DNA of 64,000 nt from Rhodobacteraceae bacterium LNNU 3342 (GTDB lineage: Bacteria > Pseudomonadota > Alphaproteobacteria > Rhodobacterales > Rhodobacteraceae): NCBI GenBank assembly GCA_008711135.1, contig VUAW01000003.1:186001-250000 (forward strand), written 5' to 3'. Position numbers and translations under genes: made by a program. This document shows, piece by piece, positions 1-64,000 of this stretch; the stretch's first letter is position 1, and the number at the start of each line of letters is the position of its first letter. The notes beneath the pieces are model-generated. The model saw nothing but the letters and a program-made list of their open reading frames with translations. It did no database searches and was not told the origin of the DNA.

Positions 1-657
1 CCCGTAGGCCAGGAACACGCCCAAGAACGTACCGACCAGCGCGCTGCCGATCATCTTGCCCAGGATTTCAGGCGGCTGGTCGATCGAGGCCATCGTCTTG
101 ATCACGCCCAGAACCGCAGCCACGATCCCCAGCGCCGGAAGGGCATCCGCCATGGTCTGAAGCGCATGGCTGGAATGAAGCGCGTGGTTCATGTTCGTTT
201 CCATGCGCTTGGCCAGAACCTCCTCCACCTGGTGAGGATCGTCATAGTTCATCGAGGCAGAGCGGAGGGTGTCGCAGATGAGTTCCACCGCCTCGTGATC
301 GGCAAGGATCTTTGGATAGCGCTTGAAGATGTCGGACGAAGCCGGGGCCTCGATATGTTCCTCCAGCGCGACGGCGTTCTGACGCGCAAGGCGGATCAAC
401 TCAAAAAGCAGGCAAAGAAGGTCGCGATAATCTTCCGGTTTCCAGACCGGACCCTTGAACACCTTCACGATGTCTTTCAGGGTCTGCTTGATCCCCAGCT
501 TGTCGTTTGCGATCAGGAAGGCGCCTATGGCGGCGCCGCCGATCATCATCAACTCGAACGGCAGCGACTTCATGATGATCCCGATCTTGCCGCCCGCGGC
601 CGCGTAGCCGCCAAAGACCATCACGAAGATCACACAGATTCCCACGATACCGATCAT
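1..657 (-). CDS. motA: Flagellar motor stator protein MotA (partial, C-terminus beyond window)
   Basis: Reading the minus strand from the ATG at 657 gives an open frame to the window edge, 219 codons, beginning MIGIVGICVIFVMVFGGYAA. Visible are the first membrane segment, a second helix near residues 34-50, the cytoplasmic loop with many charged residues, and the start of the last two helices with a conserved Pro-rich turn (ADALPALGIVAAVLGVIK). MotA pairs with MotB to form the proton-driven stator at the inner membrane; full length in this family is about 290 residues, so roughly the last quarter is missing. A MotE-like gene lies 72 bases upstream on the same strand. No motB is in view; it may lie to the left. 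Confidence 0.93.
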   Translation of the reverse strand, partial: MIGIVGICVIFVMVFGGYAAAGGKIGIIMKSLPFELMMIGGAAIGAFLIANDKLGIKQTLKDIVKVFKGPVWKPEDYRDLLCLLFELIRLARQNAVALEEHIEAPASSDIFKRYPKILADHEAVELICDTLRSASMNYDDPHQVEEVLAKRMETNMNHALHSSHALQTMADALPALGIVAAVLGVIKTMASIDQPPEILGKMIGSALVGTFLGVFLAYG

Positions 658-729
658 GCCCCTTCCTCCGTCCACATTCGTGCCCGCCGCAGGACTCCCG
701 GCGCGGGATTAACAATGGATGCCATCGGC

Positions 730-1302
730 TTACTCCGTCGGAACAAGGGCGTTGCGCCCGGCCAGGATGACGCTGATCGCATAGGCGCTGCGGGGCTGAA
801 GGCCGGCCATCACGCCTGCCGCAGCCTCGGGACGCATCCGCGCGAGGAAGCCCGCGGCAAAATCTGGGTCCATCTCCTCGAACAGGATCGCGGCCTCTTT
901 CGGCTTCATGTTCTCATACACCGCGGTCAGACGAGTGATGTCGCTTTCGGCGGCCTGATCAGCCAAGGCGAGGGTCGAGGACAGGGCATCCTCGGCCGCC
1001 ACGAGCGCGGCCATCTGGTCCGCCAGACGTCCTTCGGCAACAGAAAGCGCCTGCATCCGTTCGCCAAGCGCGGCCTCCATCTCGGCCACGCGGGCTTCGC
1101 GCGCCTGAAGCGCGGCCAGAAGCGGGCCGGGATCGGGCGCTGCCTGATGCACAGGCGGCGGGGGCGGTTCATCGCGGGCCACGGCCTCGGCTACGCCCAC
1201 CCCAAGCCGCAAGGCGCCTGAACCTGCCAGAACGGCGACCACGATCCACAATGTGCCACGCCGGGCGCGCCGGCCTCTTCGTGGAGCGGTGCGGGCGGTC
1301 AT
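730..1302 (-). CDS. MotE-family flagellar protein (MgtE-N-like domain)
   Basis: 190 residues. A basic N-terminus (RRGRRARRG) precedes one membrane helix at about residues 19-36, then a Pro-rich linker, a coiled coil at about residues 58-115, and a C-terminal helical domain with the phrases MKPKEAAILFEEMDPDFA and FLARMRPEAAAGVMAGL. That C-terminal pattern is typical of the MgtE-N/FliG-N-like superfamily found in MotE proteins, which in rhizobia act as periplasmic partners of the motor. It overlaps the upstream gene by four bases and lies upstream of motA, so a role at the stator or motor is inferred. It is not a magnesium transporter, because the transporter membrane domain is absent. Confidence 0.75.
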   Translation of the reverse strand: MTARTAPRRGRRARRGTLWIVVAVLAGSGALRLGVGVAEAVARDEPPPPPVHQAAPDPGPLLAALQAREARVAEMEAALGERMQALSVAEGRLADQMAALVAAEDALSSTLALADQAAESDITRLTAVYENMKPKEAAILFEEMDPDFAAGFLARMRPEAAAGVMAGLQPRSAYAISVILAGRNALVPTE

Positions 1303-1667
1303 TCCGCAGCCTCATATTCCTGTCGAGGCGAATGGCGGCGGACGCTGCGGCGGATGGCACGGCCGCGCGGCGCGGGATCTGCTTCCGGCAGGTCATGCAT
1401 CGCGGCCAGAAGCAATTCCAGCCGGTTCGTGGCGCTGGCAGCGCGAGCCATCTGCTGGTCCAGCGCGCCTGAAGATGCCTTGGCGGCGGCTTCCGCCCGC
1501 TTCAGGGCCCGCGTCAGGTCGTCCACCTGGGCGGAAAGCACGGCAATCGCGCCGCCCATTCCCCCTTCCAGCCGCGTGAATTTCTTGAGCCTGCGGGAAA
1601 GCACAAAGCAATAGGCTGCCGCTGCCAGCGCGCCGGCTGCAAGAAGGATGTCGGAAATGATCTGCAT
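1299..1667 (-). CDS. DUF6468-like small membrane protein of the flagellar locus
   Basis: 122 residues: one N-terminal membrane helix (about residues 5-23), a basic stop-transfer (SRRLKKFTRLE), then a helical segment with coiled-coil character (about residues 35-90) and an Arg-rich tail. Its shape and the phrase NRLELLLAAMHDLPEAD match my memory of the DUF6468 family, which sits in alphaproteobacterial flagellar clusters; this was not confirmed by a search. It lies 8 bases after fliL and overlaps the MotE-like gene by four bases, so the four genes fliL to motA look like one transcript. The molecular role is not known to me. Confidence 0.65.
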   Translation of the reverse strand: MQIISDILLAAGALAAAAYCFVLSRRLKKFTRLEGGMGGAIAVLSAQVDDLTRALKRAEAAAKASSGALDQQMARAASATNRLELLLAAMHDLPEADPAPRGRAIRRSVRRHSPRQEYEAAE

Positions 1668-1675
1668 CTTCAGCC

Positions 1676-2146
1676 TCAGTTGAATACGAATTCGGTGACA
1701 AGAAGATCACGGACGCGGCCTTCGCCGGTCACGATCTGGACCCGCCGCAGCATCTGCGACCGCATCCGGATCAGCGCGCCGGGCTCTTCGAGTTCGCGCA
1801 CTTCGAGCGCATGAAGGTAGCCGTTCATCACGTCCATGATTCGGGGCATGAGGACCTGCACCTCGGCCCTGTGGGCGGCTTCGACCTCAAGCTGTGCCGT
1901 CAGCCGCAGATGGGCGCTGCGCGATTGCGGACCCAGCGAAATGACCAGCGGTTCCACGGGAACAAAGGCCGGTACGCTGGCGGGCGTGGCGCGGGCAAAG
2001 GCGGTTCCGGCACCGGGAAGGACACCGCTGTACACGGCGAAGAACCCGCCCCCACCCAGCAGAAGCGAGCCTAGGATGCCCCCGGCAAGCGGCAGACCAA
2101 GGTGCTTTTTCGAAGGCTTTTCAGTTGTTTCCGGCGATTCGGCCAT
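1676..2146 (-). CDS. fliL: Flagellar basal-body protein FliL
   Basis: 156 residues from the ATG at 2146, chosen because GGGGGA sits five bases upstream; an in-frame start 24 bases earlier has no such site. A short cytoplasmic tail (MAESPETTEKPSKKH) is followed by one membrane helix rich in Gly (about residues 22-45) and a periplasmic domain with the FliL features FVPVEPLVISLG and a C-terminal DLLVTEFVFN. FliL surrounds or stabilises the MotAB stator. It heads the fliL-DUF6468-motE-motA minus-strand unit and is divergent from fliF. A second FliL-family gene lies at 29545. Confidence 0.88.
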   Translation of the reverse strand: MAESPETTEKPSKKHLGLPLAGGILGSLLLGGGGFFAVYSGVLPGAGTAFARATPASVPAFVPVEPLVISLGPQSRSAHLRLTAQLEVEAAHRAEVQVLMPRIMDVMNGYLHALEVRELEEPGALIRMRSQMLRRVQIVTGEGRVRDLLVTEFVFN

Positions 2147-2190
2147 GATGTCCCCCGTTCTAGGTTTCATCGTCTATAGGCCCAAGGACA

Positions 2191-2205
2191 CTAACCGATT
2201 CTTAA
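2191..2205. promoter_or_regulatory. CtrA-like site between divergent fliL and fliF
   Basis: CTAA-N7-TTAA: seven of eight fixed positions of the CtrA core (TTAA-N7-TTAA) with the correct 7-base spacing. It lies in the 120-base divergent region, 45 bases from the fliL start and 62 bases from the fliF start, so it could serve either or both. CtrA controls flagellar genes in many alphaproteobacteria. This is a degenerate match read by eye. Confidence 0.4.
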
Positions 2206-2266
2206 GTCACATCGGCAAAAGTGGCGCGGCGCGGGGGCAGAACGCCCCGGGAAAAGGAGAATCGCC

Positions 2267-3877
2267 GTGCCTCAGCTTTTTTCGGTCTGGACTGCCCTCA
2301 GCCCGCAAAGGAAGGCCATCGTCGTTCTTGCCACCGTCGCCATGTTCGCTGCGGTGCTGGCAGTCACCCGGCTTGCGACTGTCCCCAGCATGGGCCTTCT
2401 GTATGGCGGCCTTGAAAGTGGACCGGCCGGGGAAGTGGTGCGCGTGCTCGATCAGCGCAACATCCGATATGAGGTGCGCGGCGATTCGATCTGGGTGGAA
2501 GGCGCCCGGCGCGATGAGATCCGCATGACCCTTGCGGCCGAGGGGCTGCCTTCGAACAATGCCGCAGGGTATGAGCTTCTGGACGGGCTTTCGGGCTTCG
2601 GGACCACCTCGCAGATGTTCGATGCCGCCTACTGGCGTGCCAAGGAGGGGGAGCTTGCGCGCACCATCACCTCCAACCCGCAGATCCGCGCGGCGCGGGT
2701 TCATATTGCCAATGCCACAACCCAGCCATTCCGGCGCGAGATTCGCCCGACTGCGTCAGTCACCGTAACCATGTCGAACGGGCAGCTTTCCCCGGCGCAT
2801 GCGAAAGCCCTGAAGTTTCTTGTTTCCTCTGCCGTCGCGGGGCTGAGGCCGGAAGACGTGTCGGTCATCGACGCCGCAGGAGGTGTGGTTGTCATGGCCG
2901 ATGACACGGTCGTTCCTGCCCGTGCGGGGGATGAGCGGGCGGCCGAATTGAAGCGCAATGTCGAGCGCCTTCTGGCTGCGCGGGTAGGCCATGGCAAGGC
3001 CGTCGTCGAGGTGAGCGTGGAAACGGTCACTGAAACCGAACAGATTGTCGAACGCCGCTTTGACCCGGAAAGCCGCGTCGCCGTCAGCTCGGAAACCGAG
3101 GAGCGGAGCACGACCGCGCGCGATCAAGGCGGCAATCAGGTCACCGTAGCCAGCAACCTGCCGGATGGCGATGCCGCAGCCAATGGACGGACTTCGCAAA
3201 GCCAGATGGCCGAGAGCCGGGAACGGGTGAATTACGAGGTTTCGGAACTTCAGCGTGAACTGGTGCGCAGCCCTGGCGGGATCCGCAAGATCACCGTGGC
3301 GGTCCTGCTGGATGAGGCGCGCGGTACCGGGCCCGACGGCGCCCCGATTGCTGTTCCAAGACCGGCAGAGGAACTGGAGGCGCTGCGCGAACTCGTCGCC
3401 TCTGCGGTCGGCTTTGACGGGGAGCGCGGCGACGTCATCACCATCAAGTCGCTGGAGTTTGAAACCGCGCCGCCCATAGGCCAGTTTGTTGAAAGCGGAC
3501 ACCTGAGCAATCTCGACCTCATGAGCCTGATCCAGATTGGCGTGCTTGCGCTGGTGGCGCTGGTGCTTGGCCTCTTCGTCCTGCGCCCGCTGCTGTCGAA
3601 CCGCCCAGTCCCTGCCGCGCCTGCGGAACTTCCGGCCCCTGAGCTGCAAGAGGCGTTTGCCACCGCAAGCCTGCCGGAACTTCCGCCGCTGTCGGGCGAA
3701 ATCACCGATCTGGCCGACCTTCCGCCCATCTTCCCGATCATGGCGGGCGACGACCCGCAGGGGGACTATGACAATGACGAACCGGTTGCGCGCCTGCGCC
3801 GCCTGATCGAAGAGCGCCAGCAGGAATCTGTGGAGATCCTGCGCGGCTGGATGGAAGACCGGGAGGAGCGTGTATGA
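2267..3877 (+). CDS. fliF: Flagellar MS-ring protein FliF
   Basis: 536 residues from a GTG start preceded by AAAAGGAGA. First membrane helix at about residues 16-36 (IVVLATVAMFAAVLAV), then the ring-building motifs of the YscJ/FliF family (residues 45-220, with LLDGLSGFGTTSQMFDAAY), a low-complexity periplasmic insert, a second membrane helix at about residues 417-443, and an acidic C-terminal tail ending in VEILRGWMEDREERV. That tail normally binds FliG. FliF assembles the inner-membrane base ring of the flagellum. Its stop codon overlaps the start of the next gene (ATGA). No fliG follows, which is the usual neighbour in many bacteria. Confidence 0.95.
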   Translation: MPQLFSVWTALSPQRKAIVVLATVAMFAAVLAVTRLATVPSMGLLYGGLESGPAGEVVRVLDQRNIRYEVRGDSIWVEGARRDEIRMTLAAEGLPSNNAAGYELLDGLSGFGTTSQMFDAAYWRAKEGELARTITSNPQIRAARVHIANATTQPFRREIRPTASVTVTMSNGQLSPAHAKALKFLVSSAVAGLRPEDVSVIDAAGGVVVMADDTVVPARAGDERAAELKRNVERLLAARVGHGKAVVEVSVETVTETEQIVERRFDPESRVAVSSETEERSTTARDQGGNQVTVASNLPDGDAAANGRTSQSQMAESRERVNYEVSELQRELVRSPGGIRKITVAVLLDEARGTGPDGAPIAVPRPAEELEALRELVASAVGFDGERGDVITIKSLEFETAPPIGQFVESGHLSNLDLMSLIQIGVLALVALVLGLFVLRPLLSNRPVPAAPAELPAPELQEAFATASLPELPPLSGEITDLADLPPIFPIMAGDDPQGDYDNDEPVARLRRLIEERQQESVEILRGWMEDREERV

Positions 3878-4467
3878 TCGGAGCCCGGCTGAAACTGCGC
3901 GACTTCGAGGTTGAGGAGCCCATAGAAGCCCCCTTCCACAGTGACGAAGAGCTGACCCAAGCTCGCCAGAAGGGCTATGATGAAGGGTATCAGGCGGGGC
4001 TGGAGGATGCCGCCCGCAGCCATGCAGAGGGTCAGGCAGATCTGCGTGAGGGAATCGCTCGCAGTCTGGAAGACATGGCTTTTACCTACCATGAAGCTCG
4101 TCAGGCAATGCTGAAGGCGCTGGAGCCGCTGCTGTTCGAGATTCTGGAAAAGGTCCTGCCCGAAGCCGCCCGTGCTGCCCTGCCCGCAGTGATCGCGGAA
4201 ACGTTAATGCCCCACGCGGTCGAGGCAACCGAGATCCCCGCCCTGATCCACGTCCATCCCGAGGATGAGGCGGCCGTGCAATCGGCCTTAGGTGTGCCTG
4301 CCTTTCCGGTGCGGCTTTTGGCTTCGGAGACGCTCAACCCCGGGCAGGCGTTGATCCGGCTGGGAACCGCAGAACATCTGATCGACCTTTCGGGCGCCGT
4401 GACCGCAATCCGTGCGGCCGTCACCGGCTTCCATCACCTTCAACAAGAGGCGCGTCACCATGGATGA
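3874..4467 (+). CDS. fliH: FliH-like flagellar export stator protein
   Basis: 197 residues, starting in the ATGA overlap with fliF. The N-terminal part has the FliH-type stretch QARQKGYDEGYQAGLEDA (about residues 30-47), which is Gly/Ala-helical as in FliH glycine-repeat segments, followed by a helical region and a C-terminal domain resembling FliH/SctL (ALIHVHPEDEAAVQ, NPGQALIRLG). FliH binds the FliI ATPase and tethers it to the export gate. Position between fliF and fliN supports the call. Sequence conservation of FliH is low, so the assignment rests on context as much as on motifs. Confidence 0.75.
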   Translation: MIGARLKLRDFEVEEPIEAPFHSDEELTQARQKGYDEGYQAGLEDAARSHAEGQADLREGIARSLEDMAFTYHEARQAMLKALEPLLFEILEKVLPEAARAALPAVIAETLMPHAVEATEIPALIHVHPEDEAAVQSALGVPAFPVRLLASETLNPGQALIRLGTAEHLIDLSGAVTAIRAAVTGFHHLQQEARHHG

Positions 4468-4735
4468 GAACATTGCTTCCCCCTTCAACCCCTTCACACA
4501 AGTCCCGATCGAGATCACGATCTCGGTCGGTCGGGCGCGGCCCTTGATCCGGGACCTGCTGCGGATGCAGAAGGATGCGGTGCTGACGCTCGACCGGCGC
4601 GTGGATGACCCGGTCGAACTCTATGTCGGTGACAAGCTCATCGCGCGGGGCGAATTGCAGGAACTTGAAGGTGATCACGCGGGCCAGCTTGCCGTGCGCC
4701 TGACCGAGGTGGCGGACCTTCAGGATGGGCTATAG
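4460..4735 (+). CDS. fliN: Flagellar motor switch protein FliN
   Basis: 91 residues from the ATG at 4460, which overlaps the end of the fliH-like gene by eight bases. After a short leader (MDENIASPFNPFTQ) the protein is a single SpoA domain: PIEITISVGRARPLIRDLL, then VELYVGDKLIARGE and a C-terminal VRLTEV. This is the usual FliN C-ring domain. It works with FliM and FliG, neither of which is in the window. The gene overlaps the start of fliP by 11 bases, indicating tight translational coupling. Confidence 0.93.
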   Translation: MDENIASPFNPFTQVPIEITISVGRARPLIRDLLRMQKDAVLTLDRRVDDPVELYVGDKLIARGELQELEGDHAGQLAVRLTEVADLQDGL

Positions 4736-5456
4736 GCACTTCACCTTGGCTCTTGCGATAGCCGCCGTGGTCCCTGACCTATCGCTGGCGCAAGAACTTA
4801 CGCTTTCTTTGGGCGACGACGGCTCGCTTGCGGCCCGGTCGATCCAGTTGCTGGTGCTGTTGACGGTGCTGAGCCTCGTGCCCGGCATCGCGATCATGAT
4901 CACCTGCTTCCCCTTCATCGTGACGGTGCTGTCGATCCTGCGGCAGGGGATCGGCCTGCAGCAGTCGCCGCCCAACATGCTGATCGTCAGCCTGGCGCTG
5001 TTCCTGACCTATTTCGTGATGGAGCCGGTCTTCACCGAAGCCTACACGCAAGGCATCGCGCCGCTGATGGAAGGGGCGATGGAACTGGAACCGGCCCTGT
5101 CGCAGGCGCTGGACCCGTTCCGCCGCTTCATGACGGCAAGGATCGCGCCGGGCACCTTTGACACACTGGCGGCACTGCGCCCCGAGGTTCCCGCTGAGGG
5201 TCTGACGCCAGAGGCGCCGCTGTCGGTTCTTGTGCCCTCATTCCTGCTCAGCGAGATTTCCCGCGCCTTCGAGATCGGCTTTCTCGTGTTCCTGCCGTTC
5301 CTGATCATCGATCTGGTGGTGGCGGCTGTGCTGATGTCGATGGGCATGATGATGGTGCCGCCGGCCATCGTCTCTCTGCCGTTCAAGCTGGCGTTCTTTG
5401 TCGTGGCAGATGGATGGAGCCTGATCTCCGCCGCCTTGGTCCGCAGCTATTTTTGA
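4725..5456 (+). CDS. fliP: Flagellar export gate protein FliP
   Basis: 243 residues. An N-terminal signal peptide (about residues 1-22, ending LSLAQ) is followed by membrane helices at about residues 42-72, 82-105, 185-210 and 215-240. Diagnostic phrases are RQGIGLQQSPPNMLIVSLAL and GFLVFLPFLIIDLVVAAVLM followed by SMGMMMVPPAIVSLPFKLAFF. FliP with FliQ and FliR forms the core of the flagellar type III export channel; fliQ and fliR are at 26588 and 31454. This is the last gene of the plus-strand fliF unit. Confidence 0.96.
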   Translation: MGYRHFTLALAIAAVVPDLSLAQELTLSLGDDGSLAARSIQLLVLLTVLSLVPGIAIMITCFPFIVTVLSILRQGIGLQQSPPNMLIVSLALFLTYFVMEPVFTEAYTQGIAPLMEGAMELEPALSQALDPFRRFMTARIAPGTFDTLAALRPEVPAEGLTPEAPLSVLVPSFLLSEISRAFEIGFLVFLPFLIIDLVVAAVLMSMGMMMVPPAIVSLPFKLAFFVVADGWSLISAALVRSYF

Positions 5457-5461
5457 CGAAA

Positions 5462-5484
5462 AAGGGCCGCAAGATGCGGCCCTT
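5462..5484 (-). terminator. Rho-independent terminator of gyrB
   Basis: Perfect 9-bp stem AAGGGCCGC / GCGGCCCTT with a 5-base loop, followed on the minus strand by a run of T (TTTTTCG). It lies 23 bases past the gyrB stop codon. On the plus strand there is no T run, so it is only a weak stop for fliP transcripts. Confidence 0.8.
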
Positions 5485-5507
5485 GAACTGATGGATGCCG
5501 GACTTCC

Positions 5508-8621
<3,114 letters not shown>

Positions 8622-8625
<4 letters not shown>

Positions 8626-9050
8626 TTCGTCGGCAGCGTCAGGCTGCCGTCCTTGGCCAGCGGCCAGAAGGGGTTATGCGCCACCTCCCACACATGGCCA
8701 TCAGGGTCAGCATAGTAGCCGGAATAGCCGCCCCAGAAGACCTCCTCCGGTGGTTTGAGTGGCGTCGCCCCTGCCGCGACCGCCTTGGCGAAAGCCTCAT
8801 CCACACCGGCCCGATCAACGAAGTTCTGCGCCAGGGTCATTCCTCCGGTTCCCAATGCGGCGCCGGGACGGCCTTGATCCTTGGCCAGTTCCTCACGGTC
8901 GAATAGCGCCAACACCAGTCCGTTCATCTGGTAGAAGGCGACGGCCTCGGCAGTCTCGGCGGGCTCCCAGCCAAGGCTGGCATAGAACTGGTGCGCCCGG
9001 GCCAGATTGGCCACGCCCAGCGTGATCAGGGTGACGCGCTGCGGGGTCAT
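8622..9050 (-). CDS. VOC (glyoxalase/bleomycin resistance-like) family protein
   Basis: 142 residues with two beta-alpha-beta-beta-beta modules of the vicinal oxygen chelate fold: RVTLITLGVANLARAHQFYASLGW at the start of module one (given here only as its family cue) and GGYSGYYADPDGHVWEVAHNP at the end of module two, where the Glu is the usual metal ligand. The family includes glyoxalases, dioxygenases and drug-binding proteins; no substrate can be assigned. It overlaps the downstream lysE-type gene and the upstream recF stop by four bases each. Confidence 0.8.
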
Positions 9051-10153
9051 GCAAGGTCCCTTTCCTCGGTAACTGAACCGTCTGCTGCCTCTGTCACCTC
9101 GAATGCCTGTGCGGCGGGTCCGAGTTCCCGGAACAGTTCAACACCAGTGCCCGTCATGAAGGCTTGGGCGCCAAGGGCAGTCACCTCGGCATAGAGCGCG
9201 GCGCGGCGGCTTGCATCAAGATGGGCTGCGACCTCATCCAGTAGCAGGATCGGTGGGCTGCCCAGATCCCACGCCAGCGCCCGGGCATTCGCGAGGATGA
9301 GCGAGATCAGCAGCGCTTTCTGCTCTCCGGTGGAGCAAAGCTCGGCCGCCATGCCCTTGGCGGCATAGATGGCAGCCAGATCAACCCGGTGAGGCCCGAC
9401 CAACGTCCGCCCCGCTGCCATGTCGCGCCGCCGGCCTTCAGCGAAAGCCCGCAGCAGCGCCTCCGCGCTTTCCGGCCCATCTTCGGGGTAATGAAGCGCC
9501 AGCGTGGCGGCGGGAAAGGCGGTTTCTGCCCCTTCTTGCGCGTCCAGAAGGCGTGCGAGCGCGGCGCGGCGATTGGCAGCAACGATGGCCCCTGCCTCTG
9601 CCATATGCGACTCCAGCGCAGCGTACCAGCTTGTGTCGCTGACATGGTCCTTCAGCAGCCGGTTCCGCTCCCGCATTGCTTTTTCATAGCTGAGTGCGGC
9701 CTCGGCATGGCCGGGAAGAAAGCTGAGCGTGATGCGGTCCAGAAAACGGCGACGGCCCTCTGCTGCTTCGATCCAGAGCCGGTCCATCGCAGGGACAAGC
9801 CACAGAACCCGCGTCACCCGCGCCAGTGAAACCTGAGTCGCCAGCTTGCCATCGATCCGCACCTGCCGCGATCCGGCGTCTTCGGCCCATGTGTCGATTT
9901 CATGCGCGCCATCAGGTGCAGTGATCTGGGCACGGATCTTCCAGCCCTGCCCTTCAGGGCGGCGGGCCAGTTCCTCATTGGTGGCGCGGCGCAGACCGCG
10001 GCCAGGCGAGAGCAGCGAGACTGCCTCCAAGAGGTTGGTCTTGCCGGCGCCGTTCGGGCCAAAGATCGCCACCGGCCGCCCGTCCAGCCGCAGCCGTGCC
10101 AGCCGGTGCGACCGGAAATGTGACAGTGTCAGCGCCGTGACGGCCTGGATCAT
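9047..10153 (-). CDS. recF: DNA replication/repair protein RecF
   Basis: 368 residues from the ATG at 10153, ten bases after the dnaN stop. Walker A is at residues 32-39 (GPNGAGKT), the ABC-type signature appears as STGEQKALLISLILANARAL, and Walker B as PILLLDEVAAHLDASRR. RecF loads RecA onto gapped DNA with RecO and RecR. An in-frame ATG 36 bases upstream would overlap dnaN and encode a Cys-rich extension not seen in RecF, so the shorter start is preferred. Confidence 0.94.
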   Translation of the reverse strand: MIQAVTALTLSHFRSHRLARLRLDGRPVAIFGPNGAGKTNLLEAVSLLSPGRGLRRATNEELARRPEGQGWKIRAQITAPDGAHEIDTWAEDAGSRQVRIDGKLATQVSLARVTRVLWLVPAMDRLWIEAAEGRRRFLDRITLSFLPGHAEAALSYEKAMRERNRLLKDHVSDTSWYAALESHMAEAGAIVAANRRAALARLLDAQEGAETAFPAATLALHYPEDGPESAEALLRAFAEGRRRDMAAGRTLVGPHRVDLAAIYAAKGMAAELCSTGEQKALLISLILANARALAWDLGSPPILLLDEVAAHLDASRRAALYAEVTALGAQAFMTGTGVELFRELGPAAQAFEVTEAADGSVTEERDLA

Positions 10154-10163
10154 TCCCGCCGCG

Positions 10164-11282
10164 TCACACCCGCATCGGCATGACGACATAGACCGCCGAT
10201 GCGTCGTTGCCTTCGCGCATCAGCGTTGGATCGCCCGAAGAGTTGAACAGGAACACCGCATTTTCCCGGTCAACCTGGCTGGCGATTTCAAGCAGGTACT
10301 TGGCGTTGAAGCCGATCTCCAGCCGTTCGTCGGCATAGGCCACGGCAAGCTCTTCCTCTGCGGCGCCGCTGTCGGGCGAGTTCACGGAAAGCACCAGCCG
10401 GTCTTCCTCCAGCGCGAGCTTCACGGCGCGTGAACGTTCCGAAGATACCGTCGCCACACGGTCCACCGCCTGTGCGAACTCGCTGGCATCAACCTCCAGC
10501 CGGCGGGTGTTGCCGGTGGGGATGACGCGGGCATAATCGGGGAAGGTGCCGTCGATAACCTTGGAGGTCAGGGTGATCCCGTCGGTGGCAAAGCGGATCT
10601 TGGTTTCCGACACCGATACGGTGATCTCAGTATCATCGTTGTCGAGCAGCTTGCGCAGTTCCCCCACTGTCTTGCGCGGGACGATAACGCCAGGCATCCC
10701 ATCGGCGCCGGCCGGAAGCGCTGTATCGATCCGAGCCAGACGGTGCCCATCAGTCGCTACGCAGCGCAGCACGCGGCCCTCCTCGCCCTCGGCCACGTGC
10801 ATATAGACACCGTTGAGGTAATAGCGCGTTTCCTCGGTCGAAATGGCGAACTTCGACTTCTCGAACAGCCGGCGAAGCGCACTTGCGGGGGCGGTAAAGC
10901 TTGACCCGTATTCTGAAGTGGCCATGACCGGGAAATCTTCGCGCGGCAGGGTGGCGAGCGCAAAGTTCGACCGTCCGGCCTGAACTGTCAGACGCCCCGA
11001 AGCCGCGTCATCGGTCAGCGTGACCAAGGCACCATCCGGCAGCTTGCGGACAATTTCGTGCAGCATGACAGCGGATACTGTCGTGGCACCGGCGCGTTCC
11101 ACTTGCGCGGACACCTTGTCCACGACCTCGATATCCAGATCGGTGGCGCGGAAGCTGACCGTTTCACCCTCGGCCTCGATCAGGACGTTGGCAAGGATGG
11201 GGATGGTGTTGCGGCGCTCGACAACTGACTGCGCCTGGGCGACGGCCTTGAGCAAGACGCCGCGTTCGATGCTGATTTTCAT
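10164..11282 (-). CDS. dnaN: DNA polymerase III beta sliding clamp
   Basis: 372 residues from the ATG at 11282 (MKISIERGVLLKAVAQAQSV); the in-frame ATG 12 bases before is less typical. The three-domain clamp is recognisable: ERRNTIPILANVLIEA in domain 1, FAISTEETRYYLNGVYMHV in domain 2 and the C-terminal EIGFNAKYLLEIASQ and YVVMPMRV. It tethers the polymerase to DNA and recruits mismatch-repair and DnaA-inactivating partners. It lies 125 bases downstream of dnaA and just before recF. Confidence 0.97.
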   Translation of the reverse strand: MKISIERGVLLKAVAQAQSVVERRNTIPILANVLIEAEGETVSFRATDLDIEVVDKVSAQVERAGATTVSAVMLHEIVRKLPDGALVTLTDDAASGRLTVQAGRSNFALATLPREDFPVMATSEYGSSFTAPASALRRLFEKSKFAISTEETRYYLNGVYMHVAEGEEGRVLRCVATDGHRLARIDTALPAGADGMPGVIVPRKTVGELRKLLDNDDTEITVSVSETKIRFATDGITLTSKVIDGTFPDYARVIPTGNTRRLEVDASEFAQAVDRVATVSSERSRAVKLALEEDRLVLSVNSPDSGAAEEELAVAYADERLEIGFNAKYLLEIASQVDRENAVFLFNSSGDPTLMREGNDASAVYVVMPMRV

Positions 11283-11407
11283 CCTGTTCCCCATCCTTCT
11301 GCGGCCAAAGGCCCGGGGAAGGCAAATTGTGCCAAAACCCGGGCCGCCTCAAGTCATTTTTATCGATTTGACTGTCAATTGCTTCGCAGGCACCGTCAAG
11401 GGGCCGA

Positions 11408-12787
11408 TCAGGCCTCAAGCAGGCGGCGCAGAAGCTGAAGATCCTCGGCGATCTGGTGGTCGCTGGTGATCAGCTCCTCCACCTTCTTGACGCCGTGCAT
11501 GATCGTGGTGTGATCCCGCCCACCGAAACGGCGGCCGATTTCAGGCAGGCTGCGCGAGGTCAGCTGCTTGGCCAGGTACATGGCGATCTGCCGAGGCCGG
11601 GCGATGGTCCGCAGCCGCTTGGGCCCGATCAGATCCGACAGGCGGATGTTGTAATGTTCCGCCACCTTTCGCTGGATTTCCTCAACGGTGACCTTGCGGT
11701 CCGAAGCGCGGAGGATGTCGGCCAGACAATCCTGTGCCAGATCCAGCGTAATTTCCCGACCGACCAGTGAGGCAAAGGCGAAGAGCCGCGTCAGAGCCCC
11801 TTCCAGCACACGCACGTTGGTGGTGATCCGATGCGCAAGAAATTCCAGCACGCCGGGCGCCAGTTGCAGCCCCTGGTACTGCTGCCGATAGGCTTCGGCC
11901 TTTTGCTGAAGGATGCCAAGGCGAAGTTCATAGTCGGTCGGATGCAAGTCCACCACCAGCCCGCATTGCAGGCGCGACTTGATCCGTTCCTCCAGGTCCT
12001 TGATCTCGCCCGGGGCGCGGTCGGCGGAAATGACGATCTGCTTGTTCTGATCCACCAGAGCGTTGAAGGTGTGGAAAAATTCCTCTTGCGTGCTGTCCTT
12101 GCCGGCGATGAACTGGACGTCATCCACCATCAGCACGTCCACCGAACGGAACAGCTCCTTGAAGTTCATGATCTGCTTGTCGCGCAGCGCCTGCACGAAG
12201 CGGTACATGAACTGTTCTGCCGACAGGTAAAGCACCCGCATCTCCGGGCTGCGGATGTGCAATTCGTGCGCGATGGCGTGCATGAGGTGGGTCTTGCCCA
12301 GCCCTACCCCGCCGTAAAGGAACAGCGGGTTGAAGGTGGCAGGCCCGCCTTCGGCCACGCGGCGGGCAGCGGCATGGGCCAGTTCGTTCGGCTTGCCGAC
12401 CACGAAGCTGTCAAAGGTAAAACGGGTGTCCAGCGGCGCGCCCGGAAGCTCTTCGCCGGCGGCCGCGCGTGCGGGCGCCGCTGCGAGCCGTTCGCCGGTG
12501 GGTCTTTCGCTGGCAGGCCTCTCCGGGGCGGGCGCGGCCCGCGTGGCCGAGGCCACCGCGAATTCCACGCGTTCCACCGGCATCCCGGCTGCGGTCAGTT
12601 GATAGCGGATCTGGTCGGCGAAATTGCGCGCCACCCAGTCGCCGATGAAATTCGTGGGCGCCTCAAAGCGGGCCACCCCATCCGCGCAGCCCGAATAGGC
12701 CAGCGGTTCGATCCAGGTCACGAAGTTGTTCTTGCCGACTGTCTTGAGAAGTTCTTCACGTGCCTGTGCCCAGCTTTCGTCTCGCAT
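11408..12787 (-). CDS. dnaA: Chromosomal replication initiator DnaA
   Basis: 459 residues from the ATG at 12787 (MRDESWAQAREELLKTVGK). A much longer open frame continues upstream but encodes Cys/Arg-rich sequence unlike DnaA. Domain I is at residues 1-75, followed by a Pro/Ala/Arg-rich linker. Walker A is GGVGLGKTHLMHAI, Walker B is VLMVDDVQFIAGKD, and the arginine finger region is EERIKSRLQCGL. The C-terminal DNA-binding signature is FGGRDHTTIMHGVKKVEEL. The ribosome-binding site is weak (GGCGGTAAGAAC before ATG). DnaA unwinds the chromosome origin and also acts as a transcription factor. Confidence 0.97.
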   Translation of the reverse strand: MRDESWAQAREELLKTVGKNNFVTWIEPLAYSGCADGVARFEAPTNFIGDWVARNFADQIRYQLTAAGMPVERVEFAVASATRAAPAPERPASERPTGERLAAAPARAAAGEELPGAPLDTRFTFDSFVVGKPNELAHAAARRVAEGGPATFNPLFLYGGVGLGKTHLMHAIAHELHIRSPEMRVLYLSAEQFMYRFVQALRDKQIMNFKELFRSVDVLMVDDVQFIAGKDSTQEEFFHTFNALVDQNKQIVISADRAPGEIKDLEERIKSRLQCGLVVDLHPTDYELRLGILQQKAEAYRQQYQGLQLAPGVLEFLAHRITTNVRVLEGALTRLFAFASLVGREITLDLAQDCLADILRASDRKVTVEEIQRKVAEHYNIRLSDLIGPKRLRTIARPRQIAMYLAKQLTSRSLPEIGRRFGGRDHTTIMHGVKKVEELITSDHQIAEDLQLLRRLLEA

Positions 12788-13313
12788 GTTCTTACCGCCA
12801 TTTGCCTCATCGTCCCGGCTTTGGCGCACACAAACACACAAGATGCCGCCGCAGGAACCGCCAATGGATCCCAGCGTCTTGGCAGCGAAACAGAAACCGG
12901 CCCGGCAGTTATCAACTGCAGGTTCCCGTGCACCCTCTGGCAGATCGCAACATTGCGGCAGCCGGGTGTGGCAGCACCCGTGCATTGTTGCGCCCCGGCA
13001 GAGGGCGTCTGTTCCGGACCGGTCGGCGCGCAGCCAGTGTCCTGTGCTGCGCCGCAGGTTCAGGTCTTGCAAAGCCCCACTTTGCCGTTCCTGCGTCCTG
13101 CGCAACGTCGTCGGCTGCATATGCATGCAGACCGGCGCCGCGCCGACCGATGTCCCCCCAAGACGATGTGAATCGCCCTATGACGCTAGCTTGAGCCTGC
13201 AGGGGGCTGCAACAGAACTATCAGCTTGACTCAGAGATGACGAAACCGAATCCGGAACACCGTTGGAAAAAGAACACGGGTGCATTTTTTCGTTCTTTTT
13301 CAGGAGCAAAAGC
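12788..13313. other. Non-coding dnaA-rpsT intergenic region
   Basis: About 525 bases with no gene I can support. It contains the dnaA promoter and leader, the palindrome GCAGTTATCAACTGC (12905-12919), whose core TTATCAACT resembles a DnaA box with two mismatches, and a perfect AT-rich inverted repeat GAAAAAGAAC...GTTCTTTTTC (13266-13275 and 13292-13301). A replication origin is possible here but not shown; in some alphaproteobacteria the origin is next to hemE instead. Open frames running through it are continuations of frames antisense to dnaA. Confidence 0.55.
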
Positions 13314-13338
13314 AAAAAGGCGCGCCGAATGGCGCGCC
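13314..13338 (-). terminator. Rho-independent terminator of rpsT
   Basis: Stem GGCGCGCC / GGCGCGCC (each arm itself a palindrome) with loop ATTC on the minus strand, followed by TTTTTGC. It lies 26 bases past the rpsT stop. Confidence 0.85.
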
Positions 13339-13364
13339 CCTTGCAAAGGTCGTTTGAAGCCTTG

Positions 13365-13634
13365 TCAGGCAGCCGCCAGCGCCTTCACGCGGGACGACAG
13401 GCGCGACATCTTGCGCGCGACCGTGTTCTTGTGAAGCACGCCTTTGGTCACGCCACGCGCCAGTTCGGGCTGTGCCGCACGCAGGGCCTCGGCCGCGGTT
13501 TCCTGATTGCCAGAGGCAAGCGCCTCTTCGACTTTGCGCAGGAAGGTGCGGATCCGCGAACGGCGCGCCTTGTTGACGGCATAGCGCCGCTCGTTCTGGC
13601 GTGCGCGCTTCTTGGATTGGGGCGTATTGGCCAT
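13365..13634 (-). CDS. rpsT: 30S ribosomal protein S20
   Basis: 89 residues from the ATG at 13634 ([17 protein letters not shown]), a typical bacterial S20 start; length fits the family (85-90). Lys/Arg-rich helices with [16 protein letters not shown], and [15 protein letters not shown] near the C-terminus. It is a primary 16S rRNA binding protein. It has its own terminator downstream, and its upstream region holds two consecutive hairpins (13672-13704). S20 upstream of dnaA is conserved in Rhodobacterales. Confidence 0.97.
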
Positions 13635-13671
13635 GTATCGTTTTCCGCTTCGGGTTCGGGTAAATTCTGAA

Positions 13672-13704
13672 GTCGCGTCTCTACGCGCGACTCGGGTCCG
13701 AGTC
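13672..13704 (-). terminator. Tandem hairpins between the enoyl-CoA hydratase gene and rpsT
   Basis: Two adjacent inverted repeats: GACTCGG/CCGAGTC (13689-13704, loop of 2, or 4 when the end pair is opened) and GTCGCG/CGCGAC (13672-13691), which share three bases and so are mutually exclusive at their edges. They begin 26 bases past the hydratase stop. They could end that transcript or be a structured rpsT leader. There is no T run. Confidence 0.45.
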
Positions 13705-13729
13705 AACCATTTCCTTCGGGTTTTCCGGC

Positions 13730-14506
13730 TCAGCGGTCGCGGAACTGTGGCTCGCGCTTTTCAAGGAAGGCTTCCATCCCCTCTTTCTGGTCCTCGGTCG
13801 AAAACAGCGCGTGGAACAGCCGGCGCTCGAACAGGATCCCCTCGCGCAGGGGCGTCTCATAGCTGCGGTTCACAGCCTCCTTCACGGCCATCACCGTCAG
13901 AGCCGATTTTTCGGCGATCTTCTGCGCCACGGCCATAGCCTCGTCCATCAGCTTCTTGGCGGGAACGACCCGGCTCACCAGGCCCGCGCGCTCGGCCTCG
14001 GCGGCGTCCATGAAGCGGCCGGTCAGGTGCATGTCCATGCTTTTCGACTTGCCGACAAGCCGGGTCAGGCGCTGCGTCCCGCCGATGCCCGCCATGACGC
14101 CAAGGTTGATCTCCGGCTGCCCGAACTTGGCTGTGTCAGACGCGATGATGAAGTCGCACATCATCGCAAGTTCGCAGCCGCCGCCCAGGGCATATCCGGA
14201 TACGGCGGCGATGATCGGCTTGCGCACGCGCTGGATCGCATCGACATCCGTGCCGAAAAGATCGCCGGTATAGGCATCGACGAAGGTCTTGCTGGCCATC
14301 TCCTTGATGTCCGCCCCGGCCGCGAAGGCCTTTTCCGATCCGGTCAGGACGATGCAGCGCACCCGCTCGTTCGCGTCGGCCACCTTCAGCGCTGCCGCGA
14401 GTTCCGACAGCAGGCGCGAGTTCAACGCGTTCAGCGCCTCGGGCCGGTTGAGCCGGATCAGGGCGACGTGGTCGGTAATCTCGACGATCAGCGTCTCGTA
14501 GGCCAT
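13730..14506 (-). CDS. Enoyl-CoA hydratase
   Basis: 258 residues, the usual crotonase length. Oxyanion-hole motifs are [11 protein letters not shown] (residues 60-70) and [15 protein letters not shown] (about residues 105-119). The two catalytic acids expected of a true hydratase are present in GGCE and in the following [20 protein letters not shown] (Glu of QPEI). It hydrates trans-2-enoyl-CoA in fatty-acid beta-oxidation or related degradation. It stands alone between mutM and rpsT, a position also seen in other Rhodobacterales as I recall. Confidence 0.93.
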
Positions 14507-14568
14507 GGGGCACCTTCTGTTGCCGTTGTCAGGGGCGACTCAATAGCACCCGACCCCTCTGGATCAAG

Positions 14569-15420
14569 CTATCTTTGGCACTCGGGGCAGTGGAAGGTCG
14601 ACCGCCCAGACTGCACCATTCGCTGGATCGTGCCGGTGCAGCCGGGGGTAGGACAGGCTTCGCCCTCGCGGCCATAGGCGCGGAAACGGTGCTGGAAATA
14701 GCCCAAGTCGCCATCTGCCTGCCGGTAGTCGCGCAGCGAGGACCCTCCGGCCTCGATCGCCTCGGCCAGCACGTCGCGCACCAAGGGAACAAGTTGCGCC
14801 ACCTGTTGCGGCGCGACCGCACCCGCAGGCTGTGAAGGGGAAATTCCGGCGCGGTGCAGCACCTCGCAGACATAGATGTTGCCCAGACCCGCCACGATCC
14901 GCTGGTCCAGGAGCGCGGCCTTGATCGGCATCTTCCGGCCCGAAAGCCGCGCCACAAGGTAATCCTCGTTGAAGTCGTTGCCGAAGGGTTCCGGTCCCAG
15001 CCCCGCCAGAAGGGGATGCCGGTCGATGGCCTCGGTCGCGCAGAGATCCATCGCCCCGAAGCGGCGGGCGTCGTTGAAGGTGACGCGGGGTCCCCGCGCC
15101 ATGTCCAGCACGACGTGGTCATGCTTTGCCGGTGCAGGATGATCGTGGTGGAACTGGCCGACCTGGGCGCCCGAAATTAGCATCCTTCCCGACATGCCCA
15201 GGTGGACCAGCAGCGTTTCCTCCGTCGAAAGATCACCAAGGATGTACTTCGACCGCCGCCGCAGCCGTTCCACTCGCGCGCCTTCCAGCCGGGCCGCCAT
15301 GCGGTCAGGCAGCGGCCAGCGCAGGTCGGGCCGGCGGATGTCGGCCTTGCGGATCACGTCGCCCTCCATCACCGGCAAAAGGCCGCGGCGGACGGTTTCG
15401 ACCTCGGGCAGTTCTGGCAT
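14569..15420 (-). CDS. mutM: Formamidopyrimidine-DNA glycosylase (Fpg/MutM)
   Basis: 283 residues from the ATG at 15420, giving the invariant N-terminus [14 protein letters not shown] whose Pro2 is the Schiff-base nucleophile and Glu3 the general acid. The Lys of HLGMSGRM region, the helix-two-turn-helix ([20 protein letters not shown]) and the C-terminal zinc finger (Cys-x4-Cys...Cys-x2-Cys, ending HCPECQR) are all present. It removes 8-oxoguanine from DNA. It is divergent from ubiE with 108 bases between them. Confidence 0.97.
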
Positions 15421-15528
15421 CGGCTCCTCTGACGGTTGGCCCTGACGCTTGGGCATGACGCGGGGCCGCATTGTATCGCCCCGCAGGCGCTCTATAAGAA
15501 GGGGAGGCTGAAAGGACGGCAAGACCCC

Positions 15529-16293
15529 ATGACCGACAACCTGGCGCAGGACGCGCAAGCAACGACCCATTTCGGTTTCCGCACCGTGGACGAAGGCGAA
15601 AAGGCGGGCATGGTGCACGGGGTCTTTACCCGCGTCGCATCGCGCTATGACGTCATGAACGACCTGATGTCGGGCGGCGTGCACAGGCTGTGGAAGGACG
15701 CGATGATGGACTGGCTGGCGCCACGGTCCGGCCAGCGCCTTCTGGATGTGGCGGGCGGCACCGGCGACATCGCCTTCCGCTTCCTGAAACGTGCCCCCGG
15801 TGCCTCGGCGATGGTGCTGGACCTGACGGAATCCATGCTGCTGCAGGGCCGCCAGCGGGCCGAGGCTGAACAGACCGCCGACCGGCTGGACTGGGTGGTG
15901 GGCGACGCGATGGCGCTGCCTTTCGCAGACAACAGCTTTGATGTCTACACGATCTCGTTCGGGATCCGGAACGTGACCCGGGTGCAAAAGGCGCTGGATG
16001 AGGCGTTCCGGGTGCTGCGCCCCGGTGGCCGACTGATGGTGCTGGAATTCAGCCAGTTGCCGAACCCGGCGCTTCAATGGGCCTATGACCGCTATTCCTT
16101 CAACGTCATTCCCGTCATGGGCCAGATCGTCGCGAACGACCGCGACAGCTATCAGTACCTGGTGGAGTCGATCCGGAAGTTCCCCGACCAGGAGACATTT
16201 GCCGCAATGATCCGCAAGGCCGGGTTCGAACAGGTCAAGTACCGCAACCTGACGATGGGCGTCGCGGCGCTGCATTCGGGCTGGAAGCTCTGA
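15529..16293 (+). CDS. ubiE: Demethylmenaquinone/2-methoxy-6-polyprenyl-benzoquinol methylase UbiE
   Basis: 254 residues from the ATG at 15529 ([17 protein letters not shown]); upstream in-frame codons are non-coding in style. SAM-binding motif I is [16 protein letters not shown], and the family signatures are [18 protein letters not shown] and [20 protein letters not shown]. It carries out the C-methylation step in ubiquinone synthesis. Its stop overlaps the ubiB start by one base. Confidence 0.97.
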
Positions 16294-17825
16294 TGCGCGG
16301 ACCTCACAATATCTGGCGGCTGATCCGGACCGGCGCGACGCTGGAAAAATCAGGGGCCATGGGCGCAGTGCTGGAGGCATTTCGCGCCCCGCCACGGCTG
16401 CGGCTGGTCGCCCGCATCCTGGGCTGGCCGTTCAAATGGGCGGGGCTCGACGGTGACCCGACCCTGCCGCCGCTGACCCGGGCGCTGACGGCGCTGGGCC
16501 CGGCCTACATCAAGTTCGGCCAGATCCTGTCCACGCGGCCTGATGTTGTGGGTGATGAACTGGCGCTACAGTTGCGGTTCCTTCAGGACCGCCTGCCGCC
16601 CTTCCCCACCGCCACCGCGCGGATGATGATCGAGGACGAGCTGGAGATCAGCGTCGACACGCTGTTCTCGGAATTCTCCGAACCCGTGGCGGCGGCCTCC
16701 ATTGCGCAGGTCCATCAGGCGCGGCTGGCGGAGACTGGGGAAAAGGTCGCCGTCAAGGTCCTGCGGCCGGGAATCCTGCGCGCCTTCCGTAAGGATATCG
16801 ACGCGTTCTACTTTGCAGCCTCGATGATCGAATGGCTCTCACCCTCCTCGCGCCGGCTGCGGCCCACGGATGTGATCCGCCATTTCGAAGGCGTGGTGAT
16901 GGGCGAACTTGACCTCCGGCTCGAAGCCGCAGCCGCGGCGGAATTTGCCTCCAACACGGCAGGGGACGAGGCGTTCCAGGTGCCCAGCGCCAACTGGTTC
17001 CTGTCCGGCCGGCAGGTGCTGACGATGGGTTGGGCCGAAGGCGTGCCACTGGGCGATAACGACGCGCTGGATGCGGCGGGGCACGACCGCACGCAGCTTG
17101 CCGCGCGGGTCCTGCAACTGTTCCTGCGCCACGCCCTGCGCGACGGCTATTTCCACGCTGATATGCATCAGGGCAACCTCAAGGTCGCCGCGAACGGCGA
17201 TATCATCGCGCTCGACTTCGGGATCATGGGGCGGATCGACGAGTACACCCGCCGTGTCTATGCCGAGATTCTGTATGGCTTCATCCGCAAAGATTATCGC
17301 CGCGTGGCCGAGGTGCATTTCGAGGCCGGATATGTGCCGCCCGATCGGGACGTGGATGAATTCGCCCGGGCCCTGCGCTCGGTAGGGGAGCCGATCTTCG
17401 GCATGGACGCGACGCGAATCTCGATGGCGCGGCTGCTGAACTACTTGTTCGAGGTGACAGAGCGCTTCGGGATGGAGACGCGGACGGAACTTATCCTGCT
17501 GCAACGGACAATGGTGGTTGTTGAAGGCGTGGCGCGCTCTCTCAACCCTCATATCAACATCTGGGAAGTCTCTCGTCCCGAGGTCGAAGGTTACATCCGC
17601 GGCCACATCGGCCCGCAGGCCGTTCTGCGCGACCTGCGGGAAACCGGCCGGGTTCTGGCCCGCTTCGGTCCCCGCCTGCCCCAACTGGTGGAGGCGTCGC
17701 TGCGGCGGCAGCTTCACCAGCCGGTCGTTCCTGTTGTGATCGAGCGGCGGCGCAGCAACCTGACTTGGATGGTGGCCGGTTCGGCGCTTACGGCGCTGGG
17801 GGTTTGGATCGGGACGATTCTGTAA
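16293..17825 (+). CDS. ubiB: Ubiquinone biosynthesis atypical kinase UbiB
   Basis: 510 residues, starting within the ubiE stop (TGATG). The KxGQ motif unique to UbiB/ADCK proteins appears in [16 protein letters not shown], the Ala-rich nucleotide loop as [11 protein letters not shown], the lysine as VAVKVLRPG, the catalytic region as FHADMHQGN and the metal motif as DFGIMGRID. Two membrane helices lie at the C-terminus (about residues 483-508). It supports assembly of the ubiquinone-synthesis complex. Its last 38 bases overlap a convergent gene. Confidence 0.97.
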
Positions 17826-18627
17826 GGGCCGCAAGCTCCAGCCCCAGCGCGGTGGCATAGTCGGCGTGCCCGCGGTGGGCGCGCCACAGGCAATGCGCTG
17901 CGATCCGCCAGTGCAGCATCGGCCGCAGGTGCGGCAGCCGTGCCAAGGTCTCCTTATGCGGATAGGCGGCAAGGAAGGCGGCTTCCTCCCCTATGCTCAA
18001 CGGTGCGCCGCGATAGAGGAACTGCATCGCCGGTGACAGGAAGGTGACCATATCCTCGCACGGGTCGCCCAGCGCCGGACATTGCCAGTCGATGAGGCGA
18101 AGCGTCCCGTTATCGACGATGATGTTGCCCGGCACCGGGTCGCGATGCACAAGTGCGACCGGCGATGAAACCGCCGAGGCCTGTGGGCGCAGGGCGCGCA
18201 ACTGGTCAGCCTCAGGGCCGGTACATCCGGCGAGGATATCCTCATCCCAAGCCTGAATGATCTGTGGAAGCCGGGGTGGTGGCAGCGCGTGCAGCCGGCC
18301 CAGCAGTTCCGCAACAGGTGCTGGGTTCTGTCGCCAAGGCGTCCCCGGCAAATGTTCGTAGATGAGGCAAGGCCCTGCCGAGGTCATCAGAAGCCGCGCC
18401 CCTTCGGGAGCAATCCCGGTGCCCTCCAGCGCCTGCAGCACCGTGAGTTCCGTGTGGGGATCGTTCGCATACAGTGGACTGTGGCCTTCGCGGGCGTAAA
18501 GCTTGACCACGAGGTCCCGATTCCCGTCCCGCACCCGCCAAAGCTGATTGACGCGCCCGCCCTCCAGCGGCTGCCACTGGCCGCTGGCGTGCCGCTGCAA
18601 TTCCAGAGGAGGATCACGCATCATCAC
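17788..18627 (-). CDS. Phosphotransferase of the choline/aminoglycoside kinase family
   Basis: 279 residues. The Brenner motif VHRDPVPGNIIVDN holds the catalytic Asp and the Asn, and LIDWQ holds the metal-binding Asp; the nucleotide Lys is in LVVKLYARE. The overall pattern resembles choline kinase-like (LicA) and thiamine kinase-like enzymes more than drug-modifying ones. The substrate is unknown. An ATG three or six bases further in is possible because the protein begins MMM. The gene is convergent with ubiB and overlaps its 3' end by 38 bases, so both transcripts can run into each other. Confidence 0.8.
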   Translation of the reverse strand: MMMRDPPLELQRHASGQWQPLEGGRVNQLWRVRDGNRDLVVKLYAREGHSPLYANDPHTELTVLQALEGTGIAPEGARLLMTSAGPCLIYEHLPGTPWRQNPAPVAELLGRLHALPPPRLPQIIQAWDEDILAGCTGPEADQLRALRPQASAVSSPVALVHRDPVPGNIIVDNGTLRLIDWQCPALGDPCEDMVTFLSPAMQFLYRGAPLSIGEEAAFLAAYPHKETLARLPHLRPMLHWRIAAHCLWRAHRGHADYATALGLELAALTESSRSKPPAP

Positions 18628-18666
18628 GCGATCCTATCCCAAGCCGTGGGGGCCGAAAAGCCGGCC

Positions 18667-19326
18667 TCACCCCGGCTGGCGCAACCCCGAAACCCTGTCG
18701 GCAGGAACCCTGCCGCCCCCCTGAAGCACAAGCATCACCTGCCCGCCTTCCGCCCGTGTTTCCACCACACGCGAATAGGTGAGGACCGGATCTGTCGAAA
18801 GGAACTTGTCGCCCTCGTGGCTGATCAGTTCAAAGCTGTAGTGACCTGCAGGCAAAGGCGTTCCCGCCTCGGAAAACCCCGCCCATTGGATCGGATCGCC
18901 CGACAGTGGAATATCCCGCCGCTCGACCTCGGTCCCCATCGCGTTGCGGACGACAAGCGTGGCTCGGTCCGCGGCATCCGGGATCTCCGGGGCCAAGGTG
19001 ATGGGGTCGCCGCCGAAATAGGCTGGCACCGGCGCCCGCACCTCCATCCCGACCCATCCGGCAAACTGCGACAGGCCCAGCATGCCAATCTGGGACGACA
19101 TCCCCGACAGAAGCTGATTCGTCTGCACCTGCTGTTCCACACCGGAAAAGGTCGCAAGCTGCACGGCGAAATCCGATGCCTCCATCGGGTTCAGCGGGTC
19201 CTGGTTCTGCATCTGTACCGTAAGCATCTTCAAAAACGTTTCGAAATCCGAAGAAACGGCGGCGGTCGGTCGCGCATAGCCAGTCGCGGCAGCCGAGGCA
19301 GATGCGGTGGTTGCGGTCACATCCAT
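18667..19326 (-). CDS. flgD: Flagellar hook capping protein FlgD
   Basis: 219 residues from the ATG at 19326, with AAAGGAT upstream. The FlgD N-terminal signature is FETFLKMLTVQMQNQDPLNP followed by MEASDFAVQLATFSGVEQQV. The C-terminal half has an Ig-like FlgD domain (VVRNAMGTEVERRDIPLSG) and a Tudor-like part. FlgD caps the growing hook and is discarded afterwards. It lies 11 bases after fliK, the hook-length ruler, and the two form a small minus-strand operon. Confidence 0.93.
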   Translation of the reverse strand: MDVTATTASASAAATGYARPTAAVSSDFETFLKMLTVQMQNQDPLNPMEASDFAVQLATFSGVEQQVQTNQLLSGMSSQIGMLGLSQFAGWVGMEVRAPVPAYFGGDPITLAPEIPDAADRATLVVRNAMGTEVERRDIPLSGDPIQWAGFSEAGTPLPAGHYSFELISHEGDKFLSTDPVLTYSRVVETRAEGGQVMLVLQGGGRVPADRVSGLRQPG

Positions 19327-19337
19327 GGTGGATCCTT

Positions 19338-20558
19338 TCAAAGTCTGAGGTCGAGGCCCGATTCGCCCAAGCCTGCCGTCGGCAACCGTGGCGCGTCCGG
19401 AAGAGCGATCACCGGCACCGCCGGTGCCGCGTTGGGCGCTGCCTGATCGCGCAGGGCCGGTTGCTGTTGTTGCTGCTGGCCAAACTGGAACGACACCGAG
19501 CCGTAGCCAATGTTGCGGAACTCTTGCGCCAGAAGCTCGATGTTGCGGCGGAAGAGGTCGAGCGTCTCCGGACGCTCCGCCTGCACAAGAACCACGACCT
19601 CTCCCTGCCCGCTGACAAGTCGCAATCGCACGCTGCCCAGTTCCTCGGGCGAGAGGCGAAGTTCGACCTGTCCGTCCCCGCTTGCATGCAGCGCCTGTGC
19701 CACCTGTTCGGCCACCGGGCGCGGCAGGATGATCGGCGCGGTCGCTTCGATCCGGGCTGGGGCGTTGAACGTGACCTTTTCGGTCACCACCATGGAACCC
19801 AGATCCGGCTGCGGAGCCGGTGCCAGAGGCTCGGCCTTCTGCAGAGGCGCTTCAGCTGGGGACGCATCTACCTGTGGTGTAGGAATGGGACGCTCCGATG
19901 GGGGCTGCCGCGCCTCTGGTGCTGGGTGTTCCGGCCCACCAAGGCGCACGAGCGTGCTCATTGCTGGCGGTTCAGTGGCGAGGGAAGGGCGAGTCTGCGG
20001 CTTGCTGACGGCTACGGCACCAACGCGCGGCAGGTCCTCGGCAGGTTCAGCCTCAAGCTGGGAATCAGAGGCAGGCGTGGCAACAAGCTCAGCGCCCGGG
20101 CCAGGAATGGCAGCACCGGGGATCAAGGGATGCAAGTCAGCAGAGTTAAAAGCCGCGCGAAACGAGGCGGGCAGATCGGCAAGAGTTACAAACACAGCGT
20201 TCGCTGGCAGCGCTGGCGGCTCTACGACCACGGGTTCAACCCCCTCTCCAGATCCTTGTGGGTCTGGCGCAGGGGGGGCTGAAGGATCAGCTTTGGCCAT
20301 CTTGGTGGAAGGTGGGGCTGTTTCCCGCGCAAGCGCCAAGGGCGGCTCCGCGGCCAGGGGATCGTCCTTCGGCGCCTCCTTCGCGGTTTCCACTTCAGGT
20401 GCTTCGGCCGTCTCCATTGCCTCTGGCGTAGCCATCGCTGCCATGATCCACGTGAAACGGTCAGGATCGGCCGCGGGTATCGCCTGCCCCTGCACATGTG
20501 CCCCCGGCTGGGGAGGCACCGATAAACTGGATGGAACGGGTGCTGGCATCTGGATCAT
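19338..20558 (-). CDS. fliK: Flagellar hook-length control protein FliK
   Basis: 406 residues from the ATG at 20558 (GAGGAAAA upstream). Residues 1-290 are low-complexity, rich in Pro, Ala and Glu. The C-terminal flagellar-hook domain is clear: VELRLSPEELGSVRLRLVSG, then ETLDLFRRNIELLAQEFRN and VSFQFGQQQQQQ. FliK measures hook length and switches the export specificity through FlhB. The Gln run is coded by repeated cag/caa codons. It is divergent from the flgJ-like gene. Confidence 0.88.
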   Translation of the reverse strand: MIQMPAPVPSSLSVPPQPGAHVQGQAIPAADPDRFTWIMAAMATPEAMETAEAPEVETAKEAPKDDPLAAEPPLALARETAPPSTKMAKADPSAPPAPDPQGSGEGVEPVVVEPPALPANAVFVTLADLPASFRAAFNSADLHPLIPGAAIPGPGAELVATPASDSQLEAEPAEDLPRVGAVAVSKPQTRPSLATEPPAMSTLVRLGGPEHPAPEARQPPSERPIPTPQVDASPAEAPLQKAEPLAPAPQPDLGSMVVTEKVTFNAPARIEATAPIILPRPVAEQVAQALHASGDGQVELRLSPEELGSVRLRLVSGQGEVVVLVQAERPETLDLFRRNIELLAQEFRNIGYGSVSFQFGQQQQQQPALRDQAAPNAAPAVPVIALPDAPRLPTAGLGESGLDLRL

Positions 20559-20602
20559 CGGGATTTTCCTCGTCTGCTGCCGGCGATCCTGACCGCAGAT
20601 GA

Positions 20603-20617
20603 TTACCGATCCTTTAC
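20603..20617. promoter_or_regulatory. CtrA-like site between divergent fliK and flgJ
   Basis: TTAC-N7-TTAC, six of eight core positions of the CtrA motif with the exact 7-base spacing, in the 104-base divergent region. Its flanks (ACCGATCCTT) also resemble the fliL/fliF site (ACCGATTCTT). Match by eye only. Confidence 0.35.
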
Positions 20618-20662
20618 TACATGCCCGGACAATGGCCCGAACTTGCAAAACCAAGAGGGACC

Positions 20663-20962
20663 ATGACTGGGATCACGCCGAATCTTTCCGTTCCGCCGCG
20701 CCACCCCCCGCCCCGGAACGAGGCTGCGCTGCGTGAGGTAACGCGTGCGCTTGAAGCATCATTCCTGGCCGAGATGCTGCGCAGCGCCGGGCTTGGAAAG
20801 ACGCCGGAAAGCTTTGGCGGCGGCGCGGGCGAGGATCAGTTCTCCTCGCTCCTCGTTCAGGCCCAAGCCGAGGAGATGGTGAAACGCGGGGGAATTGGTC
20901 TTGCCGAGACCCTTTTCCACGCCTTGAAGGAGCAGATGGATGATCAGATTCCGGCGCGCTGA
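20663..20962 (+). CDS. flgJ: Rod-binding protein (FlgJ N-terminal domain only)
   Basis: 99 residues from the ATG at 20663, preceded by AAGAGGGACC. The rod-binding domain signature is LEASFLAEMLRSAGL followed by FSSLLVQAQAEEMVKRGGIG and LAETLFHAL. The C-terminal muramidase domain of enteric FlgJ is absent, as is usual in alphaproteobacteria. The cell-wall-opening task is then done by a separate lytic transglycosylase, a candidate for which is at 34320. It is co-directional with a flgN-like gene and fliC. Confidence 0.85.
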   Translation: MTGITPNLSVPPRHPPPRNEAALREVTRALEASFLAEMLRSAGLGKTPESFGGGAGEDQFSSLLVQAQAEEMVKRGGIGLAETLFHALKEQMDDQIPAR

Positions 20963-21296
20963 CCCGATGCGCGAGATGGTCACCCTGCTTGCCGAGGAAC
21001 GGGAGGCGCTGCTTTCAGGCGCGCTGGGTAAGCTGCCAGACCTCTTGCGCCGCAAGGAGGCCCTGCTTGCGCGGCTCCAGGCTGGTCCGGCCCCGGACGA
21101 AGCCGCGCTGGCCGCGCTTCGGGACAAGGCGCAGACGAATCTGGCGCTGCTGCAAGCGGCAGGCGAAGGCATCGCGGCTGGGCAGAAGCGCCTTGCCCAG
21201 ATGCGCGACAGCATGAAGGGCTGGCGCAGCTATGACAGCACGGGCGAACGCAGCGCCGTCGGCAGCACCCCCGGCCGGCTGGAGCACAAGGTCTGA
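20940..21296 (+). CDS. FlgN-like flagellar chaperone candidate
   Basis: 118 residues, starting inside the end of flgJ; AAGGAG seven bases upstream favours this start over the ATG at 20967. The product is almost wholly helical with heptad-like stretches (LLAEEREALLSGALGKLPDLL, about residues 15-35) and ends in a Ser/Gly-rich tail. FlgN chaperones for hook-filament junction proteins FlgK/FlgL have this size, charge and the early EEREALLSG phrase. I do not see enough to be sure, so the name is left open. Confidence 0.6.
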   Translation: MIRFRRADPMREMVTLLAEEREALLSGALGKLPDLLRRKEALLARLQAGPAPDEAALAALRDKAQTNLALLQAAGEGIAAGQKRLAQMRDSMKGWRSYDSTGERSAVGSTPGRLEHKV

Positions 21297-21332
21297 ATTT
21301 GGCTCAATTTCTTCGCGAAAGGCCTGCGGGGA

Positions 21333-21347
21333 TTAGCAGTCTGTTAG
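21333..21347 (+). promoter_or_regulatory. CtrA-like site upstream of fliC
   Basis: TTAG-N7-TTAG, six of eight CtrA core positions with 7-base spacing, 136 bases before the flagellin start in a 186-base non-coding leader. Weak match; it gains weight only from the same spacing in other flagellar promoters here. Confidence 0.3.
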
Positions 21348-21482
21348 GCCTTCATCCCCAAATTGGACCTTGCACCAGATGCGGTGGCGCCCGCTGAAAC
21401 GGGCAGAGGCCAGAAGGCTCATCCAGATGCCGTCCCAGGACGGCCCCACACCGCGCAAAGCGCGTAAACGGAGAGACATGAG

Positions 21483-22391
21483 ATGTCGAGCATTCTGACC
21501 AACACCGGCGCGATGGTGGCCCTTCAGACCCTGAAGAACACCAACACGAACCTGACCAAGGTGCAGACCGAAATCGCCACCGGCAAATCCGTCGCATCGG
21601 CCAAGGACAACGCCGCCGTCTGGGCGATCTCCAAGGTCATGGAAACCGACCAGTCGGGCTTCAAGGTGATCCGCGACCAGCTGAACGTGGCGCAATCCAC
21701 GGTGGCCGTGGGCCTTGCCGGTGCCGAACAGGTCACCGACCTTCTGAAGGAAATGAAGGACCTCGCCGCCGGCGCTGCAAATGACACTGCTGACTTTGCT
21801 AAGGTGCAGACGGACATCGAGGCCAAGCAGACGCAAATTGAAGCCATTGTGAATGCCTCTCAGTTCAATGGCATCAATCTTCTGAAAGCGAACATTGGCA
21901 CTTCGACGCCAGACGCCGGCGGCGGCGCAGCGACCCCCAACCAGGTCTTCAAGGTTCTGTCGTCGCTTGATCGCGCGAATGGCCAGGCTGATACCACTCC
22001 TGTATTTATTGAGGTGGCAGGGCAAGCGTTTGACACCGATGTGATCGATGCTCGGGACGCCAACGGAGATATCACAGGGACCCCCAAGGTTACTAAAATT
22101 GAGAGTGTTGAATCGGCTAAGACTGCAATTGGCGATATTGAGAAACTGATCGACACGGCGATCAAGGGTGCGGCGACGCTGGGTTCCGCAGCCAAGCGGA
22201 TCAGCGACCAGAGCGCCTTCGTAGGCAAGCTGTCGGACGCACTGAAGTCCGGGATCGGCGCGCTGGTTGACGCCGACATGGAAGAAACCTCGGCCAAGAT
22301 GCAGGCGCTGCAGGTTCAGCAGCAGCTGGGCATCCAGGCGCTGTCGATCGCCAACCAAGCGCCGCAAAGCGTTCTCGGCCTGTTCCGCTAA
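21483..22391 (+). CDS. fliC: Flagellin
   Basis: 302 residues, short like other alphaproteobacterial flagellins. N-terminal D0/D1: MSSILTNTGAMVALQTLKN and EIATGKSVASAKDNAAVW. C-terminal D1/D0: LVDADMEETSAKMQALQ and SIANQAPQSVLGLFR. GGAGAG lies eight bases before the ATG. The middle (about residues 97-222, bases 21774-22148) uses many A/T-ending codons (gct, act, att, gat, gtt) whereas both ends use C/G-ending codons, which suggests the exposed variable domain has a different history. A GC-rich hairpin follows the stop. flaF and flbT downstream regulate flagellin output. Confidence 0.95.
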   Translation: MSSILTNTGAMVALQTLKNTNTNLTKVQTEIATGKSVASAKDNAAVWAISKVMETDQSGFKVIRDQLNVAQSTVAVGLAGAEQVTDLLKEMKDLAAGAANDTADFAKVQTDIEAKQTQIEAIVNASQFNGINLLKANIGTSTPDAGGGAATPNQVFKVLSSLDRANGQADTTPVFIEVAGQAFDTDVIDARDANGDITGTPKVTKIESVESAKTAIGDIEKLIDTAIKGAATLGSAAKRISDQSAFVGKLSDALKSGIGALVDADMEETSAKMQALQVQQQLGIQALSIANQAPQSVLGLFR

Positions 22392-22400
22392 TAACGGCTT

Positions 22401-22424
22401 CCGGGGTGCCTTGCGGCGCCCCGG
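22401..22424 (+). terminator. GC-rich hairpin after fliC
   Basis: CCGGGGTGCC / GGCGCCCCGG, a 10-bp stem with one G-T pair and loop TTGC, ten bases past the fliC stop. No T run follows, so it is more likely a partial terminator or an mRNA stabiliser that sets fliC above flaF-flbT. Confidence 0.5.
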
Positions 22425-22480
22425 ATCAACAGCAAGGCGCAGGGGTGTGAATACGCCCATGATGAAACAGGAGAATATCT

Positions 22481-22858
22481 GTGAACGCGCTGCAATTAGC
22501 TCAGGCGGCTTATACCGGGCGCGAAGCGCCGACCCGCAGCCAGCGAGGAGTCGAGTATGACGTCTTCGCGCAAGTTACACAGCGGTTGCGTACCGCACAT
22601 GCACGGCGCGAGGCCGATTTTCCCTCGCTTGTCGCCGCCCTCCATGAAAACCGCCAACTCTGGACGCATCTGGTCCTGCTGGTGGCGGATGACATGAACG
22701 GCCTGCCCACTGCCCTGCGGGCGCAACTCGCCTCTCTTGGCATATTCACGGACGGTCATACTTCCAAGGTACTAGCACGGCAGGCTTCCGCAGAGATTCT
22801 GATCGAGATCAACACCGCGATCATGCGCGGTCTTCGCCCCCAAGGATTGGCAGCATGA
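22481..22858 (+). CDS. flaF: Flagellin regulator FlaF
   Basis: 125 residues from a GTG start with ACAGGAG seven bases upstream. Starts MNALQLAQAAYT, and carries the FlaF-type stretch LVAALHENRQLWTHLVLLVAD and a C-terminal EILIEINTAIMRGL. In Caulobacter and relatives FlaF promotes flagellin translation or secretion, opposing FlbT. Its end overlaps the flbT start (ATGA), so the two are made together. Confidence 0.9.
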   Translation: MNALQLAQAAYTGREAPTRSQRGVEYDVFAQVTQRLRTAHARREADFPSLVAALHENRQLWTHLVLLVADDMNGLPTALRAQLASLGIFTDGHTSKVLARQASAEILIEINTAIMRGLRPQGLAA

Positions 22859-23256
22859 GCGGCCTTGTCATCAAGCTCGCCCCCAAGGAGCGGATCCTGA
22901 TCAACGGCGCAGTGATCGAAAACGGCGACCGGCGTTCAAGGATTTCGATTATGACGCCGAACGCGCATATCCTGCGCCTTCGCGATGCCATTCACCCCAG
23001 CGAGGTGAACACCCCCGTCCGCCGAGTTTGCTATATCGCGCAGCTCTTGCTCGCGGGCGAAGCTGATCCGGCAGACGCGCGGCACCAGCTCTTGCGCGGG
23101 ATCGAGCAACTCAGCCAAGTATTGACTGACCCGGATAGCCGAAACAATCTCGCTCTTGCCACCACGGGCGTCATATCGGGGGAACATTACCAGGTGCTCA
23201 AGGCTCTGCGGAATCTCCTCTCGCGAGAGGAGCGCCTGCTGGCGCATATGGCATGA
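22855..23256 (+). CDS. flbT: Flagellin mRNA repressor FlbT
   Basis: 133 residues. Signatures are LKLAPKERILINGAVIENG-type opening (here LVIKLAPKERILINGAVIE), VRRVCYIAQLLLAGE and a C-terminal YQVLKALRNLLSREERLLA. FlbT binds the leader of flagellin mRNA and limits its translation until the hook is complete. It overlaps flaF and the next gene by four bases each. The 186-base fliC leader would be its expected target. Confidence 0.92.
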   Translation: MSGLVIKLAPKERILINGAVIENGDRRSRISIMTPNAHILRLRDAIHPSEVNTPVRRVCYIAQLLLAGEADPADARHQLLRGIEQLSQVLTDPDSRNNLALATTGVISGEHYQVLKALRNLLSREERLLAHMA

Positions 23257-24056
23257 GTTTCCAGCCCATTGTTCCCATGTCCGGAATCGGCGGCTGGAAC
23301 TTTCTGAAGCGCACGATGGAGAAGCAGCAGCAGACCTTCAACCGGTCGCCGGTGATGGAACGCGAGGCCCAATACTTCAAGGAAAACATTGGCAAGGTGA
23401 AGAGGGCAGAAGACCTGGTTTCGGATTACCGGTTGCTGAAGGTCGCGTTAGGGGCCTTCGGCCTGCAGGACGACATCAACAACCGCTTCTTCATCAGGAA
23501 GGTGCTTGAGGAAGGCTCATTGAACGAGAAGTCGCTGGGGAACCTGCTGTCGGACAAGCGCTATCTGGAGATGGCAAAGGCCTTCGGTTTCGACCTCGGC
23601 ACCCCCTCGACCCAGATCAGCACCTTTGCCGACAAGATCGTGAAATCGTACCGTGAGCGTGAGTTCGAGGTCGCTGTCGGCTACAGCGACGAGAACATGC
23701 GGCTCGGACTCACGATCAGGCGCGATCTGGCGGCTCTGGCTAAAAAGGAATCGTCGGAGAACACCAAGTGGTTTACCGCGCTCGGCTCTCCGCCCATGCG
23801 GAAGGTGTTGGAGACGGCTTTCAACCTGCCGTCCTCCTTCGGGTCGCTTGATCTAGACATGCAATTGGCGACGGTCAAGGATAAGGCCCGTCAGGCCTTT
23901 GGTAGTGAGACGATCTCGCAGTTCACGGACCCGGAGAAGATGGAGGCGCTGGTCCAGCGGTTCCTGGTCCGGGCCGAAGTGCAGGCCATGACCACGAGCT
24001 TCTCGGCCGGCAGCATCGCACTGCAACTGCTTCAGGCAGGAAACCCCGGGCGCTAG
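23253..24056 (+). CDS. DUF1217 family flagellar-locus protein
   Basis: 267 residues, helical and polar, with no signal peptide or membrane segment. Recognised from phrases common to DUF1217 proteins of alphaproteobacterial flagellar clusters: EREAQYFKENIGKVKRAEDL, LGAFGLQDDINNRFFIRKVLE and a C-terminal LVRAEVQAMTT. The function is unknown; some members are long multi-repeat proteins, this one is a single unit. It ends the flgJ-fliC-flaF-flbT direction and is convergent with fliI. Confidence 0.8.
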   Translation: MSFQPIVPMSGIGGWNFLKRTMEKQQQTFNRSPVMEREAQYFKENIGKVKRAEDLVSDYRLLKVALGAFGLQDDINNRFFIRKVLEEGSLNEKSLGNLLSDKRYLEMAKAFGFDLGTPSTQISTFADKIVKSYREREFEVAVGYSDENMRLGLTIRRDLAALAKKESSENTKWFTALGSPPMRKVLETAFNLPSSFGSLDLDMQLATVKDKARQAFGSETISQFTDPEKMEALVQRFLVRAEVQAMTTSFSAGSIALQLLQAGNPGR

Positions 24057-24064
24057 CCCGGGGC
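24045..24064. terminator. Hairpin between convergent DUF1217 gene and fliI
   Basis: Perfect 8-bp stem CCCCGGGC / GCCCGGGG with loop GCTA that spans the DUF1217 stop codon. Symmetric, no T run on either side; may block both converging transcripts. Confidence 0.45.
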
Positions 24065-24071
24065 GATCGGC

Positions 24072-25400
24072 TCAGACCCTATGCATCCGCCCCTCCAGGC
24101 AGGCGGAAAGGCGGGCAAAGCTGTCCGCCGTCTTCCCCTCTTCATCCTCAGCCAGGAACGCGTCCAGCGCTGGCCAGACGCGGATCGCACGATCGACCAG
24201 CGGATCGGAGCCAACGACATAAAGCCCAGCCTGTATCATCATTTCTGCCCGGTCATAGGCCCCCAGCAGCCGACGTGCTTCCCCGATCAGGCGGTTTTCT
24301 TCTTCCGACGCGGCATCCGGCAAGCTGCGAGAGACGGATCGCAGCAGGTCCACCGCCGGATAGCGCCCGCGTTCAGCAATCGCCCGGTCCATGACCACAT
24401 GTCCGTCCAGAACGCCGCGCAGGATGTCCGCGATTGGCTCATCCATGTCTGATCCGGCAACGAGCACCGTGAACAGCGCCGTGATGTCGCCGCTGTCACC
24501 GCAGCCCGGCCCAGCGCGTTCGGCAAGCGCCATGATCATGTGGGCGACCGAAGACGGGTAGCCGCGCAGGCTCGCTTCCTCGCCCGCGGCCAACGCAACC
24601 TCTCGATGGGCCTCGGCGAACCGAGTGATCGAATCGGCCAGCAGCAACACGTGGCGCCCTTGATCGCGGAAATGTTCGGCCACCGCCATTGCAGTCCAGG
24701 CCGTTTGACGGCGGATGAGTGGCGATTGATCCGAGGTCGCCACCACCAGCACTGCCCGTGCCAGACCTTCAGGCCCCAAGACCTTTTCGACAAATTCCCG
24801 CAGCTCCCGCCCCCGCTCTCCTACAAGAGCAATGACGACGACATCGGCGGCAACGCCGCGCGCAAGCTTTCCCAGCAACGTCGTCTTGCCCACGCCTGAG
24901 CCTGCGAAAAGCCCAATCCGCTGGCCGCGCACGATGGGCAGCAGGGTGTTGAACAGCGCCACTCCCGTTTCCAGCCGTTCGCCCAGAAGCCGCCGTTCCG
25001 CAGCCGGTGGTGCCGCCTGCCGAAGTGCCCGTGGCGTTAGACCCCGCATCAGCGGCCTCCCGTCCAGCGGCGCGCCGAACGGATCGACGATCCGGCCCAG
25101 CCAGCTGTCGTCCGGGGCAACTTCCGGCTGGCCGAGCAGTTCGACTGCATCGCCGATCGCCACACCTTCCAGCGTCCCGTCCGGCAGAACGATATGGCCA
25201 TCCGGAGCCAGCCGGAGAAGCTCCCCCCCCACGGCCGGGGCGGCGGCGGGCGCGATCCTGACCCTGTCGCCCAACGCAGCGTGATCGAGCCCAGTAGCGC
25301 GCAAGGTGCCGCGGCCGACCTCGGCCACCCGCCCGATACGGCGGCGGGGCCGGATGGTGCGGATTTCTGCCCGCAGCCCGTCGAATACCGTTCCAGCCAT
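24072..25400 (-). CDS. fliI: Flagellar export ATPase FliI
   Basis: 442 residues from the ATG at 25400, with GGAGG six bases upstream; the frame continues upstream but without a start signal. Walker A is AGSGVGKTTLLGKLAR (about residues 160-175), Walker B region HVLLLADSITRFAEAHREV, and the F1-type signature PAVDLLRSVSRSLPD. It energises substrate unloading at the export gate with FliH. It is transcribed away from flgB and stands alone on the minus strand between two plus-strand units. Confidence 0.96.
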   Translation of the reverse strand: MAGTVFDGLRAEIRTIRPRRRIGRVAEVGRGTLRATGLDHAALGDRVRIAPAAAPAVGGELLRLAPDGHIVLPDGTLEGVAIGDAVELLGQPEVAPDDSWLGRIVDPFGAPLDGRPLMRGLTPRALRQAAPPAAERRLLGERLETGVALFNTLLPIVRGQRIGLFAGSGVGKTTLLGKLARGVAADVVVIALVGERGRELREFVEKVLGPEGLARAVLVVATSDQSPLIRRQTAWTAMAVAEHFRDQGRHVLLLADSITRFAEAHREVALAAGEEASLRGYPSSVAHMIMALAERAGPGCGDSGDITALFTVLVAGSDMDEPIADILRGVLDGHVVMDRAIAERGRYPAVDLLRSVSRSLPDAASEEENRLIGEARRLLGAYDRAEMMIQAGLYVVGSDPLVDRAIRVWPALDAFLAEDEEGKTADSFARLSACLEGRMHRV

Positions 25401-25487
25401 TCTGGCCTCCAACTCTCCTGTTCCGATTACGGTTTCTAAAGGAATCACTCTTAAGCCTTCGTGTAAGCAGTTGAGGGAGAAGCCCCG

Positions 25488-25874
25488 ATGTTCAGACAGC
25501 TTGAGATTTTCCAGATGACGCACGCGCTGGGCGCCCATGCCGCGGCGCGCCAGTCTGCCATCTCTCAGAACGTGGCCAATGCCGACACCCCTCGCTACCG
25601 AGCGGTGGACGTGACCAGCTTTGCCGAACTTTGGCGGCAGCAAGGTAACGGCAGCCTGAGAGCCAGCCGCGCCGCCCATGTCGGGGCCGAGGAACAGGCC
25701 TTCCGGCCCCGCCCCGCTGTCCTCCGCCAGCCGGAGTCAGAGGCGCCCAATGGCAACACAGTCTCTCTAGAGGGGCAGATGATGAAGGCAGCCGAGGTGC
25801 GGCATCAGCACGATCTGGCGCTTTCAATCTACAGGAGCGCCTCCAGCGTGCTTCGCAAAAGCCTTGGCAGATAG
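25488..25874 (+). CDS. flgB: Flagellar proximal rod protein FlgB
   Basis: 128 residues. The rod-family N-terminus has ARQSAISQNVANADTPRYRAVD (ANADTPxY is the FlgB/FlgC hallmark) and the C-terminal helix ends LSIYRSASSVLRKSLGR. FlgB is the first axial protein above the export gate. GAGGGAGAAG lies six bases before the ATG. It opens a long plus-strand operon: flgB-flgC-fliE-fliQ-flgF-flgG-flgA-flgH-fliL2. Confidence 0.94.
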   Translation: MFRQLEIFQMTHALGAHAAARQSAISQNVANADTPRYRAVDVTSFAELWRQQGNGSLRASRAAHVGAEEQAFRPRPAVLRQPESEAPNGNTVSLEGQMMKAAEVRHQHDLALSIYRSASSVLRKSLGR

Positions 25875-25883
25875 GACACCGTC

Positions 25884-26276
25884 ATGAGCGACCTGATGAA
25901 AACGCTGTCGGTTTCGGCCTCGGGGATGCAGGCGCAGGGGCAGCGCCTGCGGCATGTGGCGGAAAACATCGCCAACAGCGACACGCCCGGCTACCGCCGC
26001 AAGACTATCCCGTTCGAGCAGGAGATGTCCTTCGGCCACGGCACCGGCCGCGTCACCCCTGGCCGGGTGGAACTGGATCCGCGTGATCTGCCCCGCATCC
26101 ACGACCCCAGCCATCCGATGGCCGATGCCACCGGATACTATAACGGATCCAACGTGGATTTGGTGGTCGAGCTTGCGGACTCCCGCGAAGCCCAAAGAAG
26201 CTACGAAGCCAATCTGAAGATGTTCGACCAGGCCCGGCAGATGTCGGCGAGCTTGCTCGAACTCCTCAAGCACTAA
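25884..26276 (+). CDS. flgC: Flagellar proximal rod protein FlgC
   Basis: 130 residues. N-terminal rod motif SVSASGMQAQGQRLRHVAEN then IANSDTPGYRRKTIPF, and C-terminal YEANLKMFDQARQMSASLLEL. The middle GYYNGSNVDLV-type stretch is present as ATGYYNGSNVDLVVELAD. It follows flgB by nine bases. Together with FlgB, FlgF and FliE it builds the proximal rod. Confidence 0.95.
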   Translation: MSDLMKTLSVSASGMQAQGQRLRHVAENIANSDTPGYRRKTIPFEQEMSFGHGTGRVTPGRVELDPRDLPRIHDPSHPMADATGYYNGSNVDLVVELADSREAQRSYEANLKMFDQARQMSASLLELLKH

Positions 26277-26292
26277 GCAAAGGAATTCCAGA

Positions 26293-26583
26293 ATGGACAT
26301 GAAAGCGGTTGCCGCCGCGCAATTCTATGCGCAGGCGCGTCCTGCCACTGCGCCGGGCGCGTCCTCGGGCGGGCTGAGCGAGAAGTTCACCCAGATCGCT
26401 GAAAGCTTTACCCAGACGCTTCAGCGGGGCGAGGAAACGGCAAAGGCCGCGATGCTGGGCGATGCCGATCCCCACGCCTTGGTTCAGGCTCTCGCCGCGA
26501 CCGAGCTAGCAGTGGAAACCGCCGTTACCATCCGTGACAAGGTTGTCGAGGCCTATCAGGAAATCCTGCGGATGCCGGTCTGA
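26293..26583 (+). CDS. fliE: Flagellar hook-basal body adaptor FliE
   Basis: 96 residues. The C-terminal helix carries the FliE signature: MLGDADPHALVQALAATELA followed by VRDKV-type residues (here TIRDKVVEAYQEILRMPV). FliE joins the MS ring and export gate to the rod. AAAGGAATTCCAG precedes the ATG. It is followed five bases later by fliQ. Confidence 0.92.
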   Translation: MDMKAVAAAQFYAQARPATAPGASSGGLSEKFTQIAESFTQTLQRGEETAKAAMLGDADPHALVQALAATELAVETAVTIRDKVVEAYQEILRMPV

Positions 26584-26587
26584 TCCG

Positions 26588-26854
26588 ATGCAGGAGGCGA
26601 TGTTCTTCGACACGCTGCGGCTCGCGCTCTGGATCGCGGTGATCATCTCGGCCCCGATCCTGGCGGTCGCGCTGGTGGCGGGGGTCGCCGTGGGTCTCTT
26701 TCAGGCGCTCACCTCGATCCAAGAGATGACGCTGACCTTCGTGCCAAAGGCGGTGGCGATGCTGGTCGTGTTCTGGATGTCGATGAGCTTCATGTCCGGC
26801 ACCTTGGTCAGTTTCTTCACGGACCGGATCATCCCGCTGATCGGGGGACAGTAA
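26588..26854 (+). CDS. fliQ: Flagellar export gate protein FliQ
   Basis: 88 residues from the ATG at 26588; an alternative ATG at 26600 has AGGAGG only two bases away, too close. Two membrane helices at about residues 15-40 and 50-78, with LVAGVAVGLFQALTSIQEMT and LTFVPKAVAMLVVF, which are the family signatures. Forms the export channel with FliP and FliR. Its stop directly abuts the flgF start. Confidence 0.96.
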   Translation: MQEAMFFDTLRLALWIAVIISAPILAVALVAGVAVGLFQALTSIQEMTLTFVPKAVAMLVVFWMSMSFMSGTLVSFFTDRIIPLIGGQ

Positions 26855-27571
26855 ATGGATAACGCTACCTACACGACGCTGACCCGCCAGTCGGGCCTGA
26901 TGCGCGAAATGCAGGTCGTGGCGCATAACATCGCCAACATCTCTACCACTGGCTTTCGTAAGGAAGGCGTCGTCTTTTCAGAATACATCCACCGGTTCGA
27001 CGGGCAGGAACCGTCCCTGTCCATGGCCACCCCGAATGGCCGGCACATCAACGGCACGCAAGGCGCGCTGAGCCAGACCGGCGGAACCTTTGATCTTGCC
27101 ATTGAGGGTCCCGGCTACTTCCTTGTCCAGACCCCGCAGGGAGAGCGCCTGACGCGGGCAGGACATTTCACACCGAATGCCGAGGGTCAGCTGGTCACCC
27201 CGGATGGTCACGCGCTTCTGGATGACGGGGGCGCGCCTATCTTCGTTCCGCCGGATGCCCGGCAGGTGGCGGTCGGTTCTGACGGTACCCTGTCCGCGAA
27301 CGGGCTCGCCTTCGGGCAGGTCGGGCTCTACCAGCCAGTGGACCCGCTGAACCTGCAGCGCGAAGTCGGAACCCTGTTCACAAGCGACGCAGGCGTGGAG
27401 CCCGCCGAAGGGGCGGCCGTGCTTCAGGGTTACCTTGAAGATTCGAACGTCGATGCCATCGCCGAGGTCGCGCGCATGATCCAGGTACAGCGCGCCTATG
27501 AGCTCGGCCAGTCCTTCACCGACCGAGAGGACGAGCGGATCCGCTCGGTTCTCCGCACGCTCGGCAAATAA
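26855..27571 (+). CDS. flgF: Flagellar proximal rod protein FlgF
   Basis: 238 residues. N-terminal rod motif NIANISTTGFRKEGVVFSEY, central FDLAIEGPGYFLVQTPQGE followed by LTRAGHFTPNAEG, and C-terminal LQGYLEDSNVDAIAEVARMI and QRAYELGQSF. Shorter than FlgG and placed directly before it, so FlgF. The gene begins at the base after the fliQ stop. Confidence 0.94.
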   Translation: MDNATYTTLTRQSGLMREMQVVAHNIANISTTGFRKEGVVFSEYIHRFDGQEPSLSMATPNGRHINGTQGALSQTGGTFDLAIEGPGYFLVQTPQGERLTRAGHFTPNAEGQLVTPDGHALLDDGGAPIFVPPDARQVAVGSDGTLSANGLAFGQVGLYQPVDPLNLQREVGTLFTSDAGVEPAEGAAVLQGYLEDSNVDAIAEVARMIQVQRAYELGQSFTDREDERIRSVLRTLGK

Positions 27572-27585
27572 CACAGGAGAGATCC

Positions 27586-28371
27586 ATGCGCGCGCTTCAG
27601 ATCGCCGCCAGCGGCATGAGTGCCCAGCAGATGCGGGTAGAGGTCGTCTCGAACAACCTCGCCAACATGAACACCACGGCCTATAACGCCCGCCGCGCGG
27701 AATTTGCCGACCTGCACTACCAGCAGGTCACGCGCCCGGGCACGATCAACGCCGCCGACGGGACGGTGCTGCCGACGGGCGTCCAGATCGGGCTTGGGGT
27801 GCGTCCGGCCGCCGTGTCGGTGCAGTTGGCGCAAGGATCGCTGGCCCAGACAGGCGGCGACCTTGACCTCGCAATCGAGGGTCGCGGCTACCTGGAGGTG
27901 GCGCTGCCCAATGGCGGTGCGGCCTTCACCCGCGATGGCGGGCTGAAGCGGTCGGCGGACGGGCTTATCGTGACTTCGGATGGCTATGAGGTCGTGCCGG
28001 GCATCGTCATCCCCGACGATGCGCGCAGCCTTTCGATCAATGCCGGGGGCGAGGTCTTTGCCTATTTCGCAGACCGGCCAGAGGCGGAGCTGCTGGGCCA
28101 GATCACCCTCGCCGGCTTCACCAACGAAAAGGGGCTGGAGGCGATCGGCTCCAACCTCTTCACTGAGACCGAAGCCTCCGGGCCACCGATGGTTGGCGCA
28201 CCTGGCGAAGATGGGCTGGGCACTCTCCGGCAGGGCTATCTTGAGGACAGTTCCGTCGATGCGGTGCGCGAGGTGACGGAACTCATCAAGGCCCAGCGCG
28301 GCTATGAGTTGAACGCCAAGGTCATCACCGCCGCCGACCAGATGCTGTCGGCCACGACGCAGGTCCGCTGA
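27586..28371 (+). CDS. flgG: Flagellar distal rod protein FlgG
   Basis: 261 residues, the standard length for FlgG. Motifs: MRALQIAASGMSAQQMRVEV, SNNLANMNTTAYNARRAEF with DLHYQQ (the FlgG-specific segment that sets rod length), DLAIEGRGYLEV, and a C-terminal LEDSSVDAVREVTELIKAQ with RGYELNAKVI. CAGGAGAG precedes the ATG. Its stop overlaps flgA by one base. Confidence 0.96.
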   Translation: MRALQIAASGMSAQQMRVEVVSNNLANMNTTAYNARRAEFADLHYQQVTRPGTINAADGTVLPTGVQIGLGVRPAAVSVQLAQGSLAQTGGDLDLAIEGRGYLEVALPNGGAAFTRDGGLKRSADGLIVTSDGYEVVPGIVIPDDARSLSINAGGEVFAYFADRPEAELLGQITLAGFTNEKGLEAIGSNLFTETEASGPPMVGAPGEDGLGTLRQGYLEDSSVDAVREVTELIKAQRGYELNAKVITAADQMLSATTQVR

Positions 28372-28796
28372 TGCTGCGGCTTGCGCTTCTGGCCATTCTG
28401 GCAGCTTCGCCCGTCGCGGCGGAAACTCTGGTCGCCGCCCGCCTGATCCGCGCCGGTACAATCCTATCTGCCGACGATGTGGCGCGCGCCGAAACCCCGA
28501 TGGCCGGGGCCCTTGACGATCCGGCTGATGCCATCGGCCTGGAGGCGCGCGTCGCAATCTACGCCGGTCGGCCCCTTCGCCCCGAGGATCTTGGCTCGCC
28601 AACGATCATTGATCGCAACCAGGCCGTGCCGCTGGTCTATCAGCGCGGCCCTCTCTCCATCGTCACCGAGGGACGGGCGCTGGGCCGGGGCGGCGCAGGC
28701 GACATGATCCGGGTGATGAACGTGTCCTCGCGCTCCACCGTTAGTGGGATCATCGGTGCCGACGGCGCTATCCGCGTTGCCACTGGTGCGCAATGA
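28371..28796 (+). CDS. flgA: Flagellar P-ring assembly chaperone FlgA
   Basis: 141 residues with a signal peptide (residues 1-17, cut after SPVAA). The remaining part is the SAF-type domain: VAARLIRAGTILSADDVARA and YQRGPLSIVTEGRALGRGGAGD, with the C-terminal NVSSRSTVSGIIGADG. It is much shorter than enteric FlgA (about 219) because the extra N-terminal domain is missing, a usual form in this order. FlgA helps FlgI form the P ring; flgI itself is not in the window. Confidence 0.9.
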   Translation: MLRLALLAILAASPVAAETLVAARLIRAGTILSADDVARAETPMAGALDDPADAIGLEARVAIYAGRPLRPEDLGSPTIIDRNQAVPLVYQRGPLSIVTEGRALGRGGAGDMIRVMNVSSRSTVSGIIGADGAIRVATGAQ

Positions 28797-29533
28797 CACG
28801 GGATCTGCCGATGAAACGGGTCCTCCTCGCAGCAGGTGCGGTTCTTGCCCTTTCGGCTTGCGGACGCGAAGTGGGCCGTGCCCCGGGTTTCGCGCCGCTT
28901 GAAGGCGGGTACGAGCACCACGCGCTTTACAGCACCCCCCTGCCCGAGGTGCAGGACAAGCAGCGCCTTTCGGATCAGGCCTCGCTCTGGTCGTCTGGCC
29001 ACCGGTCCTTGCTGGGGGATCGGCGGGCGGGGCAGCGCGGCGATATCCTGACCGTGGTGATCGAGATCAATGATCAGGCCGAGATTTCGAATACCAGCGG
29101 CCGGTCCCGCGCGGCCTCGGGAGAAATGGGTGTGCCATCGCTCTTTGGTATTCCGCAGCGGCTGAATGAACACCTGCCGGAAGGCGCGTCCATGGCGAAC
29201 GCCGCGGCGGCCAGTTCCTCCAGCAGCTACAAGGGCGGCGGCTCCGTTCGGCGGCGAGAAAAGCTGACGCTGCGCGTCGCGGTCACGGTGGTGGAACGGC
29301 TCGCCAATGGAGTTCTGCGGATCGAGGGCACGCAAGAGGTCCGCGTGAACTTCGAACTGCGCGAATTGCTCGTTTCTGGCTATGTCCGCCCCGAAGACAT
29401 CTCACGCCAGAACGAAATCACCTACGACAAGATTGCCGGGGCCCGCGTGTCCTATGGCGGGCGCGGGCAGATCACGGATGTCCAGCAGCCGCGCTATGGC
29501 CAGCAGATCGCCGACATTCTTCTGCCTTATTAA
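28793..29533 (+). CDS. flgH: Flagellar L-ring lipoprotein FlgH
   Basis: 246 residues from the ATG in the ATGA overlap with flgA; an ATG at 28811 (MKRVLLAAGAVLALSAC) is a credible alternative. A lipobox LSAC puts the lipidated Cys at residue 23 of the longer form. FlgH signatures: GDRRAGQRGDILTVVIEI, the Ser-rich segment, VRRREKLTLRVAVTVVERLA and NGVLRIEGTQEVRVN. FlgH forms the outer-membrane ring around the rod. Confidence 0.95.
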   Translation: MTRDLPMKRVLLAAGAVLALSACGREVGRAPGFAPLEGGYEHHALYSTPLPEVQDKQRLSDQASLWSSGHRSLLGDRRAGQRGDILTVVIEINDQAEISNTSGRSRAASGEMGVPSLFGIPQRLNEHLPEGASMANAAAASSSSSYKGGGSVRRREKLTLRVAVTVVERLANGVLRIEGTQEVRVNFELRELLVSGYVRPEDISRQNEITYDKIAGARVSYGGRGQITDVQQPRYGQQIADILLPY

Positions 29534-29544
29534 GGAACCTGCCG

Positions 29545-30003
29545 ATGCGCAAACTGCTTCCCGTTCTTCTTGCCCTTGTGGGGCTGGGTGCCGGCGTCGC
29601 CGGCGGTTTCCTGATGCGCCCGGAAGCCCATGCCGCCGCCGACCCAAGCATGGCGGCAGAGGCCCCATCCCATGACGGCGCAACCAAGTTCATGCCAATG
29701 ACCAACCAGTTCGTCATCCCACTGGTCGAATCCGGCCGGGTCAACGCCATGATCGTGCTGACGGTCAGCCTGGAGATCCTGCCCGACAGTCTGCCCGACC
29801 TGCAGGCACAGGAGCCCAAGCTGCGTGACTCCTTCCTTCAGGTGATGTTCGATCATGCCAACGCCGGCGGCTTCCGCGGCAACTTCACCTCCAGCAACTC
29901 GATGCAGACGCTGCGCACGGCGCTGGGCGAGGCGGGCCGCAAGATCGCGGGGCCCTCGATCCGCGGCGTGCTGATTTCGGACATCCTTCGCCAGGAAAGC
30001 TGA
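29545..30003 (+). CDS. Second FliL-family flagellar protein
   Basis: 152 residues. N-terminal membrane helix or signal anchor (residues 3-24, with LVGLGAGVAGGFLM), then a periplasmic domain with FVIPLVESGRVNAMIVLTVSL and a C-terminal ISDILRQES. These resemble FliL-family proteins, but the sequence is clearly different from the FliL at 1676. It sits 11 bases after flgH at the end of the rod operon. It may be a stator partner with a separate task; that is inference. Confidence 0.78.
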   Translation: MRKLLPVLLALVGLGAGVAGGFLMRPEAHAAADPSMAAEAPSHDGATKFMPMTNQFVIPLVESGRVNAMIVLTVSLEILPDSLPDLQAQEPKLRDSFLQVMFDHANAGGFRGNFTSSNSMQTLRTALGEAGRKIAGPSIRGVLISDILRQES

Positions 30004-30022
30004 ACCGCAACTTGCGCGGTTC
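30002..30022. terminator. Hairpin between convergent fliL-family and fliJ-like genes
   Basis: GAACCGC / GCGGTTC, a 7-bp stem with a 7-base loop that overlaps the last base of the upstream stop region. No T run. The next GC-rich bases offer an alternative pairing (GCGCGG with CCGCGC). Confidence 0.35.
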
Positions 30023-30033
30023 CGGCCGCGCGG

Positions 30034-30375
30034 TCAGGGTTTCCGGTGCTTTTTCATCAACTGGCCCACCGTCTGGTTGCGCCCGACGGCACGGGCCGCA
30101 TCTTCGCGCAGTTCAAGCCAGGTGGCGGTTTCGCGCGCCAGCCGCATGTTCAGCAACCGGCGCTGACGTTCCTGCCAGATCGCATGGCGGGCGCGGGCAC
30201 ATTGCGCGGCCACGTCCCGCGGATCGACAAGCCCGCCTGCATCCAGCCGCGCCAGCGCTGCCAACGTGACGTTTCGTGCCGCGGCGGCCTCTCTTACCCG
30301 TGCAAGTTCGGCATCCTCAGCCATCCGGGTCAGCTTGTGGATCTGGGCCAGCTTCTGCAGCCTGTCGTTTCTCAT
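30034..30375 (-). CDS. Small coiled-coil protein, FliJ-like candidate
   Basis: 113 residues from the ATG at 30375, which overlaps the flhB stop as ATGA; an in-frame ATG at 30384 is possible but less coupled. It is basic, Arg/Ala-rich and helical throughout (RLQKLAQIHKLTRMAEDAEL at the N-terminus, WQERQRRLLNMRLARETATW near residue 75). Size, helix content and position after flhB fit a FliJ-type export chaperone, but no diagnostic motif is seen. Convergent with the second fliL. Confidence 0.5.
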   Translation of the reverse strand: MRNDRLQKLAQIHKLTRMAEDAELARVREAAAARNVTLAALARLDAGGLVDPRDVAAQCARARHAIWQERQRRLLNMRLARETATWLELREDAARAVGRNQTVGQLMKKHRKP

Positions 30376-31457
30376 CGACGCCATCCCTTTCTGGCTTTCA
30401 TTCGCATCGCCTCGGCAAAGCGGATCGCGGCGGCCACGGCGCGATAGTGTTCGGGCTGGATTTCCTGGCCGATCTCGACTGTGGCGTGCAGTGCACGGGC
30501 GGTCGGTGGGTCGCTATGCAGCGGCACGCCGGCCTCGGCTGCGGCCGCGCGGATGCGCGCGGCAACTTCGTCCACCCCCTTGGCCACGCAAACCGGCGCC
30601 CTCGCCTCGCCACGATCCCATTTCAGCGCCACCGCGTAATGGGTCGGGTTCACGATCACCACGTCCGCCTTGGGCACATCGGCCATCATCCGGTTGGTCG
30701 CGATGTCATAGCCACGTTGGCGCCGCTGCTGCTTCATGTGCGGGTCGCCCTCGGAGCTCTTCATTTCGTCCATCATCTCCTTGCGGGACATGCGGTTCTT
30801 GCGAAGATGCTCATGCCGCTGCCAGAGGTAGTCGAGCGCCCCGATCAGTGCCATCACCACCACGATGATCGCCAGAAACCCGCCCAGCAGCCGAAAGAGC
30901 AGCCCTGACGCCATCGCGGGGCTCAGGTAAAGGCTGGCCACCATGTCGTGCAGGCGGCTCATCAGGAACATCCCCAGGATGACCGAGATGATGCCAAGCT
31001 TCATGAAGCTTTTCACAAATTCGAAAAGGCCGCTGCGCCCGAACTTGTTCTTGGCTCCGGACAAGGGAGAGATCCGCGACAGTTTCGGCTGAAGCTTTTC
31101 CGGCGCGAACACCACAGCGCGCTGCGCCACGATGGTCACCATCACCGCCAACGCCGGCAGAAGGAACAGCGGCGCCAAGGCCAGCGCCAACGTTCCCAGC
31201 ATTTCCCCCAGGATGCCTCCGCCGCCGCCCAGCACGAGCGGCGCCAGCCGTTCGGCCTGGTTCAGCAGCACAACGCCGACGTTCCCTGCCCCCTGCAACG
31301 TGCCCAGCCCAACAACCGCCCCCGCCAGCAACAGCCCAGCATAGGCCGCCGCCGTGGTCAGGTCGGTGGATTTGACCACCTCCCCGCGTTTTCGGGCTTC
31401 ATCCAGCTTCTGCTGTGACGCCTCGTGTTCCTTTTCGCTGCTATCCTCCTCGCTCAT
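30372..31457 (-). CDS. flhB: Flagellar export switch protein FlhB
   Basis: 361 residues from the ATG at 31457. Acidic N-terminus (MSEEDSSEKEHEASQQK), then KLDEARKRGEVVKSTDL, four membrane helices, and the cytoplasmic autocleavage motif NPTH in VVIVNPTHYAVALKWDRGE (about residue 265). Self-cleavage there, together with FliK, switches export from rod/hook to filament. It overlaps fliR by four bases and the fliJ-like gene by four. Confidence 0.97.
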   Translation of the reverse strand: MSEEDSSEKEHEASQQKLDEARKRGEVVKSTDLTTAAAYAGLLLAGAVVGLGTLQGAGNVGVVLLNQAERLAPLVLGGGGGILGEMLGTLALALAPLFLLPALAVMVTIVAQRAVVFAPEKLQPKLSRISPLSGAKNKFGRSGLFEFVKSFMKLGIISVILGMFLMSRLHDMVASLYLSPAMASGLLFRLLGGFLAIIVVVMALIGALDYLWQRHEHLRKNRMSRKEMMDEMKSSEGDPHMKQQRRQRGYDIATNRMMADVPKADVVIVNPTHYAVALKWDRGEARAPVCVAKGVDEVAARIRAAAAEAGVPLHSDPPTARALHATVEIGQEIQPEHYRAVAAAIRFAEAMRMKARKGWRR

Positions 31458-32245
31458 TGTGGCATCCCGAACGGGTCGAGGACGAACCGCTGGAACGCGC
31501 CAAGCCAGATGGACAGGATGATCGGCGTGACGATCATCAGCAGCGCCAGCCCGCAGAAGGTCAACGCCGGCGCGCCGATGAAGGCCACCATGAGCTGCGG
31601 CATCGCCTTGTTGATCGCGCCCAGCGCCAGGTTGTAGATCAGCGCCGCGATCACGAAGGGCGCGGCAAGCGTGAAGGCCAGCGCGAAGGCCCGGGCCACC
31701 TGCGCGATGCCCCATTCCGCGATCATCCCGGGCCGGGGGAAGCTGCCCGGCGGCAGCATATCATAGGACAGCAGAAACGCCTCGGTCACGCGCAGGTGCA
31801 GGCCCGACATCGCCGCCAGCGCAAGACCGCCCATCAGGAACAGATGCGAAATTGCCGGCTGCGGCTCTATCCCTGCCCCGCCAAAGAACTGGGCCAGCGA
31901 CGTCGACTGCGCCGCGATCGTGCCGGCCATCTGCAGCACCATCACGAACAGCCGCAGTACGATGCCCAGCAGCAACCCGGCCAGAACCTCGGTCGCGATG
32001 GCGGGCGACAGCATGGCCCCCGCGGCCACCAGCCCCGCCAGATGCGCTTCGGCCAGCGGCGCCACGACCAGCGTGAAGGCAATGGCTAGCCCCACCTTGA
32101 CCCGTTGCGGCACCGCGTGGTCGCCAAAGACCGGCAGCACCGCCATTGCCGCGCCCACGCGCAAAAAGACAAAGAAGCCCGCCAGCAGCCCATCCTGTCC
32201 CAGCCCGGCCAGCGACTGCAGCGCGGCAGCAAGTTCCGGTGTCAT
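31454..32245 (-). CDS. fliR: Flagellar export gate protein FliR
   Basis: 263 residues, six membrane helices. Characteristic: FVFLRVGAAMAVLPVFGD near residues 25-42, PFVIAALIYNLALGAINKAM, and C-terminal GLALLMIVTPIILSIWLGAF. FliR closes the FliP-FliQ spiral in the export gate. The ATG overlaps the flhA stop (ATGA), so flhA-fliR-flhB-fliJ-like are chained by overlaps. Confidence 0.95.
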   Translation of the reverse strand: MTPELAAALQSLAGLGQDGLLAGFFVFLRVGAAMAVLPVFGDHAVPQRVKVGLAIAFTLVVAPLAEAHLAGLVAAGAMLSPAIATEVLAGLLLGIVLRLFVMVLQMAGTIAAQSTSLAQFFGGAGIEPQPAISHLFLMGGLALAAMSGLHLRVTEAFLLSYDMLPPGSFPRPGMIAEWGIAQVARAFALAFTLAAPFVIAALIYNLALGAINKAMPQLMVAFIGAPALTFCGLALLMIVTPIILSIWLGAFQRFVLDPFGMPQ

Positions 32246-34323
32246 GCGGGGACCATGCCCACCAGCGCGGGCCGCGCCTCAAGCCCGATTTCCTCGAACG
32301 ACAGCACAGGCGCGCCAAGGCCACGCGCCGACAGCACCGTGCGCAGAAAGCGCCGCCGCCGCATCGTCGTGACGATGGCGGCCTGCAACCCCGCGTCCCC
32401 GGATTTTGCAAGCTTCTCGGCCAGCCCGTTCGCCAGACGGTTGAACTCGTTCGGCGGCAGGGCGACGTCGGTCTGGCCACGCTCGCCGTCGATCTGGTAG
32501 GCGGCAAAGGTTGCCTCCCATTCCGGGGCGAGCTGGATCAGCGGGATCGTCCCATCCTCGCGCCGGAGTTCGGCCACAAGCTGGAACCCCAACCGCTGAC
32601 GCACATGTTCGCACAGCCCCTCGGGCGAGGAATGGCTGCTGCGGGCCTCGGCGATCGCCTCAAGGATCAGGGGCAGGTTGCGGATCGACACCCGTTCATC
32701 CAGAAGCAGCTTCAGCACCGACAGCAGTACATCCAGCGGCACCTTGTCGGGGATCAGCTCGTCCAGCAGGCGGCGGTTGGCCTCTGCCCGCGTGTTGTCG
32801 GAAAGGTTGGTGAATTCGTCCAGCAGGCGGCGCAGGCCCCGGATCGTCAGCAGGCGGGCAAAGTTGCGCTTGATGACCTCCAGCAGGTGGGTCGCCAGAA
32901 CCTCGCCCGGGTTGACCACGGTGGCGCCGGAAAGCGCGGCCTCTTCCTGAAGGTCGGGGGCGACCCAGCGGGCGGGGGCGCCATAGACCGGTTCGTGCAC
33001 ATCCTCGCCTTCCGGCATCAGTTCGGCAGGCCCTGATAGCAGGGCCAGCACCTTTTCCGGGTAAAGCTGATCGCGCGCCTGTTCCACGCCCTGGATGCGG
33101 ATGCGATAGGTGCCGGGCGGCAGGGCGGGATCATCGGTCAGCCGCATCTCCGGCAGGATCAGCCCGTAGACGGTGGCGACATGCATCCGCATGTTGGCAA
33201 TCCGCGCATCAAGCCCCGTCGCCGGGTCCAGCACCATCGACACGAGGTTCGGCGAGAATTCCACGTGGATGTCGTCAAGGTCCAGCATGTCGCCCATCGT
33301 CTGTTCGCGGGTTTCGGACTGAGGCGCCTCGGCTGGCGGGGCGGCGGCGCGGCGCTGCGCCTCCCGGTGGACGTACCATGCCCCTGCCCCAAGCGTGGTT
33401 GCCCCCAGCACGAACGGCAGGAACGGCAGCCCCGGTACCAGCGCGAACAGCGCCATCAGCACGGCAACAGTGGCCAGCGCCGCAGGATAACGGCCCAGCT
33501 GCGCCAGCAGCGCTCGATCGGCAGTGCCGGTCGCCCCGCCACGGGCCAGCAGCAGCGCCGAGGCGATGGAGATGATGACCGCCGGGATCTGGCTGACCAG
33601 CCCGTCCCCTACGGTCAGGATTGCGTAGGTTTCGAACGCCTGACCGATCGGCATGCCGTGGATGACGGTGCCCATGATCAGCCCCATCACGATGTTCAGA
33701 AGCGTGATCAGCAGCCCCGCCACCGCATCGCCCTTCACAAACTTGGATGCCCCGTCGAGCGAGCCGAAGAAGGTGGTTTCTGCCTGTTCGCGTTCCCGCC
33801 GGGTCTTGGCCTCCTGGTGGTCAATGGCGCCGGCCGACATGTCGCTGTCGATTGCCAGCTGTTTTCCTGGCATCCCGTCCAGCGCAAAGCGCGCACCGAC
33901 CTCTGCCATGCGCCCGGCGCCCTTGGTGATCACCACGAAGTTCACGATCAGCAGCACGCAGAACACCACGACGCCCATGAAGACGCTGCCGCTCATGATG
34001 AACATGGCAAAGCCCTGGATCACGTCACCTGCTGCATGGGGGCCGCTGTGCCCCTGCCCGATGATCAGCTTGGTCGATGATACGTTGAGCGACAGCCGCA
34101 GCATCAGTGTGGCCAGAAGGATCGTCGGAAAGGCGGAAAAATCCAGCGGCCGTTCGATGAACAGCGTCACCGTGAAGATCAGGATGGCAAGCGCAAAGGA
34201 CGCGGCCAGCCCCACGTCCAGGACCCAGGCCGGCATCGGCAGGATCATCATCACGATCACCGCCATCAGCGCAAGCGCAAGCAGGACCGTAGGCTGGAAG
34301 ATGGACGCAACCGTCAGCTTCAT
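32242..34323 (-). CDS. flhA: Flagellar export gate protein FlhA
   Basis: 693 residues, the usual FlhA size. Eight membrane helices in the first 320 residues, with the FHIPEP-family signature RLSLNVSSTKLIIGQGH and the cytoplasmic FHIPEP loop region AEVGARFALDGMPGKQLAID. The C-terminal domain has LVSMVLDPATGLDARIANM and LSENTR-like DNTRAEANRRLLDELIPD. It forms the nonameric export ring that docks substrates and chaperones. It overlaps the lytic transglycosylase gene by four bases. Confidence 0.97.
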   Translation of the reverse strand: MKLTVASIFQPTVLLALALMAVIVMMILPMPAWVLDVGLAASFALAILIFTVTLFIERPLDFSAFPTILLATLMLRLSLNVSSTKLIIGQGHSGPHAAGDVIQGFAMFIMSGSVFMGVVVFCVLLIVNFVVITKGAGRMAEVGARFALDGMPGKQLAIDSDMSAGAIDHQEAKTRREREQAETTFFGSLDGASKFVKGDAVAGLLITLLNIVMGLIMGTVIHGMPIGQAFETYAILTVGDGLVSQIPAVIISIASALLLARGGATGTADRALLAQLGRYPAALATVAVLMALFALVPGLPFLPFVLGATTLGAGAWYVHREAQRRAAAPPAEAPQSETREQTMGDMLDLDDIHVEFSPNLVSMVLDPATGLDARIANMRMHVATVYGLILPEMRLTDDPALPPGTYRIRIQGVEQARDQLYPEKVLALLSGPAELMPEGEDVHEPVYGAPARWVAPDLQEEAALSGATVVNPGEVLATHLLEVIKRNFARLLTIRGLRRLLDEFTNLSDNTRAEANRRLLDELIPDKVPLDVLLSVLKLLLDERVSIRNLPLILEAIAEARSSHSSPEGLCEHVRQRLGFQLVAELRREDGTIPLIQLAPEWEATFAAYQIDGERGQTDVALPPNEFNRLANGLAEKLAKSGDAGLQAAIVTTMRRRRFLRTVLSARGLGAPVLSFEEIGLEARPALVGMVPA

Positions 34324-35078
34324 GGCAGTTCCCCGGCATTGTAAAGTGGTTTTGCCCCGGCATGGGCCGCGAAGAGTGCACCCGCCGCCCCCTGCCCCGT
34401 ATCGGTCACGGAGACGAGCGAACCCATCCGCCCCCCGCCGCCGGCAAGGAACAGGGGATATGTATTCACCCGCGCCGGCCGCGGGGCGCGGGGGACATAG
34501 GGGCTTTCAGGAAGATCGGGCAGAACGTGGCGCAGCCCATCCTCGGCCAGATAGCGGGCACGGAAGGTTTCGAACCGGGCGCGATAACGGTTTGCGAATT
34601 CCGGTGTGCGGGAATGATAGGCGCCCGCCGCCCGTTCCCAGGATCCCGTTTCGGCGTAAAGATCGCCCAGGAATCGCGCGGCATAAAGCGCGTTGGCGCG
34701 GGGGTCGAACATCTCCTCGATCGAGGAGAAATGTTCGCCGTGCCAGCGGTGGTTGATCTGGAAGCAGCCGATGTCAAAGCTGCGCGCCCCGCGCCGGACA
34801 TGGGCGTGCACGAAATCAAGCGCCTCTTGCTGCGCGTCGAACCAGGCGCCCTGTCCTTCCATGTTGACGGTCCAGGGCCAAGGCCGCATCTCTCCTTCGC
34901 GACGGCGGCCGGTTTCGGTCAGCGCGATGGCCTTGAGCACCGAAAGCGGGACGCCCGTGCTTTGCGAGGCCTCCACTGCCGCGCGGTCGCAGAGGATGGA
35001 CATGTCGGCACGCGCCTTGCCCGTTGCCCCGAAAAACAGAAGGCCAACCAGTGCGGACAGAAGGGCGCGTTTCACCAT
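34320..35078 (-). CDS. SltF-like flagellar lytic transglycosylase
   Basis: 252 residues from the ATG at 35078, which gives a clean signal peptide (MVKRALLSALVGLLFFG, cut after GKARA); an ATG at 35105 is also possible. The SLT-type domain shows GVPLSVLKAIALTETGRR with the candidate catalytic Glu in TETG, then FDIGCFQINHRWHG and YAARFLGDLY, AGAYHS. It would cut peptidoglycan to let the rod through. In Rhodobacter sphaeroides a stand-alone enzyme, SltF, does this with a muramidase-less FlgJ, and the same pairing is seen here. It precedes and overlaps flhA. Confidence 0.82.
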   Translation of the reverse strand: MVKRALLSALVGLLFFGATGKARADMSILCDRAAVEASQSTGVPLSVLKAIALTETGRRREGEMRPWPWTVNMEGQGAWFDAQQEALDFVHAHVRRGARSFDIGCFQINHRWHGEHFSSIEEMFDPRANALYAARFLGDLYAETGSWERAAGAYHSRTPEFANRYRARFETFRARYLAEDGLRHVLPDLPESPYVPRAPRPARVNTYPLFLAGGGGRMGSLVSVTDTGQGAAGALFAAHAGAKPLYNAGELP

Positions 35079-35188
35079 GGATGCTGCATTTCTTGCTGCG
35101 TTCATGGGGCACGCTAGGGGCCAAGTCTTTAGATTCGGTAACCATTCTGGGCGTTGTGGCGGCGGACAAAGCGCCCTAACCTGCCGCA

Positions 35189-36112
35189 ATGGTCCAGCGG
35201 CACTTGCACATCGTCCTAGAACCCCTGCACCGGCAGGATGCCGAGGCCGGGAAGATCAACATCTTCAACCTGATCGCCAGCGCCTTCCGCGGCGCAGGCT
35301 GGGACGTGGGTTATCGCGATCTTGTCCCGGGTCAGCCCATCGTGCCGCCCCTGGGCGATCATGCCCTGTTCTTCATGCAGGAACCGCTGTCAGACCGGGC
35401 ACTGACGCTGCGCCGCGCCTATCACTATCCCTTCTGGCGGATCGAGGCGACGAACGAACGCTGGCGCACAGACGTGGCCCGCGCGACATTCGACCCGGAT
35501 GCGGTGGACCCGGCACTGGCCACGCCCTTTGCCCGGCGCTGGGCCCGCACACTGCTGGGCGGCCGGGAGCCGCGGCAGGAAGGCTATGTCTTCATCCCGC
35601 TGCAGGGGCGGCTGCGCGACCACCGGTCATTCCAGAGCATGAGCCCGCTGGCCATGATCGAGGCGACGCTGCAGGCGGAACCGCAGCGCAGGCTGGTGCT
35701 GAAGCTCCACCCAAAGGAAGCCTATACGCCGACCGATATGGCGGCGCTGGAACGGATCACCCGGCACCCGAGGGTGGATCTGGTGGATGCGGACGCGCTC
35801 GACCTGCTGGCGGGCTGCGATTATGTGGTGACGCAGAACTCCGGCCTGGCCTTCACGGGGTTTTTCCTGCGCAAGCCTGCCGTGACCTTCGCGGCGATCG
35901 ACTTTCACCACATTGCGGCCCCTGTCGCCGATCTGGGCGTGGCCGATGCATTTCAGGCCGTTCTGGGTCCGCCGCCCGCGTTTGACCGCTATATCCACTG
36001 GTTCCTGCAGGAAAACGCGATCAACGGCGGGCGCGATGACGCGCAGGCGCGGATCCTTGCCCGGGCCGCCCGATTCGGCTGGCCGGTTCAGGAGGATGTC
36101 GCGCGGCAATGA
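35189..36112 (+). CDS. Putative capsule-synthesis-type (GT-B-like) glycosyltransferase
   Basis: 307 residues, no signal or membrane segment. The C-terminal half has a pattern shared by capsule polysaccharide enzymes of the KpsS/KpsC kind: LVLKLHPKEAYTPTD (about residues 170-184), then DLLAGCDYVVTQNSGLAFTG and FFLRKPAVTFAAIDFHHIA. In that family the HP and S/GxA residues contact the nucleotide sugar. The N-terminal half (KINIFNLIASAFRGAGWDV) fits the first Rossmann-like domain. The gene is divergent from the transglycosylase, 110 bases away, and has no polysaccharide neighbours, so a role such as flagellin or surface glycosylation is only a thought. Confidence 0.5.
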   Translation: MVQRHLHIVLEPLHRQDAEAGKINIFNLIASAFRGAGWDVGYRDLVPGQPIVPPLGDHALFFMQEPLSDRALTLRRAYHYPFWRIEATNERWRTDVARATFDPDAVDPALATPFARRWARTLLGGREPRQEGYVFIPLQGRLRDHRSFQSMSPLAMIEATLQAEPQRRLVLKLHPKEAYTPTDMAALERITRHPRVDLVDADALDLLAGCDYVVTQNSGLAFTGFFLRKPAVTFAAIDFHHIAAPVADLGVADAFQAVLGPPPAFDRYIHWFLQENAINGGRDDAQARILARAARFGWPVQEDVARQ

Positions 36113-36113
36113 A

Positions 36114-36135
36114 AAAGGGCGCCGAGGCGCCCTTT
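36114..36135 (-). terminator. Rho-independent terminator of trxA
   Basis: AAAGGGCGC / GCGCCCTTT, 9-bp stem with loop of 4, followed on the minus strand by T residues (TTTTTC). Four bases past the trxA stop. May also stop the convergent glycosyltransferase gene. Confidence 0.8.
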
Positions 36136-36139
36136 CCAA

Positions 36140-36460
36140 TCAGATCGACTGGGTGATCCAGCTGGCCAGCGCGGCCTTGGGCGCGGCGCCGACCTTGTTC
36201 GACACGACCTGCCCGTCCTTGAACAGGAACAGCGCGGGGATACCGCGAACGCCCATCTGCGCCGGCGAGTTCGGGTTCTCGTCCACGTTGACCTTCACGA
36301 TCTTGACCTTGCCCGCATATTCCTCGGACAGTTCTTCAAGCGCGGGGCCGATCTGCTTGCAGGGGCCGCACCATTCGGCCCAGAAATCCACGACGACGGG
36401 GATATCGGACTGTTTGACTTCGGCGTCGAACGTGGCGTCGGTGACGGCTACGGTGGCCAT
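36140..36460 (-). CDS. trxA: Thioredoxin
   Basis: 106 residues with the active site WCGPCK at residues 30-35 (Cys31, Cys34), preceded by VVVDFWAE and followed by the cis-proline segment [14 protein letters not shown]. It is the general dithiol reductant of the cytoplasm. AAGGAGATCCCC precedes the ATG. It stands after addA on the same strand and has its own terminator; a position conserved in this order. Confidence 0.97.
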
Positions 36461-36518
36461 GGGGATCTCCTTCCGGTGGCAGCGTTGGCCCTGAACCTAT
36501 GGACCCCCCTGCCCAGCG

Positions 36519-39500
36519 TCAAGATGTGGTGGCCCGCGCCAGCGCCGACGCAACGAGGCCATGCGGCAGCGTCATAAGTTTCGCCGCCCGCGTCCAGAGG
36601 ATCGCCGTCTCGATCTGCCGGTCAGGATAGATCTGCGCCAGGGCTGCGGCATAGGCGCCCATCTGGCGCAGGATGCCTTCGGGCACCTGTTCCGGGCCTG
36701 CGGGCAGGGTCGCGTTCGACTTGTAATCGACCGCGAGCACCCGGTCCGGCCCCACGATCAGCCGGTCGATCGTGCCCAGCAGCCGCTGGCCGGCAATGTC
36801 GGCGGTGATGTCCACCTCTGCCAGCGCGTCCCCGGCGAACAGGAATGCCAGATCGGGCGCGCCAAGAACCGCCTGCGCTTCCGCAAGCAGCGGCGCAAGG
36901 TCCTCCTCGATCAGCCCATCCTCGGCCGCGGCAAGCAAGTCGCGGGCCATCGCGGGCCAGGATGGCTGCCGGTACAACGGCAGATGTTCCAGAAGCAGGT
37001 GAAGCTGCCGGCCCCGGCGCCTGGCGCTTTCCTCGTCCAGCCCCTCGGCCCCGCCCAGCGCCTTGGCGCCCCCGAGATCTGACGGGGACAGCGGCTTGGG
37101 CGGTTCGACCGCCGCGGGGGCATGGTCGCGAAGCCAGCCGGGCAGGATGAACGCGCCAGCCTGCGCCACCTCGGCGCGGCAGGTGGGCTCTGGCCAGGCG
37201 CCGTGGAACAGGCGGCGCATCTGCCCGTCCTCGGGGTCGGGCATAGGCAGGGTTTCGGCACCTGCGTGGTTCATGCCGTCGGCGACCATGGCATACCAGC
37301 AATCGCCACCCGGCTTCACCTCGCCCGCGGCGCAGATGATCAGCCAGCTTTGCGCCCGGGTCAGCGCCACGTATAGCAGGCGCAGGTTTTCTTCGGCTTC
37401 CTCTGCGCGCTGACGCTCGCGCGCCTCGGCCAGTTCCGGGGGGCAGATATCGGCCGGCATCCGCCAGGTCAGCGTACCATTGGCCAGGGGCAGCAGTTCG
37501 CCCCCCTGCCGGGGACGCCGATCCGCGGTGTCAGGAAGGATGACGACAGGTGCCTCCAGCCCCTTGGCACCATGCACCGTCATCACCCGGATGCGGTTGC
37601 CCGCGCTGTCCATCTGGCGCTTGATCTCGACCTCCTCGGTCGCAAGCCAGGTCAGAAAGCCGGTGAGGCTGGGCACATCCATTCGCTCATAGGCCAGCGC
37701 CTGCGCCAGAAGCGCATCAATCCCGTCCTCGGCCTCGGGCCCCAGCCGGGACAGAAGGCAGCGCCGCCCGTCGTGGCGCGTCAGCACCCGTTCCAGCAGG
37801 TCATAAGGCCGCATGAAGTCGGCGTGGTCGCGCAGGTCGGTCAGGATCTCCATCGTTTCCGGGAATTCATCCGCGCGGCGGCGCAGCGCCTCCCACAGCC
37901 AGCCTTTGCGGCCCTGCGCAAGGTCGTAAAGCTGCGCCTCAGTCCAGCCGAACAGCGGCGATTTCAGGGCGGCGGCCAGTGACAGCTCATCCTCAGACGT
38001 GGCAAGGAAGGAAAGCAGCGCCTGCAGGTCCCGCACGGCCAGTTCACCACCCAGCTTCAGCCGGTCGGCACCGGCGATGGCGAGCCCTTCGGACTTGCAG
38101 GCGCGGATGATCTCGTGGAACAGGTCCGACCGGCGCTGCACAAGGATCAGCACGTCGCCCTCGGTCACCGGGCGCGGGCCCCTTTCCGTCGGGATCTGGG
38201 TGCCGCTGTCGATCATGCGGCGGATTTCCCGCGCGACTTGGCGGGCAAGACGGGCGTTGTGATGTTCCGCGGGCAGGATGTCCACGGGGTCGAACCAGTC
38301 CCGGTCCTCGGGCTTGTCAGCCGGGGGAACCACCGGCCAAAGATCGACACGCCCCGGCATTTCGTCGCGGAAGGCAATGTGCCGCACCTCGCCACCCAGA
38401 CCCGCGCTTGCCCGTGCCTCCAGCGTCAGGTCCACGAGCCGCAGCACCGCGGGTGAAGACCGGAACGAATATTCCAGCGTCAGGTTCGCCAGCGGCACGT
38501 CCACCGCCTGCAGCCTTGCGCCGAAATGATCGCGCATCCGGTCAAAGGCGCGCAGGTCCGCCCCTTGGAAGGAATAGATCGACTGCTTCTTGTCGCCCAC
38601 GACGAAGATCGTGCGGCCTTCGGTGCGCGCCCCCTGCCCGGCCGTGAATTCCTGCGCCAGCAGTTCGATCACGCGCCACTGGCCGGGGCTGGTGTCCTGC
38701 GCCTCGTCCACAAGGATGTGGTCCACGCCGCCGTCCAGCCGGAACAGCACCCATTGCGCGACCGAGGGATCGGTCAGCAGCGCCACAGCCCGGTGGATCA
38801 GGTCATCAAAGTCAAGCCAGCCCCGCCGGGCCTTGCGTGCCGCGTATTCCGGCAGAAAGGCCGCGGCAAAGCGGTGCATGGCGCAGGTCCGTTCAGCAGC
38901 CAGCAGCGCAATGCGTTTTGGCCGCGCGCTTTCCACCCGCCGCATGAGGTTTTCCACCTGCTCGATCCGGTGGCCCAGCGCGGCACGGGTGGCCTTGGTC
39001 GGAAACTTGCCCAGCTTGGCGCCATAGGGTTCCTTGGCAGAGGATCCGTAAAGGAAGTGGCATTCCATCTCTTCCAGAAGGGCCATGCGCGGGGCATCGC
39101 GGACGGCGGCCAACCGGTTGCCGGCCTTTGCGTCGGTGCTGCTGCCCGCCTTCAGCACGGGGATGAGTTCATCCAGCAGCGCATCTTCATTGCCCAGGAA
39201 AACCTCGGCCTGAAGCTGCGCCACGTCGTAATCACCCTGCAGGCCGAACAGCGCCCGCGCACCCGCAATGTCCAGCGGCTCTGTCAAAGCGGCACGGCGC
39301 GCGGCGAGTTCCGCCGTCAGCGCCGTCAGGCTTTCGCCGGTGTAGTACCGAGCGACCGCGTCCAGCAGGGCGGGCGCGGTTTCCGCCAGATGCTCGACGA
39401 TTTCGTCCCGCAGGAGCGTGGCGGCTCGGTCGTCCATCTCGGTGAACTGCGGCGTCACCCCGGCTTCAAGCGGGAAACGCCGCAGCAGCGAGGCGCAGAA

Positions 39501-39878
39501 GGAATGGATCGTCTGGATCTTGAGCCCGCCGGGCGTTTCGATCGCGCGGGCAAACAGCCGCCGCGCCTGCCGCAGCACCTCGCCGCCTGCGCGGCTGTCG
39601 GCGCCCAGTTCCGCCAGCGCGGCGCGGAGCGCGTCATCCTCCAGCATCGCCCATTCGCCCAGGCGGCGGAACAGGCGGTTCTGCATCTCGTTGGCCGCGG
39701 CCTTCGTGTAGGTCAGGCACAGGATGCGCTGCGGCTGCACCCCGCTCAGCAGTAGGCGGGCCACGCGGTCGGTGAGCACCCGGGTCTTGCCCGACCCGGC
39801 ATTGGCCGAAAGCCAGGTGGAACCGGCGGGATCGGCGGCCTGAACCTGGCGTTCGCTGGCGGCATTGCGGGCCATCAT
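36519..39878 (-). CDS. addA: Double-strand break repair helicase-nuclease AddA
   Basis: 1119 residues from the ATG at 39878, which overlaps the addB stop as ATGA. UvrD-type helicase motifs: SANAGSGKTRVLTDRV (Walker A, about residues 23-38), ILCLTYTKAAANEMQNR, the Walker B region HILVDEAQDTSPGQW, FVVGDKKQSIYSFQGAD, and RVMTVHGAKGLEAPVV. The C-terminal RecB-type nuclease has VLAVDYKSN. With AddB it resects double-strand ends for RecA, replacing RecBCD. Confidence 0.96.
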   Translation of the reverse strand: MMARNAASERQVQAADPAGSTWLSANAGSGKTRVLTDRVARLLLSGVQPQRILCLTYTKAAANEMQNRLFRRLGEWAMLEDDALRAALAELGADSRAGGEVLRQARRLFARAIETPGGLKIQTIHSFCASLLRRFPLEAGVTPQFTEMDDRAATLLRDEIVEHLAETAPALLDAVARYYTGESLTALTAELAARRAALTEPLDIAGARALFGLQGDYDVAQLQAEVFLGNEDALLDELIPVLKAGSSTDAKAGNRLAAVRDAPRMALLEEMECHFLYGSSAKEPYGAKLGKFPTKATRAALGHRIEQVENLMRRVESARPKRIALLAAERTCAMHRFAAAFLPEYAARKARRGWLDFDDLIHRAVALLTDPSVAQWVLFRLDGGVDHILVDEAQDTSPGQWRVIELLAQEFTAGQGARTEGRTIFVVGDKKQSIYSFQGADLRAFDRMRDHFGARLQAVDVPLANLTLEYSFRSSPAVLRLVDLTLEARASAGLGGEVRHIAFRDEMPGRVDLWPVVPPADKPEDRDWFDPVDILPAEHHNARLARQVAREIRRMIDSGTQIPTERGPRPVTEGDVLILVQRRSDLFHEIIRACKSEGLAIAGADRLKLGGELAVRDLQALLSFLATSEDELSLAAALKSPLFGWTEAQLYDLAQGRKGWLWEALRRRADEFPETMEILTDLRDHADFMRPYDLLERVLTRHDGRRCLLSRLGPEAEDGIDALLAQALAYERMDVPSLTGFLTWLATEEVEIKRQMDSAGNRIRVMTVHGAKGLEAPVVILPDTADRRPRQGGELLPLANGTLTWRMPADICPPELAEARERQRAEEAEENLRLLYVALTRAQSWLIICAAGEVKPGGDCWYAMVADGMNHAGAETLPMPDPEDGQMRRLFHGAWPEPTCRAEVAQAGAFILPGWLRDHAPAAVEPPKPLSPSDLGGAKALGGAEGLDEESARRRGRQLHLLLEHLPLYRQPSWPAMARDLLAAAEDGLIEEDLAPLLAEAQAVLGAPDLAFLFAGDALAEVDITADIAGQRLLGTIDRLIVGPDRVLAVDYKSNATLPAGPEQVPEGILRQMGAYAAALAQIYPDRQIETAILWTRAAKLMTLPHGLVASALARATTS

Positions 39879-42784
39879 CCGACATCCTCCGGGTTGGGCA
39901 GGTCGGTCATCTCCCACTCTCCATAGCGGGCGAGGTGGTCATAGTCGCCTGTGATGCGGTCCTCGAACACGGCGCGGCGGGCGGCAAAGCCCTGTTCGGG
40001 GCTCATGTAGGCGCCGATGAGCTTGTGAAGCTCGTCCCACGTGGCGCGGGTCAGGTCCTCGGTGATCAGGGTGGTTTCCTCCTTGGGCGAGGATCCGACG
40101 CCGATATAGGTGATTGTCTGCACCGGGCGCGGGCCCAGCTTGGAAAAGGCGCCGCGTTCGGCCATCGCGGCTTCCAGCAGAAGCTGCTTGTCGAAATGCT
40201 TCTGCTGTTTTTCCGTCGGTGGCGTGCCGCTCTTGTAGTCAAGGATGTGCAGGCTGCCGTCGGGCAATTCGTCGATCCGGTCGGGCTTGGCCGTCAGGCG
40301 GAAGCCGAAACGGTCAAGCGCCACGCCGCCTTTGTCCTCGATCAGCACGGACTGACCCGGGCGGCCGGCTTCTTGTGCCAGAAACCAGTCCGCCACACGG
40401 ACAATCCGCGCGAACCACAGCCGCTGCGCCGCGGGCCAGGGCACATCGTCCGCCAGAACCTGTTCGGCAAGCGTCAGCAGGCGCGTGCGGTCGCCCTTGC
40501 CGGTGCCGATGAATTCCTCGAACACGCGGTGCAGGACCGACCCGCGCAGCAGCGCGTCCGGCGTGGGGCGCAACGGCTGCAGCGGCTTCAGCCGCAGCAC
40601 ATATCGTGCGTAAACCGCATAGGGGTCGCGGATCAGCCGCGAAATCGCCGTCACCGGCAGTTCCTTTGGGCGCGCGTCTATCGGTGGGCGGGGCGCTGGG
40701 CGTGGTGCCGGGGGCTGGGGGATATAGTCGCTTTCCCACGCAGCGGCGAGGTCCAGTAGCCGCTGGCCGCGGACGCGCATCGCCTCCAATGCCGCCCTGC
40801 CGCCCTGCGGGCCCAGCCCGCCCAGCAGGTTCACCATCCGATTCAGCCAGCGCGACGGTACGGTTTCCGCCTCGGAGTCCCGGATGGCGCGGGTCAGCAC
40901 CACCTCGGGCGCGGCGATCGCCTGCTGGAAGTCATGGGCCGACAGGCCGATCCGCCGTTCCGGCAACAAAAGCCCCGTGTCGTGCCGCATCTGCCGGTTC
41001 AGCCACGGGTCCGGCGCAGGCGCCTGCGGCCAGATCCCGTCGTTGAGGCCGCCAAGGATCACCAGATCCGCCCCCTGCACCCGTGCTTCCAGTGTTCCCC
41101 AGATCATGATGCGGGGATGGACCTGCGGCGCCTCGCGCACCTCGGCCCCTTGCAGCACCGCGGTGAACAGGTCGTTGTAATCGGAAGGCGAGAACGGCCC
41201 GCCATGTGGCGCCTCTCGCTGCAGGTCCTCTACCACCCGCCGCGCACTCTGCCCTGCTTCCTTGAGCCACAGTTCGCCGGTACCGCCAGTGGGACCACCG
41301 GCCAAGGCTTCGGCCAAGGCCAGATGATGGGCGACGTGGTCGGCAAGCGGGCGGGTGCCTACCTCTGGCCCGTCCAGAAGCCCTGCCAGCCATTCCGCCC
41401 AAGCCAGCAGCGCGGGATCGCCCTTGGTCCCGGCCCATGTGACGATATCGGCCCCCGTCGGGAAGGCCGGCCCCTTCCGCCGCAGCTTCAACTCAAGGTC
41501 CCGCGTCCACAACAGGTGCGGGCCCCGGTCGGCTCCGGAATGGGTCAGCGGGTGCTTGAGCAGCGTCAGCAAGGCTTCAGCCGTCAGGCGTTCCCCGAAC
41601 AGCGCCGCGACATGGCGCAGGAACCGCCCCGGCGCCGAAAGCGCCAGCGGGCGGCCCGCGCTATCATCGGGCACGATGCCCCAGCGGTCCAGCGCTGCCG
41701 TCACCTGCCGGGTCAACATCCGGTCGGGGGTGATGAGCGCGGCACGCTCTCCCGCCTCGGCGGCTTCGCGCAGGCGGATGGCGATCGCCATCGCCTCGGC
41801 GCGGGGGGATGGAGCCTCCACCAGCGACATCCGCCGGGTGGCACGGTCCAGCCCCTCCAGGTGCCGCCCCTCGACCATCCACTGGTCGGTAACGGGCGCG
41901 GGGCGCAGGGCGAGCGAGATCAGCCGGTTACGCTCCGGGCACGGCGCCTCCACCCCATCCCAGGGCAGGACGTCGCCGGGTTCCAGCCCCATCACCTGCA
42001 TCATCCGGTAAAAGCGGTACTGGGGATGATCCTCAGCCGTCAGCGCATCACCAAGGCTGCCCCAGACCGGAGCCGGCATGTCGAAATCGAACCCTGGCAG
42101 CAGGATCGCCCCCTGCGGCAAGCGCGCCACCGCCTGCATCAGCAGCATCGTTGTACCACGCGAGCCGGTCGAACCCGCGATAATGATAGGATGCTGGGGC
42201 GGCGCGTCCTCCCACTTCGCGGCAAGGCGTTCGACCACAAGACGCTGGCGCGCCTCGGCATCCGGCGCCTCTGTCTGGCTGAAAAACCGGGTGACGATGC
42301 GGATGAAGGTCAGGCTGCGTTCCCAGTGGCGGGAATGGTTGGAAAGGTCCAGCGCCTCGATCCGGTCAGGGGGCACGCCTTCGCCCTGCATTTCGTCCAT
42401 CAGGGCGGCAAGGCTGTCGGCAAGGTCATAGATCGCGGCCCGGGGCGCCAGGTCGGGCTGTTGGTCCAGCAGCCGCGACACAAGCTGCGCCAGTTCCAGC
42501 CGCCGCCGCAGCGGTGGGACCGGAGGCGGCAGGTCGGCCATCGACACCTCACGTCCGAGGTCGGTGACCAGCCGCACCCGCGGCAGAAGCCGCGCGCCCT
42601 GGGCCGCGAACAGGTCGCGCACCCGGCGCTGCATCCGGCGGGTGTTCACGAACAGCTCGGCCCGGGCCATATCCTCGGGCGGGCGGCCCTCCATCCGGGC
42701 GCAGAACCCGCGGACAAGGCCCAGCGGGAAGTCAGCCCCCGCCGGCAGGGCAAAAAGACGTGCGCGATCGCTTGGCTCAAACAT
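39875..42784 (-). CDS. addB: Double-strand break repair protein AddB (alphaproteobacterial type)
   Basis: 969 residues. The N-terminal helicase-like part has a degenerate nucleotide loop, IIAGSTGSRGTTMLLMQAV, in which the Walker A Lys is replaced by Arg, so ATP hydrolysis by this subunit is doubtful. The C-terminal nuclease has GSLHILDYKSGTPPTEKQ (Asp and Lys of the catalytic core), then QLLLEAAM. The cysteines that form the iron-sulfur cluster in firmicute AddB are not seen. It overlaps the nucleotidyltransferase gene by eight bases and addA by four. Confidence 0.93.
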   Translation of the reverse strand: MFEPSDRARLFALPAGADFPLGLVRGFCARMEGRPPEDMARAELFVNTRRMQRRVRDLFAAQGARLLPRVRLVTDLGREVSMADLPPPVPPLRRRLELAQLVSRLLDQQPDLAPRAAIYDLADSLAALMDEMQGEGVPPDRIEALDLSNHSRHWERSLTFIRIVTRFFSQTEAPDAEARQRLVVERLAAKWEDAPPQHPIIIAGSTGSRGTTMLLMQAVARLPQGAILLPGFDFDMPAPVWGSLGDALTAEDHPQYRFYRMMQVMGLEPGDVLPWDGVEAPCPERNRLISLALRPAPVTDQWMVEGRHLEGLDRATRRMSLVEAPSPRAEAMAIAIRLREAAEAGERAALITPDRMLTRQVTAALDRWGIVPDDSAGRPLALSAPGRFLRHVAALFGERLTAEALLTLLKHPLTHSGADRGPHLLWTRDLELKLRRKGPAFPTGADIVTWAGTKGDPALLAWAEWLAGLLDGPEVGTRPLADHVAHHLALAEALAGGPTGGTGELWLKEAGQSARRVVEDLQREAPHGGPFSPSDYNDLFTAVLQGAEVREAPQVHPRIMIWGTLEARVQGADLVILGGLNDGIWPQAPAPDPWLNRQMRHDTGLLLPERRIGLSAHDFQQAIAAPEVVLTRAIRDSEAETVPSRWLNRMVNLLGGLGPQGGRAALEAMRVRGQRLLDLAAAWESDYIPQPPAPRPAPRPPIDARPKELPVTAISRLIRDPYAVYARYVLRLKPLQPLRPTPDALLRGSVLHRVFEEFIGTGKGDRTRLLTLAEQVLADDVPWPAAQRLWFARIVRVADWFLAQEAGRPGQSVLIEDKGGVALDRFGFRLTAKPDRIDELPDGSLHILDYKSGTPPTEKQQKHFDKQLLLEAAMAERGAFSKLGPRPVQTITYIGVGSSPKEETTLITEDLTRATWDELHKLIGAYMSPEQGFAARRAVFEDRITGDYDHLARYGEWEMTDLPNPEDVG

Positions 42785-43448
42785 CGTCGTTCAGCATCCG
42801 TTCGGCCTCGGCAATGCCTTCGGGATGGCCCACGTCGCACCAGCGGCCGGTGTGGATCGTGCCGTACAGCCGTCCCTGCGCCAGCATAGCATCCCAAACG
42901 CGGTTGAGGGAGAAAGCCTCCTCCTCAATTCCATCCAGCCCTTCCGGGCGGATGATCTGGGCGCCTGTATAGATCAGCGGCCCGCCCCGGGTGACCCGCC
43001 CGTCCGCGCCGATGGAAAAATCCCCGCCACGGGTATAGCCGCAGGCATCTTCAGGCCGCACCAGCAGCAGAAGCGCGCCCATTCCGTCCCGCCAGCCTGC
43101 GCGCAGCGTGTCAAACGGGTTCGCACCAGTCCAGACGGCGTCCGAGTTCAGGGTAAAGACCGGCCCCGGCCCAAGCTGCGGCAGCGCCTTGCGCAGCCCG
43201 CCCCCGGTTTCAAGGATCTGCGGCCATTCCAGCGACAGCGCCACGTCGCGCCCCGCCAGATGCGCCGCAAGCTGTTCGTGCCGGTAATGCAGGTTGACCA
43301 CCTTGCGCGGCACATCCGCCGCCAGATCCAGCGCATGGTCGATCAGCGGCTTGCCCGCGACCTCGATCAGCGGCTTGGGCCGGTCGGCGGTCAGGGCCCC
43401 CATCCGGGTGCCGAAGCCCGCGGCAAAGATCATCACCGCGTCTGGCAT
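42777..43448 (-). CDS. murU: Sugar-1-phosphate nucleotidyltransferase, MurU-like
   Basis: 223 residues. Nucleotidyltransferase signature AAGFGTRMGALTADRPKPLI (residues 9-28, with the catalytic Arg and the sugar-binding Lys), LETGGGLRKALPQLG, and FTLNSDAVW holding the metal Asp. Size and motifs match MurU, which makes UDP-MurNAc from MurNAc-1-phosphate in cell-wall recycling. The gene overlaps the kinase gene upstream, which would supply MurNAc-1-phosphate, so the pair looks like an amgK-murU salvage route. Other sugar substrates are possible. Confidence 0.72.
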   Translation of the reverse strand: MPDAVMIFAAGFGTRMGALTADRPKPLIEVAGKPLIDHALDLAADVPRKVVNLHYRHEQLAAHLAGRDVALSLEWPQILETGGGLRKALPQLGPGPVFTLNSDAVWTGANPFDTLRAGWRDGMGALLLLVRPEDACGYTRGGDFSIGADGRVTRGGPLIYTGAQIIRPEGLDGIEEEAFSLNRVWDAMLAQGRLYGTIHTGRWCDVGHPEGIAEAERMLNDDV

Positions 43449-44443
43449 CGGTCGCGGATCCGCTGCTGGCGTTCAGGCGTGGGTTCGGGAAGCAGCCGCA
43501 AGACCTCCTCCCGCAGGGAGGCAAGCGCGGGATGGGCAAGGTCGCGCATCAGGTGGCCCCAGACGCGCGGCATCAGGGCGATGTACTGCGGCTTGCCGTC
43601 CCGCAGCCAGAGCCGTGCAAAGACACCCAAGATGCGCAGGTTCCGCTGCGCCGCCAATGCCGCGCAGGCGGTGCCGAATTCCGCCACCGGCTGGTTCAGC
43701 GCCCGCGCCAATCGGTCCTGCATCGCCTGCGCCAAGTCCTGCGGCACGTCGCGGCGCGCATCTTCGGTCAGTGAAATCAGGTCATAGGCCGGGTGACCCC
43801 GCATCGCGCATTGGAAATCAAGCAGCCCCACGCGGGCAAGGCCTTCACGTTCCGGTAGCCAAATCAGGTTTTCAGCATGGTAATCCCGCAGGATCAGCCC
43901 TTCGTGATCAGGGGCATGCGCCTTCAGCGTCTGAGCTACCAATTCGGCAAAGGCTGCCCGATCGGTATCCTGACCAGTTGCGGCGGGCAGGTACCAATCC
44001 ACCGCCAGCGCGGCAAGATCCGCCATCAGCGGGACGTCATAGGCATCCAGCCCCTCGGGCGCAGGATGGCGCTGCAGTTCGGCGATCACATCGACGGCGG
44101 CGGCATAGACTGGTGTCTCCTGCGCGGGCTCGCGGGTCAGCAGCCGTGCGTAGAGGTCGTCGCCCAGATCTTCGAGCAGCAGGAAGCCGCGATCTTCATT
44201 CTCTGCCATGATGGCAGGTGCCGACAGGCCCAGCCCCTGCAGGTGCCGCGCGATGGCGGTAAAGGGACGCACGTCTTCCCCTGTCGCGGGATCGGCATCC
44301 ATCAGCACCGCCCGTTCACCAGAAGGCGAAACCAGGCGTTCGTACTTCCGGGGGGAGGCATCGCCTGCCAATGGGCTGCGGGCTGCGTCGCCCCAGCCGG
44401 CGGCTGCAAGAAAGGCGCGCGACAGCGCAGGCCGGTCAGTCAA
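43433..44443 (-). CDS. amgK: Anomeric sugar kinase, AmgK-like phosphotransferase
   Basis: 336 residues of the aminoglycoside-phosphotransferase fold. Motifs: GDASPRKYERLVSPSGE (nucleotide loop), FLLLEDLGDDLYARLL, the catalytic LILRDYHAENLIWLPE with Asp and Asn, and VGLLDFQCAMRGHPAYDL with the metal Asp. This is the pattern of AmgK, which phosphorylates MurNAc and GlcNAc at C1. It overlaps murU-like by 16 bases and tsaE by eight, so the three are translated together. The tsaE-amgK-murU order is also found in Pseudomonas-type salvage loci as I recall. Confidence 0.75.
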   Translation of the reverse strand: MTDRPALSRAFLAAAGWGDAARSPLAGDASPRKYERLVSPSGERAVLMDADPATGEDVRPFTAIARHLQGLGLSAPAIMAENEDRGFLLLEDLGDDLYARLLTREPAQETPVYAAAVDVIAELQRHPAPEGLDAYDVPLMADLAALAVDWYLPAATGQDTDRAAFAELVAQTLKAHAPDHEGLILRDYHAENLIWLPEREGLARVGLLDFQCAMRGHPAYDLISLTEDARRDVPQDLAQAMQDRLARALNQPVAEFGTACAALAAQRNLRILGVFARLWLRDGKPQYIALMPRVWGHLMRDLAHPALASLREEVLRLLPEPTPERQQRIRDRCQTR

Positions 44444-44918
44444 GGTCAGTCTCCGGGAACAGGGTGGAAAGACGCGGCACCCAGGGCGCCGGCGCCATGA
44501 CCGTCAGGATGCGCCCTTCACCCTGAAGGGCAAATTGAAGGCGCAAGGCGGAACGGGGACAGGCGCTGCCCAGACGTTCGGGCCATTCGATCAGGCAAAG
44601 CGCGTTCAGCAGCGCGTCGTCGAGCCCAAGCTCCAGCGCCTCGTCCGGATGGGTGAGGCGGTAAAGGTCGGCATGCCAGATCTCGGGTGCCTCTCCATAG
44701 GTCTGGACCAGGGTAAAGGTGGGCGAGGGAACCTCTTGATCCTGCCCCAGACGGGCCCGGATCAGGGCGCGCGCGAAGTGGCTTTTGCCTGCGCCGATCG
44801 GCCCGTCCAACAGCAGCACGTCGCCGGCGCCAAGATGCGGGGCCATCCGCGCGGCCAGGGCATCGGTGGCTGCCGGATCGGGCAGAGTCAGGACAAGGCG
44901 GGCGGCGGCATCGGTCAT
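44436..44918 (-). CDS. tsaE: tRNA t6A biosynthesis ATPase TsaE
   Basis: 160 residues. Walker A LDGPIGAGKSHFARALIRA (about residues 38-56), switch-like region VPSPTFTLVQTY and the ADLYRL segment with CLIEWPERLG, all diagnostic. TsaE works with TsaB and TsaD to put threonylcarbamoyl on adenosine 37 of tRNAs that read ANN codons. tsaD is at 54010; tsaB is not in the window. Confidence 0.94.
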   Translation of the reverse strand: MTDAAARLVLTLPDPAATDALAARMAPHLGAGDVLLLDGPIGAGKSHFARALIRARLGQDQEVPSPTFTLVQTYGEAPEIWHADLYRLTHPDEALELGLDDALLNALCLIEWPERLGSACPRSALRLQFALQGEGRILTVMAPAPWVPRLSTLFPETDLD

Positions 44919-44961
44919 CCCGGACCTTTACCGCGCCGCCCGCAGCCCCTGCAAGCGCCGA

Positions 44962-46506
44962 TCAGGCCGAGGCGCCTACCAGCCCCAGATCACGCAGCCC
45001 CGGCGCAGTCGCAGGGCGGAAGCCGATCATCAGTCCCCCGCCCACAAGCGGCGCCAGCCGGCAGGTAAGGGCGCGGCCGTCGCACATGGTGACGCTGCCC
45101 GACCAGTCTGCGCGGGCGCTGATCCGGCGGGGAAGTTCCGCCCAGACCGGGTCGGGGCGGCAGGCGTCCTGCCACTGGCGCAGGACGGCGGGTAGCCCCA
45201 CCTCGCCCAGCGTGGCGGCAGGGTCGCTGTTCCACAGCCGGGCATAGGCGCGGTTCGACATCGTGACTACCCCTGCAGGGGAGAAGACGACAATCGCCTC
45301 CTCCAGCGCGTCAAGCACCGCCTGCCCGGTTTCCAGTTCGGCGCGGAAGCGGCGGGTCAGGGTGATTTCGGCGCTGATATCTTCTACCAGGAAGGCCACG
45401 GCGCCATCCGCATGGGGGCGACCAGAAACGCGGTAGGTCTGGCCGCTGGGCAGCATCCAGGTTTCTTCATAGTTGCCCGGGGTGCCATGCTCCATCTCGG
45501 TGAACTGCTGGCGCCAGCTTTTATAGTCGCGCGGTTCTGGCAGCATCTGCCGGTCCCGCAGTTGGTCAAGGAATGCGGCCAGCGTTGGGCGGGCCGAAAG
45601 AAACTCCGCCCCCAGCGAGGTGAGGTCGGTCAGGGCAGGATTGAACAGCTGCAGCCGACGCTGACGGTCAAAGATGGCGAGACCCACGGGCAGATGCGCG
45701 AAGGTCTTGCCGAGGGTCTGCATGAAGCTGCGGTGGGCGCTTTCGGCCTGTACCGTCGCATCGGCGGGCATGGCGAAGAACAGCCTGTCCTGGTCAAGCG
45801 CGATGCAGTGGCAGTCGTACCAGCCCTGCTTCTCACCGCCGGGGTTGGTCAACTGCAGCCGCTGCGCGCTTCCGGTCCGGCGGCGTTCGGGGGCAAAAAG
45901 CACCGGCAGCGGCCAGCGCAGCGCCTCTCCGCGGCGGGTGGCCTGCACAAGATAGGCACGGTTCGCCCAGATCACGGAACCCTCCCCATCCTCGCGCCAG
46001 GCAAGAATCGGCGCATGTTCCATCGTTGCCCGCAGTGTCACCAGTTCCTCGGTCGTGGCGCGATAGCTCATGGCATCAAGGGTGACGACCTGCCCGTCGG
46101 CTTCGGCGTCCAAGAGCGTGACGCGCACCAGCCCGTCACGCCATTCAGCCAGCAGGTCAAGCCGGTCTGCCCCCTTGCCATTGCATGTCAGCGGCCCGCT
46201 GTCCTTCAGGGCTGCAAGGCGGGCGCCGATATCGGGAAATTGTGGCGCAAGATAGGCGACAAGTTGCGCCCAAGGCGTGCCCTCGACGGTGGAGGCCGCA
46301 AGCAGCGCCCGCGCCGGCGCCGTCGCGTCGACCAGCCTTTCGCCGTCGAAAAGAAAGACGGTGTCATCCTCCGCAGCATCGAAAAGCCCTGATTCGGCCG
46401 GACGGCCGCGGCCCAGCAACAGGTAAAGCGCTACCGTCGCCACCAAGGCCGATCCCATCGACGTACCGATCAGCACGAGGGCAAGCGTCAATCCATCCTG
46501 CGGCAT
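44962..46506 (-). CDS. divL: PAS-domain protein, DivL-like regulator without a kinase domain
   Basis: 514 residues from the ATG at 46506 (CAGGA eight bases upstream); a TTG at 46524 and an ATG at 46515 are in frame. One membrane helix at about residues 8-32, then three PAS-like units: VFLFDGERLVDATAPARALL, the middle AHLPVGLAIFDRQRRLQLFN and the last ALEEAIVVFSPAGVVTMSN. A histidine or tyrosine phospho-acceptor helix and an ATPase domain are absent, unlike Caulobacter DivL. In Rhodobacter capsulatus a PAS protein called DivL tunes CtrA activity and gene transfer agent production, and this gene's place beside regB supports orthology. A perfect CtrA-type site lies 46-62 bases upstream. Confidence 0.68.
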   Translation of the reverse strand: MPQDGLTLALVLIGTSMGSALVATVALYLLLGRGRPAESGLFDAAEDDTVFLFDGERLVDATAPARALLAASTVEGTPWAQLVAYLAPQFPDIGARLAALKDSGPLTCNGKGADRLDLLAEWRDGLVRVTLLDAEADGQVVTLDAMSYRATTEELVTLRATMEHAPILAWREDGEGSVIWANRAYLVQATRRGEALRWPLPVLFAPERRRTGSAQRLQLTNPGGEKQGWYDCHCIALDQDRLFFAMPADATVQAESAHRSFMQTLGKTFAHLPVGLAIFDRQRRLQLFNPALTDLTSLGAEFLSARPTLAAFLDQLRDRQMLPEPRDYKSWRQQFTEMEHGTPGNYEETWMLPSGQTYRVSGRPHADGAVAFLVEDISAEITLTRRFRAELETGQAVLDALEEAIVVFSPAGVVTMSNRAYARLWNSDPAATLGEVGLPAVLRQWQDACRPDPVWAELPRRISARADWSGSVTMCDGRALTCRLAPLVGGGLMIGFRPATAPGLRDLGLVGASA

Positions 46507-46550
46507 GCGAGTCATCCTGAGCAAATTTCCGCCGACCGTGGGGAGGATTA

Positions 46551-46567
46551 GTTAATACAACCTTAAC
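46551..46567 (-). promoter_or_regulatory. Perfect CtrA-type palindromic site upstream of divL-like gene
   Basis: GTTAATACAACCTTAAC: G-TTAA-N7-TTAA-C, a full match on both half-sites and on both strands. It lies in the 66 bases between the regB stop and the divL-like start. Another TTAAC follows six bases on (46573-46577), inside the regB stop codon, so a third half-site is present. CtrA consensus TTAA-N7-TTAAC is established for alphaproteobacteria. Confidence 0.65.
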
Positions 46568-46572
46568 GTGTT

Positions 46573-47940
46573 TTAACCGCTTGCAGAAAGCGGTTGATTT
46601 TCTCCTAACGCCTCGGGTTTCGTGGCAATCAGGTCGCAGGGCCAGACCACCTCTACGACCGCGCCGGATCGCGCGGGGCGCTCTGTCTCGTGCAGGAACG
46701 GATCCGCACCGTTGGCAAAGGAAAGCTCTGCCCCGGAACGCTCCAGAAGCGTCTTGGCGATGAACAGGCCCAAGCCCATGCCTTCGTATCCCGGCCGTGC
46801 CGGGTCGTTCTGGGACCGGCGGCGCACGAATGGGTCACCGATCCGGCCGAGAATATGCGGCGGGAAGCCGGGACCGTCATCCACGATCCGCAGCAGGATG
46901 TGGTCCTCGGTCCAGGCCGTATCGATCCAGACATTCGCCCGCGAAAAATCCACGGCATTCTGGATGAGGTTGCGCAGCCCATGCACGATTTCCGGCTTGC
47001 GCAGGATCAGCGGCTGCGCCCGCCCGGCGGATTCATCGATGTGGATCGTCTTGCCGCGGTTGGCATGGGGTTCTGCCGCTTCTCGCAGTATGGCAGACAG
47101 CGGCGCCTGCTGCATGTGCCGATCCGCCTTGCCCGCGCGGCCCATGGATCGCAGGATGTCACGGCAGCGGTCGGTCTGCTGGCGGATCAGTTCGATGTCG
47201 GCACGCAGGTCCGGGTCGTCGATTTCGTCGGCAAGTTCGCTGCTGACCAGCTTGATCGTCGCCAGCGGCGTGCCCAGTTCATGCGCCGCCGCGGCCACCA
47301 CCCCGGCAAGATCGGTCAGCTTCTGTTCCCGCGCCAGCGCCATCTGCGTCGCCAGAAGCGCGTCGCCCATGGAGCGGATCTCGCTTGCGACGCGCAGGGA
47401 ATAGAGGCCTAGGAACACGACCCCGATCACGATGGCCAGCCATGACCCCAGTTCGAAAAGCGCAGGGATGCGCAGAACCTCGCCCGTCACTAGGCGCAGC
47501 GGCACATAGACAAAGGCCAGAAGCGTGACCAGCGCGATCGCCGCCGCCCCCAGCAGCACCGTGCTGCGCGCCCGCAGCGCCGCGGCCGAAATCGTCACCG
47601 GCGCCAGAATCAGCAACGCGAAGGGGTTGTGCAGGCCCCCAGTCAGGTACAGCAGCAGGGCCAGCTGCGACAGGTCGAACAGGAAGGTCAGTGTGGCCTC
47701 GGTTTCCGTCAGGCGCTTGTTCTGGGGAAAGATCGCCACTGCCATCAGGTTGAAGATGACCGATGCGCCCACCGCCAGCACGCAAAGCCCAAGGTCAAGG
47801 TCGATCCCGTAGAAGCGGTAGGCCACCAGAATCGCCGTAAGCTGTCCGGAGATGGCCAGCCACCGCAGCACGATCAGCGTGCGCAGCCGGACCCATTCGG
47901 TTCGAGTGTCGCCGGGAAGAGCTGGGGTGGGTGTCGGCAT
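46573..47940 (-). CDS. regB: Redox sensor histidine kinase RegB/PrrB
   Basis: 455 residues. Six membrane helices in the first 200 residues; between helices lies the ubiquinone-binding GGLHNPF motif (about residues 100-106). H-box AAAAHELGTPLATIKL with the phosphorylated His220, the redox-active Cys259 in QTDRCRDILRSMG, an N-box HGLRNLIQNAVDFS and G-boxes DDGPGF and GMGLGLFIAK. It autophosphorylates under low oxygen and passes phosphate to RegA. It is divergent from senC; regA follows senC. Confidence 0.96.
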   Translation of the reverse strand: MPTPTPALPGDTRTEWVRLRTLIVLRWLAISGQLTAILVAYRFYGIDLDLGLCVLAVGASVIFNLMAVAIFPQNKRLTETEATLTFLFDLSQLALLLYLTGGLHNPFALLILAPVTISAAALRARSTVLLGAAAIALVTLLAFVYVPLRLVTGEVLRIPALFELGSWLAIVIGVVFLGLYSLRVASEIRSMGDALLATQMALAREQKLTDLAGVVAAAAHELGTPLATIKLVSSELADEIDDPDLRADIELIRQQTDRCRDILRSMGRAGKADRHMQQAPLSAILREAAEPHANRGKTIHIDESAGRAQPLILRKPEIVHGLRNLIQNAVDFSRANVWIDTAWTEDHILLRIVDDGPGFPPHILGRIGDPFVRRRSQNDPARPGYEGMGLGLFIAKTLLERSGAELSFANGADPFLHETERPARSGAVVEVVWPCDLIATKPEALGENQPLSASG

Positions 47941-48050
47941 TGGATCCTCGGGCGCTGGTGCCGCGGTGTCGCAGGCAGGACGGTGGGGCTTGTCCCCCGC
48001 GGGACGATAGGGGATTTAGACGACAGTACAGACAGTCCAAGGAGAAGGCG

Positions 48051-48674
48051 ATGACGCGTCTTTATGCAGGCCTGGCAGCGGCCGCCGTGGCGGCGGTTCT
48101 GGGGGGCCTTGCCATCGTGGTTCTGACGCGCGGGCCAGAGGATGCCTTTGCCCAGTGCCGGGCCACCAACATTGCCGGCGGCAGCGGTGCCGTGGGCGGG
48201 CCGTTCGAACTGGTGGACCAGACCGGCCGCACCGTAACCGACGCCGATGTGATCACCGAACCCTCGCTGATCTATTTCGGCTATACCTTCTGCCCGGATG
48301 TCTGCCCCTTCGACAACGCGCGGAACGCCGATGCGGTCGATATGCTGGACGAAATGGGCCACGACGTGCAGCCGGTCTTCATCTCGGTCGATCCGGCGCG
48401 CGACACGCCCGAGGTGCTGGCCGATTACGCCGAGGCGTTCCACCCCGAGATGGTGGCCCTGACCGGCAGCCAGGAACAGGTGGATGCAGCGGTCAAGGCC
48501 TACCGCGGCTATTCCCGGGCGCATGAGTCCGAGGATGAATTCTACCTCGTCGATCATTCGACCTTTACCTACCTGGTGCTTCCGGAGCAGGGTTTTGTCG
48601 AGTTCTTCCGCCGCGAAGCCTCGGCCGAGGATGTCGCGGGGGCGACGGCTTGCTTCCTGAACGCGGCAAGCTGA
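48051..48674 (+). CDS. senC: SenC/PrrC (SCO1-type) copper chaperone
   Basis: 207 residues from the ATG at 48051, with AAGGAGAAGGCG directly upstream. N-terminal membrane anchor (residues 2-24), then a thioredoxin-like domain with the copper motif YTFCPDVCPFDN (Cys-x3-Cys) and the distant His in LVDHSTFTYLVL. It delivers copper to the CuA site of cytochrome oxidase and, in Rhodobacter, influences RegB signalling. It lies between the divergent regB and the downstream regA, the classic reg locus. Confidence 0.95.
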   Translation: MTRLYAGLAAAAVAAVLGGLAIVVLTRGPEDAFAQCRATNIAGGSGAVGGPFELVDQTGRTVTDADVITEPSLIYFGYTFCPDVCPFDNARNADAVDMLDEMGHDVQPVFISVDPARDTPEVLADYAEAFHPEMVALTGSQEQVDAAVKAYRGYSRAHESEDEFYLVDHSTFTYLVLPEQGFVEFFRREASAEDVAGATACFLNAAS

Positions 48675-48693
48675 TTTGACGCGGACCCCTCTG

Positions 48694-48705
48694 GGTTCTA
48701 GAACC
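48694..48705. promoter_or_regulatory. 12-bp palindrome upstream of regA
   Basis: GGTTCTAGAACC, a perfect palindrome 21 bases before the regA start and 20 bases past the senC stop. Could be an operator or a chance palindrome; no factor is assigned. Confidence 0.25.
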
Positions 48706-48726
48706 ACAACAAACCGGTAGGGGAAC

Positions 48727-49284
48727 ATGATGGAGAATGACGCCGCAGCCCTAGGAGAGGATCGCTCGCTCCTGCTGGTCGATGATGACGAGCCGTTCCT
48801 GAGACGGCTCGCCAAGGCGATGGAGAAGCGCGGCTTTATTCCCGAAACGGCCGGATCGGTGGCCGAGGGCAAGGTCATCGTGGCCGAACGCCCGCCCGCC
48901 TATGCGGTGGTGGACCTTCGGCTCGAAGATGGCAACGGGCTTGACGTGGTCGAGGCGCTGCGCGAACGCCGCCCGGACAGCCGGATCGTGGTGCTGACCG
49001 GATATGGCGCGATCGCGACGGCGGTGGCGGCGGTCAAGATCGGGGCGACCGACTACCTGTCCAAGCCTGCCGACGCGGATGACGTGATGAACGCGCTGCT
49101 GGCCAGTGGGGGCGTCACGCTACCGGAGCCGCCGGAAAACCCGATGTCGGCCGATCGGGTGCGCTGGGAACACATCCAGCGGGTCTATGAGATGTGCGAC
49201 CGCAACGTGAGCGAAACCGCGCGGCGGCTGAGCATGCACCGCCGCACGCTGCAGCGGATCCTGGCGAAGCGCAGCCCGCGCTGA
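48727..49284 (+). CDS. regA: Redox response regulator RegA/PrrA
   Basis: 185 residues (start could also be the second ATG at 48730). Receiver domain with acidic pocket LLLVDDDEPF, phosphorylated Asp63 in VVDLRLEDGNGLD, the Thr in VVLTGYGAIATA and Lys in YLSKPADADD. A Pro-rich linker (LPEPPENP) leads to a Fis-type helix-turn-helix, NVSETARRLSMHRRTLQRIL, which is nearly invariant across RegA orthologues. It controls genes for respiration, carbon and nitrogen fixation and, in phototrophs, photosynthesis. Confidence 0.97.
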   Translation: MMENDAAALGEDRSLLLVDDDEPFLRRLAKAMEKRGFIPETAGSVAEGKVIVAERPPAYAVVDLRLEDGNGLDVVEALRERRPDSRIVVLTGYGAIATAVAAVKIGATDYLSKPADADDVMNALLASGGVTLPEPPENPMSADRVRWEHIQRVYEMCDRNVSETARRLSMHRRTLQRILAKRSPR

Positions 49285-49286
49285 GC

Positions 49287-49880
49287 CTACAGCGCGCGCA
49301 TCAATGCGGCGTGGCGGTCGAGGAAGGCCGCCCGCACCTCGGCCGGTGGGCGAAGGTGCAGGGAAAGCCCGTCCGTCAGCGCAGCCTCGGGCCGTCCAAA
49401 CAGGCGGTCGGCCTCGGTCCGGGTAAAGCCGGCGATCTGCGTCGCCTCCAGCCAAGCTGAGACGCGGTCGGCGCGCTTGATCTTCCGCTTGATCTGCAGC
49501 GGCAGCGTGGCGGGCAGGCCGAAGCGGATGTGGATCGCAGCCATCAGCCGGGCGTCCAGTTCGCCATAACCGGGACCAATGGCGGATTTCACCGGCGAGA
49601 TCATGTCCCCGATCACGTATTCCGGCGCGTCATGCAAAAGCGCCGCGGCACGCCAGCAGGCCTCTGCCTCCGGGTTCATCCGGGCAAAGATCTCTTCGAC
49701 CAGCAGGGAATGTTCGGCCACGGAATAGGGCCAGTCGCCCTTGGTCTGCCCGTTCCATCGTGCGACGAAGGCCAGCCCGTGGGCGATGTCGCCGATCTCG
49801 ATATCCACCGGCGTCGGGTCAAGCAGGTCCAGCCTGCGGCCGGAAAGCATCCGTTGCCAGGCACGGGGTTTGCGGGTCAT
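49287..49880 (-). CDS. HD-domain phosphohydrolase
   Basis: 197 residues from the ATG at 49880. The HD metal motif is spread as usual: His in YSVAEHSLLVEEI, His-Asp in AAALLHDAPEYVIGD and the last Asp in KRADRVSAWLEAT. The pattern resembles YfbR-type 5'-nucleotidases and related small HD enzymes. The RLDLLDPTPVDIEIGDIAHG opening is shared by many alphaproteobacterial members. The natural substrate is not known. It is convergent with regA, two bases apart, and divergent from ahcY. Confidence 0.82.
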   Translation of the reverse strand: MTRKPRAWQRMLSGRRLDLLDPTPVDIEIGDIAHGLAFVARWNGQTKGDWPYSVAEHSLLVEEIFARMNPEAEACWRAAALLHDAPEYVIGDMISPVKSAIGPGYGELDARLMAAIHIRFGLPATLPLQIKRKIKRADRVSAWLEATQIAGFTRTEADRLFGRPEAALTDGLSLHLRPPAEVRAAFLDRHAALMRAL

Positions 49881-50027
49881 GCGTAGGGCCTGTCGTTCAT
49901 GTCGGGTCGTTGCGCATCCCTCGCCCGAAAGCGTGGGGCGGTCAACCGGGGGCGGGCGTCGCGCGTTGCCCCGGACAGGGGGAAATGTTATCCCCATGCC
50001 CGAACAAGCGGAAGGACGCGCCGGGTT

Positions 50028-51419
50028 ATGGCTGACTATATCATCAAGGACATCGCGCTGGCCGGCTATGGCCGCAAGGAACTCACCATCGCCGAAACCG
50101 AGATGCCGGGCCTCATGGCGCTGCGGGAAGAATTCGGAACCGACAAGCCGCTGACCGGCGCCCGGATCGCGGGCAGCCTGCACATGACGATCCAGACCGG
50201 CGTCCTGATCGAGACGCTCGTCGCACTGGGGGCCGAGGTGCGCTGGGCCAGCTGCAACATCTTCTCGACGCAGGACCATGCCGCGGCGGCGATCGCCGAA
50301 GCCGGCATCCCCGTCTTTGCCATCAAGGGCGAGACGCTGGCGGAGTACTGGACCTACACCGACAAGATCTTCCAGTTCGGCGAAGGCACCGCGAACATGA
50401 TCCTAGACGATGGCGGTGACGCGACGCTCTACATCCTGATGGGCGCACGGGTCGAGGCCGGGGAAACCGGTCTGATCGACAACCCCGCGTCCGAGGAAGA
50501 AGAGGCGCTGTTCGCCCAGATCCGGAAGCGGCTGGCAGAATCGCCCGGCTGGTTCACCCGCCAGCGCGATGCGATCCGCGGCGTGTCCGAGGAAACGACC
50601 ACCGGCGTGCATCGCCTTTACGACCTGCACAAGAAGGGCCTGCTGCCCTTTCCGGCGATCAACGTGAACGACTCTGTCACCAAGTCGAAGTTCGACAACA
50701 AGTACGGCTGCAAGGAGTCGCTGGTCGACGGCATCCGTCGTGCGACCGACACGATGATGGCCGGCAAGGTCGCCGTAGTCTGCGGCTATGGCGATGTGGG
50801 CAAGGGCTCGGCGGCTTCGCTCCGTGGCGCGGGCGCCCGGGTGAAGGTGACCGAGGTCGATCCGATCTGTGCGCTTCAGGCGGCGATGGACGGGTTCGAG
50901 GTGGTGACACTGGAAGACGTGGCGGCCAGCGCCGACATCTTCATCACCACCACCGGCAACAAGGACGTGATCCGCATCGAGCATATGCGCGAGATGAAGG
51001 ACATGGCCATCGTCGGCAACATCGGCCACTTCGACAACGAGATCCAGGTTGCGGCCCTGCGCAATCACAAGTGGACGAACATCAAGGAGCAGGTGGACAT
51101 GATCGAGATGCCTTCGGGCAGCCGGATCATCCTCCTGTCTGAAGGGCGCCTGCTGAACCTTGGCAACGCCACGGGCCACCCGAGCTTCGTGATGTCGGCA
51201 AGCTTCACCAATCAGGTGCTGGCGCAGATCGAGCTTTGGACTAAGGGCGATGAATATCAGCCCGGCGTTTACATCCTGCCCAAGCATCTGGACGAAAAGG
51301 TCGCGCGCCTGCACCTGGCCAAGATCGGCGTCAAGCTGACGGAGCTTCGCCCCGATCAGGCTGAATATATTGGTGTCACGGTGGACGGGCCCTACAAGCC
51401 TGAACATTACCGCTACTGA
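50028..51419 (+). CDS. ahcY: Adenosylhomocysteinase
   Basis: 463 residues from the ATG at 50028 ([18 protein letters not shown]). NAD-binding motif [18 protein letters not shown], substrate residues in ITGSLHMT-like [14 protein letters not shown] and the C-terminal [19 protein letters not shown] and the tail KPEHYRY. It splits S-adenosylhomocysteine to adenosine and homocysteine, keeping methylation running. The 147-base leader contains a GGGG...CCCC hairpin (49979-49996) but no known SAM or SAH riboswitch that I recognise. Confidence 0.98.
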
Positions 51420-51428
51420 GACCGTGCG

Positions 51429-52193
51429 ATGAAGCTTTGCGGCAGCATGGCCACTTATCCTGCGCGCAGCGATACGCTGCACCTTGTGGTGCAGACGATA
51501 GCCCCGCAGCTGGACAGGCTGACGCTGGTGCTGAATTAGTACAAGGAAGTCCCGCACTGGCTGGCCGGGTTCGCGAATGTGAACCCGGTCATCCCGGAGC
51601 AGGACACGAAGGATTGCGGCAAGTTCCTTGTGTCGCATGACGACGCCGATCTGGTTTTCCTTCTCGACGACGATATCCTGTACCCTTCAGATTACGTGGC
51701 ACGCTCACTTGCCGCGATCGAGCCGCTGGCGGAAACCGGGGCGGTTTTTGGCCATCACGGGCTGCGCTACATGCGGCCCAAGCTGCGCCTGTCCACCGTG
51801 GCATTCCGGGACTTCAACCGGATTCGTCGCGGCAAGATCTTCAAGCTGAACGAATCCTTCCCCTACATGCGCGAACTTCGCCACCCAGTTGTGGTGGACG
51901 AGTTGGGCACGGGGGTCATGATCGCACGCCCTTCCCTTCTGCCCCGGTTTGACGAGGTGAAGGACGCCCAAGGCTTCATCGACACGCGAATGGCGCTTTG
52001 GGCCAGCCGGCAGGACATCCCGATGATCTGCCTGCCGCACGAGGCGGGTTGGCTGAAGACCATCATGTTCGCCAACTCGCTTTATGAAGATTTCTCGCGC
52101 CACTGCCCGCCGCAGGTGGCGCAGGAAATCAGGCAATACGCGTTCCGGCATGAACAGGTGGCGGCGCGGCTGGGGAACCTGGGCAGCGCCTGA
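51429..52193 (+). pseudogene. Glycosyltransferase-like gene with one in-frame TAG
   Basis: From the ATG at 51429 the frame runs 36 codons to a TAG at 51537-51539 and then stays open in the same frame to the TGA at 52191, 255 codons in all. The joined product starts MKLCGSMATYPARSDTLHLV and continues across the stop, with the stop in LTLVLN-stop-YKEVP where related family 2-like glycosyltransferases have a Gln or Glu. Downstream it has FLLDDDILYPSDYVARSL (DDD metal motif), GTGVMIARPSLLP and a C-terminal helical tail. Both sides are intact, so the break is recent, a sequencing error, or the stop is read through. It starts nine bases after ahcY, and no separate ribosome-binding site is visible after the stop. 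Confidence 0.72.
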
Positions 52194-52331
52194 CCGGAAC
52201 TTGGCCGCGCGGGACCGTTAAATTGCGTCGGAATTCATGCTTGGTGTTCTGCCATAGCTGTCTTAAGCATAGCTCAAAGGCCAGAAGGCCGGGGCTTTCC
52301 AGTTTCGCGTGTGGGGTGAAGACACGTGGGG

Positions 52332-52368
52332 CGATGGGGGGGTTCCGCTTGGCCGGAATCCCCCATCG
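52332..52368 (-). terminator. Long hairpin after the EVE-domain gene
   Basis: CGATGGGGG pairs with CCCCCATCG and, after a small bulge, TTCCG pairs with CGGAA, with loop CTTGGC. It begins four bases past the EVE gene stop on the minus strand. There is no T run. The rest of 52194-52331 holds nothing I recognise. Confidence 0.5.
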
Positions 52369-52372
52369 ATAC

Positions 52373-52789
52373 TCAGCGCAACTGGCCAAGGGCGCAGATG
52401 ATCTCCCACTCCGCTTCCGTCACTGGCTGGACCGAGAGCCGGGACGTCTTGACCAAGGCCATGTCCTGAAGCCGCGGATCGGCCTTGCATTCCTGCAGGC
52501 TGACGGGGCGAGGCAGCGGGCAGACGGCGCGGAGGCGAACGCAGTCCCAGCGCGGGTCATCGGTCGTGCTGTCCTGCGCGCTTTCGGCGCAGACCTCAAC
52601 GATGCCTACGATCTCTTTCCCGATGTTGGAGTGGTAGAAGAACCCCCGGTCGCCGATCTTCATCGCCCGCATCATGTTGCGCGCCTGGTAGTTTCGTACG
52701 CCTGACCACTCCTCGCCTGCGTCACCGCGGGCAACCTGCTGGTCCCAGCTCCAGCTGTCAGGTTCGGACTTGAACAGCCAGAAGGCCAT
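52373..52789 (-). CDS. EVE-domain protein
   Basis: 138 residues from the ATG at 52789, overlapping the YciI gene stop (ATGA). EVE fold signatures: WLFKSEPDSWSWDQQVARG at the N-terminus, WSGVRNYQARNMMRAMKIGD with GFFYHSNI, and IVGIVEV. EVE domains (PUA-like, with YTH and ASCH) bind modified bases in nucleic acids. A housekeeping single-domain EVE protein of this kind is widespread in proteobacteria; its ligand is not settled. Confidence 0.88.
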   Translation of the reverse strand: MAFWLFKSEPDSWSWDQQVARGDAGEEWSGVRNYQARNMMRAMKIGDRGFFYHSNIGKEIVGIVEVCAESAQDSTTDDPRWDCVRLRAVCPLPRPVSLQECKADPRLQDMALVKTSRLSVQPVTEAEWEIICALGQLR

Positions 52790-53061
52790 CAGATGACCTT
52801 CTTCCATTCCCTGATGATCACGGTTTCGAACAGGCCAGCCAGCGCATAGGGATCCTCCGCGGCCCATGCCTCGGCCGTTTCGCGATCCGCAACCTCAAGG
52901 ATGACGAGCGAGCCGTCCATGTCGCCGTCGATGCCAAGGAACGGGCCGGCCTGCCGCACGACGCCAGTTTTTTGCAGATAGGCCAGATGCGCCTCGCGGT
53001 TGGTGAGGCGGGTCTGCAACTGGCCGGGCTTGTCGGTACAGATCAGGGCGAAAAGCGGCAT
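52789..53061 (-). CDS. YciI family protein
   Basis: 90 residues, ferredoxin-like fold. The putative His-Asp pair of YciI proteins is seen in NREAHLAYLQKTG (His near residue 24) and GDMDGSLVILEV (Asp near residue 48), followed by AWAAEDPYALAGLFETV. Function is unknown; members include dehydrochlorinase-like and small-molecule-binding proteins. One base separates it from gpsA upstream, and it overlaps the EVE gene. Confidence 0.88.
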   Translation of the reverse strand: MPLFALICTDKPGQLQTRLTNREAHLAYLQKTGVVRQAGPFLGIDGDMDGSLVILEVADRETAEAWAAEDPYALAGLFETVIIREWKKVI

Positions 53062-53062
53062 C

Positions 53063-54013
53063 TCATTCCTCCTTCAGGGGGCGCGACAGCAGGGCTGCCA
53101 TCGCATCTGGCACGGTAAGTTGGGCATCAAGGACGGCTGCGACCATCGCAGTCACCGGCAGGTCGAGCCCCTGTTCCGCCGCGATGCGGGTCACGGCCCG
53201 GGCGGTTGCCGCCCCCTCGACCGTGCCGCCTTCGGGTTCGGTACCGGCGCCAAGGGCGGCGCCAAAGCGGAAGTTGCGCGACAGGTCGGAGGTGCAGGTC
53301 AGGATCAGGTCGCCCAAGCCCGAAAGCCCCGCCAGCGTTTCCGGCCGCGCCCCAAGCGCGGTGGCCAAGCGCAGCATCTCGGCATAGCCGCGGGTCATCA
53401 GCGCGGCGCGGGCGCTGTCGCCGAACCCGGCACCGATTGCCATACCTGCGGCAATTGCCATCACGTTCTTCAGCCCGCCGCCAAGTTCGGCCCCTGTGAC
53501 ATCGGTCGTGCGGTAAAGGCGCAGCGTCGGCGTGGACAGGCGGGCTTGCAACGCGGCGCCCATGGCGGGATCAGCGCAGGCAAGTGTCAGCGCCGTCGGC
53601 AGGCCCCGGGCAATATCGGCGGCAAAGCTAGGGCCGGTCAGCACCGCCGGGACCGCCCGTGGGCAGGCGGCGGTAATCAGCGCCGTTGGCCCCTGCCCCG
53701 TCGTCAGATCCACGCCCTTGGCGCAGGCGACCAGCGCGTTCCCATCAAGCTGCTGGGCATGCTGCGCCAGAAATCTGCCAAGCTGCTGCATCGGCAGGGC
53801 CAGCAGCATCACATCCGCCGCCAGTGTTTCCACGTCATCCGTCAGCGCCAGATGGGCGGGCAGCGTCACGCCCGGCAGGCGCAGGGCGTTTTCGCGCCGG
53901 TCCTGCATGTCGCGCATGTCGCGCGCCCAAAGGGTCACCGGCCCCAGTTGTGCCAGCGTCACCGCCAGCGCGGTGCCAAAGGCCCCCGCCCCGATCACTG
54001 CGATTCCCGTCAT
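53063..54013 (-). CDS. gpsA: Glycerol-3-phosphate dehydrogenase (NAD(P)+)
   Basis: 316 residues. N-terminal dinucleotide motif [15 protein letters not shown], then [15 protein letters not shown], the catalytic Lys in [16 protein letters not shown] and the substrate signature [17 protein letters not shown]. It makes sn-glycerol-3-phosphate for phospholipid synthesis. It overlaps tsaD by four bases; tsaD-gpsA is a frequent pairing. Confidence 0.97.
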
Positions 54014-55101
54014 GCCTTGGCTCCCTTGCGCCCGGATCCAAGCAGCGCTGGGCTCCGGTCATCCAGCGGCCAGCGCGGGCGGGCAACGAACGGGGCTGGC
54101 TTTTCGCCAGCGCGCAGGCGTTCAAGGCCGGCCCAGGCGATCATCGCCGCATTGTCGGTGCAAAGCGCCAACGGCGGCGCGACAAAACGAACACCCAGTT
54201 CCGCCGAAAGCGCCTGCAACGCCGCCCTGATCGGCCCATTAGCTGCCACCCCGCCAGCCACCGCAAAAGCAGGTTCGGCTGGGGCCGTTTCAAGGTAACG
54301 CGCCAGTGCACGGCGCGACCGTTCGCGCAGGACATCCGTCACCGCTGCCTGAAACCCTGCGCAAAGATCGGCCCGATCCTGTCGCCCAAGCCCGCCTTTT
54401 TCCGCAACAACCGCGTCGCGCGTCCGCAGCAGCGCGGTCTTCAGTCCGGAGAACGACATGTCGCAGCCGGGGCGGTCCAGCAGCGGCCGCGGGAAGGCAA
54501 AGCGCTTCGGGTCCCCGCTTTGCGCCTCAGCCTCGACCACCGGACCGCCGGGCTGGGGCAGACCCAGAAGCTTGGCGGTCTTGTCGAACGCCTCGCCTGG
54601 GGCGTCGTCGATGGTGCCGCCAAGACGGGTGAAGCGGTCAGGCCCTTCGGCGATCAGGAACTGGCAATGGCCGCCGGACACCAGCAGCATCAGGTAGGGA
54701 AACCGCAGCCCGTCCGTCAGTCGGGGCGTCAGCGCATGGCCGGCAAGATGGTTCACCCCCACCAGCGGCAAGCCCGTCGCCGCGGCAATGGCACGGGCGC
54801 ACATCACGCCGGACAGGACGCCCCCGATCAGTCCCGGCCCCGCCGTGACCGCGATCGCGTCCAACGCATCAAGACCGACGCCCGCGCGTTCCAGCGCCTC
54901 CTCGACACAAAGATCAAGCTTTTCGGCATGGGCGCGCGCCGCGATTTCCGGCACCACGCCACCGAAGGCCGCGTGCAGTTCGGTCTGTCCCGAAACCACC
55001 GATGACAGGATAGTACCGCCCGTTTCCCCGCCCCGGACCACGGCAGCCGCCGTATCGTCGCAGCTGCTTTCAATGCCAAGGATGGTGAGGGTGTCGCGCA
55101 T
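54010..55101 (-). CDS. tsaD: tRNA t6A threonylcarbamoyltransferase TsaD
   Basis: 363 residues. Signature [16 protein letters not shown] at the N-terminus, the metal-binding His pair in [22 protein letters not shown] and the [17 protein letters not shown] stretch, then a third metal Asp in [13 protein letters not shown]. It transfers the threonylcarbamoyl group to tRNA together with TsaB and TsaE (tsaE at 44436). It is divergent from hemD with 71 bases between them. Confidence 0.97.
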
Positions 55102-55172
55102 GGGGCTGCCGGTTGCGGGTCGGGTCTTCCGCAGGTAACATCATGTGTCTTCTTGCACAATCCCGGCTGCCC

Positions 55173-55865
55173 ATGCGTGACACTGCCCTTCTGCTGACCC
55201 GGCCCGAGCCGCAGTCGCGCCGTTTTGCCCAGGACCTTGGCGCGCACGATCTGCGTATCGTGATCTCTCCGGTTCTGCATATCCGGCCACGGCCGCTGGA
55301 GCCTTTGCCTGAAGGACTGGCGGGGGTGATCTTCTCGTCCGAAAACGGGGTGGTGCAGCCGGGCGACGGGCTGGAGGCTTGGTGCGTGGGTGAACGCACC
55401 GCCGCCGCGGCACGTGCGATGGGCTATCAGCCCCGCGCCACCGAGGCTGACAGTGCCCGGCTTCTCGCGGTCATGCTGCAAGAGGGGGTGGAAGGGCCGC
55501 TCCTGCATCTGCGGGGCGCCCATGTTCGGGGGGATCTCGTGGCGCGGCTGCGCGCCGCGGGGGTCGATGCCAGCGACCGCGTCGTCTATAACCAAGAGCC
55601 CGCGCCCCTTACCGAAGAGGCCCGCGCGCTGCTGGATCATGAGGGCCGCGTGATCGTGCCGCTGTTCTCGCCGCGGTCGGCGGCGCTGCTGGCCGGGCAA
55701 CTGGGTGCGGTGCAGGCCCGGCTTTTACCTATCGCGATCAGTGCCGCCGCGGCATCCGAATGGCGGGCGCTGCGCCCCGGGCCGGTGGCGGTGGCAGAGC
55801 GGCCGGATGGTGCCGCGATGCGACGAGCCTGCGAAACGGCCCTTGCACAAGGACCTGCAGCTTGA
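55173..55865 (+). CDS. hemD: Uroporphyrinogen-III synthase
   Basis: 230 residues from the ATG at 55173 (MRDTALLLTRPEPQSRRFA). HemD sequences vary greatly; the useful cues are the N-terminal LLLTRPEPQS, GVIFSSENGVVQPGDG (SSENGV is the usual anchor), WCVGERTAAAARAMGY and VPLFSPRSAALLAGQL. It closes and inverts ring D of the tetrapyrrole. It is followed by a mitofilin-family gene and a hemY-type gene, a heme-linked order conserved in alphaproteobacteria. Confidence 0.88.
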   Translation: MRDTALLLTRPEPQSRRFAQDLGAHDLRIVISPVLHIRPRPLEPLPEGLAGVIFSSENGVVQPGDGLEAWCVGERTAAAARAMGYQPRATEADSARLLAVMLQEGVEGPLLHLRGAHVRGDLVARLRAAGVDASDRVVYNQEPAPLTEEARALLDHEGRVIVPLFSPRSAALLAGQLGAVQARLLPIAISAAAASEWRALRPGPVAVAERPDGAAMRRACETALAQGPAA

Positions 55866-55923
55866 GACACCTGAGCCGTCAGGCTAAGTAAGATGACGGT
55901 GGATGGTAGCAGGAGGACGTTCG

Positions 55924-57240
55924 GTGGCAAGTTCCGGCAAGGAGAAGCGCAACAAGTCGGCGGATGCCGAGCCTGAAAAGCCCGAAACCGCCGCGCCGGA
56001 AACGCCGCCCGCCGTGGCCGAGGCAGTGCTCCCGCCCGGACGCGAGGCGGCAGACCTGCCCCAGGAGCCGGTGGAACCCGCCGATACGCCCGAACCCGGC
56101 ATGACCGGCACACCCCCTGACCTGTCTGAGGAAGCGCTTCCCGACCAGCCGTCAGTGCTAGAGCTTGAGCTTCCCGAATCCCGGCCGGACCCTGAACCCC
56201 AGCCCGAGTCCGAGCCGCAGGTGCAGGTAGAGCCGGTGCCGCAGGCCGAAGCAGTGCCGCCCATCGCCCCGGCACGGCCGGCTGATCCGCCTGAACGGCG
56301 GGGCATCCTGCTGCCGCTAGTGCTGGGTGGTGCGATCGCGGCGGGTCTCGGCTTTGGCGGCGCCTATCTCCTCGGCCAGAACGGCTGGATCGAGTTCGGC
56401 CAGCAGCAGAACAACGACGAGGTTCTTGCCGCGCTTCAGGCGCAGTCGCAGCGCATGCAGGATCTGGAACAGCGCCTGACCGGCGCCCAGCCTGACCTGT
56501 CGGGCATTCAGCAGGGCCAGCAAACCCTTCTGGCGCAGCTTGCCGCCCTTGAGCAACGCCTGGGCGAAATCGAAGCCCGCCCCCCCACGCCTGCCGAACC
56601 CGCGGACCTGTCGGGGCTGGAAGGCGAAGTGGCCGAGTTGCGCGCGCTTCTGGCGCAGGGCCGTCAGGATGCTGCGGCGCTGGAGACCGAGGCCCAAGCC
56701 CGCGCCGCCGCCGAGGCCGCCGCCGCCGAGGCAGAGCGTGCCGCCCGCGAGACCGAGCGCCGCGCCCACTTTGCCCGGCTTCAGGCTGCTCTGAATGCCG
56801 GAGAGCCTTTTGCAGAGCCGCTTGAGCAATTGCAGGCTACCGGAATGACGGTGCCGGAAACCCTGCAAGCGGCAGCCGAAAGCGGTGTCCCCAGCCGCGA
56901 GGCGCTGCGCCAGTCGTTCCCGCAGGCTGCTCGCCCTGCCCTTGCGGCGGCGCTGGAGGAAACGGCAGGTGATGCCCCGGCCGACCGGGTTCAGAACTTC
57001 CTGCGGGCGCAGCTTGGGGTGCGCAGCCTTGCCCCGCGCGAAGGGGATGATCCCGATGCCGTGCTGTCGCGGGCCGAAGCTGCCGTCACGCAGGACGATC
57101 TTGCCACGGCCTTGGCCGAGCTTGAGGCGTTGCCGCCGCAGGGTCGCGCGCAGATGGCGGGCTGGATCGAAGACGCCCAAGCCCGCCTTGCCGCCGAAGA
57201 GGCCGTGGCCGGCCTTTCCGACACCCTTTCCGCGAACTGA
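55924..57240 (+). CDS. Mitofilin/Mic60-family membrane protein
   Basis: 438 residues from the GTG at 55924, chosen because AGGAGG lies seven bases upstream; an in-frame ATG at 55903 precedes that site. A long acidic Pro/Glu-rich cytoplasmic segment (residues 1-120) is followed by one membrane helix (about residues 126-148, LLPLVLGGAIAAGLGFGG), a coiled coil (about 160-290) and a C-terminal mitofilin-like domain (DAVLSRAEAAVTQDDLATAL). Alphaproteobacterial Mic60 bends the inner membrane. The gene ends nine bases before hemY, an arrangement known in Rhodobacter. Confidence 0.85.
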   Translation: MASSGKEKRNKSADAEPEKPETAAPETPPAVAEAVLPPGREAADLPQEPVEPADTPEPGMTGTPPDLSEEALPDQPSVLELELPESRPDPEPQPESEPQVQVEPVPQAEAVPPIAPARPADPPERRGILLPLVLGGAIAAGLGFGGAYLLGQNGWIEFGQQQNNDEVLAALQAQSQRMQDLEQRLTGAQPDLSGIQQGQQTLLAQLAALEQRLGEIEARPPTPAEPADLSGLEGEVAELRALLAQGRQDAAALETEAQARAAAEAAAAEAERAARETERRAHFARLQAALNAGEPFAEPLEQLQATGMTVPETLQAAAESGVPSREALRQSFPQAARPALAAALEETAGDAPADRVQNFLRAQLGVRSLAPREGDDPDAVLSRAEAAVTQDDLATALAELEALPPQGRAQMAGWIEDAQARLAAEEAVAGLSDTLSAN

Positions 57241-57249
57241 GGACGTTTC

Positions 57250-58689
57250 ATGCTTTGGTCTCTGGTAAAAATCGTTCTCTTTGTCGCGGTCATCGCCGGG
57301 CTCAGCTATGGCGCGGCCTACCTGACGGAATCGGAGGGTGGGCTTCGGGTGGCAGTAGCCAACATCGAGTTCACGCTGGGGCCGCTGCAGGCCGTTATCA
57401 TCGTGTTGCTGCTGATGCTGGCGCTGTGGTTGATCCTCAAGATCGTCGGGTTGCTGGTGGCTGTGCTGCGGTTCCTCAACGGCGACCAGACGGCGCTGTC
57501 GCGCTATTTCGACCGCACCCGGCAGCGCAAGGGGATGCAGGCGCTGGCCGACAGCATGATCGCGCTGGCCGCGGGCGAAGGCCGGGCCGCGCTGCGCAAG
57601 GCGGAGAAGGCTGAACGCTATCTGGACCGGCCCCAGCTGACCAAGCTTGTCACCGCGCAGGCGGCTGACATGGTGGGGGACACGCGGCGGGCCGAAGATG
57701 CCTACAAGGCGCTTTTGAACGACGACCGGACCCGTTTCGTAGCCGTCCGCGGCATCATGAAGCAGCGTCTGGCCGAAGGCGACACCGCCACGGCGATGAA
57801 GCTTGCCAAGAAGGCTTTTGCGCTGAAACCCAAGCATCAGGAAACGCAGGATCTGCTGCTGAAGCTTCAGGCCGACCAGCACGACTGGAAAGGCGCCCGC
57901 GAAACGCTGAGCGCCAAGGTCAAGGCCGGCACCCTGCCCCGCGACGTCTATCGCCGCCGCGATGCCGTCCTTGCGCTGCAGGAAGCGCGGGAGGTCTTTG
58001 CCGAAGGCAACAGCATCGAGGCGCGCGAGGCGGCGATCACCGCCAACAAGCTGTCGCCCGACCTGATTCCCGCCGCGACCATGACCGCCCGCAGCTATAT
58101 CGCCGAAGGCAACACCAAGTACGCCGCCCGCGTCCTGAAAAAGGCATGGGAGGCCCGCCCGCATCCCGATCTTGCCGCCGCTTTCGCCGAAATCGCCCCC
58201 GATGAAACGCCGCAGCAACGGCTGCGCCGATTCTCGGCGCTGACCTCGCTGCGTCCGGATCACGAGGAGACGCGCCTGCTGAAGGCCGAGCTCAACATCG
58301 CGGCCGAGGATTTCCCCGCCGCGCGCCGTGCCCTTGGCAACCTGCCGGAAACCCATCCCACCGCACGCGTCCTGACGATCATGGCTGCGATCGAGCGTGG
58401 CGAAGGCGCGGACGAGGCCGTGGTGCGCGGCTGGCTTGCCAAGGCTCTCACCGCCCCGCGCGGCCCGCAGTGGACCTGTGACAGCTGCCACAACATTCAC
58501 AGCCAGTGGGTCCCGATCTGTGACAATTGCGGCGGGTTCGACACGCTCAGCTGGTCCGAACCGCCCGAAGGCAGCGGCCCAAGCCCCACCCAGACCGAGA
58601 TGTTGCCCCTGATCGTCGGCGCCCCCGCCACCCAGGCCGAGGCTGACGCCGAGGTGATCGACGTCGAAGTGAAAAAAGAGGAAAAATAG
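57250..58689 (+). CDS. hemY: HemY-N-domain TPR protein with C-terminal zinc-ribbon-like tail
   Basis: 479 residues. Two N-terminal membrane helices (about residues 3-25 and 43-66) form the HemY-N domain, followed by TPR-like helices (DNDRTRF region, MKLAKKAFALKPKHQETQDL). Near the C-terminus are two Cys pairs, WTCDSCHNIHSQW and VPICDNCGGFDTL, which look like a rubredoxin-type zinc site of the sort found in LapB/YciM. This HemY is not the firmicute oxidase of the same name. Roles in tetrapyrrole or envelope homeostasis are proposed for the family; the Cys tail would fit a LapB-like adaptor. Confidence 0.85.
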   Translation: MLWSLVKIVLFVAVIAGLSYGAAYLTESEGGLRVAVANIEFTLGPLQAVIIVLLLMLALWLILKIVGLLVAVLRFLNGDQTALSRYFDRTRQRKGMQALADSMIALAAGEGRAALRKAEKAERYLDRPQLTKLVTAQAADMVGDTRRAEDAYKALLNDDRTRFVAVRGIMKQRLAEGDTATAMKLAKKAFALKPKHQETQDLLLKLQADQHDWKGARETLSAKVKAGTLPRDVYRRRDAVLALQEAREVFAEGNSIEAREAAITANKLSPDLIPAATMTARSYIAEGNTKYAARVLKKAWEARPHPDLAAAFAEIAPDETPQQRLRRFSALTSLRPDHEETRLLKAELNIAAEDFPAARRALGNLPETHPTARVLTIMAAIERGEGADEAVVRGWLAKALTAPRGPQWTCDSCHNIHSQWVPICDNCGGFDTLSWSEPPEGSGPSPTQTEMLPLIVGAPATQAEADAEVIDVEVKKEEK

Positions 58690-58748
58690 GACTACACACC
58701 ACCGCGTGATGGTGCTATCAGGCCCGGCACCGGACCAACGGTACCGGT

Positions 58749-58824
58749 GCCGCTGTAGCTCAGCTGGTAGAGCACGTCATTCGTAATGATGGGGTCGGGG
58801 GTTCGAGTCCCTTCAGCGGCACCA
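58749..58824 (+). tRNA. tRNA-Thr (anticodon CGT)
   Basis: 76 bases with encoded CCA. Acceptor GCCGCTG pairs with CAGCGGC, D-stem GCTC/GAGC, anticodon stem CGTCA/TGATG with loop TTCGTAA (anticodon CGT, reads ACG), and the T-loop TTCGAGT. Two G-T pairs are in the T-stem. An 8-bp inverted repeat, GGCACCGG (58726-58733) and CCGGTGCC (58744-58751), overlaps the first three bases of the tRNA. Confidence 0.95.
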
Positions 58825-59125
58825 CTGAATTCCAGAACATTCAGTACGTCTTTATGGCAGGTATCCCGGATTGGGTTCTGCCGTGGACGCTTCCATCCAT
58901 TCGCAGCGGGCCTTTCTGCTGCCAGAACTGCTTACTGGGGACGCCGGGAATCACAGGTGAGGTATTCCAGAGGCCCGACGGCTAAACGAAACCTAAAATT
59001 TTATAGATTATAAGGTCTTAAGGATACCACTCAAGGGTAAACAAATCATTATCACAACCCAAAGTAGCGTGCTACGCTCACCTCACGGTGGGCTTTTGTG
59101 TCCCTCCGCGTGTATGGGGGTTTGA
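58825..59125. other. Non-coding spacer after tRNA-Thr, AT-rich in its second half
   Basis: About 300 bases without a gene I can support. Bases 58985-59060 are clearly AT-rich for this genome (AAAATTTTATAGATTATAAGG and ATCATTATC). They are the likely promoter region of the repeat protein at 59126. No direct repeat of the tRNA 3' end, which would mark an integration event, was seen. Confidence 0.6.
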
Positions 59126-60169
59126 ATGGTTAAGTTTTTTGGCAGGCTTGGCTTGGCCGATGTGGTGCGTGGCACTGACCGCGTGCGGAACGATGTTTAC
59201 GGTGATGCCCTCACCATGAACGAAGGGTATGAGTTCGGTGGAAACGATACCCTTTCAGGAAGAAACCGCGCCGAAAACAATCTGTACGGCGATGCCGAAG
59301 AGATGTGGGACGGCTTTGGCGGCAACGACCTTCTGACCGGGGCCAACTGGGCCAAGAACTGGCTCTACGGCGATGCCGGCGTCATGTTCGGCTATCAGGG
59401 CGGCAATGACAGCCTGATCGGCGGCAACAACAGCGAGAATCACCTGTTCGGCGATGCCGGAAGCATGCCTTATGGTGACGGTGGCGATGACTTCCTGAAA
59501 GGCGGCAACCGGAGCACGAACATGCTTTACGGTGACGCGCAGTCGATGGGGGCAGAATCGAGCGGCGGCAGCGATATCCTGATCGGGGGGAATCGAAGCG
59601 CCAACACGATGTATGGCGATGCCCAGTCCCTTTATTCCGCCCATGGCGGGGACGATCACCTTACCGGTGGAATGCACGGGACGAACTGGCTTTATGGCGA
59701 TGGCGAAACCATAGAGCGGTATTCCTCTGGCGGGAACGACGTGCTTGTGGCTGGCGACAAGAGCGTCAACTACATGTTCGGCGACGTAAAATACGCGGAT
59801 GACACTTCACGGTTCGGGAACGACCGGCTGGTCAGCGGGACCGGGACCGACCACATGTACGGCGACGCCATCAACAAGTCCGTCGACCATACACCCGGCG
59901 CCGATGTTTTCGTCTTCAAGAAGAACAGCGGCAACGACTTCATCTATGACTTCGATCTCGGGCTCGACAAGATCGAGGTCGCGTTGCCCAAGGTCGCCAA
60001 GCCCGCGGGCGCGTCCGGCAAGGAAGCCTATACGTTCAAGCACCTCGGCATCAGCGAGTTCGAAGACGATGCCTACGGGTCGAGCAGCGTCGTCGCCTTT
60101 AACGCCAGCAACTCGGTCACGATCTATGGCGTGACAGGCCTGACGGAAAGCGACTTCATCTTCGTCTGA
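59126..60169 (+). CDS. RTX-like repeat protein with 27-residue units, probable type I secretion substrate
   Basis: 347 residues, acidic, almost free of Cys, no N-terminal signal peptide. From residue 38 to about 256 there are roughly eight repeats of 26-29 residues of the form GGND-x-L-x-G-G-N-x-x-x-N-x-LYGDA followed by a 6-9 residue spacer; starts at residues 38, 65, 92, 119, 147 and so on. GGNDxLxGG is the RTX calcium-binding nonapeptide, but here only one and a half nonapeptides occur per unit. The C-terminal part (PGADVFVFKKNSGNDFIYDF, then LGLDKIEV) is typical of proteins exported by type I systems. No type I transporter is in the window. Confidence 0.78.
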   Translation: MVKFFGRLGLADVVRGTDRVRNDVYGDALTMNEGYEFGGNDTLSGRNRAENNLYGDAEEMWDGFGGNDLLTGANWAKNWLYGDAGVMFGYQGGNDSLIGGNNSENHLFGDAGSMPYGDGGDDFLKGGNRSTNMLYGDAQSMGAESSGGSDILIGGNRSANTMYGDAQSLYSAHGGDDHLTGGMHGTNWLYGDGETIERYSSGGNDVLVAGDKSVNYMFGDVKYADDTSRFGNDRLVSGTGTDHMYGDAINKSVDHTPGADVFVFKKNSGNDFIYDFDLGLDKIEVALPKVAKPAGASGKEAYTFKHLGISEFEDDAYGSSSVVAFNASNSVTIYGVTGLTESDFIFV

Positions 60170-60177
60170 ACAAAGCT

Positions 60178-60207
60178 CCCTGGGCCGTAGCGCACCGCGG
60201 CCCAGGG
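60178..60207 (+). terminator. Hairpin after the RTX-like gene
   Basis: CCCTGGGCCG / CGGCCCAGGG, perfect 10-bp stem with a 10-base loop, nine bases past the stop codon. No T run follows. Confidence 0.6.
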
Positions 60208-60302
60208 TGACTGCGCATCATTTGCCGGATCAGGCACAGATGGTGTCGACACCGCTGCCTGGTTGGTGTTGTCTGCCGGGTGCAGAAACAGACTGGGCAA
60301 AG

Positions 60303-60872
60303 ATGGTGCAAATAGAGCCGACGCGCATTCCGGACGTGTTGATTATCACCCCTCGCCGATTTGGCGACCAACGCGGGTTTTTTTCGGAAAGCTGGAACCG
60401 CCGGACGCTGGAAGCGGCGGGGGTTCATCTGCCCGAATTCGTGCAGGACAATCACTCGTTCTCAAGCGAGGCAGGCACCATCCGCGGGCTCCACTTCCAG
60501 GCGCCGCCCAACGCGCAGGGCAAGCTGGTCCGCTGCGGGCGGGGCCGCCTGTTCGACGTGGCGGTGGACATTCGGCGCGGAAGCCCAACCTATGGCCAAT
60601 GGGTCGGCGCGGAACTGTCGTGGCAAAACGGGCGGCAGCTCTGGATCCCGCCGGGATTTCTGCATGGCTTCATCACGCGGGAGCCGGATACCGAGATCAT
60701 CTATAAATGCACCAGCTTTTACGCGCTCGAAAGCGAGGGGGCGGTGCGGTGGAACAGCCCCAAACTCAAGATCGAGTGGGACGCGCCCGACACGCCATGC
60801 CTATCAGACAAGGACTTGGCTGCGCCGCTGTTCGGTGACTTCGAAAGCCCCTTTGTCTGGAACGGGGGCTGA
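60303..60872 (+). CDS. rfbC: dTDP-4-dehydrorhamnose 3,5-epimerase
   Basis: 189 residues from the ATG at 60303; the frame extends upstream without a better start. Cupin-fold signatures: RRFGDQRGFFSESW, VQDNHSFSSEAGTIRGLHFQ with the catalytic His, LFDVAVDIRRGSPTYGQW, and IPPGFLHGF followed by YKCTSFY with the Tyr acid. Length fits RfbC (about 185). It makes dTDP-4-keto-L-rhamnose. rfbA, rfbB and rfbD, its usual partners, are not in the window. Confidence 0.93.
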   Translation: MVQIEPTRIPDVLIITPRRFGDQRGFFSESWNRRTLEAAGVHLPEFVQDNHSFSSEAGTIRGLHFQAPPNAQGKLVRCGRGRLFDVAVDIRRGSPTYGQWVGAELSWQNGRQLWIPPGFLHGFITREPDTEIIYKCTSFYALESEGAVRWNSPKLKIEWDAPDTPCLSDKDLAAPLFGDFESPFVWNGG

Positions 60873-60910
60873 AGCACGTCCTCTCCGAGTCGGGCCGGCG
60901 CAACATATTC

Positions 60911-60925
60911 TGATGATTTTTGTCA
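60911..60925 (+). promoter_or_regulatory. Iron-Rhodo-box (TGA-N9-TCA) upstream of siderophore importer
   Basis: TGATGATTTTTGTCA, 73 bases before the binding-protein start, matches the TGA-N9-TCA Iron-Rhodo-box read by RirA-type regulators in alphaproteobacteria. TTGTCA at 60920-60925 could be the -35 element, so binding would block RNA polymerase. The motif is short and can occur by chance. Confidence 0.5.
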
Positions 60926-60997
60926 GCTTAGGGGCTGGACGCAGGAAGCGTAACTCGCTAATCCCGACTAAACTACTTTGTTCGAGAGGATCCTGCG

Positions 60998-61900
60998 ATG
61001 ACCCTGCTTTCCCGCCTTGCGGCGCCGGCGCTTGCCTTGGCTTTTGCGCTTCCCGCGGCTGCCGAGGAAGTCACGATCGAGACAGCATTTGGTCCCGTCA
61101 CCCTCCCCGGCATTCCGGAGCGGGTGGCAGTATATGACGCGGCGGCGATTGACACGCTTGTCGCGCTGGGCGTGACGCCGGTTGCAACGCCCGCGCCGCT
61201 TTATGTGGATTACCTGCAGGAAGCCGTTGCCGGCGCGACCAGCGTCGGCACCCTGTTCGAGCCTGACCTCGAAGCGCTGGCGGGCGTTGCCCCCGACCTG
61301 ATCATCGTCGGCGGCCGGTCCGCCCCGCAGGCCGAGTCAGTATCGCGCATCGCCCCCGTCATCGATATGACCATCACCGGTGACAACCTGGCCGCCGAGT
61401 CGCTGGCGCGGCTGGAAGCTTATGGCACCCTGTTTGGCCGTGAAGAGGCCGCGGCCGAACTTGCCGGCGCCTTCAACGCCAAGCTGGAAGAGGCCCGCGC
61501 CCTTGCCGCGGATCAGGGCACCGCACTTGTGGTCATGACCAACGGCCCCAAGGTCACCGCCTATGGCACTGGCAGCCGCTTTGGCTGGTTGCATGCGGAA
61601 CTGGGGCTGACCCCAGCGGTCGATGTGGCGCAGGACGTCTCTCATGGCGAGGCGATCTCGTTCGAGTTCATCCGCGAGGCAAACCCGGACTGGCTGATCG
61701 TGGTTGATCGCGTCGCCGCCACCCAAGGCGAAGGCCAGAACGCCCGCGAAACGCTGGACAACGCGCTGGTGGCCGAAACCACCGCGTGGAAGGAAGGCCA
61801 AGTCATCTATGTGAACGCGACCAACATCTACGTCGCCGGCGGCGGCTACCAGTCGATGATGGGCACGATGGACGAATTGATCACCGCGTTCTCGGAATAA
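60998..61900 (+). CDS. Siderophore ABC transporter substrate-binding protein (FatB/CeuE-like)
   Basis: 300 residues with a signal peptide (residues 1-22, cut after PAAAE). FeB-type (class III) binding fold: IPERVAVYDAAAIDTLVALGV, LEALAGVAPDLIIVGGRSA, and a long central helix, then WLHAELGLTPAVDVAQDVSHG and FIREANPDWLIVVDR. The closest-known style is the petrobactin/catecholate binders FatB, CeuE and YclQ. No lipobox is present, so it is free in the periplasm. It starts a four-gene import operon. Confidence 0.88.
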   Translation: MTLLSRLAAPALALAFALPAAAEEVTIETAFGPVTLPGIPERVAVYDAAAIDTLVALGVTPVATPAPLYVDYLQEAVAGATSVGTLFEPDLEALAGVAPDLIIVGGRSAPQAESVSRIAPVIDMTITGDNLAAESLARLEAYGTLFGREEAAAELAGAFNAKLEEARALAADQGTALVVMTNGPKVTAYGTGSRFGWLHAELGLTPAVDVAQDVSHGEAISFEFIREANPDWLIVVDRVAATQGEGQNARETLDNALVAETTAWKEGQVIYVNATNIYVAGGGYQSMMGTMDELITAFSE

Positions 61901-61948
61901 GAATCTACGGCCCCGCCCTTCCGGGGTCCTTCCAAGGTGACGCAAGCC

Positions 61949-62911
61949 ATGACCCGAGCCAGCCTCATCTATCCCGCGCTTTGTCTTGGCCTGCTGGGGC
62001 TGGGCATGATCAGCCTGTTCGTGGGCGTGGCAGACCTGAGGCCGCTGGCCGTGCTGACCGACCCCGAGGCGTTGCGACTTCTGGCCATCAGCCGCGGACC
62101 GCGTACGGCAGCGGCGATCCTGACCGGGGGCGCGATGGCGGTCGCGGGCGTGATCATGCAGCTGCTGGTGCGCAACCGTTTTGTTGAACCCGGCACCACC
62201 GGCACCGCGCAAGGGGCGGCGCTTGGCATCCTTGGGATGTCGATGCTTGCCCCCGGCGCGCCGGTTTTCGTCAAGATGATGGCGGCCAGCGGCACCGCCC
62301 TTCTGGCGATGCTGCTGTTCCTTGTCCTGATCCGCAACATCCCGGCCCGGGCGCCCTTGCTGGTGCCGCTGGTGGGGCTGGTCTACAGCGGCATCCTGGG
62401 GGCGGGCGTGACGTTTGTTGGATACCAAGCCGACCTGCTGCAATATGTCGAGATCTGGATGAACGGCGAATTCTCGGGCGTCGTTTCTGGCCGGTACGAA
62501 CTTCTGTGGCTGTCGGGCGCGGCGGCGCTGGCGGCCTATGTCGTCGCGGACCAGTTCACCATCGCGGGCCTTGGCCGCGACGCCAGCGTGAACCTGGGTC
62601 TGAACTACAAGCAGGTTGTAGCCCTGGGCCTTATGGTTGTGTCAGTAACCACGGCGCTGATTGTGGTCACGGTGGGGATGATCCCCTTTGTCGGGCTGGT
62701 TGTTCCGAACGTGGTGGCGCGGGTGATGGGAGACAACCTGCGCCAAAGCCTGCCGGTCGTGGCGGCGACAGGCGGCGGGCTGGTTCTGGCCTGCGACATC
62801 CTGGCCCGCATTATCCGCCATCCTTATGAAATTCCGGTCGGCACCGTCTTTGGCGTCGTCGGTGCCGCGATCTTCCTGTGGCTGTTGTTCAAGAGGCCCG
62901 CCCATGCCTGA
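61949..62911 (+). CDS. FecCD-family siderophore permease (first)
   Basis: 320 residues from the ATG at 61949 (AAGGTGA upstream); a GTG at 61937 is also in frame. About nine or ten membrane helices. Signatures: SRGPRTAAAILTGGAMAVAG near residue 46, RNRFVEPGTTGTAQGAALGI, and PFVGLVVPNVVARVMGDNLR, the last being the loop that contacts the ATPase. It matches the FatD/CeuB/YclN type. It overlaps the second permease by eight bases. Confidence 0.9.
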   Translation: MTRASLIYPALCLGLLGLGMISLFVGVADLRPLAVLTDPEALRLLAISRGPRTAAAILTGGAMAVAGVIMQLLVRNRFVEPGTTGTAQGAALGILGMSMLAPGAPVFVKMMAASGTALLAMLLFLVLIRNIPARAPLLVPLVGLVYSGILGAGVTFVGYQADLLQYVEIWMNGEFSGVVSGRYELLWLSGAAALAAYVVADQFTIAGLGRDASVNLGLNYKQVVALGLMVVSVTTALIVVTVGMIPFVGLVVPNVVARVMGDNLRQSLPVVAATGGGLVLACDILARIIRHPYEIPVGTVFGVVGAAIFLWLLFKRPAHA

Positions 62912-63851
62912 CAGGCGGCTGCTGCTGCTGGGGGGCGCGCTCGCGCTCGCCTGTGGGTTTTTCCTGTTTTACGGGCTTGGCAGCGGCAACCGCAGCTTCA
63001 TCCTTGGGCTGCGGGTATCACGCCTGTCCACGCTGCTGGTCGTGGCTGTAGCCATCGGTCTGGCAACGATGATGTTCCAGACGGTCAGCGCCAACCGGAT
63101 CCTGACGCCCTCGATCATGGGGTTCGACGCGCTTTACCTGCTTATGCAGACCACCTTGGTCTTTGTGCTGGGTCCGGCCGGGTTCGCCGGTCTGGCCGCG
63201 CCCATGAAGTTCGGCGCCGAAACAGTGGTGATGGTGCTGGCAGCGCTGGCGCTGTTCGGCACGCTTCTGGGTCAGGGACGCACCGACGTCCACCGGATGA
63301 TCCTTGTGGGCGTCATCTTTGGCGTGCTGTTCCGCAGCATGTCGTCGTTCTTCCAGCGGCTGATCGATCCGAATGCCTTTGCGATCGTGCAGGGCGCGTC
63401 CTTTGCCAGCTTCGGCGGGGTCAGCGGGCCGCTGCTGTGGGCGGCGGCGGCGGTGCTGGGGGTCTGCCTGCTGGTGATCTGGCGGATGGTGCCGGTGCTG
63501 GATGTGCTTGCGCTCGGGCGGACGACGGCGATCAACCTGGGCCTGCGCCACCGGATGGCGAGCCTGGGCGTCCTGACGATGGTTGCGATCCTGGTGTCGG
63601 TGTCCACCGCGCTGGTGGGGCCAGTTGCGTTCTTCGGGTTGCTGGTCAGCGCGCTGGCCCATGCGCTGATGCGGAGCCACCGCCACGCGCTGTTGCTGCC
63701 TGCTGCGGCGATGATCGCTGCGCTTGTCCTCGTGCTCGGGCAAAGCGTGTTCGAGCGGGTTCTGGGCCTTCAGTCGACGCTCAGCGTGATCGTGGAGTTC
63801 CTGGGCGGGCTGTTCTTCATCTGGCTTTTGCTGAAAGGTCGTGTGCGATGA
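62904..63851 (+). CDS. FecCD-family siderophore permease (second)
   Basis: 315 residues from the ATG at 62904. About nine membrane helices. Signatures: LRVSRLSTLLVVAVAIGLAT, MMFQTVSANRILTPSIMGFD, and VGPVAFFGLLVSALAHALMR. It corresponds to FatC/CeuC/YclO and forms the permease dimer with the upstream protein. It overlaps the ATPase gene by four bases. Confidence 0.9.
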   Translation: MPDRRLLLLGGALALACGFFLFYGLGSGNRSFILGLRVSRLSTLLVVAVAIGLATMMFQTVSANRILTPSIMGFDALYLLMQTTLVFVLGPAGFAGLAAPMKFGAETVVMVLAALALFGTLLGQGRTDVHRMILVGVIFGVLFRSMSSFFQRLIDPNAFAIVQGASFASFGGVSGPLLWAAAAVLGVCLLVIWRMVPVLDVLALGRTTAINLGLRHRMASLGVLTMVAILVSVSTALVGPVAFFGLLVSALAHALMRSHRHALLLPAAAMIAALVLVLGQSVFERVLGLQSTLSVIVEFLGGLFFIWLLLKGRVR

Positions 63852-64000
63852 TCCGGATCTCTAATCTTTGCCATTCCATCGGGGCGGCGCCCATCCTGCA
63901 TGACATCAACGTGGACCTGCCCGCCGGGGGCATCACCGCACTGGTAGGGCCAAACGGGGCAGGGAAATCCACTCTTCTGCATCTGGTCGCGCGGCTGGAG
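63848..64000 (+). CDS. Siderophore ABC transporter ATP-binding protein (partial, runs off window)
   Basis: 51 codons to the window edge: MIRISNLCHSIGAAPILHDI, then the Walker A loop GPNGAGKSTLLHL (about residues 36-48). The remaining four fifths, with the signature and Walker B, lie to the right. It is the motor of the importer and starts in the ATGA overlap with the second permease. Confidence 0.92.
   Translation, partial: MIRISNLCHSIGAAPILHDINVDLPAGGITALVGPNGAGKSTLLHLVARLE

Follow-up and report, generated by a model that had tools for sequence, protein, structure and literature searches.

CtrA control of cckA and divL was predicted for this group of the Rhodobacterales by Brilli et al. 2010 (PMC2877005), who noted that it makes feedback and that DivL of the group is without the kinase domain. 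In D. shibae, divL expression is reduced in the ctrA, cckA, and chpT mutants, and a CtrA site was predicted in the divL promoter (PMC4046655). Expression of divL in R. capsulatus is decreased in ctrA knockouts and mildly increased upon overexpression of ctrA (PMC6363796), while regB remains unchanged upon loss of the phosphorelay genes (PMC7232146). In P. inhibens, divL1 is repressed when either ctrA or cckA is mutated (PMC12363192). As to the protein, a statement in PMC9143464 gives R. capsulatus DivL as reported to stimulate the CckA kinase and so the phosphorylation of CtrA. Transcription from the mapped CtrA promoters of R. sphaeroides begins 23-24 nt past the site, and the bases A at -11 and G at -4 do not vary among these promoters (PMC6180460). 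We describe here how the divL locus of Rhodobacteraceae bacterium LNNU 3342 compares with these systems.

CtrA-type site in the regB-divL gap

Within the window, the whole 64-kb stretch of DNA analysed, the gap between regB and a divL-like gene was found to carry GTTAATACAACCTTAAC at 46551-46567, as read directly from the sequence (Table 1). This is exactly the perfect GTTAA-N7-TTAAC that a preliminary description had claimed there, and its distance of 45-61 bases from the start of the divL-like gene agreed with the ATG at 46506-46504 on the minus strand, which is preceded by AGGA. As a TTAA-N7-TTAA(C) element the match is perfect, with both outer G/C bases present, and its near-palindromic nature makes it a full site also on the plus strand. 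The site sits just past regB, the stop codon of which is 5 bases beyond, and regB and divL lie on the same strand. TTAA-N7-TTAA occurs only once in the whole window, the number expected from shuffles being 0.03. In the whole genome (3.78 Mb), it is present at 14 places, and 10 of these have the TTAAC ending on one or both strands.

Other genomic TTAA-N7-TTAAC sites precede GAF-GGDEF, TadE, glycosyltransferase, and cyclic-nucleotide-binding/transglutaminase-like genes; in relatives, CtrA has been reported to target genes for c-di-GMP and the tad pilus. A one-mismatch site, GTAA-N7-TTAAC, was detected about 56-70 bases before the ctrA gene of the same genome, which suggests autoregulation as in relatives.

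Table 1. Features of the divL locus in the window
Feature	Position	Strand	Remarks
regB, sensor histidine kinase, upstream of divL	46573..47940	-	NCBIfam RegB equivalog, 739.9 bits (cut-off 570)
Third TTAAC half-site	46573..46577	+	Incidental; overlaps regB stop codon
CtrA-type full site	46551..46567	-	GTTAAGGTTGTATTAAC, 5' to 3' towards divL
Predicted -10 element	46535..46540	-	CACGGT; A at -11 = 46539, T at -7 = 46535
Predicted transcription start (A)	46528	-	23-24 nt after site, 22-nt leader; from R. sphaeroides spacing and purine enrichment
divL-like gene	44962..46506	-	514 aa, PAS-only; Pfam PAS_7 at 270-381
tsaE, probable second operon gene	44436..44918	-	NCBIfam TsaE; 43 nt after divL
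amgK-like	43433-44443	-	NCBIfam best match AmgK, below curated cut-off
murU-like	42777-43448	-	NCBIfam best match MurU, below curated cut-off
addB	39875-42784	-	NCBIfam addB_alphas, above cut-off
addA	36519-39917	-	NCBIfam addA_alphas, above cut-off

The designation PAS-only DivL-like, also taken from the preliminary description, was borne out by both Pfam and NCBIfam searches: the protein carries one PAS region by Pfam, neither HisKA nor HATPase domains were found in it, and it thus has the make-up of the short Rhodobacterales DivL, with a PAS domain and without a histidine kinase domain. The R. capsulatus orthologue of the gene is divL (locus L221), with 48% identity and with the order regB-divL-tsaE in both genomes; primers published for gel-shift and qPCR work on rcc00042 map to this same R. 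capsulatus locus. Beyond regB are senC and regA, transcribed in the opposite direction. Also present in the genome are ctrA, at 432 bits (cut-off 350), and a chpT-type gene, recognised by HPTransfase, the ChpT phosphotransferase domain; among the control genomes, this family gave a match in Caulobacter only. In the D. shibae literature, the name divL is applied to two genes, Dshi_3433 (PAS-only) and Dshi_3346 (PAS-kinase-receiver) (PMC6473078). A passage of that paper treats Dshi_3346 as the counterpart of R. capsulatus divL; the gene described here matches the PAS-only Dshi_3433.

A third TTAAC half-site had also been pointed out as part of the arrangement. It is indeed present, separated by 5 bases from the full site and overlapping both the regB stop codon (46573-46575) and one arm of a hairpin, but its role in the switch did not hold: GTTAA was found at the same position in only 1 of 120 related genomes carrying the full site, and a half-site anywhere within 25 bp was seen in 9 of these genomes, versus 5 in the reversed-sequence control. 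The third half-site was therefore dropped as a component of the switch. The hairpin, at 46573-46597 of the plus strand, is terminator-like, consisting of 10 pairs followed by TTTTCTCC; it overlaps the regB stop codon and runs antisense to regB and divL.

Conservation of the site before divL

The divL upstream DNA was then compared among 130 Rhodobacteraceae genera, counted by genus without regard to shared ancestry. A perfect TTAA-N7-TTAA was present before divL in 120 of the 130, mostly 50-90 bases from the start, while the flanks around the site were without conservation. Shuffled upstream DNA gave a perfect site in 0.28 genomes on average and in 2 at most, and none of the 130 had it in a control window placed within the upstream coding gene. 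When up to one mismatch was allowed, 127 of 130 genera had the site, while the control window yielded a match in 1 of 130. Only spacer 7 was conserved, the other spacers between 0 and 20 being found in 0-5 genomes each. The site was also detected in 78 of 80 named genomes examined as a further set, some of them shared with the set of 130 genera; R. capsulatus divL was among the genes preceded by it. The motif before divL is far beyond chance. Both half-sites thus proved to be conserved in the alignment of the regB-divL region across relatives, a check that the preliminary description had proposed.

The gene upstream of divL is regB in 125 of the 130 genomes. Since the site is kept in all 5 sampled genomes with another gene at this position, it belongs to divL and not to regB. 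Among about 25 genomes of other families in the class, which carry the long DivL, a perfect site was found in 2 and a one-mismatch site in 4; the site is therefore largely a feature of the Rhodobacteraceae. The low count outside the family (2 of about 25) is in line with the literature, in which this wiring is linked to the short DivL.

Predicted promoter geometry

For detection of promoter elements, the 120 sites were aligned without gaps. Conservation was observed for the eight core bases and the following CC, but neither for the 30 bases before the site nor for the spacer. Downstream of the site, the alignment showed raised conservation of A at positions +13 (62%) and +14 and of T at +17 (54%) and +18. 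The bases at +13 and +17 take the places of A at -11 and T at -7 in a -10-like element, which is only partly conserved, and purines were enriched about 24-25 bases after the site. This pattern corresponds to that of the mapped R. sphaeroides CtrA promoters. The sequence of the window follows the geometry of a CtrA-activated promoter, with the site over the predicted -35, A at -11, and, taking the predicted start of Table 1, G at -4 (46532).

A matrix covering the site and the promoter was built from the other genomes. The score at the site, 27.2, was the highest in the window, the next place reaching 16.2. The score also depended on direction, 27.2 towards divL versus 14.2 in reverse, and the divL direction was preferred in 115 of the 120 genomes. 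A scan with the generic sigma-70 consensus gave no promoter at the site; a promoter that depends on an activator would be expected to escape such a scan, but the result lends no support by itself. CcrM sites (GANTC) in the interval between the site and divL were present in 30 of the 120 genomes, versus 17 and 13 in controls, and took no fixed position; they were not retained as a shared feature.

Probable CtrA control of divL and its alternatives

Taking the site and its promoter geometry together, we consider it highly probable that CtrA binds here to activate a divL promoter. Phosphorylated CtrA would bind the two TTAA half-sites overlapping the -35 region and help RNA polymerase to start at around 46528, so that divL would be transcribed independently of regB, from a promoter after regB. 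A CtrA promoter placed behind regB would leave the level of regB unaffected, as is seen in the phosphorelay mutants of R. capsulatus. DivL would then raise the kinase activity of CckA, leading to more phosphorylation of CtrA. The loop is predicted to be positive, given the reported stimulation of the CckA kinase by DivL in R. capsulatus and the resulting rise in CtrA phosphorylation.

In the preliminary description, feedback from CtrA onto its own modulator had been put forward, together with expression in ctrA mutants as a further check. The conservation of both half-sites supports this feedback, and so do the data for relatives, in which divL falls in the ctrA mutants of all three species, D. 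shibae, R. capsulatus, and P. inhibens (PMC4046655, PMC6363796, PMC12363192). For LNNU 3342 itself, we infer the binding, the start site, and the sign of the loop.

The sign of the loop could also be negative or neutral, if CtrA binds but represses divL or only shapes the timing of its expression. CtrA can act as a repressor where its site overlaps the -10 region (PMC6180460), and a negative CtrA loop via Osp is known in R. sphaeroides (PMC9430884). Repression is, however, improbable for divL, as the site lies over the predicted -35 and not the -10, and as divL falls rather than rises in the ctrA mutants of the three relatives. Less probable still is a site for another regulator, such as a Crp/Fnr protein with a TTAAC-like half-site. 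The Dnr/Fnr site of D. shibae, TTAAC-N4-GTCAA, has one half-site in common with that of CtrA, and binding of FnrL next to divL has been suggested in R. capsulatus (PMC7232146); the conserved spacer of N7, however, is the spacing of CtrA, and no TTGA-N6-TCAA Fnr site was found near the 120 CtrA-type sites. The reading of the motif as a chance AT-rich palindrome or a piece of the regB transcription terminator, suggested by its near-palindromic nature and by the adjoining hairpin over the regB stop, is hardly tenable and was already refuted by the conservation footprint, with 120 of 130 genera, a strict spacer of 7, and survival of the site without regB, the terminator being dropped as the hairpin has its T-run on the opposite strand and none in the direction of regB.

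Genes behind divL

The promoter of divL may serve further genes. The genes from tsaE to addA (36519-44918, minus strand) overlap one another and lie on the same strand as divL. Among the 80 named genomes, tsaE is co-oriented behind divL in 68, with a median gap of 42 nt, and the full order regB-divL-tsaE-amgK-murU-addB is found in 60. The CtrA promoter might thus head a divL-tsaE-amgK-murU-addB-addA operon, by which CtrA would also raise the AddAB recombination machinery, but we regard this extension as tentative and rather doubtful. The primary target is divL itself, because, of the 12 named genomes in which tsaE was not found behind divL, 11 retain the site. If the promoter does feed the genes from tsaE to addA, the CtrA pathway would reach both DNA recombination and cell-wall recycling with one transcript. 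The operon would also help to explain why addAB are reported to show a codon-adaptation trend in common with the gene transfer agent genes (PMC9765227).

Comparison with known systems

The idea of the loop is not new. As Brilli et al. 2010 had already written of CtrA control of cckA and divL (PMC2877005), the locus described here represents a further example of a circuit already known, predicted in 2010 and partly measured in relatives, and this example is strongly supported. The 'cluster B' Rhodobacterales of that study share with LNNU 3342 the same regulator, the same kind of site, the PAS-only divL, and the proposed feedback. The difference is in the evidence: the earlier proposal was a position-weight prediction on a limited set of genomes, whereas the present analysis gives a base-level footprint over 130 genera together with the promoter geometry. 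What had been predicted for a limited set thus becomes a near-universal feature of the Rhodobacteraceae, with fixed spacing and a base-level promoter geometry, and it is added here that the site travels with divL independent of regB.

Among the loci with expression data, the divL promoter of D. shibae also has a predicted CtrA site, and divL falls in the ctrA mutant (PMC4046655). For R. capsulatus rcc00042 (PMC6363796), the site was found in the present analysis, and divL likewise falls in the ctrA mutants. These are different species, in which expression was measured. The fla2 CtrA promoters of R. sphaeroides (PMC6180460) resemble the predicted divL promoter in the 23-24 nt between site and start, in the bases A at -11 and G at -4, and in the short leader, but they serve flagellar genes and some of their sites have a spacer of 6. 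The CtrA-osp-CckA loop of R. sphaeroides (PMC9430884) is alike in that CtrA activates the gene for a modulator of CckA through a site some 54 bp upstream of the start codon. The two loops differ in sign: Osp inhibits CckA and makes a negative loop, while DivL, which is reported to stimulate CckA, would make a positive one.
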